From assembly GCA_902635045.1 (NCBI GenBank), contig CACPMT010000001.1:218993-282992 (forward strand): a stretch of 64,000 nt of DNA, in the 5' to 3' direction. Source of the stretch: an uncultured SAR86 cluster bacterium. Its GTDB lineage: Bacteria; Pseudomonadota; Gammaproteobacteria; Magnimaribacterales; AG-339-G14. A program made the position numbers and the translations under genes. The stretch's first letter is position 1, and every line of letters starts with the position of its first letter. Below, piece by piece: positions 1 to 64,000 of the stretch. A model generated the notes under the pieces. That model had not been told where the DNA came from. It saw nothing but the letters and a program-made list of their open reading frames with translations, and did no database searches.

Positions 1-1
1 T

Positions 2-1633
2 CAGGCTAACGCAGAAAAAACCGCAATGAGTCTGCGAGATACAGGCTATACCTTAAATGCTTCAGTTTCAGATTTAGTAGATAATTCCATAGAAGCTGGA
101 GCTAAAAATATTTCTGTATTTTTAGACTTAGATAATGAGGGAGAAGTTATTTTTTATTTAGCCGATGATGGTTGTGGCATGGATAGAGATGGCTTGATAA
201 ATGCTATGACATATGGTGCAGCTGATAGAAAAAAAACCAGCAATCCTTCATTAGGAAAATTTGGTATGGGTTTGAAGACTGCGTCCACAGCTCATTGCAA
301 AAAAGTAGCTGTTGTTAGTAGAAATAAAAAAGGCGCTGAACCCTTAAGAATTACGATGGATTTAGATAATTACGCTAACTGGGAATGTGAATTGGATACG
401 CCAGAGCCTCATGAAATAGCATGGCTCGACCAGGTTGCAGAAAATAAATCGGGAACTATTGTAATTTGGAAGTCAGTAGATAGAGTACAAACAACTGGTA
501 ATAATAAAGAGTATTCTGACAAAACCAGCAAGTATGCATTCAGAAATATTGAAAAGAAAAGAGCAGAATTATCTGAACACCTAAACCTAGTTTTTTATAG
601 ATTTTTACAAGATTTCCGAGGTACTAAAAAGAGAGTCAATATTTCTTTGAATGGTGAAGATTTATTAGGGTGGGATCCATTTTGTGAAGACTTTGTTAAA
701 GCCAATGAAAAAGCTACTTTAAAGATAGCCTTTCAAGATTTAAGTACGTCAAAAATTCTCAAAGAAAACATAGATATTAGAGGCTATATTTTACCTAGGG
801 AGAAAGATACTAAAGACGATGAGAAACGAGCAAGACTTAAGATTGGAAATGAAAAACAGGGAATCTATGTTTTTAGAGAAGATCGCTTGCTTTCTTTACC
901 CAATCTTTTAGGCCTTGTAATGGAGCCACATGGGAGTCTTTTTAGAGCAGAAGTAAATATTGTTCCAGCTTTGGATGGTTTTTTTGAGGTAGATATCAAA
1001 AAATCTAGAATCGTCACTCCACTTGAGATCAAAAACGATCTCTTGGGAGGCGGCGGTAGAGCTGGAGTACTAGCTGCAACAAGAAGGGCTGCAGATAAAG
1101 CTTACAGAGGGCCAAAACAAAAAAAAATTGCAGGGCAGGCAGTAGATATCCATACCTCATCAAATACTTCAATAAAGGACGTTGTTTCAACGTTGGACAC
1201 TTCCACAATTTTAGATACTTCTGGGAAAAATAAAGCCGATATTAAAAACAAAGAGGGCGAGCAATCGGGTATTAAATTGGTCAGTTCTGAGGTGGAAAAA
1301 TCTGGTGAAGTTTATGTGCAACCAAGTGAGCAAGTCTCCAATAACTGTCTTTATGAGCCCGCGGCTTTGTCGGAATCAGATGTTAATCACAATGGGGTTA
1401 TTATTAATACCAAACATCCTTTTTATGAAAAGATTTACGTCAAATATAAAAAAGAGAAATTAATTGTAGAAGGTCTGGATGTTCTTCTTTATGCCCTTGC
1501 TCAAGCAGAGTTGAGTTATACAACTCCAGATATTCAAAGAAAGCTTGAAGATTTTCGTCATCTTGCTTCTAGAAATTTAGAAAGCCTGATGGATACTTTT
1601 CCTGAGCTTACAGACTCGGAAATTGAAGCTTAA
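2..1633 (+). CDS. MORC/MutL-like GHKL ATPase, 5' partial
   Basis: Predicted DNA-associated ATPase of the GHKL (gyrase/Hsp90/MutL) class. The Bergerat motifs are clear: N-box DLVDNSIEAG (residues 17-26 counted from the ATG at 26), G1 DDGCGMD (48-54) and G2 GKFGMGLKTAS (77-87). The 'SLRDTGY' just before the N-box is typical of prokaryotic MORC-like ATPases. The frame is open from base 2 and the family normally has more residues before the N-box, so the true start is probably outside the window and the ATG at 26 may be internal. The C-terminal half is charged, low-complexity (residues about 370-450), then an alpha-helical end. It leads an operon with HNH, SNF2, RmuC-like and methyltransferase genes, which points to DNA restriction. 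The ATPase class is certain; the defence role is inferred from context. Confidence 0.85.
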   Translation, partial: QANAEKTAMSLRDTGYTLNASVSDLVDNSIEAGAKNISVFLDLDNEGEVIFYLADDGCGMDRDGLINAMTYGAADRKKTSNPSLGKFGMGLKTASTAHCKKVAVVSRNKKGAEPLRITMDLDNYANWECELDTPEPHEIAWLDQVAENKSGTIVIWKSVDRVQTTGNNKEYSDKTSKYAFRNIEKKRAELSEHLNLVFYRFLQDFRGTKKRVNISLNGEDLLGWDPFCEDFVKANEKATLKIAFQDLSTSKILKENIDIRGYILPREKDTKDDEKRARLKIGNEKQGIYVFREDRLLSLPNLLGLVMEPHGSLFRAEVNIVPALDGFFEVDIKKSRIVTPLEIKNDLLGGGGRAGVLAATRRAADKAYRGPKQKKIAGQAVDIHTSSNTSIKDVVSTLDTSTILDTSGKNKADIKNKEGEQSGIKLVSSEVEKSGEVYVQPSEQVSNNCLYEPAALSESDVNHNGVIINTKHPFYEKIYVKYKKEKLIVEGLDVLLYALAQAELSYTTPDIQRKLEDFRHLASRNLESLMDTFPELTDSEIEA

Positions 1634-1638
1634 TTCTA

Positions 1639-2913
1639 ATGGAAATTGATCAATCAAAAATAAAACAAAGCCTTACTAGTTTTGGATTTAACCCTGCTAA
1701 TTTAAGCGTTATCAATAATCTTGAGGCTAAACCTAAATTGACTGCTCTCTTTGATTTTATTAGAAATAATCCTTTTAAAATTTCTTCTGAATTGGAACAC
1801 CTTAGGACAGTGACTACATTTTCTTTAGGAGATAAGTCAGTTCTGCTTTTAAGGCATCTTGAAACCTCTTCAAAAAATTGGAAAAAAAATTTTGAAGCCA
1901 TCGTAAAAGAGGTTTTCTCAGAGAGGGGTAAATTTGAGTTAATGATCAATGAAAAACAATCAATATATAAAAAAGAAGTTGTGTGGCCAAAAGAAAACTG
2001 GCGAAATTTAAGTTTCTCGATTGTATCTGATTACTTAGCTCTCAAGGAAGAAGGACTCAATCAAGAAGAAGTATCTCGTCAGATGCTTAGAGCAATTACC
2101 AGAATACTTTCGTTGATTATCTCTTTGGTCGATGAAAGAACTTATATTGATAAATTTTATAAAGAACTAACCGCAAACGACTTGGGTAAAACTGGCAGTC
2201 ATCAGGCAGGCATTGCCATCCCAAAAAGTAAGCATCTTTTTTTCGGGCTCATGGATGAAACTAAATTAAACCCAGACATGAAGCTAGATTTTTTTGATAA
2301 AAAAAATAATAAAAGACACAAACTTCGTTTCATTTACTACAACAATAAATTACATGGCGGCACTAGAAACGAATATCGTCTTTTATGGTTAAAAGAATTT
2401 TTAGAGGAAAACAATCCCTCTATCGGCGACGTCATTACTTTTGAGAGAAAATTCAAAGAAGGAGAAGATAAGCTTTTTATCTCTATAGCTAAGAAGGAAA
2501 CAATAAATTTAGCACTAGAAAAAGAAATGGAAATCTCCAATGAATTTTGGCTAGACCCTTCAGAAGCAAGCGGACAGGAATCTTTCAAAGAAGGCGAAAA
2601 GCTTCGCATTGAAGTCAACAGGTATGAACGCTCTCAGAAAAATAGGCTAATGGCTTTGGCTTTTCATGGCTACGACTGTTCCGTATGCGATTTAAATTTT
2701 GTCGATAAATACGGAGAACTAGGTAACGATTTTATTCATATTCATCACACAGTTCCTGTAAGTAAATTAAAGCCAAGTTATCAGTTAGACATAAAAAAAG
2801 ATTTGATCCCTGTATGCCCAAACTGTCATGCCATGTTGCACAAAGGAGATCATATGATTAAAAGACCTTTCACAGTAACAGAACTAAAAAAAAGGATGGC
2901 AAGCAATGCTTAA
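1639..2913 (+). CDS. HNH endonuclease with long N-terminal region
   Basis: Probable nuclease subunit of the island. The C-terminal 80 residues form an HNH domain with paired zinc cysteines: CSVC (about 349), IHIHHTVPVS (about 370) and CPNCHAMLH (about 396). The N-terminal ~180 residues are mainly helical and unrecognised. Between about residues 190 and 300 lies a stretch with 'NEYRLLWLKEFL' followed by 'GDVITF', which resembles the B3-like DNA-binding fold of EcoRII-N effector domains; this is a pattern match, not an alignment. Five bases separate it from the ATPase gene upstream and its last codons overlap the SNF2 gene, so it is translated within the same operon. Nuclease fold is confident; sequence or modification specificity is unknown. 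Confidence 0.85.
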   Translation: MEIDQSKIKQSLTSFGFNPANLSVINNLEAKPKLTALFDFIRNNPFKISSELEHLRTVTTFSLGDKSVLLLRHLETSSKNWKKNFEAIVKEVFSERGKFELMINEKQSIYKKEVVWPKENWRNLSFSIVSDYLALKEEGLNQEEVSRQMLRAITRILSLIISLVDERTYIDKFYKELTANDLGKTGSHQAGIAIPKSKHLFFGLMDETKLNPDMKLDFFDKKNNKRHKLRFIYYNNKLHGGTRNEYRLLWLKEFLEENNPSIGDVITFERKFKEGEDKLFISIAKKETINLALEKEMEISNEFWLDPSEASGQESFKEGEKLRIEVNRYERSQKNRLMALAFHGYDCSVCDLNFVDKYGELGNDFIHIHHTVPVSKLKPSYQLDIKKDLIPVCPNCHAMLHKGDHMIKRPFTVTELKKRMASNA

Positions 2914-4849
2914 TTGGGAAATTCAAAACAACAAAATAAGTTTTTCTGACGAAAAACAAAATCCGATGTCTTTAAACTTTAATGAGATTTATAACCTTGT
3001 ATATCCCAAAGATACCTCAGAAATAAAAACTGATATTAAGGACTTTGAAAAACTTAGCAAAATCGTTCAACCTGGCTGTAAATTTGAGCCGCTTAAAGTA
3101 GGTTTTAAACTCAATCCGAGTGACTATCCAATGTTTTCGTTAGATTATTTTGATGAAACTGATGATCAAAAAAAGATTCTAGGTTCTTTAGCGGAATACT
3201 TTGAAAGAGATCATGCAGTAACAGATAAATTAAAAGTTTTTTCTCTGCCCCAAAAAAACTTTGTACGTGATTTGTTTGAATCCGAAGGAATTGATCCCAA
3301 TCAACCTTTTGACCTCAGCGAGTATCTGAAACTTAAATCTTCAGAATTGGCAGCACAGATAGATTTTAGTGATTTTTCTGCCGATAACGAAGAAATGCTT
3401 AATGCAATCGATCAATCCAGTGAAAATATGACCTTCTTCACAAATGATCCCAATATTAAATTAAGAGACTATCAAACGACAGGTTTTAGATGGATGAAAA
3501 ACTTTGTCAATGCTGGAGTCGGTGTTGTGCTTGCCGATGAGATGGGGTTGGGTAAAACACTTCAAGTTATTCGATTGGTCTGCGATCGATTGGCAAAAGG
3601 CGAGCAACCCAGTCTGATTGTAGGGCCTTTATCTTTGATTGAAAATTGGAAAAGAGAATTTATGAAATTTACCGATGGCATTGATTTATACATTCACCAT
3701 GGTCCATACCGTGAATTGGAAACAGAAAAATTCAGAAATAAAAATTCACATGTAGTACTCACATCTTATGAGACTTTGCGCAGCGATGTGCATTTTTTAA
3801 AACAATTTGATTGGGATTTGGTCATTTTGGATGAAGCTCATAGCATAAAAAATCCCACTTCCCAAAGATCTCTGTCTGCGAGAGATATCAACAAAAAAGC
3901 AGGCATTGCGATTACTGGTACGCCTTTTGAACATCGCCTAACAGACTTGTGGACGATTTATGATTTCGTTCAACCCGGCCATCTTGGGTCCTTGGAAGAA
4001 TTTAATGAAAATTATGACAACTCTATTTTAGGTGGAGAGGCACTAGCGGATAAAACCGCTTCGCTCATGTTGAGAAGAAAAACCAAAGATGTCGCTAAGG
4101 ATTTACCTGAATTAGTCATAAACCCAATTCCAATTGAGATGTCTCAAACTGCAAAGATGATTTATGAGAAGACTAGGACGGGCATTCACGGAGCCATTGG
4201 CGATGACCGTTTACCAAATTTTGCTGATCTAGTTCCCTTGAGACAGATATGTTCGCATCCCGAACTAGATGCCTTCAAAAAAGGAGAGCCCTTAAATCCT
4301 ATTGCAAACAGTCATAAATACGAAAGATTGGTTGAAATCTTAACGCAATCAGAAAATCAAAAATCCATAATTTTCACTCAATGGATCCCCATGATAAATC
4401 TGATGTCCCAGGACTTAGGTAAAAGATTTAAAAACCACTTCATAGGCAGCATTACTGGAGATGTTGATCAAAAAGATCGGCAAAAAATTATAGACAAATT
4501 TTCTGATTACGATGGGGGCGGTATTTTAATTTTGAATTATCAAGTTGGTGCAACGGGCTTAAATATTCAAGCAGCAGATAATGTCATTTTATATTCACCA
4601 GACTGGGGGCCGGCAACAGAAGACCAAGCTATAAAAAGAGCCCATCGAATTGGCCGTAAGGATCCTGTTAAAGTTTATAAGCTTTTTTATGCTCATACTT
4701 TGGAAGAAGTGATGTATGAAATGATTGAGAAGAAGAGAGCAATTGGTGATGCAGCAGTTTTAGAAAACTCTGGAGAAGACTCTAGCTCAGCTTTAATTGA
4801 ATATTTAGGTGGTAAACAACTCTTAAGTGTTACGCCAATGGAGGATTAG
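2906..4849 (+). CDS. SNF2-family helicase/translocase
   Basis: Superfamily II double-stranded DNA translocase. Visible motifs: I LADEMGLGKTLQ (about residue 210), II DEAH in ILDEAHSIKN (about 307), III TGTPFEHRLTDLW (about 337), V GATGLNIQAADNVI, and VI QAIKRAHRIGR (about 573). The first ~180 residues before the helicase core are not recognised. The start is supported by AGGA nine bases upstream and an 8-base overlap with the HNH gene. In restriction-type systems SNF2 motors move along DNA and couple recognition to cleavage; with the adjacent MORC ATPase and nucleases this is the likely role, by inference. A stand-alone chromatin-type or RapA-like function is less likely given the operon. Confidence 0.92.
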   Translation: MLNWEIQNNKISFSDEKQNPMSLNFNEIYNLVYPKDTSEIKTDIKDFEKLSKIVQPGCKFEPLKVGFKLNPSDYPMFSLDYFDETDDQKKILGSLAEYFERDHAVTDKLKVFSLPQKNFVRDLFESEGIDPNQPFDLSEYLKLKSSELAAQIDFSDFSADNEEMLNAIDQSSENMTFFTNDPNIKLRDYQTTGFRWMKNFVNAGVGVVLADEMGLGKTLQVIRLVCDRLAKGEQPSLIVGPLSLIENWKREFMKFTDGIDLYIHHGPYRELETEKFRNKNSHVVLTSYETLRSDVHFLKQFDWDLVILDEAHSIKNPTSQRSLSARDINKKAGIAITGTPFEHRLTDLWTIYDFVQPGHLGSLEEFNENYDNSILGGEALADKTASLMLRRKTKDVAKDLPELVINPIPIEMSQTAKMIYEKTRTGIHGAIGDDRLPNFADLVPLRQICSHPELDAFKKGEPLNPIANSHKYERLVEILTQSENQKSIIFTQWIPMINLMSQDLGKRFKNHFIGSITGDVDQKDRQKIIDKFSDYDGGGILILNYQVGATGLNIQAADNVILYSPDWGPATEDQAIKRAHRIGRKDPVKVYKLFYAHTLEEVMYEMIEKKRAIGDAAVLENSGEDSSSALIEYLGGKQLLSVTPMED

Positions 4850-4853
4850 TATT

Positions 4854-5900
4854 ATGAATATGTTAGTTATTGCAAGTGCTTTTGCTTTTCTTTTAGGTTC
4901 AATTCTTGGTTTTGGCATAGCTTTTTATTTTTTTTATATCAGATCTAATCCAATTTCAGAAGAAATAGAATCTGAGGAAGAATCTTTTACTGAAGAGATA
5001 ACTCTTAAAGATGTTTACGATAAAGTTGTCAAAAGTGAAGAGAATACTGATGAGTTAGGAAGTCAAATTAATTCCATTTATAAAAGTTTTACTTCGCCTA
5101 TCGAACAAGGGCAACATGGAGAGGATCTGCTTAAACTCATTTTTGAGGGCAGTGGTTTAATTGAAGGCGAACAATATATTTACAACCGAGGTACTTCCGA
5201 GGGCAGGCCAGATTACATTGTAAAACTTCCTAACAAGGGAGCAGTTATAGTTGATGCAAAATTCAACTCTAGAAATTTCACAAGAGCATATGAAACAGAT
5301 GATTTAGATGAGCGAGAGAGTCTTTTTGAGCAGTCCGCAAACGATGTAGAAAAAACTGCCAAAGAATTATCCAGCAGAACTTACACAGATATTGAAGGCA
5401 TTGATACTGCAGAAATGATCTTTATGTTTTTACCTAATGATAATATCTATGCAAATGCTGTAAATAAGAAAGAAAATCTATTGGAACAGTGCTACAAAGG
5501 CTTTCCGGTTGGAAAGCAATCAAATAAAACGCCAATAATTCTAGTTACTCCCAGTTCGTTAACCTCAAGCCTAAAAGTAGTATCAATGATGTGGAAAGAA
5601 AGGAATCTTTATAGAAATATCTCAGATGTAAAAAAATCCTTAAAAAAATTGCATCAAGGTTTTAAAACTTTTAACCAAAACTTTGTAAAAGGCGGAAAAG
5701 ATTTACTCAGCGCAAGTGATAGCTTCAGAAAGGTATATAGTAAATTTAGCTCACTCAGTGACGAGGTACAAGCAGTCGAGGAAACTATTGATGTCGTTCC
5801 TATAGATGATTTAGATGACAGTAAATTTATGACACATAAAACACAAAAACCCTTATCCGCAGCAGATATTGAAAAGCTCGAGGATAAAGTTGAAACATAA
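4854..5900 (+). CDS. RmuC-like PD-(D/E)XK protein, membrane-anchored
   Basis: Relative of the RmuC family, whose core is a PD-(D/E)XK nuclease fold. One strongly hydrophobic N-terminal helix (LVIASAFAFLLGSILGFGIA) predicts an inner-membrane anchor with the catalytic part in the cytoplasm. Candidate active-site residues are RPDYIV (about 116) and VDAKF (about 131), matching the family's PDFVV...DSK pattern. The C-terminal ~100 residues look helical. The ORF track starts at a GTG at 4827, but GGAGG at 4840-4844 is placed for the ATG at 4854, four bases after the SNF2 stop. Housekeeping RmuC limits rearrangements; here the gene sits inside a restriction-like operon, so a role as the system's membrane-bound nuclease is possible. 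Confidence 0.82.
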   Translation: MNMLVIASAFAFLLGSILGFGIAFYFFYIRSNPISEEIESEEESFTEEITLKDVYDKVVKSEENTDELGSQINSIYKSFTSPIEQGQHGEDLLKLIFEGSGLIEGEQYIYNRGTSEGRPDYIVKLPNKGAVIVDAKFNSRNFTRAYETDDLDERESLFEQSANDVEKTAKELSSRTYTDIEGIDTAEMIFMFLPNDNIYANAVNKKENLLEQCYKGFPVGKQSNKTPIILVTPSSLTSSLKVVSMMWKERNLYRNISDVKKSLKKLHQGFKTFNQNFVKGGKDLLSASDSFRKVYSKFSSLSDEVQAVEETIDVVPIDDLDDSKFMTHKTQKPLSAADIEKLEDKVET

Positions 5901-6816
5901 GTTTACCTTTATCGATCTTTTTGCGGGTATTGGAGGGATGCGAATTCCTTTAGAAGAACTTGGCGGAAAATGTGTTTTTTCTTCTGAGATCGATAAGTAT
6001 TGTATTCAGTCTTATAAAGCAAATTTTGAAGAAGAACCTCATGGCGACATCACTCAAATAGATGAGAAGAATATTCCTAAACATACTATTTTAGTTGCTG
6101 GATTTCCTTGTCAGGCTTTTTCTCATGCAGGATTAAAAAAAGGATTTCAAGACACTCGCGGTACTCTGTTCTTTGATATAGCAAGAATCCTCAAGCATAA
6201 AAAACCAGAGGCTTTTTTACTAGAAAACGTTAAAGGCTTAAGAGGGCATGATAAAGGGAAGACTTTAAACATAATCATTAAAACTCTCAATGAATTAGGT
6301 TATCAAAGCATAAATTTAGAAGTTCTTAATTCAAAAAACTTTGGATTACCGCAAAACAGAGAAAGAATTTTTATTGTAGGTTTTAAAAAATATTCAATTT
6401 TTAATTTTCCCCAGCCACTAAATAAGAAGACTAGACTCGGAACAATTCTTCACAAAAATGCAGCAAGGAAACTTACAATTTCTGACAAATTGTGGGATAG
6501 CCATCAAAAACGAAAGCAAAAAAATAAAGTCTTAGGTAGAGGGTTTGGCTATTCCAGTTTTAATAGAGATGCAGAATACACTAGTACAATTTCAGCTCGT
6601 TACTATAAAGACGGGTCAGAAATTCTAATTGAACAAAAAAACAAAAATCCAAGAATGTTATCTCCAAGAGAGGCAGCTAGACTTCAAGGGTTTCCTGAAA
6701 GTTTTAAAATTGTAGTAAGTAATCTACAAGCCTATAAGCAGTTTGGAAATTCTGTTTCTGTTCCTGTTATCAGAGAAATCGCTAAGGAGATTCTCGTTAC
6801 TCTTAATATTAAGTGA
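5890..6816 (+). CDS. DNA (cytosine-5)-methyltransferase
   Basis: Transfers methyl from SAM to C5 of cytosine in a target sequence. All core motifs are present: I FIDLFAGIGGMR, IV GFPCQAFSHAG with the catalytic Cys, VI LENVKGL, VIII QNRERIFIVGF, IX ARLQGFPESF and X QFGNSVSVPV. The region between VIII and IX that holds the target-recognition domain is short. The track begins at TTG 5869, but GAGG at 5880-5883 lies six bases before TTG 5890, which fits better and gives about 308 residues; either way a non-ATG start overlaps the RmuC-like gene. In this operon it would mark self DNA, or create the mark that is recognised. No target site can be read from the sequence. Confidence 0.93.
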   Translation: MKHKFTFIDLFAGIGGMRIPLEELGGKCVFSSEIDKYCIQSYKANFEEEPHGDITQIDEKNIPKHTILVAGFPCQAFSHAGLKKGFQDTRGTLFFDIARILKHKKPEAFLLENVKGLRGHDKGKTLNIIIKTLNELGYQSINLEVLNSKNFGLPQNRERIFIVGFKKYSIFNFPQPLNKKTRLGTILHKNAARKLTISDKLWDSHQKRKQKNKVLGRGFGYSSFNRDAEYTSTISARYYKDGSEILIEQKNKNPRMLSPREAARLQGFPESFKIVVSNLQAYKQFGNSVSVPVIREIAKEILVTLNIK

Positions 6817-6817
6817 A

Positions 6818-7387
6818 ATGTCTTACACCAGAAAATGTAATGAATGCGGGCAACTAATTAGCCTGCGAGAAATGCCAGGGGGACAATGGGTGGCTTTTGA
6901 TATAGGAACTGATAAACCGCATAAACATTTTAAAGAAAATAAAATAAATTCAAAGAATTCTTTTCCCCAAGAAAAAATAAAAAAAATTAACGAAGTAAGA
7001 TCAGATATTAAAAATGCAATATCAAGAAGCCAAATAATAAAGATAGCTTATTTAGATAAGAAAGGAACTGTCACAGAAAGAGAAATTTTTCCAATTAACG
7101 TTATACAAGATGGAGATATAAGAAAATTGTCGGCATATTGTACTTTGAGAAATTCTTCAAGAATATTTATAGTCGAAAATATTTTAAATTCAGAACTTGC
7201 AGGAAGTATGCCGAATTGGTTTCGAGAAAGGTCAGAAATTTTATCTTCAGATGAAAAGATTGAAAGCTCTAAAAATGAATATAATTCTGATATAGGCGAT
7301 CTTGACGACTTCTTTTCGACAATCAAAAATATGTTTAAGCTCTTTGGAATTATTATTTTATTAATTTTTATTGCAAGCTTTTTTTAA
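6818..7387 (+). CDS. Zinc-ribbon/WYL-like protein with C-terminal TM helix
   Basis: Small last gene of the operon. The ATG at 6818 (one base after the methyltransferase stop) is preferred to the upstream 6743 codon, which lies inside that gene. Order of parts: an N-terminal CNECGQ knuckle followed by PHKH, a likely zinc site; a WYL-like segment (about 65-130: 'IKIAYLDKKG', 'REIFPINVI', 'LSAYCTLRNSSRIFIVENI'); a polar linker; and a hydrophobic C-terminal helix (LFGIIILLIFIASFF) that would anchor it in the membrane. WYL domains sense ligands or nucleic acid in defence regulators. A tail-anchored WYL protein without an HTH cannot be a simple repressor; it may be a sensor or effector partner. Function is unknown. 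Confidence 0.75.
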   Translation: MSYTRKCNECGQLISLREMPGGQWVAFDIGTDKPHKHFKENKINSKNSFPQEKIKKINEVRSDIKNAISRSQIIKIAYLDKKGTVTEREIFPINVIQDGDIRKLSAYCTLRNSSRIFIVENILNSELAGSMPNWFRERSEILSSDEKIESSKNEYNSDIGDLDDFFSTIKNMFKLFGIIILLIFIASFF

Positions 7388-8382
7388 AAATATTTTTCTG
7401 TTAGATCACTTGCTAGTTTTTTAAATTTGTCCCTAAGTTTCTTTGGTTCCAATATTTCAACATCTGCACCAAAACTTTTGAGCCATTGCTCAAACTGTAA
7501 AGTATCCGTCATTCTGGCAGAAACTAATAATCTGCCATCAATCTTCTTTTCTATTTTTTGTGTTCCATTTAGAGGAGTTTCCATTAAATGAGCTGCTGCG
7601 GTGAAGTCAAATAAGGCTTTAAAAGTATAAAGTTTCTTTGAATATTCAAAACTTAAGTTATTGGTATGGGTAAATTCATCTAAATCAAAATCCTTAGGTT
7701 CACGTATTTTTTCATCAAGAATTTCTACACTTTCGAAGCGGTGAAGGGGCAAGTATCTTGGGTTCTCTTTGTCTTCATCCATCATGCAAATCAGGTAATT
7801 AATGCTACCTTTCATGACTAACCCTAAAGGATGAATATGTCTTAGGCTTGATTTAGTATCTCCACGTTTTCGATAAAGGGCTCTAATTTGTTGCCCTTCG
7901 AAGGTTGCTTTATATAAAGCTTGTTCAGCCGATTTATTAAGAATTGGGTTCTTAAAACGCAACATCTCAGGCAAGACTCTAACTCGGTTGCGCCAGCGGT
8001 TAATCAATCTAGGGCTCGTGTCTTTTAAGACATTGTTGGCTCGCTTAAAAAAATATCCAATTCTTTTGAAACTTGCCTTTGGCATGATGGGTTCTAAATA
8101 CTGTTCTGCCAAAGAAATAGTTAATGCCTCTATTGGATCCATTGCAGGAGCTTGAATCCCTAAGCCCTCTTCAGTCCAGGACCAGCCATAAGGTTTGTCT
8201 CGGTCATCACAGATCAAAGGCAAAACCCTTTCCAAAGAAACTAAATCTCTTTGTATGGTGCGTTCGTCTACGTCATATCCACGATCGCTCAATTGCTCTT
8301 TCAATTTCTTGGTATAAGTTTTTCTTGGTGCCCGAGGGATTAGCTCCAACATGGATATTTGTCTCAAGGTAGGATTACTCAT
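7384..8382 (-). CDS. HTH-WYL transcriptional regulator (YafY-type)
   Basis: Predicted DNA-binding regulator. An N-terminal helix-turn-helix (about residues 1-60, with 'ERTIQRDLVSLER') is followed by a WYL domain (about 150-230: 'QQIRALYRKRG', 'HIHPLGLVMKGSINYLICM', 'YLPLHRFESVEIL') and a C-terminal WCX-like extension. It converges on the defence-like operon with a 4-base overlap of stop codons. WYL-HTH proteins such as BrxR and CapW repress phage-defence operons; by analogy this may control the neighbouring island and itself. A perfect inverted repeat lies 36 bases upstream of its start. Whether it also acts upstream of the MORC gene cannot be seen because that promoter is outside the window. 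Confidence 0.9.
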   Translation of the reverse strand: MSNPTLRQISMLELIPRAPRKTYTKKLKEQLSDRGYDVDERTIQRDLVSLERVLPLICDDRDKPYGWSWTEEGLGIQAPAMDPIEALTISLAEQYLEPIMPKASFKRIGYFFKRANNVLKDTSPRLINRWRNRVRVLPEMLRFKNPILNKSAEQALYKATFEGQQIRALYRKRGDTKSSLRHIHPLGLVMKGSINYLICMMDEDKENPRYLPLHRFESVEILDEKIREPKDFDLDEFTHTNNLSFEYSKKLYTFKALFDFTAAAHLMETPLNGTQKIEKKIDGRLLVSARMTDTLQFEQWLKSFGADVEILEPKKLRDKFKKLASDLTEKYF

Positions 8383-8417
8383 AGTGCTCTCTTAATTATT
8401 TAATCTTAACTTTCCAC

Positions 8418-8436
8418 AGCGACATAATCTGTCGCT
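8418..8436. promoter_or_regulatory. Candidate operator: perfect 7-bp inverted repeat
   Basis: AGCGACA-taatc-TGTCGCT: seven-base perfect arms around a five-base spacer, in the 91-bp divergent gap between the WYL regulator and the plus-strand small membrane gene. Position and symmetry fit a dimeric HTH regulator binding its own promoter. The assignment to the WYL protein is inference. A TATAGT at 8446-8451 could be a -10 box for the rightward gene. Confidence 0.45.
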
Positions 8437-8473
8437 TCTTGTAACTATAGTACGCCGCTTTCTAAAAATAAAT

Positions 8474-8728
8474 ATGATCAGAAAATTAGATAAAAAAACA
8501 CTTCATGAGTCCATGATAGATACTTCAATTGCATTGCCAATTGCTTGGGTAACTTCCTATGGTACTTTGGCTTTGATGATGAATTTGGGCATGGCAAATG
8601 CCTTTTTAATTTCTGCAATACAGACTTTGGTTTTGACTATTGTCTCGGTAGTCAGAAAATATATTGTAAGATCGGTTTTTAAAAAAACCAAAAATTTTTC
8701 GACTAATCAGGTCTTAGTGCCAAGATAA
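8474..8728 (+). CDS. Small two-helix membrane protein
   Basis: An 84-residue protein with two hydrophobic stretches (about residues 17-40 and 44-60), followed by a basic tail with 'SVVRKYIVRSVFKK'. The pattern of short membrane protein ending in S-x-x-R-x-Y-x-x-R-x-x-F resembles small hypothetical proteins common in marine phages. No function can be assigned. It is divergent from the WYL regulator and one base from the next ORF, so the two are probably co-transcribed. Weak evidence for foreign origin: family resemblance and position at the edge of the defence-like region. Confidence 0.6.
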   Translation: MIRKLDKKTLHESMIDTSIALPIAWVTSYGTLALMMNLGMANAFLISAIQTLVLTIVSVVRKYIVRSVFKKTKNFSTNQVLVPR

Positions 8729-8729
8729 A

Positions 8730-8915
8730 ATGATTAAGAAAGAAGACAAAGATAAAGAAGAAGAAAAAAATAAGGACGGAGAGATCACTCAAGAGACTCT
8801 TGAAGCGCTTGCAAAAAAATATAATGTTAAAATCTTGCCTGATGATCACCCGATCTACCGAGAGCCGCCAACCATTATTATTGGTCCTAGTATTAGAAAT
8901 AAAAAAAAGAAGTAA
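8730..8915 (+). CDS. Small charged hypothetical protein
   Basis: A 61-residue, very lysine/glutamate-rich protein with a more ordinary middle ('LEALAKKYNVKILPDDHP') and a basic tail. It starts one base after the stop of the preceding small membrane gene, which supports translation. No family is recognised. Most of the sequence is polar and probably disordered, except for the short central segment. Confidence 0.5.
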   Translation: MIKKEDKDKEEEKNKDGEITQETLEALAKKYNVKILPDDHPIYREPPTIIIGPSIRNKKKK

Positions 8916-8931
8916 AATATTTAAATCTCTT

Positions 8932-9405
8932 TTAAATTTTTTTTGAAACTAGTATAGGGTAGGAAGATGATACTAATATTAAACCACAGCAAATTAATAC
9001 CCAGCCAGGAATAGAAATGCCCATAAGACTCCACATAACTTCAGCACAATTGCCATCACCTATAAATAGCATGCTTAAAGCATCAGCAAAATAAGATTTA
9101 TCAATTAGATAGGCAAGATCTGGTCCGCAAGTTGGTACTTGATCCGCCGGTAAAGATTGTAGATATAAATGCCTAGTGGCTGAGGCTGCACCGCCAGCAC
9201 TAAAAAATGCAGTGAGTCCAAAATAAACTTTTGGATATTGATTATGGATCAGTCCAATGAGGGCTGCCAAGCCAGCCAGAGCGACAGCAATGCGTTGAAT
9301 AATACACATTGGACAGGGCTCTAAGCCCAAAGCATATTCCATATAATAAGCAGTACCAAGCAAGGCCAGACAAAAAACCAATATAAAAGTAAGGGCTATT
9401 CTCAT
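8932..9405 (-). CDS. dsbB: Disulfide bond formation protein DsbB
   Basis: Inner-membrane quinone reductase that reoxidises DsbA. The 157 residues contain four hydrophobic helices. The first periplasmic loop has the redox pair in PCPMCIIQR (about 31-39), and the second loop has the second cysteine pair: PTCGPDL (about 93) and GNCAEVMW (about 119). Length and cysteine spacing are as in the family. The partner DsbA is encoded at 13.6 kb. The gene is monocistronic and divergent from polA. Confidence 0.95.
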   Translation of the reverse strand: MRIALTFILVFCLALLGTAYYMEYALGLEPCPMCIIQRIAVALAGLAALIGLIHNQYPKVYFGLTAFFSAGGAASATRHLYLQSLPADQVPTCGPDLAYLIDKSYFADALSMLFIGDGNCAEVMWSLMGISIPGWVLICCGLILVSSSYPILVSKKI

Positions 9406-9458
9406 TATTTAAAAAAACTCTTACAGTAATTATATCTAACCATTAAACTAAAGTATCC

Positions 9459-12200
9459 ATGGTCAAACCAGAAAGCACTTCAGATAACGACGCCGTCATT
9501 TTGGTGGATGGTTCGTCTTATGTTTATCGTGCTTATCATGCGTTGCCACCGCTTTCGACTTCGACTGGTCAACCAACTGGCGCAGTCAGAGGCGTCACCA
9601 CCATGGTGATGCGAATTTTAGAAGATCATCCAGACAGTCCAGTGGGCATGATCTTTGATGCTAAAGGTAGTACTTTTCGACACGATATGTACGATCAGTA
9701 CAAAGCCAACCGGCCACCTATGCCAGATGATTTGCGCCCACAAATCCAACCTATTTATGACATTTGTGAAGCTTTGGGGTTGAAGATTTTTGTTGTTGAT
9801 AATGTCGAGGCGGATGATGTGATTGGCACTTTGGCCACTCAAGCAGAAGCGCAAGGTATCAAGACGGTGGTTTCGACGGGCGATAAAGACCTTGCGCAAC
9901 TGGTTACTAAAAATATTCGTTTGGTTAATACCATGAGTAATGAAGTTTTGGATGAAGCGGGCGTAATGAAAAAATTTGGCGTCAAACCAAATCAAATCAT
10001 CGACTATTTAGCTCTAGTTGGCGATACCTCAGATAATATTCCAGGCGTACAAAAAGTCGGCCCTAAAACAGCTGTGAACTGGTTAACTAAATACGAAACC
10101 GTTGAGAATATTATTACCAATGCTGAAGAAATTTCAGGCAAGGTTGGTGAATATCTTCGTGAAGGTATTGAACAATTAAAACTCTCCCAACAACTTACGA
10201 CCATTAAAAAAGATGTGGAATTAGATTTTGGTATTAATGATTTGAAAGTTGGTAAAAGAGATACTGATAAATTACACAAGCTTTTCACTGACCTAGAATT
10301 TAAAACACTTATTAAAAGTGCTACTGCTAAAGAGAAAGCCAAACCAACAAAAAAAGAATACGTTGCACCATCAACAGAAGAACATGTTCCGCCAAAAGCT
10401 GTCGATTCAAAATACCAATGTATTTTAACTGAGAAAGATCTTGATGCTTTGATAAAAAAATTATCCAAAGCAAAAATTCTAGCTCTTGATACCGAAACCG
10501 ATGGGCTTGATTTTACTGTGGCAAATTTAGTTGGTATTTCAGTTTCAGCTAAAGCTGGTGAAGCGGCTTATATTCCTATCCAGCATGACTATGAAGGTGC
10601 GCCCAAACAACTTTCAAAAAAAATGGTAATTGAAAAATTAAAACCCTTGCTTGAAAAAGTACCGGTAGTCGGTCAGCACATAAAATTTGATCGCAATGTT
10701 TTAGCTCAACACGGTTTGGAATTAAATAATATCGGTAGCGATAGCATGCTGATGTCCTATGTCCTTGACTCAACGGCAACTCGACATAATTTAGACGCGA
10801 TGGCTAAGTTTTATTTGAACTACGAGACGACAACTTATGAAGAAGTTGCTGGCAAAGGCGTCAAACAAATCACATTCAATCAGGTGAATTTAGAGAGTGG
10901 CAGCCATTATGCTGCAGAAGATGCAGATATTACTTTTCGTTGTTACGAATTATTAAAAGAAAAGCTTTCCCAAAAACCCGAGTTAGAAAAAGTGCTGTCT
11001 GAAATTGATCTACCAATGATTAAAGTTTTGTCAGAGGTTGAACAAAACGGTGCATTGATCGATCCAGACGTTCTGAGAATTCAATCCAACAATTTGGGGC
11101 AACGCATCAGCGGCTTGGAAGAAAAAGCTTTCAGTGAAGCTGGCAAAGAATTCAATTTGGCATCTACCAAAGATCTACGAGAAATATTTTTTGAGGAAAT
11201 GAACATGCCGGTAATGAAGAAAACGCCAGGCGGTCAGCCATCTACCGATGAATCGGTATTGCAAGATCTGGCAAGAGATTATGAACTTCCCAAAATTTTG
11301 TTGGAACATAGAACACTAGCAAAACTTAAAAATACTTATACCGATAGTTTGCCAGAGCAGATTTCACCAAAGACAGGCCGCATACACACTTCTTATCTAC
11401 AAGCTGTTACAACAACAGGAAGATTATCTTCAGCAGATCCAAACTTGCAAAATATTCCCATTAAAACCGAAGAGGGACGAATGATTCGTAACGCTTTTGT
11501 GGCGCCTAAGGGACAAAAACTTTTATCAATTGATTACTCGCAAATTGAATTAAGAATTATGGCTCATCTTTCTAAAGACAAAGGAATGATTTCGGCATTT
11601 CAAAATGGAGAAGACATTCACTCAGCGACAGCTGCAGAAGTTTTTGGAAATCCTGGAGAGGCCGCCTCTGAAGAAGACAGACGCAGTGCCAAAGCCATTA
11701 ACTTTGGTCTTATCTATGGCATGTCCGCTTTTGGCTTGGGCAAAGCTTTAGGCATCCCAAGGAATATGGCGCAAGAATATATCGATTCTTATTTTTCCAA
11801 ATATCCAGGTGTGAAGCTGTATATGGAACAAACCAAAGAAATCGCTCGAGAAAAAGGCTATGTCGAAACCTTGTTTGGACGAAGGCTATATTTACCAGGC
11901 ATTCATAGTGGTAGAACGAGACAAGCGGCAGAAAGAGCGGCAATTAATGCCCCGATGCAAGGTACGGCAGCAGATATTATGAAAATTGCCATGATTAATA
12001 TTCAAGATTGGTTGGAAAAAGAAAAGATAAAAGCAAAAATGATTTTGCAGGTGCATGATGAAGTTATTTTAGAAGTGGCCACCAAGGAGGCTGATTCGGT
12101 GGCAACAAAAATTTCAGAAATTATGTCAAAGGCAGCCAAACTAAGCGTGCCTTTGGAAGTTGAGAGCGGCATTGCCGATAATTGGGGCGAAGCACACTAA
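9459..12200 (+). CDS. polA: DNA polymerase I
   Basis: Repair and Okazaki-fragment polymerase. Three domains are visible: N-terminal 5'-3' exonuclease (about 1-290; VDGSSYVYRAYHALP, DNVEADDVIGTLA, GVPGIP-like helix-hairpin), a 3'-5' exonuclease with intact acid residues (about 320-500; ALDTETDGLDF, DSMLMSYVLD, AAEDADITF) and the family A polymerase (about 520-913; SIDYSQIELRIMAHLS, RRSAKAINFGLIYGMS, LQVHDEV). At 913 residues it is full length. It is followed by a structured 113-base gap and convergent engB, the usual gammaproteobacterial neighbourhood. Confidence 0.98.
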   Translation: MVKPESTSDNDAVILVDGSSYVYRAYHALPPLSTSTGQPTGAVRGVTTMVMRILEDHPDSPVGMIFDAKGSTFRHDMYDQYKANRPPMPDDLRPQIQPIYDICEALGLKIFVVDNVEADDVIGTLATQAEAQGIKTVVSTGDKDLAQLVTKNIRLVNTMSNEVLDEAGVMKKFGVKPNQIIDYLALVGDTSDNIPGVQKVGPKTAVNWLTKYETVENIITNAEEISGKVGEYLREGIEQLKLSQQLTTIKKDVELDFGINDLKVGKRDTDKLHKLFTDLEFKTLIKSATAKEKAKPTKKEYVAPSTEEHVPPKAVDSKYQCILTEKDLDALIKKLSKAKILALDTETDGLDFTVANLVGISVSAKAGEAAYIPIQHDYEGAPKQLSKKMVIEKLKPLLEKVPVVGQHIKFDRNVLAQHGLELNNIGSDSMLMSYVLDSTATRHNLDAMAKFYLNYETTTYEEVAGKGVKQITFNQVNLESGSHYAAEDADITFRCYELLKEKLSQKPELEKVLSEIDLPMIKVLSEVEQNGALIDPDVLRIQSNNLGQRISGLEEKAFSEAGKEFNLASTKDLREIFFEEMNMPVMKKTPGGQPSTDESVLQDLARDYELPKILLEHRTLAKLKNTYTDSLPEQISPKTGRIHTSYLQAVTTTGRLSSADPNLQNIPIKTEEGRMIRNAFVAPKGQKLLSIDYSQIELRIMAHLSKDKGMISAFQNGEDIHSATAAEVFGNPGEAASEEDRRSAKAINFGLIYGMSAFGLGKALGIPRNMAQEYIDSYFSKYPGVKLYMEQTKEIAREKGYVETLFGRRLYLPGIHSGRTRQAAERAAINAPMQGTAADIMKIAMINIQDWLEKEKIKAKMILQVHDEVILEVATKEADSVATKISEIMSKAAKLSVPLEVESGIADNWGEAH

Positions 12201-12216
12201 GCAGTGAACTTTTTTC

Positions 12217-12312
12217 AAAGGAGCTATGTCTAAAGACTTTCTCCTAAGAAAACTAAGGAATCTTCCTTAGAGCCCATTGATACTCTCTCTCCTCCTTTTT
12301 TGTCAATGGGCG
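12217..12312 (+). ncRNA. Candidate structured sRNA, polA-engB intergenic
   Basis: The 113-base gap can fold into three consecutive hairpins: AGGAG...CTCCT enclosing GTC-taaa-GAC (12219-12245); CTAAGGAA-tc-TTCCTTAG (12253-12270); and GCCCATTGA...TCAATGGGC (12272-12311). The last loop contains CTCTCTCTCCTCC plus a T run, i.e. an anti-Shine-Dalgarno-like, CU-rich single strand. In Enterobacterales and Vibrio this locus encodes Spot 42, and in Pseudomonas ErsA. There is no sequence similarity to Spot 42 that I can see, and the strand is a guess from the CU-rich loop and locus. Alternatively the hairpins are just the shared terminator region of two convergent genes. Confidence 0.35.
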
Positions 12313-12313
12313 C

Positions 12314-12925
12314 TTAGGCGGATTCCACCCAAGATAAAATGTTCTTTGTCAGCTGTTCCACGCCATCATGCGTCTTGGCAGAAAACAATAGCGGTTCATT
12401 GAGTAACTTCAAATTTATCAATTCTTTTTTACTCGCCGATAAAACGTTTAATCCTTGGTTACGAGATAATTTATCGGCCTTGTTCAGTAACAATTGGACT
12501 GGGAGATGGTATTGCCTACACCAAGCTAAAAAATCTTGGTCAGCTTTCTGGAAGGGGTGTCTGATATCCATGATCAAAATAATGCCGCGTAGTGATTCTC
12601 TTGAATTCATGTAATTCGTAATCTGCCGACCCCAATCTTTTTGCATTTTTTTTGATGCTTTGGCATAACCGTAACCTGGCAAGTCAACGAGTTTATAGTC
12701 AACGTCACTATTGATGCTGAAAAAATTAATGGATTGAGTTCGACCTGGGGTATTGGAGGTTTTCGCCAGTTTTTTGGAGTTCGCTAAAGCATTGATAATG
12801 CTCGATTTACCCGAGTTTGAGCGGCCGCAAATGGCTACTTCGTTGCCAAAATCCTCAGGATATAGCTTAGCCTCAGTACAAGCCGATAAAAACTCTATAT
12901 TCAAATAACTACTTTTTCTATTCAT
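12314..12925 (-). CDS. engB: Ribosome-biogenesis GTPase EngB/YsxC/YihA
   Basis: Essential TRAFAC GTPase that acts on large-subunit assembly. GTPase motifs are present: P-loop GRSNSGKSSI (about 34-43), the TPGRTQ switch I, DLPGYG (G3), NKAD (G4) and FSAKTHDG (G5). The length of 203 residues is normal. The gene is convergent with polA, as in most gammaproteobacteria, and divergent from cytochrome c4. Confidence 0.97.
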   Translation of the reverse strand: MNRKSSYLNIEFLSACTEAKLYPEDFGNEVAICGRSNSGKSSIINALANSKKLAKTSNTPGRTQSINFFSINSDVDYKLVDLPGYGYAKASKKMQKDWGRQITNYMNSRESLRGIILIMDIRHPFQKADQDFLAWCRQYHLPVQLLLNKADKLSRNQGLNVLSASKKELINLKLLNEPLLFSAKTHDGVEQLTKNILSWVESA

Positions 12926-12956
12926 CTCTAAAACAGGGCAAATTCAATTGCTATGG

Positions 12957-12964
12957 TATATAAT
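12957..12964 (+). promoter_or_regulatory. Probable -10 region for cytochrome c4 gene
   Basis: TATATAAT at 12957-12964, preceded by TGG in extended -10 position, lies about 34-41 bases before the ATG at 12998. It places the transcript start near 12970 and therefore rules out the ORF-track start at 12953. No convincing -35 was found. Confidence 0.45.
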
Positions 12965-12997
12965 TCACGCTCGCATAGCCCGCAATATAGAACAAAA

Positions 12998-13645
12998 ATG
13001 ATAAAAAAATTAATTTTTTCAGCTTTTATTTTACTTCTAGCGCCCTTATTCCATGCAGTATCAGCAGCTGATGCAAGTAAAATAGCCAAGGCTCCTCTTA
13101 GAGGAGACCCTATTGCTGGTGAAGGAAAAGTTATGGTTTGTGCTAGTTGTCACGGAGTCGATGGCAATAGTGTAGTTGGCCAGTGGCCAACTTTGGCAGG
13201 ACAACGAGAAAGCTATCTGTTTGATCAACTTGAACATATAAAGGACGGCGAAAGGGTGATTGCCTCGATGATGGGGTTATTGGATGCTTATGATTATGAT
13301 GATTTGAGAGATATGGCGGCTTATTATGCTGCGCAACAAGTAAAGGTTGGACAAGCGGAAAAAGAAAATTTAGCGCTTGGAGAAAAAATTTATAGGGCAG
13401 GAAATATAAATTCGGGTGTTCCTGCTTGTACGGGTTGTCACGGTGCCAAAGGAAAAGGCATAGAATCTGCTGGATATCCAATGTTAGGTGGTCAAAAGGC
13501 TGAATACGTAGTTACTTCTCTTATTGCATATCAAAATGGCAACAGAGGACATGACACTAAAGGAAAATCAATGCAAGGAATAGCTGCCAGACTTACTCTA
13601 GAAGAAATTCAGGCAGTGGCTAATTATGTCTCAGGTCTTTACTAA
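12998..13645 (+). CDS. Diheme cytochrome c4
   Basis: Periplasmic electron carrier to terminal oxidases. After a signal peptide (about residues 1-25, ending AVSAADA) come two class I cytochrome c domains, each with a heme motif: CASCHGVDG (about 35) and CTGCHGAKG (about 130). Candidate axial methionines are in MMGLLD and MQGIAAR. The ATG at 12998 directly precedes the signal peptide; the track's ATG at 12953 lies upstream of the -10 box. Its end overlaps dsbA by 20 bases. A cytochrome c4-dsbA pair occurs commonly in gammaproteobacteria. Confidence 0.93.
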   Translation: MIKKLIFSAFILLLAPLFHAVSAADASKIAKAPLRGDPIAGEGKVMVCASCHGVDGNSVVGQWPTLAGQRESYLFDQLEHIKDGERVIASMMGLLDAYDYDDLRDMAAYYAAQQVKVGQAEKENLALGEKIYRAGNINSGVPACTGCHGAKGKGIESAGYPMLGGQKAEYVVTSLIAYQNGNRGHDTKGKSMQGIAARLTLEEIQAVANYVSGLY

Positions 13646-14258
13646 ATTTTTTGTTTTTTCTTTAATTTTTCTTCTTAGCGCTCAGTGCTCCGAAGCGGCA
13701 GACAAGTATAAACCTGGTAGACATTATGAGGTTTTATCGCAGCCAGTTTTAACTAGAGACAATTCTAAAGTCGAAGTCATTGAATTTTTTTGGTTTGGCT
13801 GTGGCCATTGCTTTACCTTGGAAGGCTCACTTACTGATTGGAAAAAAGAATTACCCACTTCAGTTGATTTCTACAGATACCCTGTCATCTGGAATAAAAT
13901 GGTGGAAACTCATGCAAAGTTATTTTTTATTGCTGAGGCTCTAAACAAACCAGAGATAATTGATGGCGTTTTCTCTGCCATTCATATTCAACAAAAAATG
14001 CTCGCCTCGGATAAGGAGATTATTCCTTTTATTAAGACCTACGGTGTATCAGAAGATGAATATATTGGCTTAATAAATTCCTTTGGTTTGAAAAATAATG
14101 TCAAAAAAGCTGATCTTTTTGGTCAAAAATACGGTATAAAAGGCGTCCCAACTTTCATTGTGAATGGTAAATACGCTGTTTCTGGAAATCGCGAGATTGG
14201 AACAAAGGATTTACTTGATGTGGTTGATTTTTTAATAGCGAAAGAAAGAAAACAATAA
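13626..14258 (+). CDS. dsbA: Thiol:disulfide interchange protein DsbA
   Basis: Periplasmic oxidase that introduces disulfides. A signal peptide (about 1-24) precedes a thioredoxin fold with an inserted helical domain. The active site is CGHC in FFWFGCGHCFTLEG (about 57-60) rather than the CPHC of E. coli; CGHC is seen in other DsbA lineages. The cis-proline is in GVPTFIVNGKY. It is translated with a 20-base overlap after cytochrome c4 and abuts the next gene without spacing. DsbB, its reoxidase, is at 8.9 kb. Confidence 0.94.
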   Translation: MSQVFTKFFVFSLIFLLSAQCSEAADKYKPGRHYEVLSQPVLTRDNSKVEVIEFFWFGCGHCFTLEGSLTDWKKELPTSVDFYRYPVIWNKMVETHAKLFFIAEALNKPEIIDGVFSAIHIQQKMLASDKEIIPFIKTYGVSEDEYIGLINSFGLKNNVKKADLFGQKYGIKGVPTFIVNGKYAVSGNREIGTKDLLDVVDFLIAKERKQ

Positions 14259-15086
14259 ATGAGTAAATACAAGTCGAACCTGTTCATTCCGGGGCACACT
14301 CTTGACCGATTAGAGCGCGGCTTAAACAGCAATGCCGATGCCCTAATTATCGACTTAGAAGATGGTTGCCCAGCTGATAAAAAGATATTGGCACGAGAAG
14401 AACTCATTAATCTTCTTAAAGAAAATGCTTTTACCAAACCGGTTTTTATCAGAGTCAACGATGCGATGGATGCTATCGGCAGAGAAGATATTGATGCCAT
14501 TTCTCCATATCAAGATCAGATAGAAGCAATAATTCTTCCTAAAACTCAAAGTTTTGACTTTTTAGCAACTTTAGCTCCAATGATTGATTTTTCAAATAAG
14601 TTGGTTCCTTTAATCGAAACACCAAGAGCAATTGACACCGTAACGCAAATCGCTGCTTTCAAAGATGTCGTTGGTTTATTTTTTGGAGCTGCTGATTCTT
14701 CAGCTAGCTTGGGATGTAAGCTTGCTTGGGAGCCTTTGCTATATGCTAGACAAAAGGTAGTACTCGCAGCAGCAATGTATAACTTATTCACCATCGATGC
14801 GCCATTTTTTTATATTGATGATAAAGAAGGATTAAAAAAAGAAGCTGAAGCAGTTAAAAATCTAGGCTTTACAGGTAAAGCAGCCATCCATCCTGATCAA
14901 ATTGATTTTATTAATGAATCTTTTGCTCCTACTTCTGAAGAAATTGCTGAAGGTAAAAAAGTTTTAGAAGAGTATCAAAAATCAGGCGGAGGTGCAGTTA
15001 AGATTGACGGCCAAATGGTTGATGAGCCAATAGCTGAGGCTATGAGGCTCAAAATCTCTCTTGGAGAAGAAGAAAACGAAGACTAG
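14259..15086 (+). CDS. HpcH/HpaI/CitE-family acyl-CoA lyase
   Basis: TIM-barrel lyase or thioesterase acting on malyl-CoA, citramalyl-CoA or similar esters. Family signatures: NLFIPGHTLDRLERG at the N-terminus, ALIIDLEDGCP (metal-binding Glu/Asp), VFIRVND, LIETPRAID and GKAAIHPDQI near the end. Length of 275 residues is typical of CitE-like proteins. It starts right after dsbA's stop and five bases before a class III CoA-transferase, so the two probably act in sequence: activation of a C4/C5 dicarboxylate to its CoA ester, then cleavage. The exact substrate (malate, citramalate) cannot be decided from sequence. Confidence 0.88.
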   Translation: MSKYKSNLFIPGHTLDRLERGLNSNADALIIDLEDGCPADKKILAREELINLLKENAFTKPVFIRVNDAMDAIGREDIDAISPYQDQIEAIILPKTQSFDFLATLAPMIDFSNKLVPLIETPRAIDTVTQIAAFKDVVGLFFGAADSSASLGCKLAWEPLLYARQKVVLAAAMYNLFTIDAPFFYIDDKEGLKKEAEAVKNLGFTGKAAIHPDQIDFINESFAPTSEEIAEGKKVLEEYQKSGGGAVKIDGQMVDEPIAEAMRLKISLGEEENED

Positions 15087-15091
15087 ATTTT

Positions 15092-16285
15092 ATGTCGTCA
15101 CCCCTCAAAGGAATTAAAATTCTCGATTTAACGCACATGTTGGCTGGTCCTTACGGGACTATGGTTTTGGCTGACCTTGGTGCAGAAATTATAAAGATCG
15201 AGCCCCCATTAAAAGGAGAGATAACAAGAAACCTGTTGAAAAATGATCCGGATTATTCTGTAGATGGAGTGGGTGCCTACCATTTAACACTTGGAAGAAA
15301 TAAAAAAAGCTTAACCTTGGATCTAAAATCCGATCCAGGAAAGAATATTTTTTATCAATTGGTAAAAAAAGCCGATGTTGTCATTGATAACTTTAGCTCA
15401 GGTGTTACGAAACGACTTAAAATTGATCACGAAACCTTAAAGGCTCATAACGAAAAAATTATTTCTTGTTCGATAAGTGGTTTTGGCGAAGACGCTGAGT
15501 CGAATAGACCCGCATATGACAACGTCATCCAAGGTGTGAGTGGGTTAATGTCTTTTACCGGTTTGAATTCAGAAAATCCAGTAAAGTCAGGTGTTCCAAT
15601 AAGTGATTTATCGACTGGGCTTTTTGCCATCATTGGCATATTGACAGCTCTTAGAAAAAAAGAAGCAACTGGAATTGGTGAGAAAATTGATATATCTATG
15701 TTGGATTGTCAGGCTAGTTTATTGAATTATATGGCCACCATGCATTTAATTTCTGGGAAAGATCCAGAGCCTATTGGAAACGAACATCCTGTGCACACTC
15801 CCTTTAATTCATACAAGACCGCTGATGGTTTTATAATTTTAAGTGTTGTGCATGAGGACTTTTGGCCCAACCTCATCAAAGCTTTAGACTTAAAAGATTT
15901 AGACAAAGAGGAGTATAAGTCTGTTACTGGTAGGTCAAAAGATAGAGCCTTAATAGACTCAGTGCTGCAAAAGATATTTATTACTAATTCAACCGATCAT
16001 TGGTTGAAGATATTAAATGATCATCGAGTACCTTGTGGTCCAGTAAACAAATTATCCGAAGTTTTTAATGATCCAGATTTGATCAAAAGAGACATGATAG
16101 CTGAAGTCCTCCAACCTTCAGGGAAAGCAGTCAAAATGCCTGGCAACCCTGTAAAAATAGGAGATGCCAAAACAGAATACAAAAGTTCTCCAGAATTAGG
16201 TGAGCATTCTGCTGAAATTCTAAATAATTGGTTGGGAATGACTGAAGAGCAGATAGCCGAGCTAAAAGAAGAAAATATTATTTAA
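15092..16285 (+). CDS. CaiB/BaiF family III CoA-transferase
   Basis: Moves CoA between acyl groups through an aspartyl-CoA thioester. N-terminal signature GIKILDLTHMLAGPYGTM and DLGAEIIKIEPP, the 'LNL/ LTLDLKSDPGK' segment, the likely catalytic Asp in DISMLDCQASLL (about 205-210), and the C-terminal GPVNKLSEVFNDP are all present. At 397 residues it is full length. Placed directly after a CitE-like lyase, it is a candidate to activate the lyase's substrate, as in itaconate/citramalate or malate CoA routes; no hydratase gene is adjacent. Confidence 0.92.
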   Translation: MSSPLKGIKILDLTHMLAGPYGTMVLADLGAEIIKIEPPLKGEITRNLLKNDPDYSVDGVGAYHLTLGRNKKSLTLDLKSDPGKNIFYQLVKKADVVIDNFSSGVTKRLKIDHETLKAHNEKIISCSISGFGEDAESNRPAYDNVIQGVSGLMSFTGLNSENPVKSGVPISDLSTGLFAIIGILTALRKKEATGIGEKIDISMLDCQASLLNYMATMHLISGKDPEPIGNEHPVHTPFNSYKTADGFIILSVVHEDFWPNLIKALDLKDLDKEEYKSVTGRSKDRALIDSVLQKIFITNSTDHWLKILNDHRVPCGPVNKLSEVFNDPDLIKRDMIAEVLQPSGKAVKMPGNPVKIGDAKTEYKSSPELGEHSAEILNNWLGMTEEQIAELKEENII

Positions 16286-16308
16286 TAATAACTTGGACTA
16301 TCTCTATA

Positions 16309-16938
16309 ATGCACGATCATATGTATTCTTATAAAAAGATAATTATTTTAATAGTTTTTTTCGCAGGATTCGCGAGCTCATCTGATATGAGAGAATCCGC
16401 TATTGAAGAAAGAACCAAACCCGCAGGATCAATATGTCTAAAAGGTGATGGCTGTGGAATCTCTAGCGCTGGCCCTGGTTACAAAGTCAATCCTTTAGCC
16501 ACAATGACTAGCACACCAGTTGAAGTAAGTTCTAATAAAATTGCTTTGTCTGAAGGTCCCGAGCACGAAGTTAAAATGCTTAATTCGGGAGCGGATGGAA
16601 TTATGGTTTTTGAACCGGCTGTGATAAAAATTTCTAAAGGAGATACCGTCAATTTTGTAGCCACAGATATGTCTCATAATTCCGCTTCTCTTGATGGGAT
16701 GATTCCGGCAGGCGCAAATTCTTGGAATGGAGCCTTGAGTCAAGACATTAGTATTACTTTTACAGAGGAAGGAGTTTATGTCTATCAATGTACGCCACAC
16801 GCTATGATGGCAATGGTGGGCGTCATTCAAGTTGGCGAGGCTGTTAATTTGGATGCAGTAAAAGCTGAAGCTAGTCAGAAAAAATCCATTTTTGTGTCCA
16901 ATACCGATCGTTTAGATGAGTATCTGTCTAGGCTCTAA
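16309..16938 (+). CDS. Pseudoazurin-like blue copper protein
   Basis: Exported type I copper electron carrier. The cupredoxin domain occupies about residues 90-180. Copper ligands can be placed: His in MSHNSAS, Cys and His in YQCTPHAMM, and Met in the same loop. A signal peptide-like helix lies at the N-terminus (KKIIILIVFFAGFASS). Between them is a ~70-residue extension with 'TKPAGSICLKGDGCG', a phrase resembling the segment before some cytochrome c5 domains, but with no CxxCH. Start could be the ATG at 16309 or at 16321. It may pass electrons in the same periplasmic chain as cytochrome c4. Convergent with the next gene. Confidence 0.85.
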   Translation: MHDHMYSYKKIIILIVFFAGFASSSDMRESAIEERTKPAGSICLKGDGCGISSAGPGYKVNPLATMTSTPVEVSSNKIALSEGPEHEVKMLNSGADGIMVFEPAVIKISKGDTVNFVATDMSHNSASLDGMIPAGANSWNGALSQDISITFTEEGVYVYQCTPHAMMAMVGVIQVGEAVNLDAVKAEASQKKSIFVSNTDRLDEYLSRL

Positions 16939-17633
16939 AAAGCAGCAATTGCAGATTCTAAGTCTTTCCAATTTCTTACCTCTGGAACATGGCATTCCTG
17001 TCCATCAGGCCAAGAGTTCTCCAAGGCATTAAGCCATATTGCTTTAAAACCAACATTGAGTGCTCCTTCGATGTCATTTACAGGATGATCACCAACATGA
17101 CAAATTTCATTTGCTTTGAGCTTAGTGATCGACATCGCTTCTTCAAACATTTTTGCACCAGGCTTGCTGTCATTGACCATTTCCGCATTCAAATAAAAAT
17201 CAAACAAATGATCAATGCCTAAAGTTTTGATACTTGCATTACCGTTAGTCAAAACTCCTAGCTGGTATGTTTCTTTAAGTTTTTTTAAAACTTCTAGTAC
17301 ATGATCAAAATAGGTTACCTTATGGCGCTCATCTAAAAAAATTTTAAAGGCCTCTTCGGAATCTTTCAAAGCAACAGAACTCTCAACGCCATTTTCCAAC
17401 AACAATGTCTCAATAACTTTTTTTCTTAATTCAGACAATCTATTAGCTAGGGAAGGCTCAGCTTTGATTAGTGTTTGCCACATTTCTCTTTCTTTTTTAC
17501 TAAAAAGGATTCCATCCATTTGGGGATGTTTTCCGATCAACCAATCATTCGAAAGTTTATGAGAATTCATTATGACGTCATAGAGAGGCCACAAAGTGTC
17601 ATCTAAATCAAAAGTAACTGCTTTAATAGTCAT
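16935..17633 (-). CDS. HAD-family hydrolase (YigB-like)
   Basis: Haloacid-dehalogenase-fold phosphatase; E. coli YigB in this position dephosphorylates 5-amino-6-ribitylaminouracil phosphate (riboflavin route) and other phosphoesters. Motif I VTFDLDDTLWPL, motif II VLTNGNAS, motif III Lys in DSKPGAKMFEEA and motif IV HVGDHPVNDIEGA are seen. The start at 17633 (MTIKAVTF) is one base from the xerC stop; the longer track start is inside xerC. The order dapF-DUF484-xerC-yigB is conserved in gammaproteobacteria, supporting the name. Confidence 0.9.
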   Translation of the reverse strand: MTIKAVTFDLDDTLWPLYDVIMNSHKLSNDWLIGKHPQMDGILFSKKEREMWQTLIKAEPSLANRLSELRKKVIETLLLENGVESSVALKDSEEAFKIFLDERHKVTYFDHVLEVLKKLKETYQLGVLTNGNASIKTLGIDHLFDFYLNAEMVNDSKPGAKMFEEAMSITKLKANEICHVGDHPVNDIEGALNVGFKAIWLNALENSWPDGQECHVPEVRNWKDLESAIAAF

Positions 17634-17634
17634 A

Positions 17635-18516
17635 TTATTTTTTGGCATGTGGATGGCTTTTATCATAAACCTTAGCCAAATGCTGAAAATCTAATTTTGT
17701 ATAAATTTGGGTAGTTGATAAATTAGCATGGCCAAGAAGTTCTTGTACAGCTCTTAAATCACCGCTTGATTCCAGAATATGAGAAGCAAAAGAATGTCTC
17801 AGCATATGGGGATGAATATATGGCAACCCCATCTTGCCACTCATTTTTTTTAAGCCATTTTGCACCGACCTTTGACTTAGTCTCTTTCCTAAATTATTAA
17901 TAAATATTGCTCTCTCTTTATTCTCAACTCGTTCTTCACGATGTTTTAACCAAATTTTGATGGCTTCTATAGCTTTTGAACCAATTGGAACTTCTCTTTC
18001 TTTTTGTCCTTTCCCTAAGACTCTGCACATTTGACCTTCAATGGAAAGATCGTTCATATCCAACTGACATAATTCAGAAAGCCTCAATCCAGAAGAATAC
18101 AACAATTCAGCAATAGCTTTGTCTCTATAGTCGCCCCAATTTTTGGGTTCAAATTGCAATAATTTGTTTACCATATCCGTATCTAAAGCTTTTGGTAAAA
18201 GTGAATTCAATTTGGGCGCCGAGATACCAAGTATAGGATTTTCTCGTGTCAAACCTTCAAGGCTTAAATACTTATAGAAACTTCTTAATGAAGATAAGAT
18301 CCTAGCAACGCTTCTTGGACTTAATCCTTGACGTCTATAGGCTCCTATAAAGTTTCTGATATCTGCTTGTTTTAAATCCGACCAGGAAGAAAATTTTTTT
18401 TCTGAAAGGAAGTTATTAAATTTAAGCAAGTCGTTTTCGTAGCTTTTAACGGTATGGTCAGAGTAGTTTTTGGCATTTTTGAGATATTTTAAAAAATTAG
18501 TAATATCTTTATGCAT
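17635..18516 (-). CDS. xerC: Tyrosine recombinase XerC
   Basis: Chromosome-dimer resolution recombinase that works with XerD at dif. A SAM-like core-binding domain (about 1-90) precedes the catalytic domain. Catalytic residues: Arg in SSGLRLSEL, Lys in GKGQKEREVP, HxxR in HMLRHSFAS, His in LGHANLSTTQ and the Tyr in QIYTK. The ATG at 18516, with AGG eight bases upstream, is preferred to the GTG at 18525. It overlaps the DUF484 gene by eight bases in the dapF-DUF484-xerC-yigB unit, which favours XerC over XerD. Confidence 0.94.
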   Translation of the reverse strand: MHKDITNFLKYLKNAKNYSDHTVKSYENDLLKFNNFLSEKKFSSWSDLKQADIRNFIGAYRRQGLSPRSVARILSSLRSFYKYLSLEGLTRENPILGISAPKLNSLLPKALDTDMVNKLLQFEPKNWGDYRDKAIAELLYSSGLRLSELCQLDMNDLSIEGQMCRVLGKGQKEREVPIGSKAIEAIKIWLKHREERVENKERAIFINNLGKRLSQRSVQNGLKKMSGKMGLPYIHPHMLRHSFASHILESSGDLRAVQELLGHANLSTTQIYTKLDFQHLAKVYDKSHPHAKK

Positions 18517-19195
18517 CAGTATCACCTAAAAGAGAATCAATTTGATGGCTTATAACAGCTAATACAAACTCTAAGAATAAAGTTTCACTATCTTTTGTAA
18601 ATTTACCTTTTTTTGAACTTCCTAGAGCTAAAGTGCCTGCAATTTTATTGGAGGAAAACTTACAAATTGCACCTTCTTCAACCATTGCTTTGCTTCCAAA
18701 AACTAATGCCGAAAGTTCAGTCTTTAGTTCCCCCAAATAAATTGTATTTTCTTTGAACACATTTGAAAATATAGGAGTTGCTATTTCAGGAGGTATGATT
18801 TTTTCCGGTGATAGATCATATAGCTCTTCTTGAGTGAAGAAAAACAATTTACATTTCTCTGTGCCAAATTCTTTTTTAAAGAAAAGCTCTACTTGATCAC
18901 TAAGATTATTCAAATTCTGAGCTTTAAGGATTATCAAGATTAATTTTTGAACTTTGATAAATAATTTATGGTTAAATTCTGCGTTTGTGAGAAATTCACT
19001 TAATTTAGAATTTGTAAGTAAACTTTTCTTTTTAATTATTTCTACTTGTTTTTCAATTAAAGAGACTGCCTCACCACTTTCGTGTTTTATGTCTAAATCT
19101 TCTAAAGAATCTGGGTTTTTTAAAAAAAAGTCTGGGTTTTCGCTTAAATATTTAATAACTTCACTTTCAGATATTTTTTTACTGAAGATACTCAT
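18509..19195 (-). CDS. DUF484 family protein (YigA-like, GAF-like fold)
   Basis: Conserved protein of unknown function. The N-terminal 'VIKYLSENPDFFLKNPDSL' is the hallmark of DUF484, followed by a coiled-coil-like helix ('SLIEKQVEIIKKKS') and a GAF-like domain (about 90-225; 'LALGSSKKGKFTKDSETLFLEF'). The start at 19195 overlaps the dapF stop as ATGA; the longer track ORF is a shadow inside dapF. Its fixed position between dapF and xerC across gammaproteobacteria suggests a link to envelope or chromosome functions, not proven. Confidence 0.9.
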   Translation of the reverse strand: MSIFSKKISESEVIKYLSENPDFFLKNPDSLEDLDIKHESGEAVSLIEKQVEIIKKKSLLTNSKLSEFLTNAEFNHKLFIKVQKLILIILKAQNLNNLSDQVELFFKKEFGTEKCKLFFFTQEELYDLSPEKIIPPEIATPIFSNVFKENTIYLGELKTELSALVFGSKAMVEEGAICKFSSNKIAGTLALGSSKKGKFTKDSETLFLEFVLAVISHQIDSLLGDTDA

Positions 19196-20010
19196 ATATT
19201 TAATGTTACCGCTTTTGCTCTGTAGTTCGCAGTACCAGTCAGTGAAACTTTTCCACAAGATAAGTCCGTTTCCGTTTCTAAAAATCCTTCGTTGAAATTT
19301 ACTTTGATTTTTTGATTTAAATTTCTTGTTTTTCGCCCAATTATCGCAGCAGCACAAGCACCACTTCCACACGCTTGGGTCTCGCCTACACCTCTCTCTA
19401 CAACTCTTAGGTTTATCTCAGAATCATTAACACTATTTGCAAAGCCTACATTAATACCGTCTTTAAAAATTCCACTTTTCTGTAGCGCAGCCCCAACTTC
19501 TGGAACATTAAGCTCTTTATCGTAATTAAAGATAACCGCATGAGGATTGCCCACAGAAACCACATCAAAAAATATTTCTTTATCATTAAAGTTGAAAGAA
19601 TTAATGTCACCATCTTTTATTCCAATGTCTTCAGCTCTAAAACTAATATTAAACATATCAACCTTTAATTGATTTTTTTTCGTATTGGAAACAATGACAA
19701 GATCATTTCCAACCATAAAATTGACCTGATTAGAAAAAACTAATTTTTGATCAAATATATATTTAGATATACAACGAATACCGTTTACACAGTTTTCTGC
19801 TTCACTTCCATCTTGATTGAAAATTTTAATTTGAAAATCAAAACTACTATCACTAGGAGGTAAAATGACCATAACTTGATCGATAGAAAAGTCATGATCA
19901 AAATTCAATATTTTAGAAATCTCTTTAGAACTTGGTTCAAAGAATTGAGTAACTCCATCGATAATAACGAAGTCATTTCCTAAAGACTCCATATATTGAA
20001 CCACCAACAT
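19192..20010 (-). CDS. dapF: Diaminopimelate epimerase
   Basis: Converts LL- to meso-diaminopimelate for lysine and peptidoglycan. The two catalytic cysteines are found in AENCVNGIRC (about 77) and TQACGSGACAAA (about 216). The first motif is CVNG where CGNG is usual, but the cysteine itself is kept. N-terminal 'MESLGNDFVIIDG' is typical. It starts one base after the lysA stop and overlaps DUF484 by four bases, so the lysine branch enzymes LysA and DapF are made together. Confidence 0.95.
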   Translation of the reverse strand: MLVVQYMESLGNDFVIIDGVTQFFEPSSKEISKILNFDHDFSIDQVMVILPPSDSSFDFQIKIFNQDGSEAENCVNGIRCISKYIFDQKLVFSNQVNFMVGNDLVIVSNTKKNQLKVDMFNISFRAEDIGIKDGDINSFNFNDKEIFFDVVSVGNPHAVIFNYDKELNVPEVGAALQKSGIFKDGINVGFANSVNDSEINLRVVERGVGETQACGSGACAAAIIGRKTRNLNQKIKVNFNEGFLETETDLSCGKVSLTGTANYRAKAVTLNI

Positions 20011-21231
20011 TCAAATATCCTCTAATTGTAAAGTATCTTCAAAACTCTCTGCTTTTCTTATTTCAGAAAAGTTTGTTCCTGAAACTAATATTTCTGCAGG
20101 CTTTAAGCGCAAATTATAATTTGAGCTCATACTCGATCCGTAAGCACCAGCAGAATATATAACTAGGTGATCGGCTTCTTTAGCAGAGATAGAAAAATCA
20201 TCCCCAAAAGAATCAGCTGTTTCACAGACTGGACCGACGACGGAATAGATATCATCTTCATTTTCACTATATAAAATATTCTCTATTTTGTGTCTAGCGT
20301 TATAAAGAGAAGGACGCATGAGATCATTCATGCCTGCATCAACAACTAAAAATTTTCTTTGACCATTTTCTTTTACACCTATTACCTTGGTAACAAGAAC
20401 CCCAGCTTGAGCAATAATTGATCTACCCGGTTCTAAAAGAAGATCATATTTTTCTGTTTTACTTTTAATTTTTTTAACAAGTTCTGAAGGATCAAAATTA
20501 GTTTTTATTTCATAATCAATTGCCAATCCACCGCCAACATCTAAGTGATCAATAGGATGACCAAGAGCTTCCATTTCACCTGCCAGGCTTTGCAATTTTG
20601 CTAATAGCTCTAAATAGAGCCCTGTATCAGTTATTTGTGAACCAATGTGGGCGGTTAGACCAACCAAATTCATTTGTTCATTTGAAAATTGCTTTGCTAA
20701 AAGCAATGCTTCTTCCTCTGACATACCAAATTTACAATCTGCCTTCCCTGTTTCAATATAGGGATGGGTATCTCCTTTCATATCCGGATTTATTCGAAAA
20801 GAAATTCTAGGATTTTTATTTAAATCAATTATGTTTTTCAATTCAAAAGCAGATTCCACATTTATTGAGTAAATGTCCAAATCAGCTGCTAATTTTAATT
20901 CTTCTTTGGTTTTACCAACTCCTGAAAAGACAATTTTTCTCGGATTCGCCCCTGCTTTTATAACCTTTTGTAACTCACCACCAGAAACAACATCAAATCC
21001 TAATCCCTTATCTACAAAAGATCTTAAAATATTTAGATTATTGTTAGCTTTTACCGAATAACAAACTAAATCAGAAGAGGCCATATTTGACATGTAAGCT
21101 TCACACGAGGCATCCAAGCTAGCTTTTGAGTAAAGATAAAACGGAGTGGGAATTTCTCGAGTTATTTCCTCAATTGAAATACCTTCAAGAAACAATTTTC
21201 CTTCTTTAAAAGTGAAATTATCTGGTCTCAT
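20011..21231 (-). CDS. lysA: Diaminopimelate decarboxylase
   Basis: PLP enzyme for the last step of lysine synthesis: meso-DAP to lysine plus CO2. The N-terminal alanine-racemase-like barrel carries the PLP lysine in CYSVKANNN (about 61) and glycine-rich phosphate loops (HIGSQITD, DVGGGLAIDY, EPGRSIIA). The C-terminal domain has CETADSFGDD and SAGAYGSSMSSNYN. At 406 residues it is complete. It is preceded, with a 14-base overlap, by the small lipoprotein gene lptM, and followed by dapF. Confidence 0.96.
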   Translation of the reverse strand: MRPDNFTFKEGKLFLEGISIEEITREIPTPFYLYSKASLDASCEAYMSNMASSDLVCYSVKANNNLNILRSFVDKGLGFDVVSGGELQKVIKAGANPRKIVFSGVGKTKEELKLAADLDIYSINVESAFELKNIIDLNKNPRISFRINPDMKGDTHPYIETGKADCKFGMSEEEALLLAKQFSNEQMNLVGLTAHIGSQITDTGLYLELLAKLQSLAGEMEALGHPIDHLDVGGGLAIDYEIKTNFDPSELVKKIKSKTEKYDLLLEPGRSIIAQAGVLVTKVIGVKENGQRKFLVVDAGMNDLMRPSLYNARHKIENILYSENEDDIYSVVGPVCETADSFGDDFSISAKEADHLVIYSAGAYGSSMSSNYNLRLKPAEILVSGTNFSEIRKAESFEDTLQLEDI

Positions 21232-21331
21232 GATTGATAAAGTTTTCTGTTGGCAATGACAATGGCCCTTTCACACCACAAGCGGAGAAAGAAATTAGAA
21301 CGAGAAAAGTAAGTATTGTTAATTTTTTCAT
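21218..21331 (-). CDS. lptM: Small lipoprotein LptM (YifL/LppL-like)
   Basis: A 37-residue ORF too short for the track. It reads as a basic N-terminus, a hydrophobic run (LTILTFLVLISF), a lipobox-type FSAC and then GVKGPLSLP, the CG-x-KGPL-x-LP signature of YifL/LptM. LptM assists maturation of the LptD lipopolysaccharide translocon in E. coli. A strong ribosome site GGGAGGA sits before the ATG. The gene overlaps the lysA start by 14 bases, matching the lppL-lysA-dapF order of Pseudomonas and yifL-dapF of E. coli. Confidence 0.85.
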   Translation of the reverse strand: MKKLTILTFLVLISFSACGVKGPLSLPTENFINHETR

Positions 21332-21349
21332 TTTTAAAATCCTCCCTAT

Positions 21350-21457
21350 TCAATGATGAGGTGGTTTCTCATATTGTATAGGATCAAAGCCGTGTTTAGA
21401 CTTTTCTTGTTTGGATTTTGTTCTTTCTTTTTTAGTTTTTTTTGAGGTTTTTTTCAA
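21350..21457 (-). CDS. Possible 35-residue basic peptide
   Basis: Between the old-yellow-enzyme gene and lptM a TTG-initiated frame encodes a lysine-rich peptide ending 'HGFDPIQYEKPPHH'. The C-terminal half does not look like random AT-rich sequence, and the frame is open throughout the gap. Against it: no ribosome site before the TTG, no recognised family and very small size. It may be a relic or a real small protein. Confidence 0.25.
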   Translation of the reverse strand: MKKTSKKTKKERTKSKQEKSKHGFDPIQYEKPPHH

Positions 21458-21462
21458 TTCGA

Positions 21463-22557
21463 TTAATAATAAACAGATTGAGCATATTTACTTTCGAAAG
21501 GAATTATTTCATCAAAACGTTCTTCTCTAATCTTTTTAACCCAGTCTGGGTCTGACAACAGTGCTCGACCCACAGCGACCATGTCGAATTCTTCGGCATC
21601 TAATCGACTGACGAGTTCATCTATTGGTGCACTTTCTACTGCATCCTCACCCGCATATAGACCAATAAAATCGGATTTTAAGCCAACACTTCCCACAGTG
21701 ATCGTTGGTAGGCCAGAAATCTTTTTTGTCCAGCCCGCTAGATTAAGATCTGAACCTTCAAATTCAGGTTCCCAGTATCTTCTATTGCTTGCATGAAAAA
21801 CATCGACCCCAGCATCAACAAGGGGCATGAGAAATTTTTCTAATTCATCTGGAGTGTGAGCCAATTTTGCCTCGTAGTCTTGTTGCTTCCACTGTGAAAA
21901 TCTAATTGCAATTGGGAAATCTCTCCCTATTTCTTTTCTTGCTCTTTTGATAATTTCACAAGCAAATTTTGTTCGTTTATCAATTTCGCCTCCATAACTA
22001 TCATCTCTTTGATTGGTGCCTTCCCAGAAGAAATTATCAATCAGATAACCATGAGCGCCATGTAATTCAACACCATCAAAGCCAAGATCTTTGATTTTGA
22101 GAATATCTTTGACGAAGCACTCAATCAACATTTCTACTTCATCAGCTGTCATTGCATGAGCAGCTTGTTTGTTAGTGTTAACCAATCCAGACGGAGTGTA
22201 GCCCGGTACTTTTGGATCTGGAGCCATGCCTTCCTTTCTCATAGCACCAACATGCCAAAGTTGCGGAAAAATTTTTGAACCTTCGGCCTGAACTACTTCA
22301 ATTATTTTTTTCCAACCTTCATCTGCTTTATCCTGAAACCCAGGAACATTTGGGTAACCGCTTGATGACGGGTGACTGACTTCAACACCCTCAGTAATAA
22401 TTAAACCCACTTCTCCCGCGGCACGTCTTTGGTAATAATCTCTGACATTATCCCCAGGGATGCCATCTGGAGACATCATGCGAGTCATCGGAGCCATCGC
22501 AATCCTGTTGGGCACTTCTAGCTTATTAATTGTTATTGGTTTAAATAAAGATTTCAT
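21463..22557 (-). CDS. Old-yellow-enzyme family NADH:flavin oxidoreductase
   Basis: FMN-dependent ene-reductase that reduces alpha,beta-unsaturated carbonyls or nitro compounds. Signatures: PNRIAMAPMTR at the N-terminus, LIITEGVEV, QLWHVGAM, FDGVELHGAHGYLIDNF with the His pair that binds the substrate oxygen, and the phosphate-binding GSVGLKSDF and VAVGRALLSDPDW. Length 364 residues is typical of the NemA/OPR group. It lies between lptM and argH on the same strand. The physiological substrate is unknown. Confidence 0.92.
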   Translation of the reverse strand: MKSLFKPITINKLEVPNRIAMAPMTRMMSPDGIPGDNVRDYYQRRAAGEVGLIITEGVEVSHPSSSGYPNVPGFQDKADEGWKKIIEVVQAEGSKIFPQLWHVGAMRKEGMAPDPKVPGYTPSGLVNTNKQAAHAMTADEVEMLIECFVKDILKIKDLGFDGVELHGAHGYLIDNFFWEGTNQRDDSYGGEIDKRTKFACEIIKRARKEIGRDFPIAIRFSQWKQQDYEAKLAHTPDELEKFLMPLVDAGVDVFHASNRRYWEPEFEGSDLNLAGWTKKISGLPTITVGSVGLKSDFIGLYAGEDAVESAPIDELVSRLDAEEFDMVAVGRALLSDPDWVKKIREERFDEIIPFESKYAQSVYY

Positions 22558-22584
22558 AAAATTCTCCTAAAATTTGAAACTTTT

Positions 22585-23970
22585 TTAAATTTTTAATTTA
22601 TTTTTAGCTTGGGTTATTTGTTTTAAAACTTGACTCGGAGCTGTTCCACCAATACTGTTTTTTGAAGATATTGATTTCAAAGGATCTAAGTGTTTAAAAA
22701 CATCTTTCTCAATTAATGCATTTAATTTTTTTAATTCTTTCAATGATAACTCAGATAATAAAAAATCTTTTGATTCTGCTAGTTGAACGGCTTTTCCCGA
22801 AATGGCATGAGCATCTCTAAAAGGTATACCTTTCATTACTAAATACTCAGCTAAATCAGTAGCACAGATATGTCCGTCATACACATCCGTCAACATTGAG
22901 TCTCTATTAAATTCGGCTCCTGCAATCATTGCCGCTGTGATATCTAGTGATCCCAAAGCGTATTCGATGGAGTCAAATAGCGGTCCTTTATCTTCTTGGT
23001 TGTCTCTATTGTAAGAAAGCGGCTGATTTTTAATCAAACTCAGCAGAGAAACCAAGTTACCTATGGTTTTGCTTGATCCGCCTCTTACCAATTCGGCCAT
23101 GTCAGGATTTTTTTTCTGGGGCATTATTGAAGATCCAGTACATAATTCTTCTGGTAATTCCACATAATCAAATTGTGAAGAGGACCAAATAATCAATTCT
23201 TCTGTGATTCTAGATAGGTGCACTCCCATTAGACTAATGTTAAACATCATTTCTATAACATAATCACGATCACTAACGGCATCTATAGAGTTATTGGTAA
23301 CTTCTTCAAAACCTAAAGCTTTAGCCATTTTTCTTCTGTTTATCTTAAATTTATTTCCTGCTAAAGCACCAGATCCCAAAGGACTTATTTTTAAGCGACT
23401 TTCACATCCTTTAAATCTATCTAGATCTCTGGATAACATTTCATACCAAGCCATAAGGTGATGACCAAGAGTTACGGGCTGAGCTATTTGCATGTGAGTG
23501 AAACCAGGCATTAAAGTTTCTACCTCTGATTCAGCTTTTAAAACTACTATCTTTAAAAGATCTGAGAGACAGATTTGTATATCTTTTGATTTTTCTAAGA
23601 GATAAAGCTTCAAATCTGTTACAACTTGATCGTTTCGAGATCTGCCTGTGTGGAGTTTTCTTGCAGCAGACCCAATTATCTTCTCTAGAGAAGATTCGAT
23701 ATTCATGTGAACGTCTTCAAGGGTCTCCTGCCAATTAAATTTACCGGACTCAATTTTTTGTTTTATTTGTTTCAGTCCGGATTTAATTTTTGATAGTTCG
23801 CCTTTGTTGAGAACCCCGGCAGCTTGTAGGGCTTCTGCATATGCAATCGAACCAAGAATGTCTTCTTTATAAAGCTTGTTGTCGATGTCTATAGATGACG
23901 AAAATTCTTGAGCTTTTTTTGCTGTCTGCTTTTTAAAACGGCCGCCCCAGCTAGTATTCTTTTTTGCCAT
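22585..23970 (-). CDS. argH: Argininosuccinate lyase
   Basis: Last step of arginine synthesis, splitting argininosuccinate into arginine and fumarate. The fumarase-superfamily signature GSSIMPQKKNPD (about 277-288) is intact, as are HTGRSRNDQV and GFTHMQIAQP. At 461 residues it is complete. The start ([12 protein letters not shown]) overlaps the ahcY stop by one base, linking it to ahcY-metK. argD is at 50 kb. Confidence 0.97.
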   Translation of the reverse strand: MAKKNTSWGGRFKKQTAKKAQEFSSSIDIDNKLYKEDILGSIAYAEALQAAGVLNKGELSKIKSGLKQIKQKIESGKFNWQETLEDVHMNIESSLEKIIGSAARKLHTGRSRNDQVVTDLKLYLLEKSKDIQICLSDLLKIVVLKAESEVETLMPGFTHMQIAQPVTLGHHLMAWYEMLSRDLDRFKGCESRLKISPLGSGALAGNKFKINRRKMAKALGFEEVTNNSIDAVSDRDYVIEMMFNISLMGVHLSRITEELIIWSSSQFDYVELPEELCTGSSIMPQKKNPDMAELVRGGSSKTIGNLVSLLSLIKNQPLSYNRDNQEDKGPLFDSIEYALGSLDITAAMIAGAEFNRDSMLTDVYDGHICATDLAEYLVMKGIPFRDAHAISGKAVQLAESKDFLLSELSLKELKKLNALIEKDVFKHLDPLKSISSKNSIGGTAPSQVLKQITQAKNKLKI

Positions 23971-25343
23971 TAATATTTGTAGTTCTCTGGTTTAAAAGGA
24001 CCCTCGACTTTTACATTGATGTATTTAGCTTGATCTTTGGTTAGTTTGGTAACAACTCCTCCAAATCCTTCTACCATATAAGAGGCTACTTCTTCGTCAA
24101 GTTCCATCGGCAAGACTTCTATTTTTAATAATTCTTTTTTTGTTTCCTCATCGTTGATAGTTGCAAATGCTTGTTTGTAGAGAAACATTTGAGCTAGCAC
24201 TTGATTAGCAAACGAACCATCCATTATTCGAGAGGGGTGACCTGTAGCATTTCCTAAATTAACTAATCTTCCTTCAGCTAAAAGGATCAAGTAATCTCCT
24301 GCTTTATCTGATCTAGAGACCTTATGAACTTGAGGCTTAACTTCTTCCCATTTCCAATTATCTCGCATGTATTGTGTGTCAATTTCATTATCAAAATGAC
24401 CAATATTACAAACAGTTGAGCCTGCTTTTAGATTGTTTAAAATAAATTTGTCACAAACATTTATATTTCCGGTTGTCGTAACAATTAAATCCGTATCTTC
24501 TAAAAGTGATTTATTAATGCATTCGTCATTGCCTTTGTTTTCTCCATTAATATAAGGAGAGACTACTTCAAAGCCGTCCATGCAAGCTTGCATTGCACAT
24601 ATAGGATCTATTTCAGTAACTCTTACAATCATACCTTCCTGTCTCAAACTCATAGCTGAGCCTTTACCGACATCGCCGTAACCAACTACCAAAGCCTTTC
24701 TTCCAGCCATAAGGATATCGGTTCCTCTTTTGATAGCATCATTCAGACTATGACGACAGCCATACTTATTGTCATTTTTAGATTTAGTGACGGAATCATT
24801 TACGTTGATCGCTGGAACTTTTAATTCACCTTTTTCTAACATTTCCCATAACCTATGAACACCCGTTGTAGTTTCTTCGGAGATACCATGAATGTTGGCT
24901 AACATATCAGGAAATTTCGTGTGAACCATAGAAGTTAAATCTCCTCCATCATCAAGAATCATGTTTGCATCCCAAGGCGAGCCATCTAACAAAATAGTTT
25001 GTTCAATACACCAATCAAATTCTTCATCGTTCATACCCTTCCATGCAAAAACTGGAATACCAGCAGCTGCAATAGCAGCAGCAGCATGATCTTGAGTTGA
25101 AAAAATATTACATGAAGACCAACGTACAGAAGCACCCAAGGCAACCAAAGTTTCTATCAAAACAGCGGTTTGAACTGTCATGTGTATGCAACCCATAATT
25201 TTGGCTCCAGCTAGAGGTTGAGAAGAACCATATTTCTCTCTCAATTTCATCAGTGCAGGCATTTCAGATTCTGCTAAAGCAATCTCTTTTCTTCCAAATT
25301 CTGCTAAAGAAATATCAGCTACTTTGTAGTCTTTAAAATCCAT
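23970..25343 (-). CDS. ahcY: S-adenosylhomocysteine hydrolase
   Basis: Cleaves S-adenosylhomocysteine to adenosine and homocysteine, removing the product of methyl transfer. Motifs: [15 protein letters not shown], the bound-NAD glycine loop in [11 protein letters not shown] (about 219-229), [13 protein letters not shown], and the C-terminal [18 protein letters not shown] ending in Lys-Tyr as in the family. Nine bases separate it from metK upstream, so SAM synthesis and SAH recycling are co-expressed. No SAH riboswitch lies before it. Confidence 0.97.
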
Positions 25344-25351
25344 AATTTTCT

Positions 25352-26512
25352 TTAAATTTTATTAATCGTACTTGATTTGTCTGTTTTTTCCCAAGAGAAA
25401 TCGACATCTTCTCTGCCAAAGTGACCATACGCTGCAGTATTTTGATAAATTGGTTTTTTTAAGTCCAGCATTTGGATTAATTCTTTCGGTTTAAGTTCAA
25501 AATTGTCACTGACAATATTTGCAATCTCTTCATCAGATACGTTTCCAGTTCTAAAAGTATTAATACTGATCGATGTGGGTTCAGCAACTCCAATTGCATA
25601 TGAAACTTGGATTTCACATTTTTCCGCTAAATTTGCAGCCACTATATTTTTAGCAACATAACGTCCGGCGTAAGCAGCTGATCTATCAACTTTTGAAGGG
25701 TCTTTTCCAGAAAATGCTCCGCCTCCATGACGCGCCATACCGCCATACGTATCGACAATAATTTTTCTACCCGTCAAACCACAATCTCCAACGGGTCCAC
25801 CGATGACAAATCTGCCGGTTGGATTTATATAAATTTTAGTTTTGTCGGTGATCCATTCAGAAGGGATAGTTTTATAAATAATTTCTTCTCTGATTCCTTC
25901 TTCTAGATCTTTTTGGGAAATTTCTGGACTATGTTGAGAAGACAAAACTATTGCGGAAATATAATTTGGTTTGCCCAATTCATCATAAACAAAACTTAAC
26001 TGACTTTTGGCATCTGGTCGCAACCAAGGTAATAATCCAGATTTCCTTACTTCAGCTTGTTTTTTTACCAGAAGATGTGAGTAAGTAATAGGTGCAGGCA
26101 TCAAAACACTTGTTTCGTTGTTGGCATAACCAAACATTAATCCCTGATCTCCAGCGCCTTGACTTTCATCGGTGCCTGTTCCTTCATCAACGCCCTGGGC
26201 AATATCATTTGATTGCATGCCTATTGCGTTAACTATTTCGACTTTGGATCCATTAAACCCAACTTCATCGTTGTCATAACCAATATCATTTATAACTTTT
26301 CTGACCACTTCTTCTAAATTGGGCTCCGCATTGGAGGTTATTTCTCCGGCAATAACAACTAAGTCTGTTTTTACGAGGGTTTCACAAGCGACTCTTGATT
26401 CAGGATCGTCTTTTAAAAATGCATCCAAGATAGCATCTGAAATTTGATCAGACATCTTATCAGGGTGTCCTTCAGAAACGGATTCGGAAGTAAAAGTTTT
26501 GTATTCAGACAT
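25352..26512 (-). CDS. metK: S-adenosylmethionine synthetase
   Basis: Makes SAM from methionine and ATP. Conserved segments: [21 protein letters not shown] at the start, [12 protein letters not shown] (about 114), [21 protein letters not shown] and [19 protein letters not shown]. At 386 residues it is complete. It is the first gene of metK-ahcY-argH and is divergent from tkt over a 75-base gap in which no SAM riboswitch is visible. Confidence 0.98.
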
Positions 26513-26587
26513 GATTTAATTTTTTTAAACGGAATGAATTCTACTATGAAGTGAATAAGAAATAGTAGAAAATAGGCAAAAAAATTC

Positions 26588-28567
26588 ATGGCCAATCAAC
26601 AAGATTTAGCAAACGCAATTAGAGCTCTTTCCATGGACGCTGTTCAAGCTGCTAAATGCGGACATCCCGGAATGCCCATGGGTATGGCTGACATAGCACA
26701 GGTTCTATGGAAAAAGCACTTAAAATATAACCCCAATAATCCAGAATGGTTTGATAGAGACCGATTTGTTCTATCGAATGGCCACGGCTCGATGTTGCTC
26801 TATTCTTTGTTGCATCTAACAGGGTTTGATTTACCAATGGCTGAATTGAAAGCTTTTCGACAATTGGGATCTAAAACCCCTGGACACCCTGAATGTGATG
26901 TAACGCCTGGCGTTGAAACAACAACTGGCCCTTTGGGGCAAGGCATCGCAAATGCTGTTGGTATGGCTATGGCAGAAAAGATTTTAGCTAAAAAATTTAA
27001 TAAAAAAGATATAGATTTAATTGATCATTACACATATGTTTTTTGTGGCGACGGTTGTTTAATGGAAGGCATTTCTCACGAGGTATGTTCTTTTGCAGGC
27101 ACTCAAAAACTCAACAAACTTATAATGCTTTATGACGATAATGAAATAAGCATTGATGGCAGAGTAGAAGGCTGGTTCACCGATGATACGCCTGGCAGAT
27201 TTGAAAGTTATGGATGGAAAGTAATCAGAGAAATTGACGGACATAATTTTGAAAGCATAGATCAAGCTTTAAAAGAAGCTAAAAGCTCCGACAAACCAAC
27301 TTTGATCTGTTGTAAGACCGAAATAGGCAAAGGCTCACCAAATATGGCTGGCTCAGCAGACACACATGGAGCTGCACTTGGTGATGATGAAATCGCGCTC
27401 ACAAGAGAAAACATAAATTGGCCTCATGAGCCTTTTTTTATTCCAGAAGATATTTACAACGAATGGGATCATAAAGGTATCGGTCAAAATATCGAAGATC
27501 AATGGCTAGAAAAATTAAAAGAGTATGCAAAAAATTATAAAAGTGAAGCTAAAGAATTTGAGAGACTTGTAACTGGTGATCTGCCGGTTAAATTTGAATC
27601 TACAATTTCCGATTTAATCAAAAAATTTGAAACGGACGAGACGGATTATGCCAGTAGAAAGTGCTCAGGAATTTGTTTAGATGGTTTAGGGCCAGTCATG
27701 CCTGAGTTGATAGGTGGCTCCGCTGATTTAACTCCATCCAACAATACTCAATGGAAAGGAGCTGAACAGCTAAGTTCAGATGGTACAGGAAATTATATTA
27801 ATTATGGAGTAAGAGAATTTGGCATGTCCGCGATAATGAATGGCTTAGTATTACATGGGGGTATCAGACCTTATGCTGGCACTTTTTTAACTTTTCTTGA
27901 TTACGCAAGAAATGCAGTAAGAATGTCTGCTTTAATGAAACTTCCGGTAGTATACGTCTACACACATGATTCAATAGGTGTTGGAGAAGACGGTCCAACT
28001 CATCAACCAATCGAACACATATCAATGTTAAGAGCCACGCCTGGAATAAATACTTGGAGACCTTGTGACGGGGTTGAAACTGCTTATGCTTGGAAGCATG
28101 CACTGGAATCAAAGGATTTGCCTACTGCTTTGATACTATCTAGGCAAAATTTACCGCCTCAAAGTAGAAATGATTCCGGATTGATTGACAAAGGTGGTTA
28201 CGTCTTACTAGAAGCAGAAGATGAAGATCTTGTCATTATTGCTACCGGCTCAGAAGTTGAATTGGCTATAAATTCTGCCGAACTTCTTCAAGCTGAAGGT
28301 ATCAAAGTAAAAGTAGTTTCTATTCCGTGTACAGAAATATTTGATTCACAATCTGAAGAATACAAACTGCAAGTTTTAGGAACTAAGCCAAAAGTAGCTA
28401 TTGAAGCTGGCACAAAAGATTTTTGGTACAAATATTTAAATGCAGGAGATGAAGTAATTGGGTTAGATTGTTTTGGCGAGTCTGCACCTTTGAAAGACTT
28501 GCTTGAACATTTTGGTTTTACCAATGAAAAGGTTGTAGAGACTTGTAAAAAAGTTCTAGAAAAATGA
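26588..28567 (+). CDS. tkt: Transketolase
   Basis: Thiamine-diphosphate enzyme of the pentose phosphate pathway. Motifs: [43 protein letters not shown], the TPP/Mg loop [14 protein letters not shown] (about 154-167), and the pyrimidine domain [20 protein letters not shown] with the catalytic His. At 659 residues it is full length. It begins tkt-pgk-fba; the pgk start overlaps its stop as ATGA. The gap/epd gene usually found between tkt and pgk is absent. Confidence 0.98.
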
Positions 28568-29727
28568 GCCAAATTGAAAACTCTGTCAGCTCTATAAACT
28601 TAAAAGATAAAAGAGTTTTATTAAGAGTTGATTTTAATGTTCCTTTAAAAGGAAATGAGCTCTTGGATGACGAAAGACTTGTAAGAGCATTACCTACCAT
28701 TGAATTCATTGTGGAAAATGCAAAATCTTTAAAAATAATTTCTCACCTTGGCAGACCAGAAGAAACCGGTCTTGTGCAAGATAAGTTTTCTCTTAAGCCT
28801 GTAGCAAAAAAACTTGGCGAGCTATTAAATAAGGAAGTAAAACTAGTGAATTCAATAAAAGAGTTAAAGTCTTTAAAAAATATATCTATGCTGGAAAATA
28901 TAAGGTTTTATAAAGGCGAGAAACAAAATGAAGAAAAACTCTCCAAGGCGCTGGCAGATTCAGCTGATGTGTTTGTTATGGATGCTTTTGGTACAGCACA
29001 TCGAAAACAAGCCTCAACTTATGGCGTAACAAGTTTTATAAAAGAAGCATGTGTAGGTTTTTTAGTAGAGGAAGAATTAAAAGCTTTAGAAAGGATAATT
29101 CATTCTCCTGAAAAGCCTCTTTTGGGAATAATCGGAGGATCTAAAATATCGACTAAAATGAAAGTGTTAGAGTCACTGACAAAACATGTTGATCATTTAA
29201 TCATTGGCGGAGCTTTAGCTAATACTTGCCTTAAGGCATTGGGAAAAAATATTGGCAAGTCCTTGTATGAAGAAGATTACGTCGAACTTGCAAAGACAAT
29301 TATAAAAAATAAAAAAATTATTTTGCCTTCATACGTTGTTGTTACAAAAGGTAGAGATTCAGCTTTAGAAGAAAAACACATTGATTTGGTTGACGACGAT
29401 GACATAATTTTTGATGTTGGCCAAACTTCAATTGAAGATTTTTCTCAACACATAAATTCCGCAAAGACGATAATTTGGAATGGACCTATGGGATATTTCG
29501 AAGAGGAGCGGTTTGCTCAGGGTACAGCAGGAATAGCTATTAAAATTTCTGAATCAAAAGGTTATAGCATCATTGGCGGTGGGGAGACTTTGGCTTCTTT
29601 CTCTAATTTGAATATGATGGATTGTGTCGATTACGCATCCACTGCTGGAGGTGCCTTTCTAGAATATATAGAATTAGGTACATTACCTTGTATAGAGGCA
29701 ATTAAAAATAAAAATAAGGGGATTTAG
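28564..29727 (+). CDS. pgk: Phosphoglycerate kinase
   Basis: Interconverts 1,3-bisphosphoglycerate and 3-phosphoglycerate with ATP formation. [12 protein letters not shown] at the N-terminus, [38 protein letters not shown] and the GGGETLAS nucleotide loop are all present in order. At 387 residues it is normal. A four-base overlap with tkt and two bases before fba indicate one transcript. Confidence 0.97.
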
Positions 29728-29729
29728 AT

Positions 29730-30740
29730 ATGTCATTGTCATCGTTAGAAGAAATAGCAGCTTATTTGGTATCAGACGGAAAAGGATTTTTAGCTGCAGA
29801 TGAGAGTACAGGCACAATTGGTAAAAGATTCGATGCGATAAATACGGAATCAACAGAAAACTCAAGAAGAGACTATCGTGAATTATTATTCAGGGCGGAA
29901 GGCATGCAGGATAATATTGGCGGCGTTATTTTATTTGATGAGACTCTTCGACAGAGTGCTGCAGATGGCACACCACTCAAAGATTTAATAAATTCAACCG
30001 GAGCTTTACCAGGCATTAAAGTAGACAAAGGCATCAGTCCCTTCAACGACTCTGATGAAGTTTTAACAGGAGGTCTTGAGGATCTTGATGAAAGATGCGC
30101 TGAATATTTCTTGTTAGGCGCGAAATTTACCAAATGGCGCGCAGTGATAAAAATTGGCGATGGTATACCTACTCAAGAATGTATCGATGCCAATATGAAG
30201 GTATTAGCAGATTATGCAAAAATTGTTCAAGACAATAAGATGGTTCCTATGGTTGAACCTGAAGTGCTAATGGATGGCGAACATTCAGTTCAAACTTGTT
30301 TCGATGTAACTGCTAACTGTTTAAAAACACTTTTTTCAATGTTGGAAGTAAATGGAGTAAATATTAAAGGAACGATTTTAAAACCCAATATGGTTGTCTC
30401 TGGAACCGAAGCTGCTGTGCAAGCGAATGTGCAAGAAGTTGCTGAACTAACTCTCAAGGTATTAAAAGAAAATGTTCCTTCTGATCTAGCAGGGATTGCT
30501 TTTCTATCCGGCGGGCAATCGGATCTTTTGGCTACTGAGCATTTAGATGCTATGAATAAAATTGGTGGACTGCCTTGGCCATTGAGTTTCTCTTACGGCA
30601 GAGCATTGCAACAACCTGCTTTAAAAGCTTGGATGGGACAAAGTATTAACAAAGAAGCAGCTCAAAAAGCTTTTAGTCACCGTGCATTAATGAATAGATT
30701 GGCTAGCAAAGGTGACTGGCAAAGGGAGTTGGAAAATTAA
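29730..30740 (+). CDS. Class I fructose-bisphosphate aldolase
   Basis: Schiff-base aldolase of the eukaryote-like class I family. GFLAADESTGTIGKRF, FTKWRAVIKIG (Lys in the active site), MVEPEVLMDG and the Schiff-base lysine in GTILKPNMVV (about 220-229) are visible, as is FLSGGQSDLLATEHL. No zinc ligands of class II enzymes are present. E. coli uses a class II enzyme after pgk at the equivalent locus, so this is a non-orthologous replacement in a conserved operon. Convergent with tatC. Confidence 0.95.
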   Translation: MSLSSLEEIAAYLVSDGKGFLAADESTGTIGKRFDAINTESTENSRRDYRELLFRAEGMQDNIGGVILFDETLRQSAADGTPLKDLINSTGALPGIKVDKGISPFNDSDEVLTGGLEDLDERCAEYFLLGAKFTKWRAVIKIGDGIPTQECIDANMKVLADYAKIVQDNKMVPMVEPEVLMDGEHSVQTCFDVTANCLKTLFSMLEVNGVNIKGTILKPNMVVSGTEAAVQANVQEVAELTLKVLKENVPSDLAGIAFLSGGQSDLLATEHLDAMNKIGGLPWPLSFSYGRALQQPALKAWMGQSINKEAAQKAFSHRALMNRLASKGDWQRELEN

Positions 30741-30742
30741 AT

Positions 30743-31453
30743 TTATCTTTTAATTAATTTCGCTCCTAATAAGCCTAGTTCAAACAAAATCCATGTTGGA
30801 ACAGCTAAAAGCGTTTGAGAAATTATATCTGGCGGAGTTAAAAGCATTCCAACTATAAAACAACCAATGACTACATACGGCCTTGCATTTGCAAGAGCCG
30901 TTACAGAAGTAATTTCGCTTTTGACCAAAGTAAATATTACGATTGGCATTTGAAAAGCTAGACCAAAAGCTACCAAAAGCTTGATCACAAAGCTAAGATA
31001 ACTGGAAATATCAGTCATAACTGCCACTCCCTCTGGAGCAGCGTTAATAAAAAAAGAAAAGATTAAGGGGAAGACCGCATAAAAAGCAAAAAAAGTCCCG
31101 AGGTAAAATAAGAGGGTACTTAAGCCCGTCAAACCAATAGTATAAATTTTTTCTGTCTTAAAGAGGCCAGGCGTAACAAATTTCCAAAGTTCAAACATTA
31201 GATATGGTATTGCAACAAAAATAGCCATATAAAAAGTTAATTTTAATGGTGTTAAAAAGGGCGAAGTAACTTCAGTTGCGATCATAGAAGAGTTATCAGG
31301 AAGAAAACGTACTAAAGGCTCAGAAACAGATAAATAAATTGAATCTTGAAAAAATGCTAAACAAATAAAGATAAAGATTGTGACACCTAGAACTCTAAGA
31401 AGTAAATTACGAAGCAATCCCAATTGTTCCAACATGGAGCTGTTTTCACTCAT
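30743..31453 (-). CDS. tatC: Sec-independent translocase TatC
   Basis: Core receptor of the twin-arginine export complex in the inner membrane. Six hydrophobic helices can be drawn; the family signature around PLxxFPY-like 'AVFPLIFSFFI' and 'GLAFQMPIVIFTLV' (with the conserved Glu/Gln region) is seen. At 236 residues it is short-normal. It overlaps tatB by eight bases and ends the ubiE-ubiB-hisE-tatA-tatB-tatC unit. Confidence 0.95.
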   Translation of the reverse strand: MSENSSMLEQLGLLRNLLLRVLGVTIFIFICLAFFQDSIYLSVSEPLVRFLPDNSSMIATEVTSPFLTPLKLTFYMAIFVAIPYLMFELWKFVTPGLFKTEKIYTIGLTGLSTLLFYLGTFFAFYAVFPLIFSFFINAAPEGVAVMTDISSYLSFVIKLLVAFGLAFQMPIVIFTLVKSEITSVTALANARPYVVIGCFIVGMLLTPPDIISQTLLAVPTWILFELGLLGAKLIKR

Positions 31454-31640
31454 CTTTTTCTTTTTCCCGCTTCTCGAAACCCTCGGAGTAAAATTCTTGC
31501 TTGAGACGATTTATCCCATTGCGACTTTTTATAAAAAGCTCTTCAACAGTCGTGATGAATTGAGGCAATCTGGTTGGCCCTAAAATTAATAAAGAAATTA
31601 CACAAATTAGTAGAAGTTCGAAAAACCCAATACCAAACAT
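31446..31640 (-). CDS. tatB: Sec-independent translocase TatB
   Basis: Small membrane protein with one N-terminal helix (FGIGFFELLLICVISLLILG), the hinge GPTRLP and an amphipathic charged tail. The Glu in the membrane helix (FFELL) and length of 64 residues fit a TatB, though the tail is shorter than in E. coli. It sits between tatA and tatC with an eight-base overlap on tatC. Confidence 0.92.
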   Translation of the reverse strand: MFGIGFFELLLICVISLLILGPTRLPQFITTVEELFIKSRNGINRLKQEFYSEGFEKREKEKDE

Positions 31641-31652
31641 TGAAACTTTAAG

Positions 31653-31883
31653 TTAAGAGTTTTCCTCTTCTTTTTTGGCCGTTTCTGACATCACTTCAGC
31701 TGCATCATCAACCGCAGATGGTGGAGACGATTTTTCGGAATCATCATTGACTGCTTTTTTAAAGCCTTTGAAGGCTGAACCTAAATCACCACCCATATTT
31801 CTGAGCCTTTTGGTACCGAAAATTAAAATGATAATTGCTAGAATTATCAATAATTGCCATACACTAATTCCGCCAAATCCCAT
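31653..31883 (-). CDS. tatA: Sec-independent translocase TatA
   Basis: Pore-forming subunit of the Tat system. One N-terminal membrane helix ([15 protein letters not shown]), the hinge [21 protein letters not shown] typical of TatA, and an acidic disordered tail; 76 residues. The start overlaps the hisE stop by one base (TAATG), indicating coupled translation. Confidence 0.95.
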
Positions 31884-32212
31884 TACGACCTCCTAGACTT
31901 TTCCTCTATGCCTGAAACTCCTTCTCTGCGCTCCAATTCGTTTAATATTTCTAACGGATTAATTTCATTAAAAGCTAATAATACCATGGTGTGAAACCAG
32001 AGATCGGCCGCTTCGTGAACAATTTCTTTCTTTATTACCTTTTCTATAGAACCTGCCTCTATTAACTCAGACGCTTCTTCTTTGATCTTTTCAAGAATTT
32101 TGACATTTCCTGCATTGTACAACTGATTTGTGTAGGAGTTGTCTTCAGCATAATTTTTTCTTTCAATCAGAAGGGCGCTGAGTCTTTCGAGAATGTCTGT
32201 TTTTTTGTTCAT
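31883..32212 (-). CDS. hisE: Phosphoribosyl-ATP pyrophosphohydrolase HisE
   Basis: Second step of histidine synthesis, hydrolysing phosphoribosyl-ATP to phosphoribosyl-AMP. The all-alpha NTP-PPase motifs EEASELIEA and [14 protein letters not shown] supply the metal-binding acids. At 109 residues it is a stand-alone HisE; no hisI lies beside it here. Location directly before tatABC is common in gammaproteobacteria. Overlaps ubiB by four bases and tatA by one. Confidence 0.93.
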
Positions 32213-33753
32213 AAAAAAATTATTGAAGAAATTATAACGATAATTGCCGCAGTTGATGAAATAAACAAAAATCTTGAGTTTAGTTTTTGTTTTGATAGAT
32301 CCTTTCTCAGGCTTTTAATTTCATCATTAAACTCATCCAAATTAGCAAGATTGTTGAAGATTGATTCAAGTTTTTCTGGCAATTCGTATGCTTTCTCTGC
32401 AAAATCGCCTGTATTATTTTTTAGTTGTTCAATTATATTTTTAGGGTTATATCTTTGTGATATCCAATTTTGGATAAATGGTTTTGCTGTGGTCCATAAA
32501 TCTAAGTCTGGATAGATTTGACGTCCTAAACCTTCAATATTAATTAGTGTTTTATGTAGCAATAAGAGTGAGGCAGGCAAAGAAAGTTCATAAGTTCTAG
32601 TTTCCTCAAATAAGAAAAGAAGCATCTCACCGAAATTTATTTCACTAAATGGTTTTTCAAAAATTGGATCAATAGCTGTACGAATTGTTACTTCCAATTC
32701 TATGGGTTTAGTCAAGCTTGATACCCAGCCAGCATTAATCATTGTTTTAGCGACGCCCGAATAATTTCGACTGAACATGTCAGCTAACATTTTTCCAATT
32801 AGCAGTTGTTCCTTTTCTGACAAACTACCACAGATGGCATAATCGACAGCTACATATGTTGGCTCATCCGGATTTTCAGCACTAACGAAAATATTACCTG
32901 GGTGCATATCGGCGTGAAAAAAATTATCATCAAAGAGTTGTTTAAAAAATATGCTTACTCCTCTTTCTGATAATTTTTTTAGATCCACTTTTTTTTCTTC
33001 CAAAATCTTAAGGTCAGTTACAGGAATTCCTTCAATTTTTTCCAGAGTTAAAGTTCTGCTACCTGAATAGTCAAGATAGACTTTAGGAACATAAAGCAAG
33101 TTAGAATCTTCGAAAAATTTTGCAGTTTGAATGGTATTTCCCGCTTCTTTTTTTAAATCAACTTCTGAGGTAATTACATATTCGTATTCTCGAATCATTT
33201 CCAAAAGCTGAAGTCTTCTAGCGTCGGCATCAAAGGTGTTAGCTATTTTTCCTATCATTTTTAAGATAGACACATCGTCCTTTATTTTTTTTTCTAAATT
33301 TGGTCTCACAACTTTTACAACAACATCTTCTCCACTTTTTAAGGTTGCCTCATGAACTTGAGCTATCGAAGCAGCTGCTAAAGGAGATTCATTAAACTCT
33401 GCAAATAATTCATCAACTGGGAGACCTAAGTCTTTTTCTATGATTTCAATAGCTTCTTCGGAGGGAAATGGTTTTAGGTTATTTTGAAATTTTTGCAATT
33501 CTTTTATGATATCTCCATCAAGAAAATCAGGCCTGGTTGAGAGAAGTTGTCCAAATTTTACAAAAATTGGACCTGCCGTCTCTAAAGCTTCTGCTAATCT
33601 GATTCCTATTTTTTTATTGGTGGGAATCAAGTTGAAGGGCGATAGGAAAAAAACTATTTTTAACCAGAGTGGAAGAACCTCTCTAGGAAATATTTCATTC
33701 AAACGAAATTTTAAAAAAATAAAGATTATTCTGATAAGTTTGAGGAAAGGCAT
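32209..33753 (-). CDS. ubiB: Ubiquinone biosynthesis protein UbiB (ABC1/ADCK family)
   Basis: Atypical kinase-like protein needed for ubiquinone synthesis. The family KxGQ motif is FVKFGQLLSTRPD (about 45-57), followed by AAASIAQVHEA, the VVKVVRP lysine, DDNFFHADMHPGNIF (catalytic loop) and AVDYAICG in the metal site. The C-terminus ends in a membrane helix ([17 protein letters not shown]). At 514 residues it is normal. It abuts ubiE directly; ubiJ, which sits between ubiE and ubiB in E. coli, is missing from this locus. Confidence 0.96.
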   Translation of the reverse strand: MPFLKLIRIIFIFLKFRLNEIFPREVLPLWLKIVFFLSPFNLIPTNKKIGIRLAEALETAGPIFVKFGQLLSTRPDFLDGDIIKELQKFQNNLKPFPSEEAIEIIEKDLGLPVDELFAEFNESPLAAASIAQVHEATLKSGEDVVVKVVRPNLEKKIKDDVSILKMIGKIANTFDADARRLQLLEMIREYEYVITSEVDLKKEAGNTIQTAKFFEDSNLLYVPKVYLDYSGSRTLTLEKIEGIPVTDLKILEEKKVDLKKLSERGVSIFFKQLFDDNFFHADMHPGNIFVSAENPDEPTYVAVDYAICGSLSEKEQLLIGKMLADMFSRNYSGVAKTMINAGWVSSLTKPIELEVTIRTAIDPIFEKPFSEINFGEMLLFLFEETRTYELSLPASLLLLHKTLINIEGLGRQIYPDLDLWTTAKPFIQNWISQRYNPKNIIEQLKNNTGDFAEKAYELPEKLESIFNNLANLDEFNDEIKSLRKDLSKQKLNSRFLFISSTAAIIVIISSIIFL

Positions 33754-34506
33754 CTAAGATTTGTCTCCGTAATGAAGAGCTACAATACCACCAGTCATAT
33801 TTTGGTATTCAGTACTTTTAAAACCAGCGTCATTCATAAGCTTTAAAAATTCTTCTTGGTTTGGATGCATGCGAATTGATTCGGCCAAATATTCATAACT
33901 ATCAGAATCTCCTGCAATCCATTGGCCTAAATGGGGCAAGACATTAAAAGAATATAGATCGTATAAATCAGATAATAAATTTGATTCGGGTTTGGAAAAC
34001 TCCAAGACTAACAATCTCCCTTTTGGCTTTAAGCATCTATAAAACTCTTCAAGAGCTTTGTCTTTGTTAGTCACATTTCTGATTCCAAAAGCAATTGATA
34101 TGCAATCAAAAGAATTATCTGGAAAAGGTAAATCTTCGGCGTCAGCAACTAGACTTTTGACATTTAAAAGACCCGAATCTAAAACTCGATCTCGACCTAT
34201 CTCTAACATTTTTTCATTTATGTCAGTGAGAAAAACTTTTCCTTGGTCTCCAACAATTTCTGAAAATAAAATGGCCATATCACCTGTGCCACCGGCAACG
34301 TCTAATACAGAGTCGTACGCTTTGAGATTACTCATTTGAACAGTGGCCTTCTTCCAGAGTCTATGGATTCCGACAGACATTACGTCATTCATCAAGTCAT
34401 ATTTACTTGCGACAGAATCAAAAACTCCTTTCACCAAGTCAGGTTTTTCATTAGGATTAACCTTTTTATAACCAAAATCGGCTTCTTTTTTACTTTTGTC
34501 GTTCAT
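33754..34506 (-). CDS. ubiE: Ubiquinone/menaquinone C-methyltransferase UbiE
   Basis: SAM-dependent methylation of the quinone ring. Motif I VLDVAGGTGDMAIL, DITNEKML-type DINEKMLEIGRDR, DAEDLPFPDNSFDCISIAFGIRNV and the C-terminal MTGGIVALHYGDK are hallmarks of UbiE. At 250 residues it is typical. First gene of the minus-strand unit and divergent from orn over 37 bases. SAM comes from metK in this window. Confidence 0.96.
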   Translation of the reverse strand: MNDKSKKEADFGYKKVNPNEKPDLVKGVFDSVASKYDLMNDVMSVGIHRLWKKATVQMSNLKAYDSVLDVAGGTGDMAILFSEIVGDQGKVFLTDINEKMLEIGRDRVLDSGLLNVKSLVADAEDLPFPDNSFDCISIAFGIRNVTNKDKALEEFYRCLKPKGRLLVLEFSKPESNLLSDLYDLYSFNVLPHLGQWIAGDSDSYEYLAESIRMHPNQEEFLKLMNDAGFKSTEYQNMTGGIVALHYGDKS

Positions 34507-34543
34507 AATATTTTTTTAGATAGTAGTATTGTAAAGTAAACAC

Positions 34544-35089
34544 ATGGAAAAAAAATTAATCTGGCTAGATTTAGAAATGACGGGCTTAGACCCAAATGCT
34601 GAAAGAATTATTGAGATTTATACTTGCATAACTAACGAAGATCTCACGGAAATAATTGAAGGCCCTGGAATGGTTATTTCTCAATCAAAAGAATTAATAG
34701 ATGGAATGGATGAGTGGAATCAAGAACATCACTCAGCTTCAGGATTAATTGATGAAGTTTTGGCGAGTAAGATCTCTGAACAAGAAGCCGAACAAAGAAC
34801 TTTAGAGTTTATAAAGCAACACGTCGGTAAAAACGAATCGCCTCTATGTGGAAATACCGTTTGGCATGATAGAAAATTTCTAAGTCTTTATATGCCAGAG
34901 CTTGAAGATTACTTTCATTATCGCTGTATAGATGTAAGCTCGGTTAAAGAGCTTACGAAAAGATGGAGACCAGACATAAATATTCAACATGCAAAAAAAA
35001 CTGCTGCTCACAGAGCTGAAGCTGATGTTTATGAATCTATCAACGAATTGAGATTTTATAGGGATACAATCTTTGCTCAATCTAGCTAA
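34544..35089 (+). CDS. orn: Oligoribonuclease
   Basis: DEDDh exonuclease that degrades 2-5 nt RNAs and pGpG. Exo motifs: LIWLDLEMTGLDP (Exo I), GNTVWHDRKFL (Exo II) and HRAEADVYESI (Exo III with the catalytic His). At 181 residues it is full length. Monocistronic, upstream of miaB. Confidence 0.97.
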   Translation: MEKKLIWLDLEMTGLDPNAERIIEIYTCITNEDLTEIIEGPGMVISQSKELIDGMDEWNQEHHSASGLIDEVLASKISEQEAEQRTLEFIKQHVGKNESPLCGNTVWHDRKFLSLYMPELEDYFHYRCIDVSSVKELTKRWRPDINIQHAKKTAAHRAEADVYESINELRFYRDTIFAQSS

Positions 35090-35131
35090 TATTTGGATAT
35101 TCTTTATAATTCCGCTCTCGAAATTTAGAAA

Positions 35132-36472
35132 ATGAAAAAAGTTTTTATAAAGACACACGGCTGTCAAATGAATGAATACGATTCGGAAAAAATGCTGGAT
35201 ATGTTGTCCCTAGAAGAAAAATTTATCCAAACTACAAACCAAGATGAAGCCGATCTTTTAGTATTAAACACTTGTTCGATAAGAGAAAAAGCTCAAGAAA
35301 GGGTTTTTCATCAAGTTGGCAGGTGGAAAAAATTAAAAGATAAGAATCCCAATTTGAAAATTGCCATTGGGGGTTGTGTGGCTAGTCAAGAAGGCCAACA
35401 AATTACTAAGAGAGCGCCTGCAGTGGACATAGTATTTGGGCCGCAAACTTTGCATCGACTTCCTAAGATGTATAGAAGCGCAGTGCAGGAAGAAAAAAAT
35501 CAAATAGATATATCATTTCCGAAAATAGAAAAATTTGACCATATTCCCGATACAAAAACAGACGAACCAACTGCTTTTGTTTCTATAGCGGAAGGCTGCA
35601 ATAAATACTGTTCTTTTTGTGTAGTCCCTCATACAAGGGGTCATGAAGTAAGTAGGCCAGTTCAAGATATTATCGAAGAAATAAAAAAACTTGCAGATCA
35701 AGGCGTGAGAGAGATCAATCTGTTAGGTCAAAATGTAAACAATTACAAAGGAATAGATGGGGGAGAAAAAAAATCCTTAGCTTTTTTGATAGAAAGAACA
35801 GCAAAAATTGATGGCATCGACCGAATAAGATATACCACAAGTCATCCGTTTGAGTTTCGTGATGATTTGGTGGAACTTTATGCACATTTGCCAGAATTAG
35901 TAAGTCACGTGCATTTGCCAATTCAAAGTGGCTCGGATCGAATCTTGAAGTTAATGAGACGGAGGTATACTGTTGAAAAGTATCTTGATTTAGTTTCTAG
36001 ATTGAAAAAAAACAGACCTAACATAAGTCTATCTTCTGATTTTATTGTAGGCTTTCCTAACGAGTCTCAGCAGGATTTCGAAGATACTTTGTCTGTTATA
36101 GACGAAGTTAGATACGATGAATCATTCAGTTTTATTTATAGCCCAAGGCCAAACACACCTGCAGCAGAAATGGAGGACAACGTTTCTTTAGAAGAGAAAA
36201 AAGATAGGTTAGCTATCTTACAAAACCGACTTAATCATCATGCATTTAATATCGGCAGAAAAATGGTTGGCACAATAGAAAGGTGTCTAGTGACTGGCAT
36301 CTCTAAAAAAAATCCTGGCGAACTGCAAGCAAGAACCGAAAATAATAGAGTTGTAAACTTCCCTTCTAGTGCTAAATTGATAGGAGAATTTGTAGATATT
36401 GAAATAGTTGATCAATTAACCAATTGTTTAAGAGGTAAGATAAAAACTGAAACTGATTTATGCCAAAACTAA
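35132..36472 (+). CDS. miaB: tRNA-2-methylthio-N6-isopentenyladenosine methylthiotransferase
   Basis: Radical-SAM enzyme that methylthiolates A37 of tRNA. The N-terminal UPF0004 domain carries three Fe-S cysteines ([30 protein letters not shown]); the radical-SAM motif is [16 protein letters not shown]; a C-terminal TRAM domain follows. At 446 residues it is complete. It overlaps phoH by 13 bases. Confidence 0.96.
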
Positions 36473-37431
36473 AATTTAAACTACCCGCCATAGAGTCTGA
36501 AAACCTATCCTTGCTCTGCGGACCAGTAAACACAAATTTAAATCAAATTGAACAATCTCTTGAAGTAAAAATTAAAAGTAGGGGAAATAGTTTTTCTATT
36601 TCAGGAGAAAAAAATAACGTCATAAAAAGTAAATTAATAATTGAAGATTTAGCTTCGTTAGCTAAATCCAGAGATTCGGTGAGCGCTGACGAAGTTCACT
36701 TTTCTATTAGACGGGCACTAAATGGAGCTACTAAAGATAACAATGGACAAATTTTTGAATTAAAAAAAGAAAAAGATTTAACTATTCAGACTCCCAAACT
36801 TTATGTTTCTCCTAGAAATAAGTCACAAGTAGAATTTCTTTCTTCCATTTACGAAAAAGACATCGCATTTGGAATTGGCCCCGCAGGTACTGGAAAGACT
36901 TATTTAGCTGTTGCAGCAGCGGTAAATCAATTTATGGAAGATAAAGTAAACAAAATAATTTTAACTAGACCAGCAGTTGAAGCCGGAGAACACTTAGGTT
37001 TTTTGCCTGGGGATCTTTCTGAAAAAATTGATCCTTATTTGCGACCTTTATACGATGCTCTTTATGAGATGATGGGTATGGAAAAAGTGAACCGATTAGT
37101 AGAAAACGGTAAAATTGAAGTAGCACCGCTAGCATACATGAGAGGCCGAACCCTGAATGATGCTTTCTTAATCCTCGACGAAGCACAAAACTGTACACCT
37201 GCTCAAATGAAAATGTTTCTTACCAGAATTGGATTTGGTTCGACAGCAGTAGTAACAGGAGATATTACACAAACTGATTTACCAAAAGGGTCTACATCAG
37301 GTTTATCTGACGCAATTAAAGTCTTGGAAAAGGAAAAAGGAATTTCATTCTTTTATTTTCATCCAGAAGACGTTGTAAGACATGGCTTAGTACAAAAGAT
37401 TATCGAAGCTTATGAAAAAAATACTTGGTGA
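36460..37431 (+). CDS. ybeZ: PhoH-family ATPase YbeZ
   Basis: Predicted RNA-binding ATPase linked to YbeY in rRNA processing. A short N-terminal KH-like region (about 1-90) is followed by the PhoH domain with Walker [12 protein letters not shown] (about 148), DEAQNCTP (Walker B) and [10 protein letters not shown]. At 323 residues it is typical. It overlaps miaB at its start and ybeY by one base at its stop (TGATG), in the standard miaB-ybeZ-ybeY-ybeX order. Confidence 0.95.
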
Positions 37432-37886
37432 TGAAAGTATTTCTTAATAATTTTGAAAATTCATCGTCATCGATTACTAAAAATCAAGTTGCTACTATTT
37501 TAAATAAGACAATTGAAGAAGCAGGATTTGAACAAGAACAATTTGTAGATAAAGAGTTGAGTATTTCTTGTGTTTCAGAGAAAGAAATCAAACTTCTTAA
37601 TAAAAAATATAGAGGAACAAATAAAGCAACCAATGTTTTATCTTTTAGCGTCGATGAACAATTAACAAAAAACCTTTTGATTGGCGATATAGTTTTATGT
37701 ATTGAAATCATCGAAAAAGAGGCTAAAGAATATTCAAAAGACTTTGAAAATAGACTAAAACATATGATAATTCACGGCTTCTTGCATCTTTTGAACTTTA
37801 ATCACGAAGCAAAGCATGAAAGAATAAAAATGGAAGATTTAGAAAGAAATATAATGGATACCATATCAGCGGGAGAACCTTATTAG
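37431..37886 (+). CDS. ybeY: Endoribonuclease YbeY
   Basis: Metal-dependent RNase for 16S rRNA maturation and ribosome quality control. The zinc motif H-x3-H-x5-H is HGFLHLLNFNH (about 111-121), preceded by TNVLSFSVDE and GDIVLCIEI. The ATG at 37431 overlaps the ybeZ stop by one base and is preferred to the TTG at 37425. 151 residues. Confidence 0.94.
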   Translation: MKVFLNNFENSSSSITKNQVATILNKTIEEAGFEQEQFVDKELSISCVSEKEIKLLNKKYRGTNKATNVLSFSVDEQLTKNLLIGDIVLCIEIIEKEAKEYSKDFENRLKHMIIHGFLHLLNFNHEAKHERIKMEDLERNIMDTISAGEPY

Positions 37887-37889
37887 TTG

Positions 37890-38771
37890 ATGAGAGAAGA
37901 ACCTCCAAGTACAGAGGCTCAATCTGAAATAAAGTTGGGCTTAGTAAAAAAAATCAAAAATTATTTTAGAGAGCTCTATATCAAGCTTTCTTACAAGCCT
38001 TTGGATCAAGAAGAACTTACTTCTGTGCTCAGAGATGCTGAAGAAAACAATGTCATTGATAAAGGCATCTTGGGTATGATTGAGGAAACAATTGAGTTTT
38101 CTTCCATTCCTGTCAGAGACGTAATGGTGCCAAGATCCCAAATGATTTTAATTAATGACAATGACTCTTTAGACATTTTGCTAAAAAAAGTAGTTGAATC
38201 CTCTCATTCAAGATTTCCAGTTTTAGATGAAGCTAAAAATAGCATAGTTGGCATTTTACTTGCTAAAGATCTTTTAAAATTTGCTCCTGGACTTATAAAA
38301 GATGAGTTTGATAGTCAGGAATTTGAATTAACTAAAATTATTAGACCTGTAAAACACATACCTGAAAGCAAAAAAATAAATATTCTTCTAGAAGAATTTA
38401 AATCAAATAGAAGTCACATGGCCTTGGTAGTAGATGAATTTGGCGAGGTAAGCGGTTTGGTGACAATAGAAGATGTTCTAGAAGAAATTGTAGGCGAAAT
38501 AGAAGATGAGACCGATCAAGCAGATGATCAAAAAATCACCCAAATCTCAAACCGTGAATACAGTGTTTCAGGTTTAACTGAAATAGAAGAATTTAATGAG
38601 AAATTTAATACTACTTTCGAAGACACAGATTTCGATACTATTGCGGGCTATGTCATGAATAAATTTGGAAAGTTCCCAGTTGTAAATGAATCGATCAAAT
38701 TGGAAAAAATAAAATTTACAGTTTCGTCAGCGAATAAGAAGCAAATAAATAAATTAAGAGTAAAAGTTTAA
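37890..38771 (+). CDS. ybeX: CBS-domain protein YbeX/CorC
   Basis: Soluble CorC-type protein with two CBS domains (about 65-190; VRDVMVPRSQM and HMALVVDEFGEVSGLVTIEDVLEEIVGEIEDE) and a C-terminal CorC_HlyC domain (about 205-290; FDTIAGYVMNKFGKFP). E. coli YbeX is linked to ribosome homeostasis and CorC to magnesium/cobalt efflux. Start at ATG 37890, three bases after the ybeY stop. The lnt gene that normally follows is not here. Confidence 0.93.
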   Translation: MREEPPSTEAQSEIKLGLVKKIKNYFRELYIKLSYKPLDQEELTSVLRDAEENNVIDKGILGMIEETIEFSSIPVRDVMVPRSQMILINDNDSLDILLKKVVESSHSRFPVLDEAKNSIVGILLAKDLLKFAPGLIKDEFDSQEFELTKIIRPVKHIPESKKINILLEEFKSNRSHMALVVDEFGEVSGLVTIEDVLEEIVGEIEDETDQADDQKITQISNREYSVSGLTEIEEFNEKFNTTFEDTDFDTIAGYVMNKFGKFPVVNESIKLEKIKFTVSSANKKQINKLRVKV

Positions 38772-38993
38772 TTATTTATTGTATTTCCATGGTCTGGAAA
38801 CTACACAAGGGTTATTTCCTGACCCTACCCATTTGTAGTATTTTAATAACATTGCTGGAGAATAAGATTTAATTTCTTCACCAACTTCTAAGTTATTTTC
38901 TTTAGCGTATTTTTCTATTTCTTTTAAAGTGGTTGCGTAGACAATTTCTGGTCGATCATTTTCACTTATAAGCTCATAGAGGCAAACATCCAT
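38772..38993 (-). CDS. Small hypothetical protein
   Basis: A 73-residue ORF with balanced composition ('MDVCLYELISENDRPEIVYATTLKEIEKYAKENN') and a tryptophan/proline-rich end. It abuts the ybeX stop convergently and fills the gap to coaD. I do not recognise a family. The non-random amino acid use and full occupation of the gap support it as a gene; no membrane segment or signal is visible. Confidence 0.55.
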   Translation of the reverse strand: MDVCLYELISENDRPEIVYATTLKEIEKYAKENNLEVGEEIKSYSPAMLLKYYKWVGSGNNPCVVSRPWKYNK

Positions 38994-39062
38994 TTTAAAA
39001 ATACTTTAGTTTTAGATATTAATTATAGATATGTTTCTAAACTTTAGGCTGTATTTTTAGAA

Positions 39063-39068
39063 TATAAT
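39063..39068 (+). promoter_or_regulatory. Candidate -10 box immediately before coaD
   Basis: TATAAT only six bases before the coaD ATG. A transcript from it would begin at or next to the start codon and be leaderless; no Shine-Dalgarno is present between. No good -35 was found, so the box may be chance in AT-rich DNA. Confidence 0.3.
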
Positions 39069-39074
39069 GTTATT

Positions 39075-39554
39075 ATGACTCAGAGAGCAATTTATCCTGG
39101 TACTTTTGATCCCATGACAAAGGGACATGTAGACTTAATTGAAAGGGCCTGCAAACTTTTTGATGAAATTGTCATTGCAATTGCAGCCAGCGAAGCAAAA
39201 AATCCACTTTTCACCCTCGATGAAAGAATTCAAATAGCAGAAAAGATTTTCGAAGGCAATAATAAAGTTAAAGTTGTCGGATTTTCAGGATTATTAGTAG
39301 ACCTAGCAAAAGATAATAATGCAAAAATTTTAATTCGCGGATTAAGAGTTGTTGCCGATTTTGAATATGAATTTCAACTAGCTAATATGAACAGAGCCAT
39401 GATGCCAGAATTAGAAAGTGTTTTTTTAACTCCTAAAGAACAGTACAGTTATATTTCTTCATCTTTAGTAAAAGAGATATGTAAGATGGGCGGGGATGTT
39501 TCTGAATTTGTTGATCCTATTTCATTATCTGAGTTAAAGAGAAAATACGGTTAA
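39075..39554 (+). CDS. coaD: Phosphopantetheine adenylyltransferase
   Basis: Penultimate step of coenzyme A synthesis. Nucleotidyltransferase motif [19 protein letters not shown] (HxGH as KGH), the [12 protein letters not shown] segment and the ISSSLVKEI motif are present; 159 residues as in E. coli. Convergent with mutM, stop codons overlapping by four bases. The mutM-coaD association is common in gammaproteobacteria. Confidence 0.97.
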
Positions 39555-40372
39555 CTTTGACAATTTGTGCAATAAACGGTCTGTCTATTTGATTGTCTAA
39601 TTTCTTTGAGCGCTTTGCTACATGTTAAACAAGGTTCTCCAGCTCGATCATAAACCTTCAATTCTTTTTTAAAATAACCAGGAGCTTCTTCAGCATTCGT
39701 GTAATCCTTAAGAGTTGTTCCTCCAGCTTCAATTGCTTCCTTTAAAGTACTTACAATTGAGCGACTGAGCAAATCATACTTGGCTCTACTAATCGAGCCA
39801 GATTTTCTAGTTGGTCTTATTCCAGCCATAAATAGGGCTTCGTTCGCATATATATTTCCTACTCCAACTACAATTTTAGAATCCATTATGAAATTTTTAA
39901 TTGGCAAAATTCTTTTTCTAGATTTCTTAAATAAATATTCACCACTGAATCTATTACCTAGAGGTTCTGGACCTAAATTTTTGATTAACGCATGGTTTGC
40001 AGGATCTCGTTGTGTTTTTAGTAAAGCTCCAAATTTTCTTATGTCCGTATATCTTAAAGTCCAGCCATCAGCAAAATTGATGTCCCAATGTTCGTGTTTA
40101 ATCGGCTTTTTTAAATTAGGTGAAATCCTTAATTTTCCTGACATTCCAAGATGTATTAGTAAGGAGCCTTTTTTATTTGCCAAATTAAGAATAATATATT
40201 TCCCTCTTCGATAAGCGCTTTCAAAATTTTCATTTCTCAAAAAAGAACTCATATCTTTGGGAATAGGCCACCTTAAATTTCTATCTCGACAGTCGAAAGA
40301 TTTAATTTTTTTATGAAGAATTCCGTTGGATATTCCTCTCAAAGTTGTTTCTACTTCGGGAAGTTCGGGCAT
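39551..40372 (-). CDS. mutM: Formamidopyrimidine-DNA glycosylase
   Basis: Excises 8-oxoguanine and formamidopyrimidines. N-terminal MPELPEVET places the catalytic Pro-2 and Glu-3; the H2TH region contains [13 protein letters not shown], and the zinc finger closes the protein with CLTC and CTNC. At 273 residues it is typical. Its start touches the tolC stop, so it is likely co-transcribed from tolC. Confidence 0.97.
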
Positions 40373-41727
40373 TATTCAGTCATGAAATTACTCAAATCAT
40401 AAACATCTCTGGGTGACAAGGATCCTGAGGCTATTTTTAAAGCAAATTCTGACAAAATAAAATCATATCTAGCTGAATTTAAATCTCGTTGAGCTGAAAA
40501 AAAACTTTTTTCTGCATTTAATAAATCAACAATATTTCTTGTATCTGAGTCATATCCAAACCTTGTAGCTTTTAAAGCCAACTCTGATGAAGTTAATGCT
40601 TGATTTCTAGCTTTAACATTTGCAAGGTTGGTTAAGACTGAAGCGAATCTTGATTTTACATCTCTAATAGTAGACCTTTCAGCTAAAATTTCTTCTTGCT
40701 TTGCTTTTTCTAAAAGAGCATAGGCTTCTCTTCTTTCAGAGCTCACTAACCCCCCAGCCATTAAGGGCCAGGAAAATTGAAGACTATATCTAGTATTTTC
40801 TATCTCAGTTTCATCAAAGCTAAAACCGTTTCCCGAAAAGCCGGAAATGGTTCTATCTGTGTTTCGGGTAATGTTTCCAACCAGATCGACATCAGGAAGA
40901 TGATTAGACAGTTTGCTGCGAGCATTTCTTGCCGCCGCCGCTGTAGACATTTGAGCAGCTTTTAAAAGGTAGTTATTACTTAAAGCTAAAGCAACCCACT
41001 CTTCTTGCGATTTAGGATTGGGAGTGCTGATAGGAAAATTCTGACTTAAATCTTTCAATTCAGGAGCTTCACCTATAATTGCGATTAAAGCTTCTCTAGC
41101 AAATTCAAACTGACCTTCCCCAGCAATTGTCGAAACTTTTGCTAGGTCGTAAAATGCTTGAGCCTCTTGAAATTCAGTTACAGATGATACGCCTTCCTCA
41201 AAAAGTCTTTTGGAACGATCACGTTGTTTTTTTATAGCCGCTTCTTCAGATCTAGCCACTTCCAAATCTTTTTTTGCTTTCAAAAGATTAAAGTAAGTCT
41301 CGGTTACTCTCAATATGGTTTCTTGCTGCGCATAACCAAATTGAGCCTTTGCCACTTCGCTCATCGCTCGTCCTTGACCAAATTGAAACCATCGGTCCAA
41401 TCTAAAAATTGGTTGAACGAGGTCCGCTGAATATGAGTATGAATTACTGCCACTACTTCCTTCCTCGTCAAAAGTTACACTTCCTCCTTTAATTACCTCA
41501 GATTCATTCCAATTTGTTGTAGCTCTAGTTGTAATAGTTGGTAGTAGACCAGCTATTCCTTTTGCTTTAGCCTCTTTATTAGCTTTATATGTTGCTTGAG
41601 CAATTTTTAATTGTGGGTCTTCTTTCAAGGCTATTTCGTATACCTCGGCTAACGTCAAAGACTCAGAAAAGGCCTTAAAAGAGAAAAAGATGAGAAAAAC
41701 AGGTAAAAAAAACTTAAAAATATTCAA
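40372..41727 (-). CDS. tolC: TolC-family outer-membrane efflux protein
   Basis: Outer-membrane channel for type I secretion and drug efflux. A signal peptide (about 1-21, 'FFLPVFLIFFSFKAFS') precedes two OEP repeats: LAEVYEIALKEDPQLKIA near the start and NARSKLSNHLPDVDLVG in the second half, with long helical heptads. At 451 residues it is typical of TolC. No pump genes are adjacent. Confidence 0.9.
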   Translation of the reverse strand: MNIFKFFLPVFLIFFSFKAFSESLTLAEVYEIALKEDPQLKIAQATYKANKEAKAKGIAGLLPTITTRATTNWNESEVIKGGSVTFDEEGSSGSNSYSYSADLVQPIFRLDRWFQFGQGRAMSEVAKAQFGYAQQETILRVTETYFNLLKAKKDLEVARSEEAAIKKQRDRSKRLFEEGVSSVTEFQEAQAFYDLAKVSTIAGEGQFEFAREALIAIIGEAPELKDLSQNFPISTPNPKSQEEWVALALSNNYLLKAAQMSTAAAARNARSKLSNHLPDVDLVGNITRNTDRTISGFSGNGFSFDETEIENTRYSLQFSWPLMAGGLVSSERREAYALLEKAKQEEILAERSTIRDVKSRFASVLTNLANVKARNQALTSSELALKATRFGYDSDTRNIVDLLNAEKSFFSAQRDLNSARYDFILSEFALKIASGSLSPRDVYDLSNFMTE

Positions 41728-41825
41728 CTTTAATCCCCGAAACTGTTAAAAGATTTATAATATAACAATATTAATTTTTTAAAGGTAAAAATACTATATA
41801 AATAGGAATTGTCTTAAAATTTTAA

Positions 41826-43589
<1,764 letters not shown>

Positions 43590-43598
43590 GAGAGAATT

Positions 43599-44078
43599 AT
43601 GATAGAAATTGGAAAAAAACTTCCTAATGCCCCGCTTTTCAGAGTTGACGAAAAAGGCATTGACGAACTTGATTCATTGGAATATGTTTCCGGCAAAAAA
43701 GTTGTTCTCGTGGGAGTTCCCGGAGCATTTACTCCTACCTGCTCTATTAAACAAATGCCTGGATTTGTAAAAAATGCAGATGAAATCTTATCTAAAAATG
43801 TCGATGAAATTATTTGTGTATCCGTAACAAATCCTTTTGTTATGAAAGCCTGGGGGGAAAGCTTATCGGTAGAGGATAAAATAACTATGCTTGCTGATGG
43901 CAACGGCGCTTTTGCAAAAGCCTGCGATCTTGAATTGGACCTTTCCGCAATGGGTATTGGAAAAGTATCTTCAAGATACGCAATCATCATTGAGGATGGA
44001 ACTGTAACTGCTTTATTAGCAGAAGAAGGCGGTGCATTTGAGATAAGTAGCGCGGAAAATATTTTAGAGAAACTTTAA
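43599..44078 (+). CDS. Peroxiredoxin (Prx5-like)
   Basis: Thiol peroxidase of the AhpE/Prx5 group. The peroxidatic cysteine is in VGVPGAFTPTCSIKQMPGF (about 48); the catalytic Thr and Arg (SSRYAIIIEDG) are present. 159 residues. AGGAGA precedes the ATG. Ten bases after thiC and one base before parE, so it may share the thiC transcript. A glutaredoxin or thioredoxin partner is not adjacent. Confidence 0.9.
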   Translation: MIEIGKKLPNAPLFRVDEKGIDELDSLEYVSGKKVVLVGVPGAFTPTCSIKQMPGFVKNADEILSKNVDEIICVSVTNPFVMKAWGESLSVEDKITMLADGNGAFAKACDLELDLSAMGIGKVSSRYAIIIEDGTVTALLAEEGGAFEISSAENILEKL

Positions 44079-44079
44079 A

Positions 44080-45975
44080 TTGGTGGCATCAAACTATACT
44101 TCCGAGTCTATAGAGGTCTTAACGGGGTTAGAGCCCGTTAGAAAAAGACCCGGAATGTATACAGATACGGCAAGTCCAAATCATCTTGTGATGGAGGTCA
44201 TTGACAATAGTGTTGATGAGGCCTTAGCTGGTTTTGCAAAAGAAATATCAGTCAACTTACATAAAGATTTTTCTGTTACCGTTGAAGATGATGGAAGAGG
44301 AATGCCTGTTGATATTCATCCAGAAGAAAAAGTGCCTGGAGTTGAATTAATTTTTTCTAGGCTTCACGCAGGAGCAAAGTTTACTAATAAAGAATATACA
44401 TTTTCCGGTGGTTTACATGGGGTTGGGGTTTCTGTAGTAAATGCTCTATCAAAAAAATTAAAAGCTGAAATTAAAAGAGATGGTAAAAAGTTTGAGATAT
44501 CTTTTGCGAATAGTCTTAAAAAAAAGGATCTAAAAGAAATTGATAAAGTTGGCCAAAGAAATACTGGAACGAAAATAACCTTTAAGCCTGATGAAAGTTT
44601 TTTTGATACAGAAAAAATATCTGCAAAATCTTTATCTTATTCTTTAAGAGCTAAAGCAGTCCTTTGCCCTGGATTAAAAATAAAGTTTAAAAATGAAATT
44701 AGCGGGGATAAAGAAGAATGGTGTTTCGTTGATGGGTTAGGTGATTATCTATCTACCGAACTAGGAGAAGGAACCTATGTTCCAGGAGAGCCTATCATCG
44801 GTGAATTTAGCGATGATGAAACCGCTTTATCCTGGGCAGTGATCTGGGAGCGCGGCGATAGAGAAAGCATAAGCGAAAGTTATGTAAATTTAATTCCAAC
44901 AATGCAAGGCGGTACGCATGTTTCAGGTATGAGAACTGGCATCACAGATGCAATAAAAGAATTTTGTGATTATAGAAAATTACTTCCAAAGGGAGTAAAA
45001 CTCACACCCGATGATGTTTGGAAGAATTGTTCTTATATCTTATCTGCGAAATTAAAAGACCCCCAATTTACAGGACAAACAAAAGAAAAATTATCTTCTA
45101 AAGATTTCCAAAACATTGCGACTTCAATCACAAAAGATTCATTTTCAATTTGGCTTAATCAAGAAACCCAAGCGGCAGAAGAAATTGCTTTTTTATGTAT
45201 TGAAAATGCTCAAGCACGTGCAAGAGCTAGCCAAAAAGTTGAAAGAAAGAAAATAACTAAAGGAATCACACTACCAGGAAAATTATCTGACTGCGTATCA
45301 TCTGATTTTGAAGAAACAGAATTATTTTTAGTTGAAGGAGAGTCAGCTGGTGGTTCAGCTAAACAAGCGAGAGATAGAAGCTTTCAAGCAGTTATGTCTT
45401 TAAAAGGAAAAATTTTAAATACTTGGGAAGTGAATACCGACTCGGTTACTCAATCACAAGAAGTCAAAGATATTGCCATGGCTGTCGGATTAGATCCTGG
45501 ATGTAAAGATTTAGCTGGATTGCGATATGGAAAAATTTGTATTTTGGCTGACGCCGATACTGATGGCGCCCATATAGCAACTTTAATTTGTGCTTTATTT
45601 TTAAAACACTTCAGACCCTTGGTAGAGAAAGGGCATTTATTTGTTGCTCAGCCTCCCTTATTTAGAATAGATCAAGGTAAGGATGTATTTTATGCTCTCG
45701 ATGAAGATGAAAAGGATCAAATAGTAAAACAATTAACTAAACAAAATAAAGTTAAAAAAATAGAAATCCAAAGATTCAAAGGCCTTGGTGAGATGAATCC
45801 TTCACAGTTAAGAGAAACAACTATGCATGTTGATGGAAGAAGATTATTAAAATTGACACTTGAAAAAGGAAATACAGCCACTTCGATGATGGATAAGTTG
45901 CTTTCTAAAAAACGAGCAGCGGATAGAAAAGACTGGCTGGAGACAAAAGGAAATTTGGCGACATTGAATGAGTAA
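44080..45975 (+). CDS. parE: DNA topoisomerase IV subunit B
   Basis: ATPase subunit of the enzyme that decatenates chromosomes. GHKL motifs: [35 protein letters not shown]; the TOPRIM has [17 protein letters not shown] and DADTDGAHI. At 631 residues without the GyrB insertion and directly next to parC, it is ParE rather than GyrB. Start is TTG 44080 or GTG 44083, both non-ATG; AGAGA lies about ten bases before the TTG. Overlaps parC by eight bases. Confidence 0.95.
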
Positions 45976-48205
45976 AGAAGAAAGTTTACCGATTGGAGGA
46001 TATGCTGAAAGAGCATACTTGGAATATTCCATGTATGTTATTTTGGATAGAGCTTTGCCTTTTGTAGGTGATGGACTCAAACCTGTGCAGAGAAGAATCA
46101 TATATGCGATGTCTGAGTTAGGATTAAAATCTACTTCAAAATTTAAGAAAAGTGCAAGAACTGTAGGAGATGTGATTGGCAAGTTCCATCCTCATGGAGA
46201 TGGCGCTGCTTATGAAGCGATGGTATTAATGGCGCAAAACTTTTCAACTCGATACCCATTAATCGAAGGACAAGGTAATTTTGGATCACTAGATGATCCT
46301 AAAAGTTTTGCAGCGATGCGTTACACTGAATGTCGACTATCGGCCTATGCTCAAACGTTATTGAGTGAAATTTCTCAAGGCACCGTCGATTGGATGCCAA
46401 ATTTCGATGGTACCTTGATAGAGCCAAAATTTCTTTCTTCGCGACTGCCCAATGTACTATTAAATGGTGCTTCCGGAATAGCTGTCGGAATGGCAACCGA
46501 TATCCCGCCGCATAATTTAACCGACGTTGTAAAAGCCTCTGTTGCCTTGATAGATAATCCAAAAATGACAATCTCTGATCTAATGTCTTACATTCCAAGT
46601 CCAGATTTTCCAACGAAAGCAGAAATCATTTCTTCTCCTGAAGAAATGCTTGAAATGTACTCAACCGGAAGAGGTTCAGTAAAGTTAAGAGCTACATATG
46701 AAATAGAGGATGGCGAGATTGTGATTACTGCTCTGCCTTACCAAGTTTCCACTTCAAAAATTTTGGAACAAATTGCTGCTCAAGTCGAAGCCAAGAAAAT
46801 AAATATGATTGATGACTTAAGAGATGAAAGCGATGAAGATAATCCTTCAAGAATAATAGTGGTTCCAAGATCCAATAGGATTGATAAAACTGCTTTAATG
46901 AGTCACCTTTTTGCTACAACAGACCTAGAAAAAAATATCAGAGTTAACATTAATGCCATCGGCTTGAATGGAAAGCCGCAGGTATTTGATTTAAAAAAAA
47001 TACTCAAGGAATGGTTAAAATTTAGAACCGATACTGTAAAAAGAAGACTTCAGAACCGTTTGGATTGGGTCAATGACCGATTGCATATTTTAGAAGGACT
47101 CTTGGTTGCTTATTTGAATTTGGATAAGGTGATAAAAATCATTCGAACTCATGATAAGCCAAAAAAAGAGCTCATGAAGAAATTCAAACTCTCAGAAATT
47201 CAAGCCAATGCAATTCTTGATATTAGGCTTAGACAATTAGCTAAGTTAGAGGAAGAGGCAATTTTATCGGAAAAAAATGAGCTTTCTCAAGAAGCAAAAG
47301 ATATTGAAAAGACATTGGGTTCGAGCAGCAGATTAAAAACTTTAATTAAAAAAGAACTCAAAGAAGATTTAGAAGAATTTGGAGATGAAAGAAACAGCTT
47401 TCTGACGGAAGCAGAGGAATCAAAAGCTTTCGACGAGAAAGAATTAATTTCCAATGATCCAATGACAGTTGTTTTATCTCAAAGAGGCTGGATTAGAGCT
47501 GCAAAAGGTCATGATATTGATGCCGAATCACTTCAGTATAGGGAAGGGGACGGATATCTCTCTTCGACCAAAGCGAGAAATAGTCAAAATGCGGTAATTT
47601 TAGATAATTTCGGGAAGGCTTACTCAATCCCAATTCATAAGTTACCAAGTGCTAGAGGACAAGGCGATCCTGTCTCAGGAAGTATCAATGCACAATCAGG
47701 AGCATTTTTTTCAGGAGTCGTGGCAGGGTCCGACGAAGAGCTCTGTATCCTCGCAACAAATGCAGGTTATGGATTTATAGCTAAAATCTCCGATTTACAG
47801 ACAAAGAATAAGTCTGGAAAGGCAGCTATAAATGCTAAAGGTGCCACGCCATTGGATCCTAAAACTATCAAATCTATTGAAGACTCTTATATCGTTTCCA
47901 TATCAAGCGAAGGAAAAATGCTTTTGATCGAAGCTGCTGATTTACCTGTTTTGTCTAAAGGCAAGGGAAATAAAATAATTTCAATAGATAAAACTAAACA
48001 CGCTGCAGAAGAAGACGAATTGTTGCATCTGGTTGTTTTGCCTAAAGGTGGGTCCTTGAAATTGAATAGTGGTAAACAACACTATGTCATCAAACCAAAT
48101 GATTTAAACAATTTTGTTGGGACTAGAGGTAGAAAAGGGAATTTTTTACCAAAAGGATTCAGAAGGGTAGATACAACTGAAGTCCTTGTACCAGAAAATA
48201 ATTAA
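45968..48205 (+). CDS. parC: DNA topoisomerase IV subunit A
   Basis: DNA-cleaving subunit of topoisomerase [30 protein letters not shown], the [13 protein letters not shown] quinolone region (with GD where GyrA has GD-S) and the active-site Tyr in [10 protein letters not shown] (about 119) are evident. A C-terminal beta-pinwheel region with GxGDPV-like '[10 protein letters not shown]' and 'KGKGNKII' replaces the GyrA box. 745 residues, typical for ParC. Confidence 0.96.
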
Positions 48206-48241
48206 GTTGAGATATACTCTTTTGATTGAATGGAGGCGTAA

Positions 48242-48928
48242 ATGTCAAAACCAGTTTTAAACTTAGATTTGTACAAAAATTACAAATCAGATTTTCCGCC
48301 AGACGCTTTTCATCACGTTGCTTGGAAGACCATGCAGTATGAAAAAATGGTGGATTTTTATACCAAATTATTTGGGTGTGAGGCTCTCTACGAAAGTGAT
48401 CAAATTACCTTTTTGGCTTTTGATCAAGAACACCACAGAGTTGCCATTGCAAATACTTCGCCTGTTTTGGAGAGAGTTGGATTCATTCCAAGATTGATAA
48501 TTAAATTAAAAAATTGGCTGAATAAAAATTTACCGGATACGGTGGGCCTAGATCATATTTCCTACTTGTTAAATCCTATAGATAAGTGGTTTGAGTTTTA
48601 TCAAAATGCAAAAAATAATGGCATAGAACCTCACTGGACAATCAACCATGGCTGGATTACAGGAATGTACTACAAAGACCCAGACGGCCATTTAGTCGAA
48701 ATTTTTTTCGAGCATTGGCGAAACGAAGCTGAATTTAAAACCAATATTGCACCTGATTTTATTGAAGAGCCAGTGGGAACAAATATGGATATAGAAGTGC
48801 TTTATGAAATGTTTAAAAATGGGGCAACCTTTGAAGAATTAATTGTAAAAGGAAACACCGTGCCCGAAGGAAAAAAACCAGTTTTTGGAATGGAAGCAGT
48901 AATGAACATGAGGAAAAAATTTAAATAA
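48242..48928 (+). CDS. VOC-family (glyoxalase/dioxygenase-like) protein
   Basis: Vicinal-oxygen-chelate fold protein. FHHVAWKTMQYEKMVDFYTKLFG gives the first metal His and HISYLLNPIDKWFEFY the second half; 'YYKDPDGHLVEIFFEHW' gives the Glu ligand. It resembles catechol dioxygenase-like proteins, but the extra C-terminal 55 residues ('EVLYEMFKNGATFEELIVKG') are unassigned. GGAGG lies before the ATG. Substrate unknown. Confidence 0.85.
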   Translation: MSKPVLNLDLYKNYKSDFPPDAFHHVAWKTMQYEKMVDFYTKLFGCEALYESDQITFLAFDQEHHRVAIANTSPVLERVGFIPRLIIKLKNWLNKNLPDTVGLDHISYLLNPIDKWFEFYQNAKNNGIEPHWTINHGWITGMYYKDPDGHLVEIFFEHWRNEAEFKTNIAPDFIEEPVGTNMDIEVLYEMFKNGATFEELIVKGNTVPEGKKPVFGMEAVMNMRKKFK

Positions 48929-48936
48929 GTTTAATA

Positions 48937-49692
48937 ATGATTAGAAGTTTTTTTCTTTCATTAATGCTTATTTTTCTTGTTGGTTGCGTTGCGCCAGGAA
49001 CTACTTTCGAAGAGCTAGATCAGACTCAAATTGATGAAGCCATTGCGATTATAAAAAATACGGAGCTCGACGAACCCGTTGAGAGGACAAGAAAAGAATC
49101 CGTGGTATTAGTCGAAGATATCATTGAAAAGATTTCACCAGTTACCGATAAATGGTGTGACGAAAATAATATTCCGGAAGTTAGATGCAGTTGGAAAGTT
49201 AATTATCTTGATGATGATATGTTCAATGCTTTTGCATCTGGCAGAAATACCATAACTTACACCAAAGGCCTAATGAATGGCGTTGCCTCTGAAGAGGAAG
49301 TTGCTTTTGTCATTGCTCATGAAATAGCGCATCATTTAGGTAATCATGTGGCCAATGCACAAAGGAATATTTTATTAGGTAGTTTGGCCGGCAGGGTTTT
49401 AGGGACCGTAATAGACGGCTCCGATGATTTAATTTCCCAAACTACAGACCTAGGAGCACGGTTTGGCTCTCTGGTTTTTTCTAGAGATCAAGAAAAAGAG
49501 GCCGATTATTTTTCTTTGTTGATTTTAAAAGATTCCGGATACGATTTGCTGGAGGCCAGAAATATAATTATTAGAATGGCACAAAAATCAGAAAGAGATG
49601 ATCGGTCTACTTTTTTTGATACCCATCCTACGGGACCGGAAAGGTTGGCTAGGTTTAACGAGGTTTATAAAGAAATTTTAAAAGACAACTGA
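48937..49692 (+). CDS. M48-family metalloprotease, lipoprotein
   Basis: Zinc peptidase related to BepA/LoiP. A lipoprotein signal with lipobox LVGC (about 14-17) is followed by the peptidase domain with VIAHEIAHHLGNH (HEXXH, about 127) and the third ligand in DQEKEADYFSL. It ends with 'DTHPTGPERLARF', as in the family. 251 residues; probably anchored in an envelope membrane and acting on envelope proteins. Confidence 0.92.
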   Translation: MIRSFFLSLMLIFLVGCVAPGTTFEELDQTQIDEAIAIIKNTELDEPVERTRKESVVLVEDIIEKISPVTDKWCDENNIPEVRCSWKVNYLDDDMFNAFASGRNTITYTKGLMNGVASEEEVAFVIAHEIAHHLGNHVANAQRNILLGSLAGRVLGTVIDGSDDLISQTTDLGARFGSLVFSRDQEKEADYFSLLILKDSGYDLLEARNIIIRMAQKSERDDRSTFFDTHPTGPERLARFNEVYKEILKDN

Positions 49693-49710
49693 AACTCTGC
49701 TAGTTCTTTA

Positions 49711-49734
49711 TTAAAAATCACGACAAGATGTCGT
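49711..49734 (-). terminator. Probable terminator of argD
   Basis: On the minus strand ACGACA-TCT-TGTCGT is followed by GATTTTTAA just after the argD stop. Six-pair stem, three-base loop, T run. The converging M48 gene may use it as well but lacks the T run in its direction. Confidence 0.5.
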
Positions 49735-49735
49735 A

Positions 49736-50929
49736 TTAAGAAATTTTTTTTGCAGCTTTTTCAAAGCGTTTAAAGCCTTCTGTTATTTCTTGATCTTCAA
49801 TAATGAGAGAAGGAGCCAATCTAATCGTCTTATCCCCTGAGGCTTGCACAAGAATCAATCTTTGTTTGTAGCATTCGTTTATAAAGTTTACGGATTTGAT
49901 TTTTTTAAAATCGCAACAAATCCAAAGACCAGCAGATCTTATATCTTTAAACAAATTATATTTTTCGGATATTCTGTTCAGTTCTTTATTAAATTTAATG
50001 GTTTTTTCCACAACTCCGGTTAAGACTTTTTTAGTCGAAATTATTTCTACTACTTTTTTAGCAACTTCACAGGCTAAGGGGTTGCCTCCAAAAGTACTGC
50101 CATGAGTTCCAGGCTGAAATGCTTGCGCGATTTTAGTCGTTGTGAGAGTAGCGCCAATTGGAATTCCTCCTCCTAAACCTTTTGCTAAAGTTGAAATGTC
50201 TGGCGTGACGCCATATCCCATATATGCCATTAGCGATCCCGTTCGACCAATACCACTTTGTACTTCGTCAAAAATAAGCAGACAGTCGTTATCGTCTGCT
50301 AACTTTCTCAGCCCTTCCAAGAAAGGATTCTCTGCTCTAATTATTCCCGATTCTCCCAAGATTGGTTCGACAAAAATTGCTGCAGTTTTTTTGTTTATTA
50401 CTTTTTTTACTGATTTCAGGTCGTTAAAAGTGGCTCTTTTGAAGCCTTTTAAAAGTGGTCCAAATCCAGTTTTTTGAATTTCAGAATCACCCGCAGTAAT
50501 GTTCAGCATGGATCGACCATGAAAAGCTTTAGTAAAGACTATAATCTCATGTTTCTCAGGTTTTTTTTGATCATAATAATATTTTCGAGCCAGTTTTATC
50601 GCTGCTTCATTGGCCTCATTTCCTGAATTTGAAAAAAAAACTTTATCTGCAAAAGTTTTTTTGGCTAACATTTCGCTTAGTTCTAGTGCCGGCTTGTTGA
50701 ATAAATAATTGCTGACATGCCATAGTTTTGTTGATTGTTCTTTGAGAACTTTATTTAGAGCGGGATGAGAATGCCCAAGGCATGTGACGGCAATGCCTCC
50801 TCCAAAATCTACATAATCTTTGCCTTTATCATCCCAAAGAATAGATTTTTTTCCTTTTACGGGGATAAATTCTGCAGGAGCATAATTTGGCATTAATGCC
50901 GTTCTATCAATAGAATTATTCTTTTTCAT
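49736..50929 (-). CDS. argD: Acetylornithine aminotransferase
   Basis: PLP aminotransferase of arginine (and possibly lysine) synthesis. Class III signature: FVDFGGGIAVTCLGHSHP, FFSNSGNEANEAAIKLAR, LIFDEVQSGIGRTG, and the PLP lysine in TLAKGLGGGIPIGA (about 255), TFGGNPLACEVA. At 397 residues it is typical. Single gene. argH in this window belongs to the same pathway. Confidence 0.92.
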   Translation of the reverse strand: MKKNNSIDRTALMPNYAPAEFIPVKGKKSILWDDKGKDYVDFGGGIAVTCLGHSHPALNKVLKEQSTKLWHVSNYLFNKPALELSEMLAKKTFADKVFFSNSGNEANEAAIKLARKYYYDQKKPEKHEIIVFTKAFHGRSMLNITAGDSEIQKTGFGPLLKGFKRATFNDLKSVKKVINKKTAAIFVEPILGESGIIRAENPFLEGLRKLADDNDCLLIFDEVQSGIGRTGSLMAYMGYGVTPDISTLAKGLGGGIPIGATLTTTKIAQAFQPGTHGSTFGGNPLACEVAKKVVEIISTKKVLTGVVEKTIKFNKELNRISEKYNLFKDIRSAGLWICCDFKKIKSVNFINECYKQRLILVQASGDKTIRLAPSLIIEDQEITEGFKRFEKAAKKIS

Positions 50930-50984
50930 AAAATTTATTTTTTAAAAAATAGTCATAATGACCCTGTAAAAGTAATATTAAAAC

Positions 50985-51473
50985 ATGGTTATAGCAGATC
51001 GTCTTAAATCTGATAATTCTTTTAGAGTTTCGATAACACCAAATCGTTCGATCTCTTGGCGTGGAAATTTAATATTTGTATTTTTGGTTTCAGTTCCTTT
51101 AACAATAATAGCTTTAGGTTTTTTATATGTTGGAGCACCAATCATCTTGCCTTTTGCAGGTCTAGAAATTTTACTGGTGCTGACAGCTTTATATTTTGTT
51201 TTTAGAGATGTTAACAAACAAGAAATTCTCACATTTACTCCAGAAAAACTGATTATCGAAAAAGGTAGGTTGAAGCCTGAAACAACAACTGAATTTGTTA
51301 GAGAATGGGCTTATGTGTTCGTTGAGAAAGCAACTCATCCTTGGTATCCATTGCACATAGTAATTTCTTCAAAAGGAGAAAGAGTGCCTATAGGAGATTT
51401 TCTTACAGAAGAAGACAAAAAGATTCTTATAGAAAAAATGGATGAAATTATCCAAGAACTTCGGACGATTTGA
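50985..51473 (+). CDS. DUF2244 membrane protein
   Basis: Small integral membrane protein with two adjacent hydrophobic helices (about 28-75: 'LIFVFLVSVPLTIIALGFLY' and 'ILPFAGLEILLVLTALYFVF') and a cytoplasmic beta-rich tail ('LIIEKGRLKPETTTEFVREWAYV'). N-terminal PNRSISWRG is the hallmark of DUF2244, often found near cytochrome oxidase genes. Function unknown. Confidence 0.82.
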   Translation: MVIADRLKSDNSFRVSITPNRSISWRGNLIFVFLVSVPLTIIALGFLYVGAPIILPFAGLEILLVLTALYFVFRDVNKQEILTFTPEKLIIEKGRLKPETTTEFVREWAYVFVEKATHPWYPLHIVISSKGERVPIGDFLTEEDKKILIEKMDEIIQELRTI

Positions 51474-51475
51474 CT

Positions 51476-52642
51476 TTATTTGGCTCTTTGATTGAATCTT
51501 CGACCAATCATAGCAGAGGCAATATTCACTTTTTGTACATCAATTGTACCTCCAGCTATTCCCCAGCCAAATGAATCTCTTACCTTTCGTTCCATGCCGT
51601 ATTCTTTGTTGAAACCATAACCACCCATTAACTGCATTGCGGTTGTTGTTACTTCTCTGGAAATCTCATTTGCAAAACATTTTGCTGAACTAGATTCGAG
51701 TATATCTGGAAGTCCATTCGCCGCATTAAAAACCGCACGGTGTATTAACAAACGCGAAGCTTCGACTTTCATTAACATGTCAGCTAATTTTATTTGCACG
51801 GCTTGAAAATCAACAATTGGTTTTCCAAATTGCTCTCTTTCTTGAACATAATTTTGAACATAGTCTAAAGCTGAGGAAGCTTGTGCTAAAGCCATAGTCG
51901 CATTGCCACACCTTTCCAAATCAAAAGTTTCCATCAATTTTTTAAAACCGTCTTCTGGCTCAACTAATAGATTTTCTATTGGTACTTCAACATTATCAAA
52001 GTATATGTCAGCAGAAGGAATTCCTCGCCAGCCCATAAGGTTTTCATTATTACCAAAGGTTAATCCAGGCGTATCGATATCTACAAAAACTGCACCAATT
52101 CCTTTAGCTGCTGGAGCGTCAGACATTCTTGCGTAAACCACATATCCATCCGAGTGACCTGCGCCAGAACACCAACGTTTGTTTCCATTAATAACAATTT
52201 TGTCACCCTTTATTTCCGCCTTGGTTTTTAAGTCAGTCAATCCAGTGCCAGCTCCAGGTTCTGACATACTAACTGCGACAACCATTTCGCCGCTACAAAC
52301 TTTAGGTATGACTCTTTTTTTTAGAGCGTCGGTAGCAAAATGTTGTAAAACTTTCACAGGTCCAGCGTTTGCTTCAAAAACTGGCCAGCCAACTGCGGAT
52401 GAGATTTTTCCAAATTCCTCTAGAATAATAATTGCTTCTAAGTTTGTAAGACCTTGACCACCATATTCAGTCGGTGTGTTTACGCCAAGAAAACCCATCT
52501 CCCCAATTTTCATTAAGGCATCTTTAGGTACAGGATCGCCTGTTTCTTCCAATTCATCTGCTAAAGCTGGCAGCTCATTTTGGGCATATTCGCGGGCAAC
52601 TTTTTGTAGTTCTAGTTGTTCTGGTGTTAGTTTGAAATCCAT
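51476..52642 (-). CDS. Acyl-CoA dehydrogenase
   Basis: FAD enzyme oxidising acyl-CoA to enoyl-CoA. Domain order is normal: helical N-terminus, beta domain (VAVSMSEPGAGTGLTDLKT, NGNKRWCSGAGH), helical C-terminus (VREREQFGKP-like QEREQFGKPIVDFQ, MQLMGGYGF). The C-terminal Glu of IYEGT is replaced: here GIAGGT. A Glu is available in DLERCGNA, the position used by isovaleryl- and long-chain enzymes, so activity is likely, perhaps on branched substrates. Start at ATG 52642, since a TGTATAAT box lies right upstream of the track start. Confidence 0.9.
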   Translation of the reverse strand: MDFKLTPEQLELQKVAREYAQNELPALADELEETGDPVPKDALMKIGEMGFLGVNTPTEYGGQGLTNLEAIIILEEFGKISSAVGWPVFEANAGPVKVLQHFATDALKKRVIPKVCSGEMVVAVSMSEPGAGTGLTDLKTKAEIKGDKIVINGNKRWCSGAGHSDGYVVYARMSDAPAAKGIGAVFVDIDTPGLTFGNNENLMGWRGIPSADIYFDNVEVPIENLLVEPEDGFKKLMETFDLERCGNATMALAQASSALDYVQNYVQEREQFGKPIVDFQAVQIKLADMLMKVEASRLLIHRAVFNAANGLPDILESSSAKCFANEISREVTTTAMQLMGGYGFNKEYGMERKVRDSFGWGIAGGTIDVQKVNIASAMIGRRFNQRAK

Positions 52643-52665
52643 AATTTTTTTTAATTTTGCGAGCA

Positions 52666-52671
52666 ATTATA
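52666..52671 (-). promoter_or_regulatory. Extended -10 box of acyl-CoA dehydrogenase gene
   Basis: TGTATAAT read on the minus strand, 24 bases before the ATG at 52642. It argues against the upstream TTG start in the ORF track. The divergent thioesterase gene begins 23 bases away. Confidence 0.45.
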
Positions 52672-52693
52672 CACATTGAGTTAAAATATCGAC

Positions 52694-53107
52694 ATGCCCA
52701 AAGAGAATAAATATCCCATTCCGGAAGGATTCGAACCTATCCATCAAACTGAACACCATATTCGTAACATTGGTGAAGGCTTTTATAGGCGTGATGAAGA
52801 AGGTAATCTGATAATGGCATTTTGGATTAAAAAAGAAAATTGTAATTCGGCTGATGTTGCGCATGGAGGCATGCTAATGAGTATTGCTGATTATTCGTTA
52901 GCTTCTGCCTCGATGCCTTCAAGGGATAAATATGTGGCAACAATAAGTTTTAGATCAGAATTCATCGCTCCTGCCAAGATACACTCACTAGCCGAAGTTC
53001 ATACGTCAATAACCAGAGCAACTAAATCCTTAGTATTTGGAGAGGGCAAAATATATTGCGAAGGAGAAATTGTTTTCAGTTTTAGTGGAGTTGTAAAGAA
53101 AATATAA
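52694..53107 (+). CDS. PaaI-like hotdog thioesterase
   Basis: Acyl-CoA thioesterase of the hotdog fold. NSADVAHGGMLMSIADYSLASAS is the family core with the catalytic Asp; ATISFRSEFIAPAKI and ATKSLVFGEGKIYCEGEIV follow. 137 residues. Divergent from an acyl-CoA dehydrogenase, suggesting linked fatty-acyl metabolism. Ends at a strong terminator. Confidence 0.88.
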   Translation: MPKENKYPIPEGFEPIHQTEHHIRNIGEGFYRRDEEGNLIMAFWIKKENCNSADVAHGGMLMSIADYSLASASMPSRDKYVATISFRSEFIAPAKIHSLAEVHTSITRATKSLVFGEGKIYCEGEIVFSFSGVVKKI

Positions 53108-53135
53108 AAAAGGCTTCTTAAAGAAGCCTTTTTTA
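53106..53135. terminator. Bidirectional rho-independent terminator
   Basis: AAAAAAGGCTTC-ttaaa-GAAGCCTTTTTT between two converging genes: GC-containing stem with A and T runs on both sides, so it serves the thioesterase gene and the facing gene at 53142. Confidence 0.9.
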
Positions 53136-53141
53136 AATAGA

Positions 53142-53927
53142 TTATTTAACCCAGGGCTTACCTAATCTTATCCTTTCCATTTGATAAACCCTTGGGCTGT
53201 CGCAACTTACCATTGAGCCATAAGTTTCTAATTGCTTTAGAGGGCCGCCATTATCTACAAATGTTTGTGTCTCCTTTCCTCTTTGACTCCAAGAAGAATT
53301 TATATCCATCATTTTGAAATCAAAATCCGAATCTTGAGGTAAACCTGCCGTAGGGAAAATTCTAAATACTGGATCTTCTTTTTCTAATTTCTTTAGAAAA
53401 GCACTGTACTTAGCATCTGCCTTTAAAAGATCCGCATAAGTTACACCATCATTAATTGAACAATCCGAAAAAGAAAAAATCTCCGAAGTTCTTGGACCAG
53501 CGTAATTATCCTTTCTATTTTCTTCATAAGTAAGCAAGCTTGCAGCAAAAGAATGACTATTACATTTCCATACAGAGTTAAAACTTTCAGCAATTTCAGA
53601 TCCATTTGCATAATAATTTTCAAGACTATTTCCCATTCCTTCAAAATTATCCCAAACACCCATCCAAATTAGGGTATTTTCAAAATCAATGTTGCTTGCT
53701 GCAATTGGAGTCAATAAAAAAGCTGTATAAGACTTTTCTTTTGAATCGTCGCTAAATTTATTCCATTTCTCAATGACATCATATAAATCAGCTTTTGTTT
53801 TTCCAGGTTGAAATTCACAATTTGCGTAAAATTCCATTGGCGTAACGTTTGCTTGTTCTTGAGCTAACGAAATTGAAGAAACCGCCACTAAAATTAATGA
53901 CAACAAAATTTTTAAAATATTTCTCAT
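53142..53927 (-). CDS. Secreted hypothetical protein with two similar halves
   Basis: A cleavable signal peptide (ILKILLSLILVAVSSISLAQ) indicates export. The mature protein appears to contain two related units: 'CEFQPGKTKADLYDVIEKWNKF' (first half) and 'CSINDGVTYADLLKADAKYSAF' (second half), each beginning Cys...Gly-x-Thr-x-Ala-Asp-Leu. Such layouts occur in ferredoxin-like alpha/beta-barrel repeats, but no family is recognised. Start ATG 53927 has AGGAG five bases upstream and is preferred to the GTG at 53933. Single gene ended by the terminator at 53106. Confidence 0.75.
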   Translation of the reverse strand: MRNILKILLSLILVAVSSISLAQEQANVTPMEFYANCEFQPGKTKADLYDVIEKWNKFSDDSKEKSYTAFLLTPIAASNIDFENTLIWMGVWDNFEGMGNSLENYYANGSEIAESFNSVWKCNSHSFAASLLTYEENRKDNYAGPRTSEIFSFSDCSINDGVTYADLLKADAKYSAFLKKLEKEDPVFRIFPTAGLPQDSDFDFKMMDINSSWSQRGKETQTFVDNGGPLKQLETYGSMVSCDSPRVYQMERIRLGKPWVK

Positions 53928-54042
53928 TTTCACTCCTTAAGAAAACCTCACTCCCATCATTGAGAATGGTTATAAAGATTAGCATTTAAGCTTTGAAAAA
54001 AAAATGAAGAATTAATAATTTTAACGAAATCAAGTCGTATAT

Positions 54043-55296
54043 TTAATTAAACTTTTTTAATTTCTTTTTTAATAGATTTTTCTTTAGAAAAGCTACATCA
54101 GGAATTCCAAGATTGAAATTAGTTTGAGCTTCACCTTGAATCAAAGGGCTTAAATATTTTCTTCCTGCAGATGTAATTTTAAAACCATTTTTTGAGATAA
54201 ACTTTTTTGGAACTGTTTTTTCTACATTTGCAACTTTCTTCAAAGATACAGTATCTATTTTCCATTTATAGGGCGCATCATTTATTCTCTTTATAATTGG
54301 CATAACTGCAGTTTTTCCTGAAGTAGCAAGTTTTACTGCAAATTCTCCTACTGCATATGCCTGATCTAAATCTGTTTTAGATGCGATGTGTCTAGCTGAA
54401 CGTTGAAGATAATCAGCCACAGCCCAATGATTTTTTAAACCAAGTTTTGAAATCATCCCTGACAATACTGGAGCTACTCCGCCAAGTTGCTTATGGCCAA
54501 AAGCATCGGTTAACCCTGAATCTGCTAGAAACTTACCGTTTTTCATCTGAGTTCCCTCTGAAGCAACAATTACACAAAAGCCATTTTTTCGTACAGTCTG
54601 TTTTACTTGTGCGAGAAATTTACCTTTTTCGAAGGGCACTTCCGGTAACAAGATAATATGAGGCGGGTCTTCTGAATTAGATGACGCTAAACAAGATGCT
54701 GCTGCTATCCAACCAGCATGACGACCCATAACTTCTAATATAAACACCTTTGTTGAAGTTTCGGCCATACTTTTGACATCTAATCCGGCTTCGAGTGTTG
54801 AAGTTGCAACATACTTTGCGACCGAACCAAAACCAGGCGAACAATCAGTAAAGGGCAGATCATTATCTACAGTTTTTGGAATACCAATGCACTGAAGAGG
54901 AAACTTTAGCTTTTTAGCCATTTCAGATACCTTAAAGGTTGTGTCTTGACTATCGCCTCCGCCGTTATAAAAAAAATAGTTGATATCATGAGCGGCAAAA
55001 ACTTCAAAAAGACGTTCGTACTCTTTTTTTTGTTTGACTGGATCTTGTAATTTAAATCGACATGATCCAAATGCGCCACCAGGTGTATTTTTTAATTTAG
55101 CAATGGTAGTTTTTGATTCTTTCGAGGTATCGATTAAATTTTCATTTAATGCTCCAAGAATACCATTTTCACCACATAGTACTTTATTAATTTTTTTTGA
55201 TTTAGCAGCCGTTTCTATAACACCACAAGCAGAGGCATTTATAACAGCTGTAACGCCACCTGATTGAGCGTAGAAAGCATTCTTTTTTGAATTCAT
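54043..55296 (-). CDS. Phosphofructokinase, pyrophosphate-dependent type
   Basis: PfkA-superfamily enzyme. The nucleotide/PPi loop reads YNGGGDSQDTT instead of the GGDGS of ATP enzymes, and GIPKTVDNDLPFTD has the lysine of PPi-dependent members in place of the ATP-type PGTIDND. Other motifs: AQSGGVTAVINASACG, VMGRHAGWIAAAS and CIVASEGTQ. At 417 residues it is longer than E. coli PfkA. PPi use would make the step reversible. No adjoining glycolysis gene; tkt-pgk-fba is elsewhere in the window. Confidence 0.88.
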   Translation of the reverse strand: MNSKKNAFYAQSGGVTAVINASACGVIETAAKSKKINKVLCGENGILGALNENLIDTSKESKTTIAKLKNTPGGAFGSCRFKLQDPVKQKKEYERLFEVFAAHDINYFFYNGGGDSQDTTFKVSEMAKKLKFPLQCIGIPKTVDNDLPFTDCSPGFGSVAKYVATSTLEAGLDVKSMAETSTKVFILEVMGRHAGWIAAASCLASSNSEDPPHIILLPEVPFEKGKFLAQVKQTVRKNGFCVIVASEGTQMKNGKFLADSGLTDAFGHKQLGGVAPVLSGMISKLGLKNHWAVADYLQRSARHIASKTDLDQAYAVGEFAVKLATSGKTAVMPIIKRINDAPYKWKIDTVSLKKVANVEKTVPKKFISKNGFKITSAGRKYLSPLIQGEAQTNFNLGIPDVAFLKKNLLKKKLKKFN

Positions 55297-55349
55297 TATG
55301 AGAAATATAACTGAAAAAAGAACTTCTGGAAAAAGATATAATCAGTACG

Positions 55350-56696
55350 ATGAAAATTTATGTCTTAGGAGTTTGTGGGACCTTTATGGGAGGGCTTGCT
55401 CAATTAGCAGTCCAAAAAGGTTTTGAAGTAGCAGGATGTGACGAAAATGCCTACCCACCAATGAGCAATGTTTTAGCAGAACAAGGCATAACTGTAGACC
55501 AAGGATTTAGTGCAAAAAATATATCTAATGATATTGATCTTTACGTAATTGGAAATGTCGTTTCTAGAGGAAATCCAATGATGGAGGAAATACTTAAACG
55601 AAGACTTAAATTTATTTCAGGTCCACAATTTTTGACTGACTTAATTTTAGAGGATAGACATGTAATTGCTATCAGTGGAACTCATGGAAAAACTTCGACA
55701 TCGTCAATGTTGGCTAAAGTTTTAATTGATGCAGGATTAGATATTGGGTATATGATCGCTGGTCGAGCTTTAGATTTGGACTCGACGGCTTTTTTGGGAA
55801 CACATAAATATTTTGTCATTGAAGCAGATGAATACGACACAGCTTTTTTTGATAAGAGGTCCAAATTTATTCACTACAGTCCCTCAACTTTGCTAATAAA
55901 CAATTTGGAATTTGATCACGCCGATATTTTTGATAATTTGAGTGAAATCAAAAAACAATTTCACCATTTATTGAGAATCTTGCCTAAAGATGCAAAGTTA
56001 TTCTATCCAACAGACGATTTGAATATAAAAAAATTATTGGAAATGGGAGTTTATTGCAAGGAAGAATCTTTTGATGCAGTGGGTCAGGGAGAAGGATGGC
56101 ATGTCCGAATAAAAAACCCAGAATGTTCTACTTTTGATATTTATTTTGATGACAAACTTAAAGGCTCAGTAAATTGGAATCTTATTGGAGAACACAACAA
56201 AAAAAACGCTATAGCAACATTCGTAATAGCAAAGTCGTTAGGCCTTAAGAAGAAACAAATTTCAGAATCTCTTTCAACTTTCAAAGGCACCGAAAGAAGA
56301 ATGGAAATGATTGGGAAGAAAAATTCAATTTCAGTCTACGATGATTTTGCCCATCATCCAACAGCTATAAAGTACACTTTGGATGGCTTGAGAAAAAAAG
56401 TTGGAAATCAAAAGATAGTTTGTCTATTAGAAATGAGATCTAATACCATGTCGTCAGGTTATCATGATAAAGCTATCCCTAAATCTCTGGAGGATGCAGA
56501 TAGTGTTTTTTTATTTTCAAAAAATCAGGATCAAATAAGAAACATTGCTCAAAAAAGTAATAAATTCTCGACTTGTTCAGGAACAAGAGAATTCTTAAAT
56601 TTATTGCCTAAGTTAAATGAGCCTAATACTCATATTATTTGTTTATCCAATGGATCTTTTGATCAAATTCATCATGCTATTTTGGAGAGGCTTTAA
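55350..56696 (+). CDS. mpl: UDP-MurNAc:tripeptide ligase Mpl
   Basis: Recycles the murein tripeptide by attaching it to UDP-MurNAc. Mur-ligase motifs: GVCGTFMGGLAQLAVQKGFEVAGCD (Rossmann), ATP loop ISGTHGKTSTSSMLAKV (about 105), FVIEADEYDTAFFDKRSKF (diagnostic of Mpl), and DDFAHHPTAIKYTL. At 448 residues it is complete. Convergent with typA, with a four-base overlap. Confidence 0.95.
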   Translation: MKIYVLGVCGTFMGGLAQLAVQKGFEVAGCDENAYPPMSNVLAEQGITVDQGFSAKNISNDIDLYVIGNVVSRGNPMMEEILKRRLKFISGPQFLTDLILEDRHVIAISGTHGKTSTSSMLAKVLIDAGLDIGYMIAGRALDLDSTAFLGTHKYFVIEADEYDTAFFDKRSKFIHYSPSTLLINNLEFDHADIFDNLSEIKKQFHHLLRILPKDAKLFYPTDDLNIKKLLEMGVYCKEESFDAVGQGEGWHVRIKNPECSTFDIYFDDKLKGSVNWNLIGEHNKKNAIATFVIAKSLGLKKKQISESLSTFKGTERRMEMIGKKNSISVYDDFAHHPTAIKYTLDGLRKKVGNQKIVCLLEMRSNTMSSGYHDKAIPKSLEDADSVFLFSKNQDQIRNIAQKSNKFSTCSGTREFLNLLPKLNEPNTHIICLSNGSFDQIHHAILERL

Positions 56697-58480
56697 AAAG
56701 TAAAAGCTTTTTTTCTTAGTCTGATTGCCTTTGGGGTTACTTCTACTAGTTCATCTTCTTCTATGAATTCCAAAGCTTGCTCTAGGGTATGCTCGATGTG
56801 GGGAGTTAAAACTAGGTTTTCATCTGTTCCTGAGGCGCGGACGTTAGTGAGTTGCTTGGCCTTAGTAGGATTAACAGGCAAGTCATTATCTCTAGAGTGC
56901 AGACCAACGATTTGGCCCTTGTAGATATCTAGCCCGTGGCCAACAAATAACTTCCCTCGATTCTGCAGATTAAACAACGAATAGGATAAAGTTTTGCCGT
57001 TTGTCATTGAAACTAGAACACCATTCTGTCTATTTGTTACTTCGCCTTTTTTAGCAGGACCATAATGATCAAAAACACTAGTTAAGATTCCCGAACCACT
57101 TGTTAAAGTTAAAAAATGCGATCTAAAACCTATCATTCCCCTGGATGGCGCAATAAATTCGAGCTTAATTCTTCCTTTTCCATCTGGCTGCATATTTTTA
57201 AGCTCCGCTTTTCTTAACCCCATTTCTTCCATGATAGAACCTTGATGTTCTTCTTCAAGGTCAATAACAATTTGCTCAAAAGGCTCATGAATTTCCCCAT
57301 TAACCTCTTTCTGGATTACTTCTGGTTTTGATACTCCTAACTCAAACCCATCTCTTCTCATGCTTTCAATTAACACCGATAAATGGAGCTCACCTCTTCC
57401 GGAAACCTTAAATTTATCTGAGGATTCTCCGGGTTCAACTCGCAAAGCAACATTGCTCAATAGTTCTTGTTCGAGTCTTTCTTTTATATTTCTGGATGTA
57501 ACAAATTTGCCATCTTGACCTGCAAAAGGAGAATCATTTACTTGAAAAGTCATACTAACCGTTGGTTCATCTATTGTTAGCGGAGGCAAAGCTTCTACCT
57601 TTTCAGGATCACATAACGTATCCGAAATATATAAATTTTCGATACCAGTTATGCATACAATGTCTCCTGCTTCAGCCTCCTCTACCTCAATTCTCTCCAA
57701 TCCGTCATGACTCATGACTTGTAAAATTTTTCCTTTTCTTTGTTCTTCTTTGTTATTAACCACAACTATTTGGTCATTGGGCTTTAACTTTCCACAAGTG
57801 ATTCTTCCAATGCCTATCACCCCAACATAACTATTGCTATCTAATGCACTAATTTGCATTTGAAAAGGTTTTTCAGTTTCTACTTTTGGAGGACTAACTT
57901 TTTCTAAGACCAGATCTAAAAGGGGAGACATATCATCTTTAATGTTTTCGAGCTCATCACCAGCCGTTCCATTTAGCGCGGAAGCATAAATTACAGGAAA
58001 ATCCATTTGTTGATCGTTTCCTCCGAGGCGATCAAAAAGGTCAAAAACTTGATCTAAAACCCAATCCGGCCTGGCTCCAGATCTATCAATTTTATTTATA
58101 ACTAATATTGGATTAAGACCTTGCTCAAATGCTTTCTCGGTAACAAAACGAGTTTGTGGCATCGGACCATCAACGGCATCGACAAGAAGAAGAACGGAAT
58201 CAACCATTGATAATACCCTTTCAACTTCTCCTCCAAAATCAGCATGACCAGGTGTATCTACAATATTTATTTTATGGTTTTTCCACTTTATTGCTGTATT
58301 CTTAGCAAGAATCGTAATGCCCCTTTCTTTTTCTTGATCATTTGAATCTAAAATTCTTTCAGATCCGATATCTTTTCTATTTAAAGTTCCTGATTGTTGA
58401 AGTAATTTGTCGACCAGAGTAGTTTTCCCATGATCAACATGAGCGATGATAGCGATATTTCTTATATCTTTTGGATTCAT
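56693..58480 (-). CDS. typA: Ribosome-binding GTPase TypA/BipA
   Basis: Translational GTPase for 50S assembly and stress adaptation. G1 [16 protein letters not shown]2 [13 protein letters not shown]3 [11 protein letters not shown]4 NKIDRSGA are present; the C-terminal BipA-specific region contains [18 protein letters not shown] and [13 protein letters not shown]. At 595 residues it is typical. Downstream of rpmE2 on the same strand by 63 bases. Confidence 0.97.
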
Positions 58481-58543
58481 AGCATTTATGATTATTCAAA
58501 GAACATTCTTTAAAGAATTTCTCTTTTGAAGAACGGTTATGAT

Positions 58544-58945
58544 TTATTCCTTATCTTTAGAAGTTTCTTCTTGAGCAGCTTCTTCAGTTGGAGCTTCAGA
58601 TATATCTTCTTGGACTTCTTCAACAGGAGTTTCTGTAACTTCTTCCTGAGCTTCTACAGTCTCTTCTGAAGAGTCATTTGCTTCGCTTTTGACAGCTGAA
58701 GTTGTTTTAGCAAAACGTTTTTTAAATCTATCGACTCTTCCGCCGGTATCAACGATTTTATGTTTTCCAGTATAAAAAGGATGAGAAGCAGATGAAACAT
58801 CGAGAGGATAATATGGATATGTTTTCCCGTCTTCCCACTCTTTGGTTTGATCTGTATTTAACGTCGATGGAATTAAAAAATACTTATCCACGCTAGTGTC
58901 GTGGAACAGCACTTCCCTATATTCCGGATGAATTTCCTTTTTCAT
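58544..58945 (-). CDS. rpmE2: Ribosomal protein L31 type B with acidic tail
   Basis: The first ~85 residues are a type B L31 ([46 protein letters not shown]), the zinc-free paralogue: no CxxC is present. Normal length is about 85-90 residues. Here ~48 more in-frame residues form a Glu-rich, Thr/Val/Pro-containing tail ('[19 protein letters not shown]'). The tail is not a frameshift: the frame is continuous to the TAA. Start ATG 58945. It could bind rRNA poorly, so the tail would project from the ribosome surface. Confidence 0.9.
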
Positions 58946-59007
58946 AATTTTCTTTAAAAATATGCTGGCGCATAATACCAGAAGAACTTTTTTTTAGAAA
59001 TAGAATT

Positions 59008-59442
59008 TCACTTCTTATTTTTGTTAAGATTTTTGCTTTTTTCAGTGATATTAACGACTTTTTTTATACCGTAAGGCTCGGTTCGTTTTTCTCCATCAAG
59101 AAAATAAAATCCTTTATTTTTAAGATACCATTTGGATATTTCTAGCTTATTTTCTTCTTCGACCCATGAAATATCATACATTGATTCTTTAATAGAATTT
59201 GATTTCGTCTGACTATTGTAGATGAAGGGACTTCCTTTTAATTTATGTGCTTTGGAGAGCCAAGCATTAAGAAATCTCTTTATTCCTCTTTTAGTTTTTC
59301 TCCTCGATGGATTTGCTTGACACCACTCTCTGGCGGCATTTATTTCGTGATAAACATTGCATTCATGATAGGTTCTTTGCCAAGAAATTAGGTCGCTTTG
59401 TTCAATTTCATAATAAGAGCCATCTTTTAAAATAATTTCCAT
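59008..59442 (-). CDS. Hypothetical protein with phage-replication-like motif
   Basis: 144 residues. The central segment 'EWCQANPSRRKTKRGIKRFL' then 'NAWLSKA' matches a motif seen repeatedly in phage replication-associated and phage hypothetical proteins (NP-x-RRKT-x-x-G-x-x-RF-x-N-x-WL). The rest is unrecognised and strongly basic at the C-terminus. Next to a MazG-like gene that is also frequent in phages. Function unknown; phage ancestry is inferred from the motif only. Confidence 0.7.
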   Translation of the reverse strand: MEIILKDGSYYEIEQSDLISWQRTYHECNVYHEINAAREWCQANPSRRKTKRGIKRFLNAWLSKAHKLKGSPFIYNSQTKSNSIKESMYDISWVEEENKLEISKWYLKNKGFYFLDGEKRTEPYGIKKVVNITEKSKNLNKNKK

Positions 59443-59512
59443 TTTTTTATCTGGTTACTTGGAATAATATAGAAGTATTTAATAAAAGTAATTAAGTTAA
59501 GGAGGAGAATTC

Positions 59513-59881
59513 ATGTCCTATCAAAAAGATGTTGAAGTGTTCATGATCGCTGGAGACCAATCATTGACCAAAGAACTTTCCTTGAAAGGAGATCAGCAAA
59601 AACTATATATGAATTTAATTACGGAAGAATATAAAGAAACCCTCGAAGCATTTCAAAATAATGATTTAGTAGAGGTAGCTGATGGGCTTGCAGATATGGT
59701 TTGGGTAATTATGGGCATGTGCTCCAGTTGCGGAATAGAATTTAATAAAGTCTGGGAAGAAGTAAGGTCATCAAACATGAGTAAATTTGTAAATGGAAAA
59801 GCTATAAAAAATAATTCGGGAAAAATCATGAAGCCCGATACTTATTTCAAACCGGATATAAAAAAAGTTTTAGGGATTTAA
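59513..59881 (+). CDS. MazG/PRA-PH-like NTP pyrophosphohydrolase
   Basis: All-alpha NTP-PPase superfamily. The metal-binding motif is split between EEYKETLEAFQNNDLVEVADGLADMVW (E-x-x-E and E-x-x-D) and the 'SNMSKFVNGKAI' substrate segment typical of the phage/bacterial HisE-like group. 122 residues. AAGGAGGAGAATTC gives a very strong ribosome site. It may cleave noncanonical or damaged NTPs. Its 3' end overlaps tsaE by 12 bases convergently. Confidence 0.86.
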   Translation: MSYQKDVEVFMIAGDQSLTKELSLKGDQQKLYMNLITEEYKETLEAFQNNDLVEVADGLADMVWVIMGMCSSCGIEFNKVWEEVRSSNMSKFVNGKAIKNNSGKIMKPDTYFKPDIKKVLGI

Positions 59882-60313
59882 TTCGATTTTACATTTTCTC
59901 TCCTTTTCGCTTGAGTGCTTCAAGGATATTTTTAGATTAAATTTTTTTAGAAATCCGAAGCTTTTTTCTGGCCACTCTATAAATATTATTGCTTCTGATT
60001 CGTTTAAGTATTCTCTGAGGCCTATGGTTTCAAGCTCAAATGGATCATTTATTCTATAAAGGTCGATATGATAGATGTTTTTATCATTAAGTTCGTAAGG
60101 CTCAATTATGGTAAATGTTGGGCTTTTAACTTTCTCCTTGATTCCTAAGGCGAAGATTATTTCTTTAACTAAAGTTGTTTTACCTGTTCCAAGGTCGCCG
60201 TCTAAAAAAACAATAAATGCAGATTTATCTTTTCTTTTTAAAATTTCTTTGGCTATCTCTTGTCCAAGATTTTTCGTATCTTCTAAAGAACTTAAAGTTA
60301 GTTTTTTATTCAT
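59870..60313 (-). CDS. tsaE: tRNA threonylcarbamoyladenosine biosynthesis protein TsaE
   Basis: ATPase partner of TsaB/TsaD for the t6A37 modification. The P-loop is DGDLGTGKTTLVKEI (about 39-53), followed by SPTFTIIEPY, IYHIDLYRI and IFIEWPEK, all family features. ATG 60313 (MNKKLTLSS) is preferred; the longer track start lies inside nnrD. 147 residues. The nnrD-tsaE order matches E. coli yjeF-tsaE. Confidence 0.94.
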   Translation of the reverse strand: MNKKLTLSSLEDTKNLGQEIAKEILKRKDKSAFIVFLDGDLGTGKTTLVKEIIFALGIKEKVKSPTFTIIEPYELNDKNIYHIDLYRINDPFELETIGLREYLNESEAIIFIEWPEKSFGFLKKFNLKISLKHSSEKERKCKIELNP

Positions 60314-60320
60314 AAAATTA

Positions 60321-61199
60321 TTAAATAAGTTCTTTAACAATATCTAATAAGTCGGTAGGAGTAAGACTATTCATTCCAATAACATTTGAGTATTCATCTG
60401 CAGCTTCGGCATGCAATTCGACACCTAAACACGCAGCATTTAATAACGTCATTTTTTGGGCAATAAAGCTACTTATTATTCCACTTAAGACATCTCCCAT
60501 TCCCCCGGTAGCCATTCCTGCGTTCCCTTTTTCACAAATAAAATATTTGTCTTTCCAACAAATAATTGAGTTTTTTCCCTTTAAAACAACGACCGCTGAA
60601 TATTTTTTTGAGATTTTTTTAGCGGACAATATTCTATTTTTTTTTATAATTTCCTTTGATGTATTTAAAAGAATAGAAGCCTCTCCTATATGTGGAGTAA
60701 GAACTATTTTTTTTGGTAGAGGTAATTTTTTTATAAATTTAGGTAAAAGATTTAAGCCATCTGCATCAATGAGCATAGGCGTATTATTTTTTTTAGCTCT
60801 TTCTAGAGATTTATATATCATTTGTTCGGACCAATAGTCTTGTCCCAATCCCGGGCCCAGACAAATTACAGATGGATAATCCAAATATTTTTCAAGCGCT
60901 TGGCCTGAGTCAACAGGTTTGACCATAACTTCTGGGCAAAAATTCAATGAAGCAGATACATGACTGGATCTGGTTGCTAGAGACACTAAGCCGGCTCCAC
61001 AATTAACTGCTGCTTTGGAAGCCAATAAACCAGCCCCGCCAAATCCAATATTTCCTCCAATGACTAACACATGTCCAAATTCTCCTTTATGAGCATCGGA
61101 TGATCTAATCAATTTCTTTTTTAGAATTAAAGAATTTATCTTTTGAGCTTTTATCATTTTTTTGAAGTTGTTTGTATCATTTATTGCAACCCTCGTCAT
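60321..61199 (-). CDS. nnrD: ADP-dependent NAD(P)H-hydrate dehydratase
   Basis: Repairs damaged NAD(P)HX. Ribokinase-like domain: GHVLVIGGNIGFGGAGLLASKAA, ADGLNLLP, VLTPHIGEASILL, VVLKGKNSIICW and GNAGMATGGMGDVLSGII with the catalytic Asp. The N-terminal epimerase domain fused in E. coli YjeF is absent (292 residues). Start is uncertain: a TATAAT-like box overlaps the ATG at 61199, so an ATG at 61157 is possible. Seven bases before tsaE. Confidence 0.9.
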   Translation of the reverse strand: MTRVAINDTNNFKKMIKAQKINSLILKKKLIRSSDAHKGEFGHVLVIGGNIGFGGAGLLASKAAVNCGAGLVSLATRSSHVSASLNFCPEVMVKPVDSGQALEKYLDYPSVICLGPGLGQDYWSEQMIYKSLERAKKNNTPMLIDADGLNLLPKFIKKLPLPKKIVLTPHIGEASILLNTSKEIIKKNRILSAKKISKKYSAVVVLKGKNSIICWKDKYFICEKGNAGMATGGMGDVLSGIISSFIAQKMTLLNAACLGVELHAEAADEYSNVIGMNSLTPTDLLDIVKELI

Positions 61200-61245
61200 T
61201 ATAGATATAGTAATGTACTAATTAATTTTTTTGGAGAGATATAAG

Positions 61246-62223
61246 ATGATTAAAACGAAAATCACAGAAATGTTTGGAATCAAACATCCAATCATTCAAG
61301 GGGGGATGCACTATGTCGGTTTTGCAGAAATGGCTTCTGCAGTTGCAAATGCTGGTGGATTAGGAATCATAACCGGTCTGACTCAAAAAAGTCCTGAAGA
61401 CTTGGCAAAGGAAATAGCTAAATGTCACGAAATGACAGATAAGCCTTTTGGAGTAAATTTAACTTTTTTGCCGGGATTTCAAGAGCCAGATTATCCTGGT
61501 TATATCCAAGCTATTGTTGAAGGTGGCATAAAGATAGTTGAAACTGCCGGAAGAAGTCCTGAGGCTTACATGCCTGATTTGAAGGGTGCAGGAATCAAAG
61601 TGATTCATAAATGTACTTCTGTTAGACACTCATTAAAGGCAGAGAAAATTGGATGTGACGCAGTAAGCGTTGACGGTTTTGAGTGTGGCGGTCACCCAGG
61701 AGAGGATGATATTCCAAATATGATCCTTCTTCCAAGAGCTGCTGAGGAACTATCTATTCCTTTTGTTGCATCAGGAGGCATGGGCAATGGACAACAATTA
61801 GCAGCTGCTTTATCAATGGGAGCTGATGGAATAAACATGGGTACAAGATTTATTGCCACTAAAGAAGCTCCTGTTCATCAAAATGTTAAAGAAGCATTAG
61901 TTGCAGCTTCAGAGCTCGACACTAAGTTAATTATGAGGCCTTTGAGAAATACAGAGAGAGTCTTAGCGAATGGAGCAGTTGATAAAATTCTAGAAAAAGA
62001 AAAAGCACTTGGAGATGATATTCAAATAACAGATATCATGGATGAAGTCGCAGGAGTGTATCCAAAAATAATGCAAGAAGGGACCATGGACGCAGGCGCT
62101 TGGAGTTGTGGAATGGTTGCAGGCTTGATACATGATATTCCAACTTGTTCTGATCTTGTCGAAAGAATTGTTTCAGATGCAGAAGAAATAATAAAAGCTA
62201 GACTTTCAAAATTCGTTGCCTAG
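61246..62223 (+). CDS. Nitronate monooxygenase/FMN-dependent TIM-barrel enzyme
   Basis: FMN enzyme of the nitronate monooxygenase / FabK-like family. HPIIQGGMHYVGFAEMASAVANAGGLGIITG at the N-terminus, KPFGVNLTFLP, VDGFECGGHPGED (catalytic His region) and FVASGGMGNGQQLAAALSMGADGINMGTRFIATKE with the phosphate loop. Start ATG 61246 has GGAG nine bases upstream. 325 residues. Substrate (nitronate, propionate-3-nitronate or enoyl group) cannot be fixed from sequence. Confidence 0.9.
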   Translation: MIKTKITEMFGIKHPIIQGGMHYVGFAEMASAVANAGGLGIITGLTQKSPEDLAKEIAKCHEMTDKPFGVNLTFLPGFQEPDYPGYIQAIVEGGIKIVETAGRSPEAYMPDLKGAGIKVIHKCTSVRHSLKAEKIGCDAVSVDGFECGGHPGEDDIPNMILLPRAAEELSIPFVASGGMGNGQQLAAALSMGADGINMGTRFIATKEAPVHQNVKEALVAASELDTKLIMRPLRNTERVLANGAVDKILEKEKALGDDIQITDIMDEVAGVYPKIMQEGTMDAGAWSCGMVAGLIHDIPTCSDLVERIVSDAEEIIKARLSKFVA

Positions 62224-62230
62224 TTTTTAA

Positions 62231-63100
62231 ATGGCTAAAGATCAAGAATTTCCTGAAATCTTGTCTAAACAAGAATCTGTAAATATTCAGAAAGCCGAGC
62301 CTGGAGCGCCGCCCTCAGATCCTAAACCAGCAGCCACGGTGCTGTTGGTTAGGGCTCCTGAAAACGAAATTGAAGTATTTATGATTAAGAGGAATGCAAA
62401 AACTAATTTTGGGGGAGCATGGGTTTTCCCTGGGGGCAAACTTGATCCGGTTGATGAAGAAATAGAAATAAATAGTTTTTGCTCGGGTTTAACTGATGAG
62501 ATGGCTTCACAAATTATCAATGTCGAAAGCGGTGGGTTAAATTATTGGATAGCTTGCATAAGGGAATGTTTTGAAGAATGTGGCGTGTTACTTGCTTACA
62601 GAGAAAATGGCAATTTATTTGGCGCTTCAGATACAGAAGAGACAAAAATATTAGCCTCATATAGAGATAGACTAAATAATGGCGAGCCAGTTTTGTTAGA
62701 GCTGTGTAAAGAATTAAATCTTAAATTAGCAGTTGATAGGTTAGCCTATGTATCACATTGGATTACACCTAAAATGGAAATGAAGCGTTATAGCACAAGA
62801 TTTTTTATTGCTTTGGCGCCATCAGATCAAAAAGCAATACATGATGGAAGCGAAGGCGTAGAAAGCACATGGATAACTCCAGAAAATGCTATCAAAGGCG
62901 GTGAAAAAGGCAATTTTCCAATAATATTACCGACAATAAGAAATCTTGAGGCAATAGTAGGATTCACATCGACTAACGAGTTATTGGAAAATAAAATTAA
63001 GTGTCAAAGCGAGGTTTCATCAATTGAACCAAAATTTTTTATGAAAGACGGAAAAATGATAGGTTTGCTTCCAGGCGATGAAGGTTATGAAGATCATTGA
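62231..63100 (+). CDS. NUDIX hydrolase (NUDT19-like)
   Basis: Nucleoside-diphosphate-X hydrolase, probably acting on acyl-CoA/CoA diphosphate bonds by similarity to NUDT19. The NUDIX box is interrupted by an insertion: GGAWVFPGGKLDP, then ~45 residues, then ACIRECFEECGVLLA. The RExxEExG core is retained. N-terminal 'PPSDPKPAATVLLVR' and 'IEVFMIKRN' fit this group. 289 residues. Overlaps the next gene by 23 bases, so the two are translated together. Confidence 0.88.
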   Translation: MAKDQEFPEILSKQESVNIQKAEPGAPPSDPKPAATVLLVRAPENEIEVFMIKRNAKTNFGGAWVFPGGKLDPVDEEIEINSFCSGLTDEMASQIINVESGGLNYWIACIRECFEECGVLLAYRENGNLFGASDTEETKILASYRDRLNNGEPVLLELCKELNLKLAVDRLAYVSHWITPKMEMKRYSTRFFIALAPSDQKAIHDGSEGVESTWITPENAIKGGEKGNFPIILPTIRNLEAIVGFTSTNELLENKIKCQSEVSSIEPKFFMKDGKMIGLLPGDEGYEDH

Positions 63101-63902
63101 AATTTCACCTTTGGTAAGAAGAATTACTGCTGACAATGGAGGGGTATTTACAGGTGGGGGTACCAATACATATTTAGTTGGTCATCAAGAAATTACAGTC
63201 ATTGATCCAGGCCCTGCTTCACCAGAGCATGTAGAGAATATCGCAAAAATTTGTGGAGAAGATATTAAACAAATTTTAGTCACTCACACCCATAACGATC
63301 ATTCTCCAGGTGCAAAATTACTTCATCAAAGGACAGCTGCACCCATTATGGGTATGTATCCTTTGCATAAGGAAATGCAAGACCCTACTTTCAAGACAAA
63401 AAAAGAATTGAAACACGGTGATGAAATTAACGAAGCAGAATATACTTTGAAAGTTATTCATACCCCTGGGCACGCTTCCAATCATCTTTGTTTTTTGCTT
63501 GAAGAAGAAAAGTTAATATTTACTGGTGATCATATTATGGATGGATCTACTGTAGTCATAGCTCCTCCTGATGGAAATATGAAGCAATATATTGATTCTT
63601 TAGAATTATTAAAAGAAATAGATTTAAAATATATTGCTCCTGGACACGGTAACGTTTTAGAAAATCCTCATTCAGTAGTTGATTGGATTGTTGGCCATAG
63701 AATGTATCGAGAAAAAAAAGTGATTGATTCAATTACTGAAGCATCTAAAGCAACGATTGATGAACTTATTTACTCTGTTTACGACGATGTTGATAAGAAT
63801 TTATATGGAATAGCTAAATATTCTCTTGAGGCACATCTTAATAAACTCATTGAAGAAGATAGAGTTCTTAAAGACCAAGATAATTATTACTGGAAAGGTT
63901 AA
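63078..63902 (+). CDS. Metallo-beta-lactamase-fold hydrolase (LACTB2-like)
   Basis: Zinc hydrolase of the beta-lactamase fold. Metal motif VTHTHNDHSPGAKLL (HxHxDH, about 70), HTPGHASNHLCF (third His), FTGDHIMDGS (Asp) and APGHGNVLENP (last His) are present. A C-terminal winged-helix-like region (about 215-274) is as in LACTB2/endoribonuclease-like members. Start ATG 63078 or 63087. Overlaps the NUDIX gene by 23 bases; the pair may act together in acyl-CoA or nucleotide clean-up, by inference. Confidence 0.9.
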   Translation: MKVMKIIEISPLVRRITADNGGVFTGGGTNTYLVGHQEITVIDPGPASPEHVENIAKICGEDIKQILVTHTHNDHSPGAKLLHQRTAAPIMGMYPLHKEMQDPTFKTKKELKHGDEINEAEYTLKVIHTPGHASNHLCFLLEEEKLIFTGDHIMDGSTVVIAPPDGNMKQYIDSLELLKEIDLKYIAPGHGNVLENPHSVVDWIVGHRMYREKKVIDSITEASKATIDELIYSVYDDVDKNLYGIAKYSLEAHLNKLIEEDRVLKDQDNYYWKG

Positions 63903-63937
63903 AAAATATAATCTCAAGAAGCAAATTAGCTAGTTTT

Positions 63938-64000
63938 TTAATCTTTAAAATTTACTCCACAACCACCATGTCCGCAGTAACCATTAGGATTTTTTGCTAG
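63938..64000 (-). CDS. C-terminal fragment of Cys/Gly-rich protein
   Basis: Reading inward from the window edge on the minus strand, 20 codons and a stop end in 'NPNGYCGHGGCGVNFKD'. The Cys-Gly-His-Gly-Gly-Cys cluster suggests a metal-binding or structural tail. The rest lies beyond the window; no family is assigned. It converges with the beta-lactamase-fold gene. Confidence 0.5.
   Translation of the reverse strand, partial: LAKNPNGYCGHGGCGVNFKD

Follow-up and report, generated by a model that had tools for sequence, protein, structure and literature searches.

The gap between the polA and engB genes of an uncultured SAR86 bacterium very probably contains a gene for a small RNA, predicted to be transcribed from a sigma-E-type promoter, and the best reading of this element is an ErsA/sX13-like, sigma-E-driven, Hfq-independent predicted small RNA. 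The RNA is probably trans-acting, and we infer that its loops would block ribosome-binding sites without the help of Hfq. SAR86 is an uncultured surface-ocean lineage with a streamlined genome, and a literature search found no described regulatory RNA for it. The window analysed here is a stretch of 64,000 nucleotides from a 1.1-Mb SAR86 genome whose close relatives are also SAR86 cluster bacteria; for example, engB is 98% identical in the SAR86 relatives AG-337-B16 and AG-337-G20. In the window, polA (9459-12200, plus strand) and engB (12314-12925, minus strand) converge on a gap of 113 nt (12201-12313), the same position as that of ErsA, and it is here that the candidate gene lies. The regions behind polA were aligned across one family, whose SAR86 genera are designated g1 to g4. 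A dsbB-like gene (8932-9405) is found upstream of polA in the window, and in family f2 of the same order (loci such as L097-L113) a dsbB-like gene follows polA almost directly and the small RNA is absent.

The gap holds a sigma-E-type promoter motif that the first-pass annotation had overlooked. A -35 box, GAACTT (12206-12211, plus strand), starts six bases past the polA stop codon and is followed, 16 nt further on, by a -10 box, GTCTAA (12228-12233, plus strand). Both boxes are invariant in all 24 distinct g1-g3 sequences of the alignment, while the spacer between them is mostly variable. This arrangement has the form of a sigma-E promoter, as known from RpoE/AlgU promoters. Before rpoE in the same genome stands GAACTT-N15-GTCAAA, which is conserved across the family, with GTCTAT or GTCTAA as variants in g3 and, in g4, the weaker AAACTT-N15-GTCAAA. 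In the 1.1-Mb genome, the strict pattern GAACTTN{15,16}GTCWAA has exactly two matches, one in the polA-engB gap and one before rpoE, and its reversed control has none. This strict form was used because a relaxed pattern, GAACTT-N15-18-TCTAA, was too loose (12 matches genome-wide vs 5 in the reversed control). A scan for sigma-70 promoters gave a plus-strand match at 12153-12182, which sits in the coding end of polA, and the number of matches was not above chance. At the same place, g4 has the promoter-like GAACTT-N15-GTCATA. As a separate observation, the g4 genomes (L282-L284) have a second conserved sigma-E-like promoter, GAACTTCTTTGATGCTTTTGACGTCTAA, before a gene for a TolC-type outer membrane protein, whose Pfam OEP match is just under the cut-off.

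The regulatory system that such a promoter would need is encoded in the same genome. The rpoE product is a clear ECF sigma factor, yet it scores below the NCBIfam RpoE cut-off, likewise in all 46 genomes searched. Downstream of rpoE lie an RseA-like gene (Pfam RseA_N, E 1e-4, just under the cut-off) and then a gene for a DegP-like protease, and an envelope-stress system is therefore present. Sigma-E would be the factor that reads the gene in the gap, the promoter motif being common to it and to rpoE.

By the convention of placing the start 5 nt (range 5-7 nt) after the -10 box, the RNA would begin at about 12238; with its predicted 3' end it would span 12238-12318 on the plus strand, about 81 nt, and in g1 and g2 its conservation extends to GC(G/A)CTTAG, even in the absence of engB. 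When the whole gap is folded as RNA, three hairpins form (-34.7 kcal/mol; z -3.85 against 200 dinucleotide shuffles on the plus strand, and -2.83 on the minus strand). The first-pass annotation had described three hairpins filling the gap; the fold itself is reproduced and hairpins 2 and 3 are conserved, but the first hairpin (AGGAG..CTCCT) is not part of the predicted RNA: it spans the promoter spacer, most of it precedes the predicted transcript, and G004/G005, g2 and g3 lack it. The predicted transcript folded alone (12238-12319) reaches -28.5 kcal/mol with a z-score of -5.5, equalled by no shuffle, and its minimum-energy structure, which consists of a closing stem, hairpin 2 and hairpin 3 with an 18-nt loop, makes up 66% of the ensemble.

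From the 5' end, the predicted RNA starts with an unpaired C/U stretch, UUUCUCC (12238-12244), whose last two bases are paired in the closing stem; TTCTCCT is kept in every g1-g3 row of the alignment. The closing stem joins CCUAAG (12243-12248) to CUUAGG (12313-12318) in the minimum-energy folds of the window's own RNA and the g2 RNAs, and its 3' side, which shares its positions with the opposite-strand end of engB, is kept as (C)CTTAG in g1 and g2 (CTAAG in G008), even without an adjacent engB. It should be mentioned that this stem occurs only in g1 and g2, is absent in g3, has one mismatch in G008 and is without covariation. Because this stem extends to 12318, within the final codons of engB, the span 12201-12313 proposed at first is too short on the right; compared with the predicted RNA, it is also too long on the left. 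Hairpin 2, CTAAGGA-ATCT-TCCTTAG (12253-12270), has its stem in all 25 g1-g3 loci with some changes of pairs, and its loop is C/U-rich in some relatives. Hairpin 3 (12272-12311) has its stem at 12272-12282 and 12301-12311, and its loop at 12283-12300 is the C/U-rich, anti-Shine-Dalgarno-like CTCTCTCTCCTCCTTTTT, exactly as first described and the presumed site of mRNA pairing. This loop is C/U-rich in every row, with a length of 18, 13 or 11-12 nt, and reads UCUCCCC in g2, g3 and two g1 genomes. The stem below it is CCCATTGAT/ATCAATGGG in g1 and g2 vs CCCGTCAGC/GCTGACGGG in g3, with compensatory changes at five of the ten pairs, one of which is altered again within g3, to CCCGTCGGC/GCCGACGGG in G018. 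The check by covariation that had been proposed thus found compensatory changes between genera, and the earlier suggestion of an sRNA gene where Spot 42 and ErsA lie has good support.

Well-studied bacterial sRNAs often act with Hfq, as ErsA does on several of its targets (PMC8575079). A profile search for Hfq was negative in all 46 genomes of the order, 27 of which are at least 90% complete, and the same model detects the protein in E. coli and the other controls. An Hfq pull-down, one of the checks suggested at first, is probably inapplicable because no Hfq is detectable in the order. There is a resemblance to the anti-Shine-Dalgarno sequence in the exposed C/U stretches of the RNA (UUCUCC at the 5' end; UCUCCUCC or UCUCCCC in the loop), and an anti-Shine-Dalgarno mechanism of the loop is plausible. 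With start sites not curated, Shine-Dalgarno-like tetramers stand in place before only 12 of the 62 longer frames of the window (6 at a control distance), and the loop could therefore select a minority of mRNAs. In a working model, (i) envelope stress would cause the RseA-like anti-sigma factor to release sigma-E (RpoE); (ii) sigma-E would transcribe both rpoE and the sRNA from their matching promoters; (iii) the RNA of about 80 nt would fold into two hairpins, closed in g1 and g2 by end-to-end pairing; (iv) the exposed C/U stretches, namely UUCUCC at the 5' end, the large loop of hairpin 3 and, in some relatives, that of hairpin 2, would pair with G-rich or Shine-Dalgarno sequences; and (v) this pairing would block the translation of a subset of mRNAs without Hfq, as sX13 does in Xanthomonas.

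Searches with target motifs yielded no conserved mRNA target. For the g1 loop, target sites (AAGGAGGAG) showed no excess over the control, one of them being located at the ribosome-binding site of a gene for a 122-aa protein (L303). For the UCUCCCC loops there were 147 sites vs 54 in the control, an excess explainable by ordinary ribosome-binding sites; some of these sites belong to the antisense strand of the sRNA, and among the target loci that were read no gene recurred. This outcome, together with the resemblance of the g1 loop CUCCUCCUUUU to the 3' end of 16S rRNA, would fit an RNA that is real and sigma-E-driven but acts on a protein or on the ribosome, by titrating a factor or by mimicking the 16S anti-Shine-Dalgarno sequence, and not on chosen mRNAs. 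We regard this as unlikely, since the UCUCCCC loop of g2, g3 and two g1 genomes is not an exact anti-Shine-Dalgarno sequence, and C-rich-loop relatives of known function pair with mRNAs (PMC3771888).

The preferred reading, an sRNA gene with a promoter of its own, also draws on the cases in which the element is found apart from its usual neighbours. In g2, where other genes follow and engB is not adjacent, the right boundary of the element is still GC(G/A)CTTAG (CTAAG in G008). In G051, a member of g3, an inserted phytanoyl-CoA-dioxygenase-like gene (L074:2259-3074) separates polA from the promoter; promoter and RNA remain together, about 830 nt from polA and behind this gene on the other strand. 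In other words, promoter and RNA are one movable unit, independent of both polA and engB. A covariance model built on g1 and g2 detects a single copy in each genome, with no second one, and picks up the G051 copy and the g3 copies only weakly. Under stricter filters, with which weak matches may be lost, it finds no copy in the other families of the order, where the region behind polA is filled by other genes or is without a sigma-E motif.

These cases bear on the possibility that the hairpins are a shared bidirectional terminator or a 3' UTR structure of polA and engB, with no separate RNA. The two genes do converge, and hairpin 2, read on the minus strand, leads into a terminator-like TTTTCTT, although one such match was found where shuffles give 1.1. 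On the other hand, the element is kept where engB is not adjacent (g2) and where another gene separates it from polA (G051), it is preceded by an invariant promoter, and hairpin 3, with its 18-nt loop and without a U-run, is unlike a terminator, so that the chance of this explanation appears small. Since hairpin 3 is followed by no U-run in g1 and g2, no intrinsic terminator is visible there; the g4 RNA at the same place ends in a classical terminator, CCCCGGGCCACCCCAATGTCCGGGGTTTTTTT. Another possibility is that an sRNA is cut from the 3' UTR of the polA mRNA and that the promoter-like boxes are incidental. The RNA does lie on the same strand as polA and directly behind it, and RNAs of this kind are known from other bacteria. 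This origin nevertheless seems quite improbable, because the boxes match the rpoE promoter in a pattern that occurs nowhere else in the genome, and in G051 they stand with the RNA well away from polA, behind the other-strand gene. Finally, a small peptide of 14 codons on the plus strand (MSKDFLLRKLRNLP) or 15 codons on the minus strand (12254-12307, MGSKEDSLVFLGESL) is highly improbable and was rejected, because, although both frames are present in the window with G-rich stretches upstream (AAGGAGGAG 11 nt before the minus-strand frame), the plus-strand frame, whose start falls within the promoter spacer, is not preserved in relatives, that on the minus strand has shifted in G004/G005 and differs in g2, the length changes of the loop are not multiples of three, and the g1-g3 alignment contains no conserved reading frame within the RNA. 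The minus-strand frame arises from the complement of hairpin 2 and the loop and is probably due to chance.

How does the SAR86 sRNA compare with known RNAs? At both gathering and relaxed thresholds, the window and those f1 loci that were searched gave no relevant Rfam match, and the covariance models of ErsA/Pseudomon-1 (RF01719), sX13 (RF02232) and Spot 42 (RF00021) did not match the SAR86 RNA. The E. coli RNAs MicA, RybB and MicL are transcribed from sigma-E promoters, depend on Hfq and have known outer-membrane targets. They belong to the sRNA arm of the envelope stress response, as the SAR86 RNA would, but they are encoded at other loci and have other sequences. PMC12153292 cites these three sRNAs. 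Spot 42 (spf) of the Enterobacterales and Vibrio shares the position between polA and engB and differs in having no Rfam match with the SAR86 RNA. It is controlled by CRP, not by sigma-E, and the likeness to Spot 42 and ErsA that had been drawn at first stands for ErsA, which is sigma-22-driven, and extends to the Xanthomonas sX13, but does not stand for Spot 42. Spot 42 is an Hfq-dependent regulator of carbon metabolism (PMC3771888).

Two RNAs come closest. ErsA (Pseudomon-1) of Pseudomonas is likewise a stem-loop sRNA, located in the polA-engB gap (PMC8575079) and driven by the sigma-E homologue AlgU/sigma-22 (PMC5819304); it differs in its sequence, which has neither a sequence nor a model match with the SAR86 RNA, and in its Hfq-assisted action, whereas the SAR86 RNA would work in an order without detectable Hfq. 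The sX13 RNA of the Xanthomonadaceae also adjoins polA and has an unpaired 5' end and hairpins with C-rich loops, and it works without Hfq through these loops on G-rich mRNA motifs (PMC3771888). The SAR86 RNA has the same C-rich apical loops and free 5' end next to polA, with two hairpins in about 81 nt, whereas sX13 has three hairpins in 115 nt; moreover, the passages of PMC3771888 consulted name no sigma-E promoter for sX13. Position, promoter class and loop chemistry thus agree, an agreement that does not extend to demonstrable sequence homology.

A survey of 89 loci behind polA (L165-L253) in other families of the Gammaproteobacteria, with one locus for almost every family, places these likenesses in a wider setting. 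Within 350 nt downstream of polA, the strict motif GAACTT-N15-17-TC[ACT]NA is present in 14 of the 89 loci. Four of the 89 were cut in the wrong register at the stop codon and are counted as lacking the motif. Shuffled sequences gave a mean of 0.32 (maximum 2 in 100), and the minus strand gave one match. Where engB was detected in convergent orientation within 600 nt (22 loci), nine carry the motif. In most motif-bearing loci the motif is followed by several hairpins, with loops such as CCTCCCT or similar, and by a terminator at the end. The model of anti-hemB (Burkholderia RNA 7, RF02837) matches most of them at E-values of about 1e-7 to 1e-2, below the gathering score, and one further locus, L214, above it (58.4 bits); some survey loci also weakly match ErsA/Pseudomon-1, sX13 or ar14. 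Thus, the anti-hemB model recognises C-rich RNAs behind post-polA sigma-E motifs in many other families, but it does not recognise the SAR86 RNA. These observations suggest that the post-polA sigma-E motifs and the C-rich-loop RNAs behind them form one class-wide family.

It is tempting to speculate, and we do so tentatively, rating it somewhat below an even chance, that the polA locus of the Gammaproteobacteria held an ancestral sigma-E-driven sRNA with C-rich loops, of which ErsA, sX13, anti-hemB and the SAR86 RNA are divergent descendants, and that it persisted in SAR86 after Hfq was lost, with one of only two strict-motif sigma-E promoters (the other being that of rpoE) in a streamlined 1.1-Mb genome. 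ErsA, sX13 and anti-hemB, which were described separately in different bacteria, are linked here through one locus and one type of promoter. In 2013 the authors of the sX13 study pointed out that Spot 42 and ar7 RNAs occur at the polA locus and raised the question of whether other bacteria encode such RNAs there too (PMC3771888); for many families the survey indicates that they do, and the sigma-E promoter is a further finding. If the reading proposed here is true, the retention of a stress-driven sRNA in an Hfq-less genome of 1.1 Mb would represent a compact form of post-transcriptional control without the usual chaperone.
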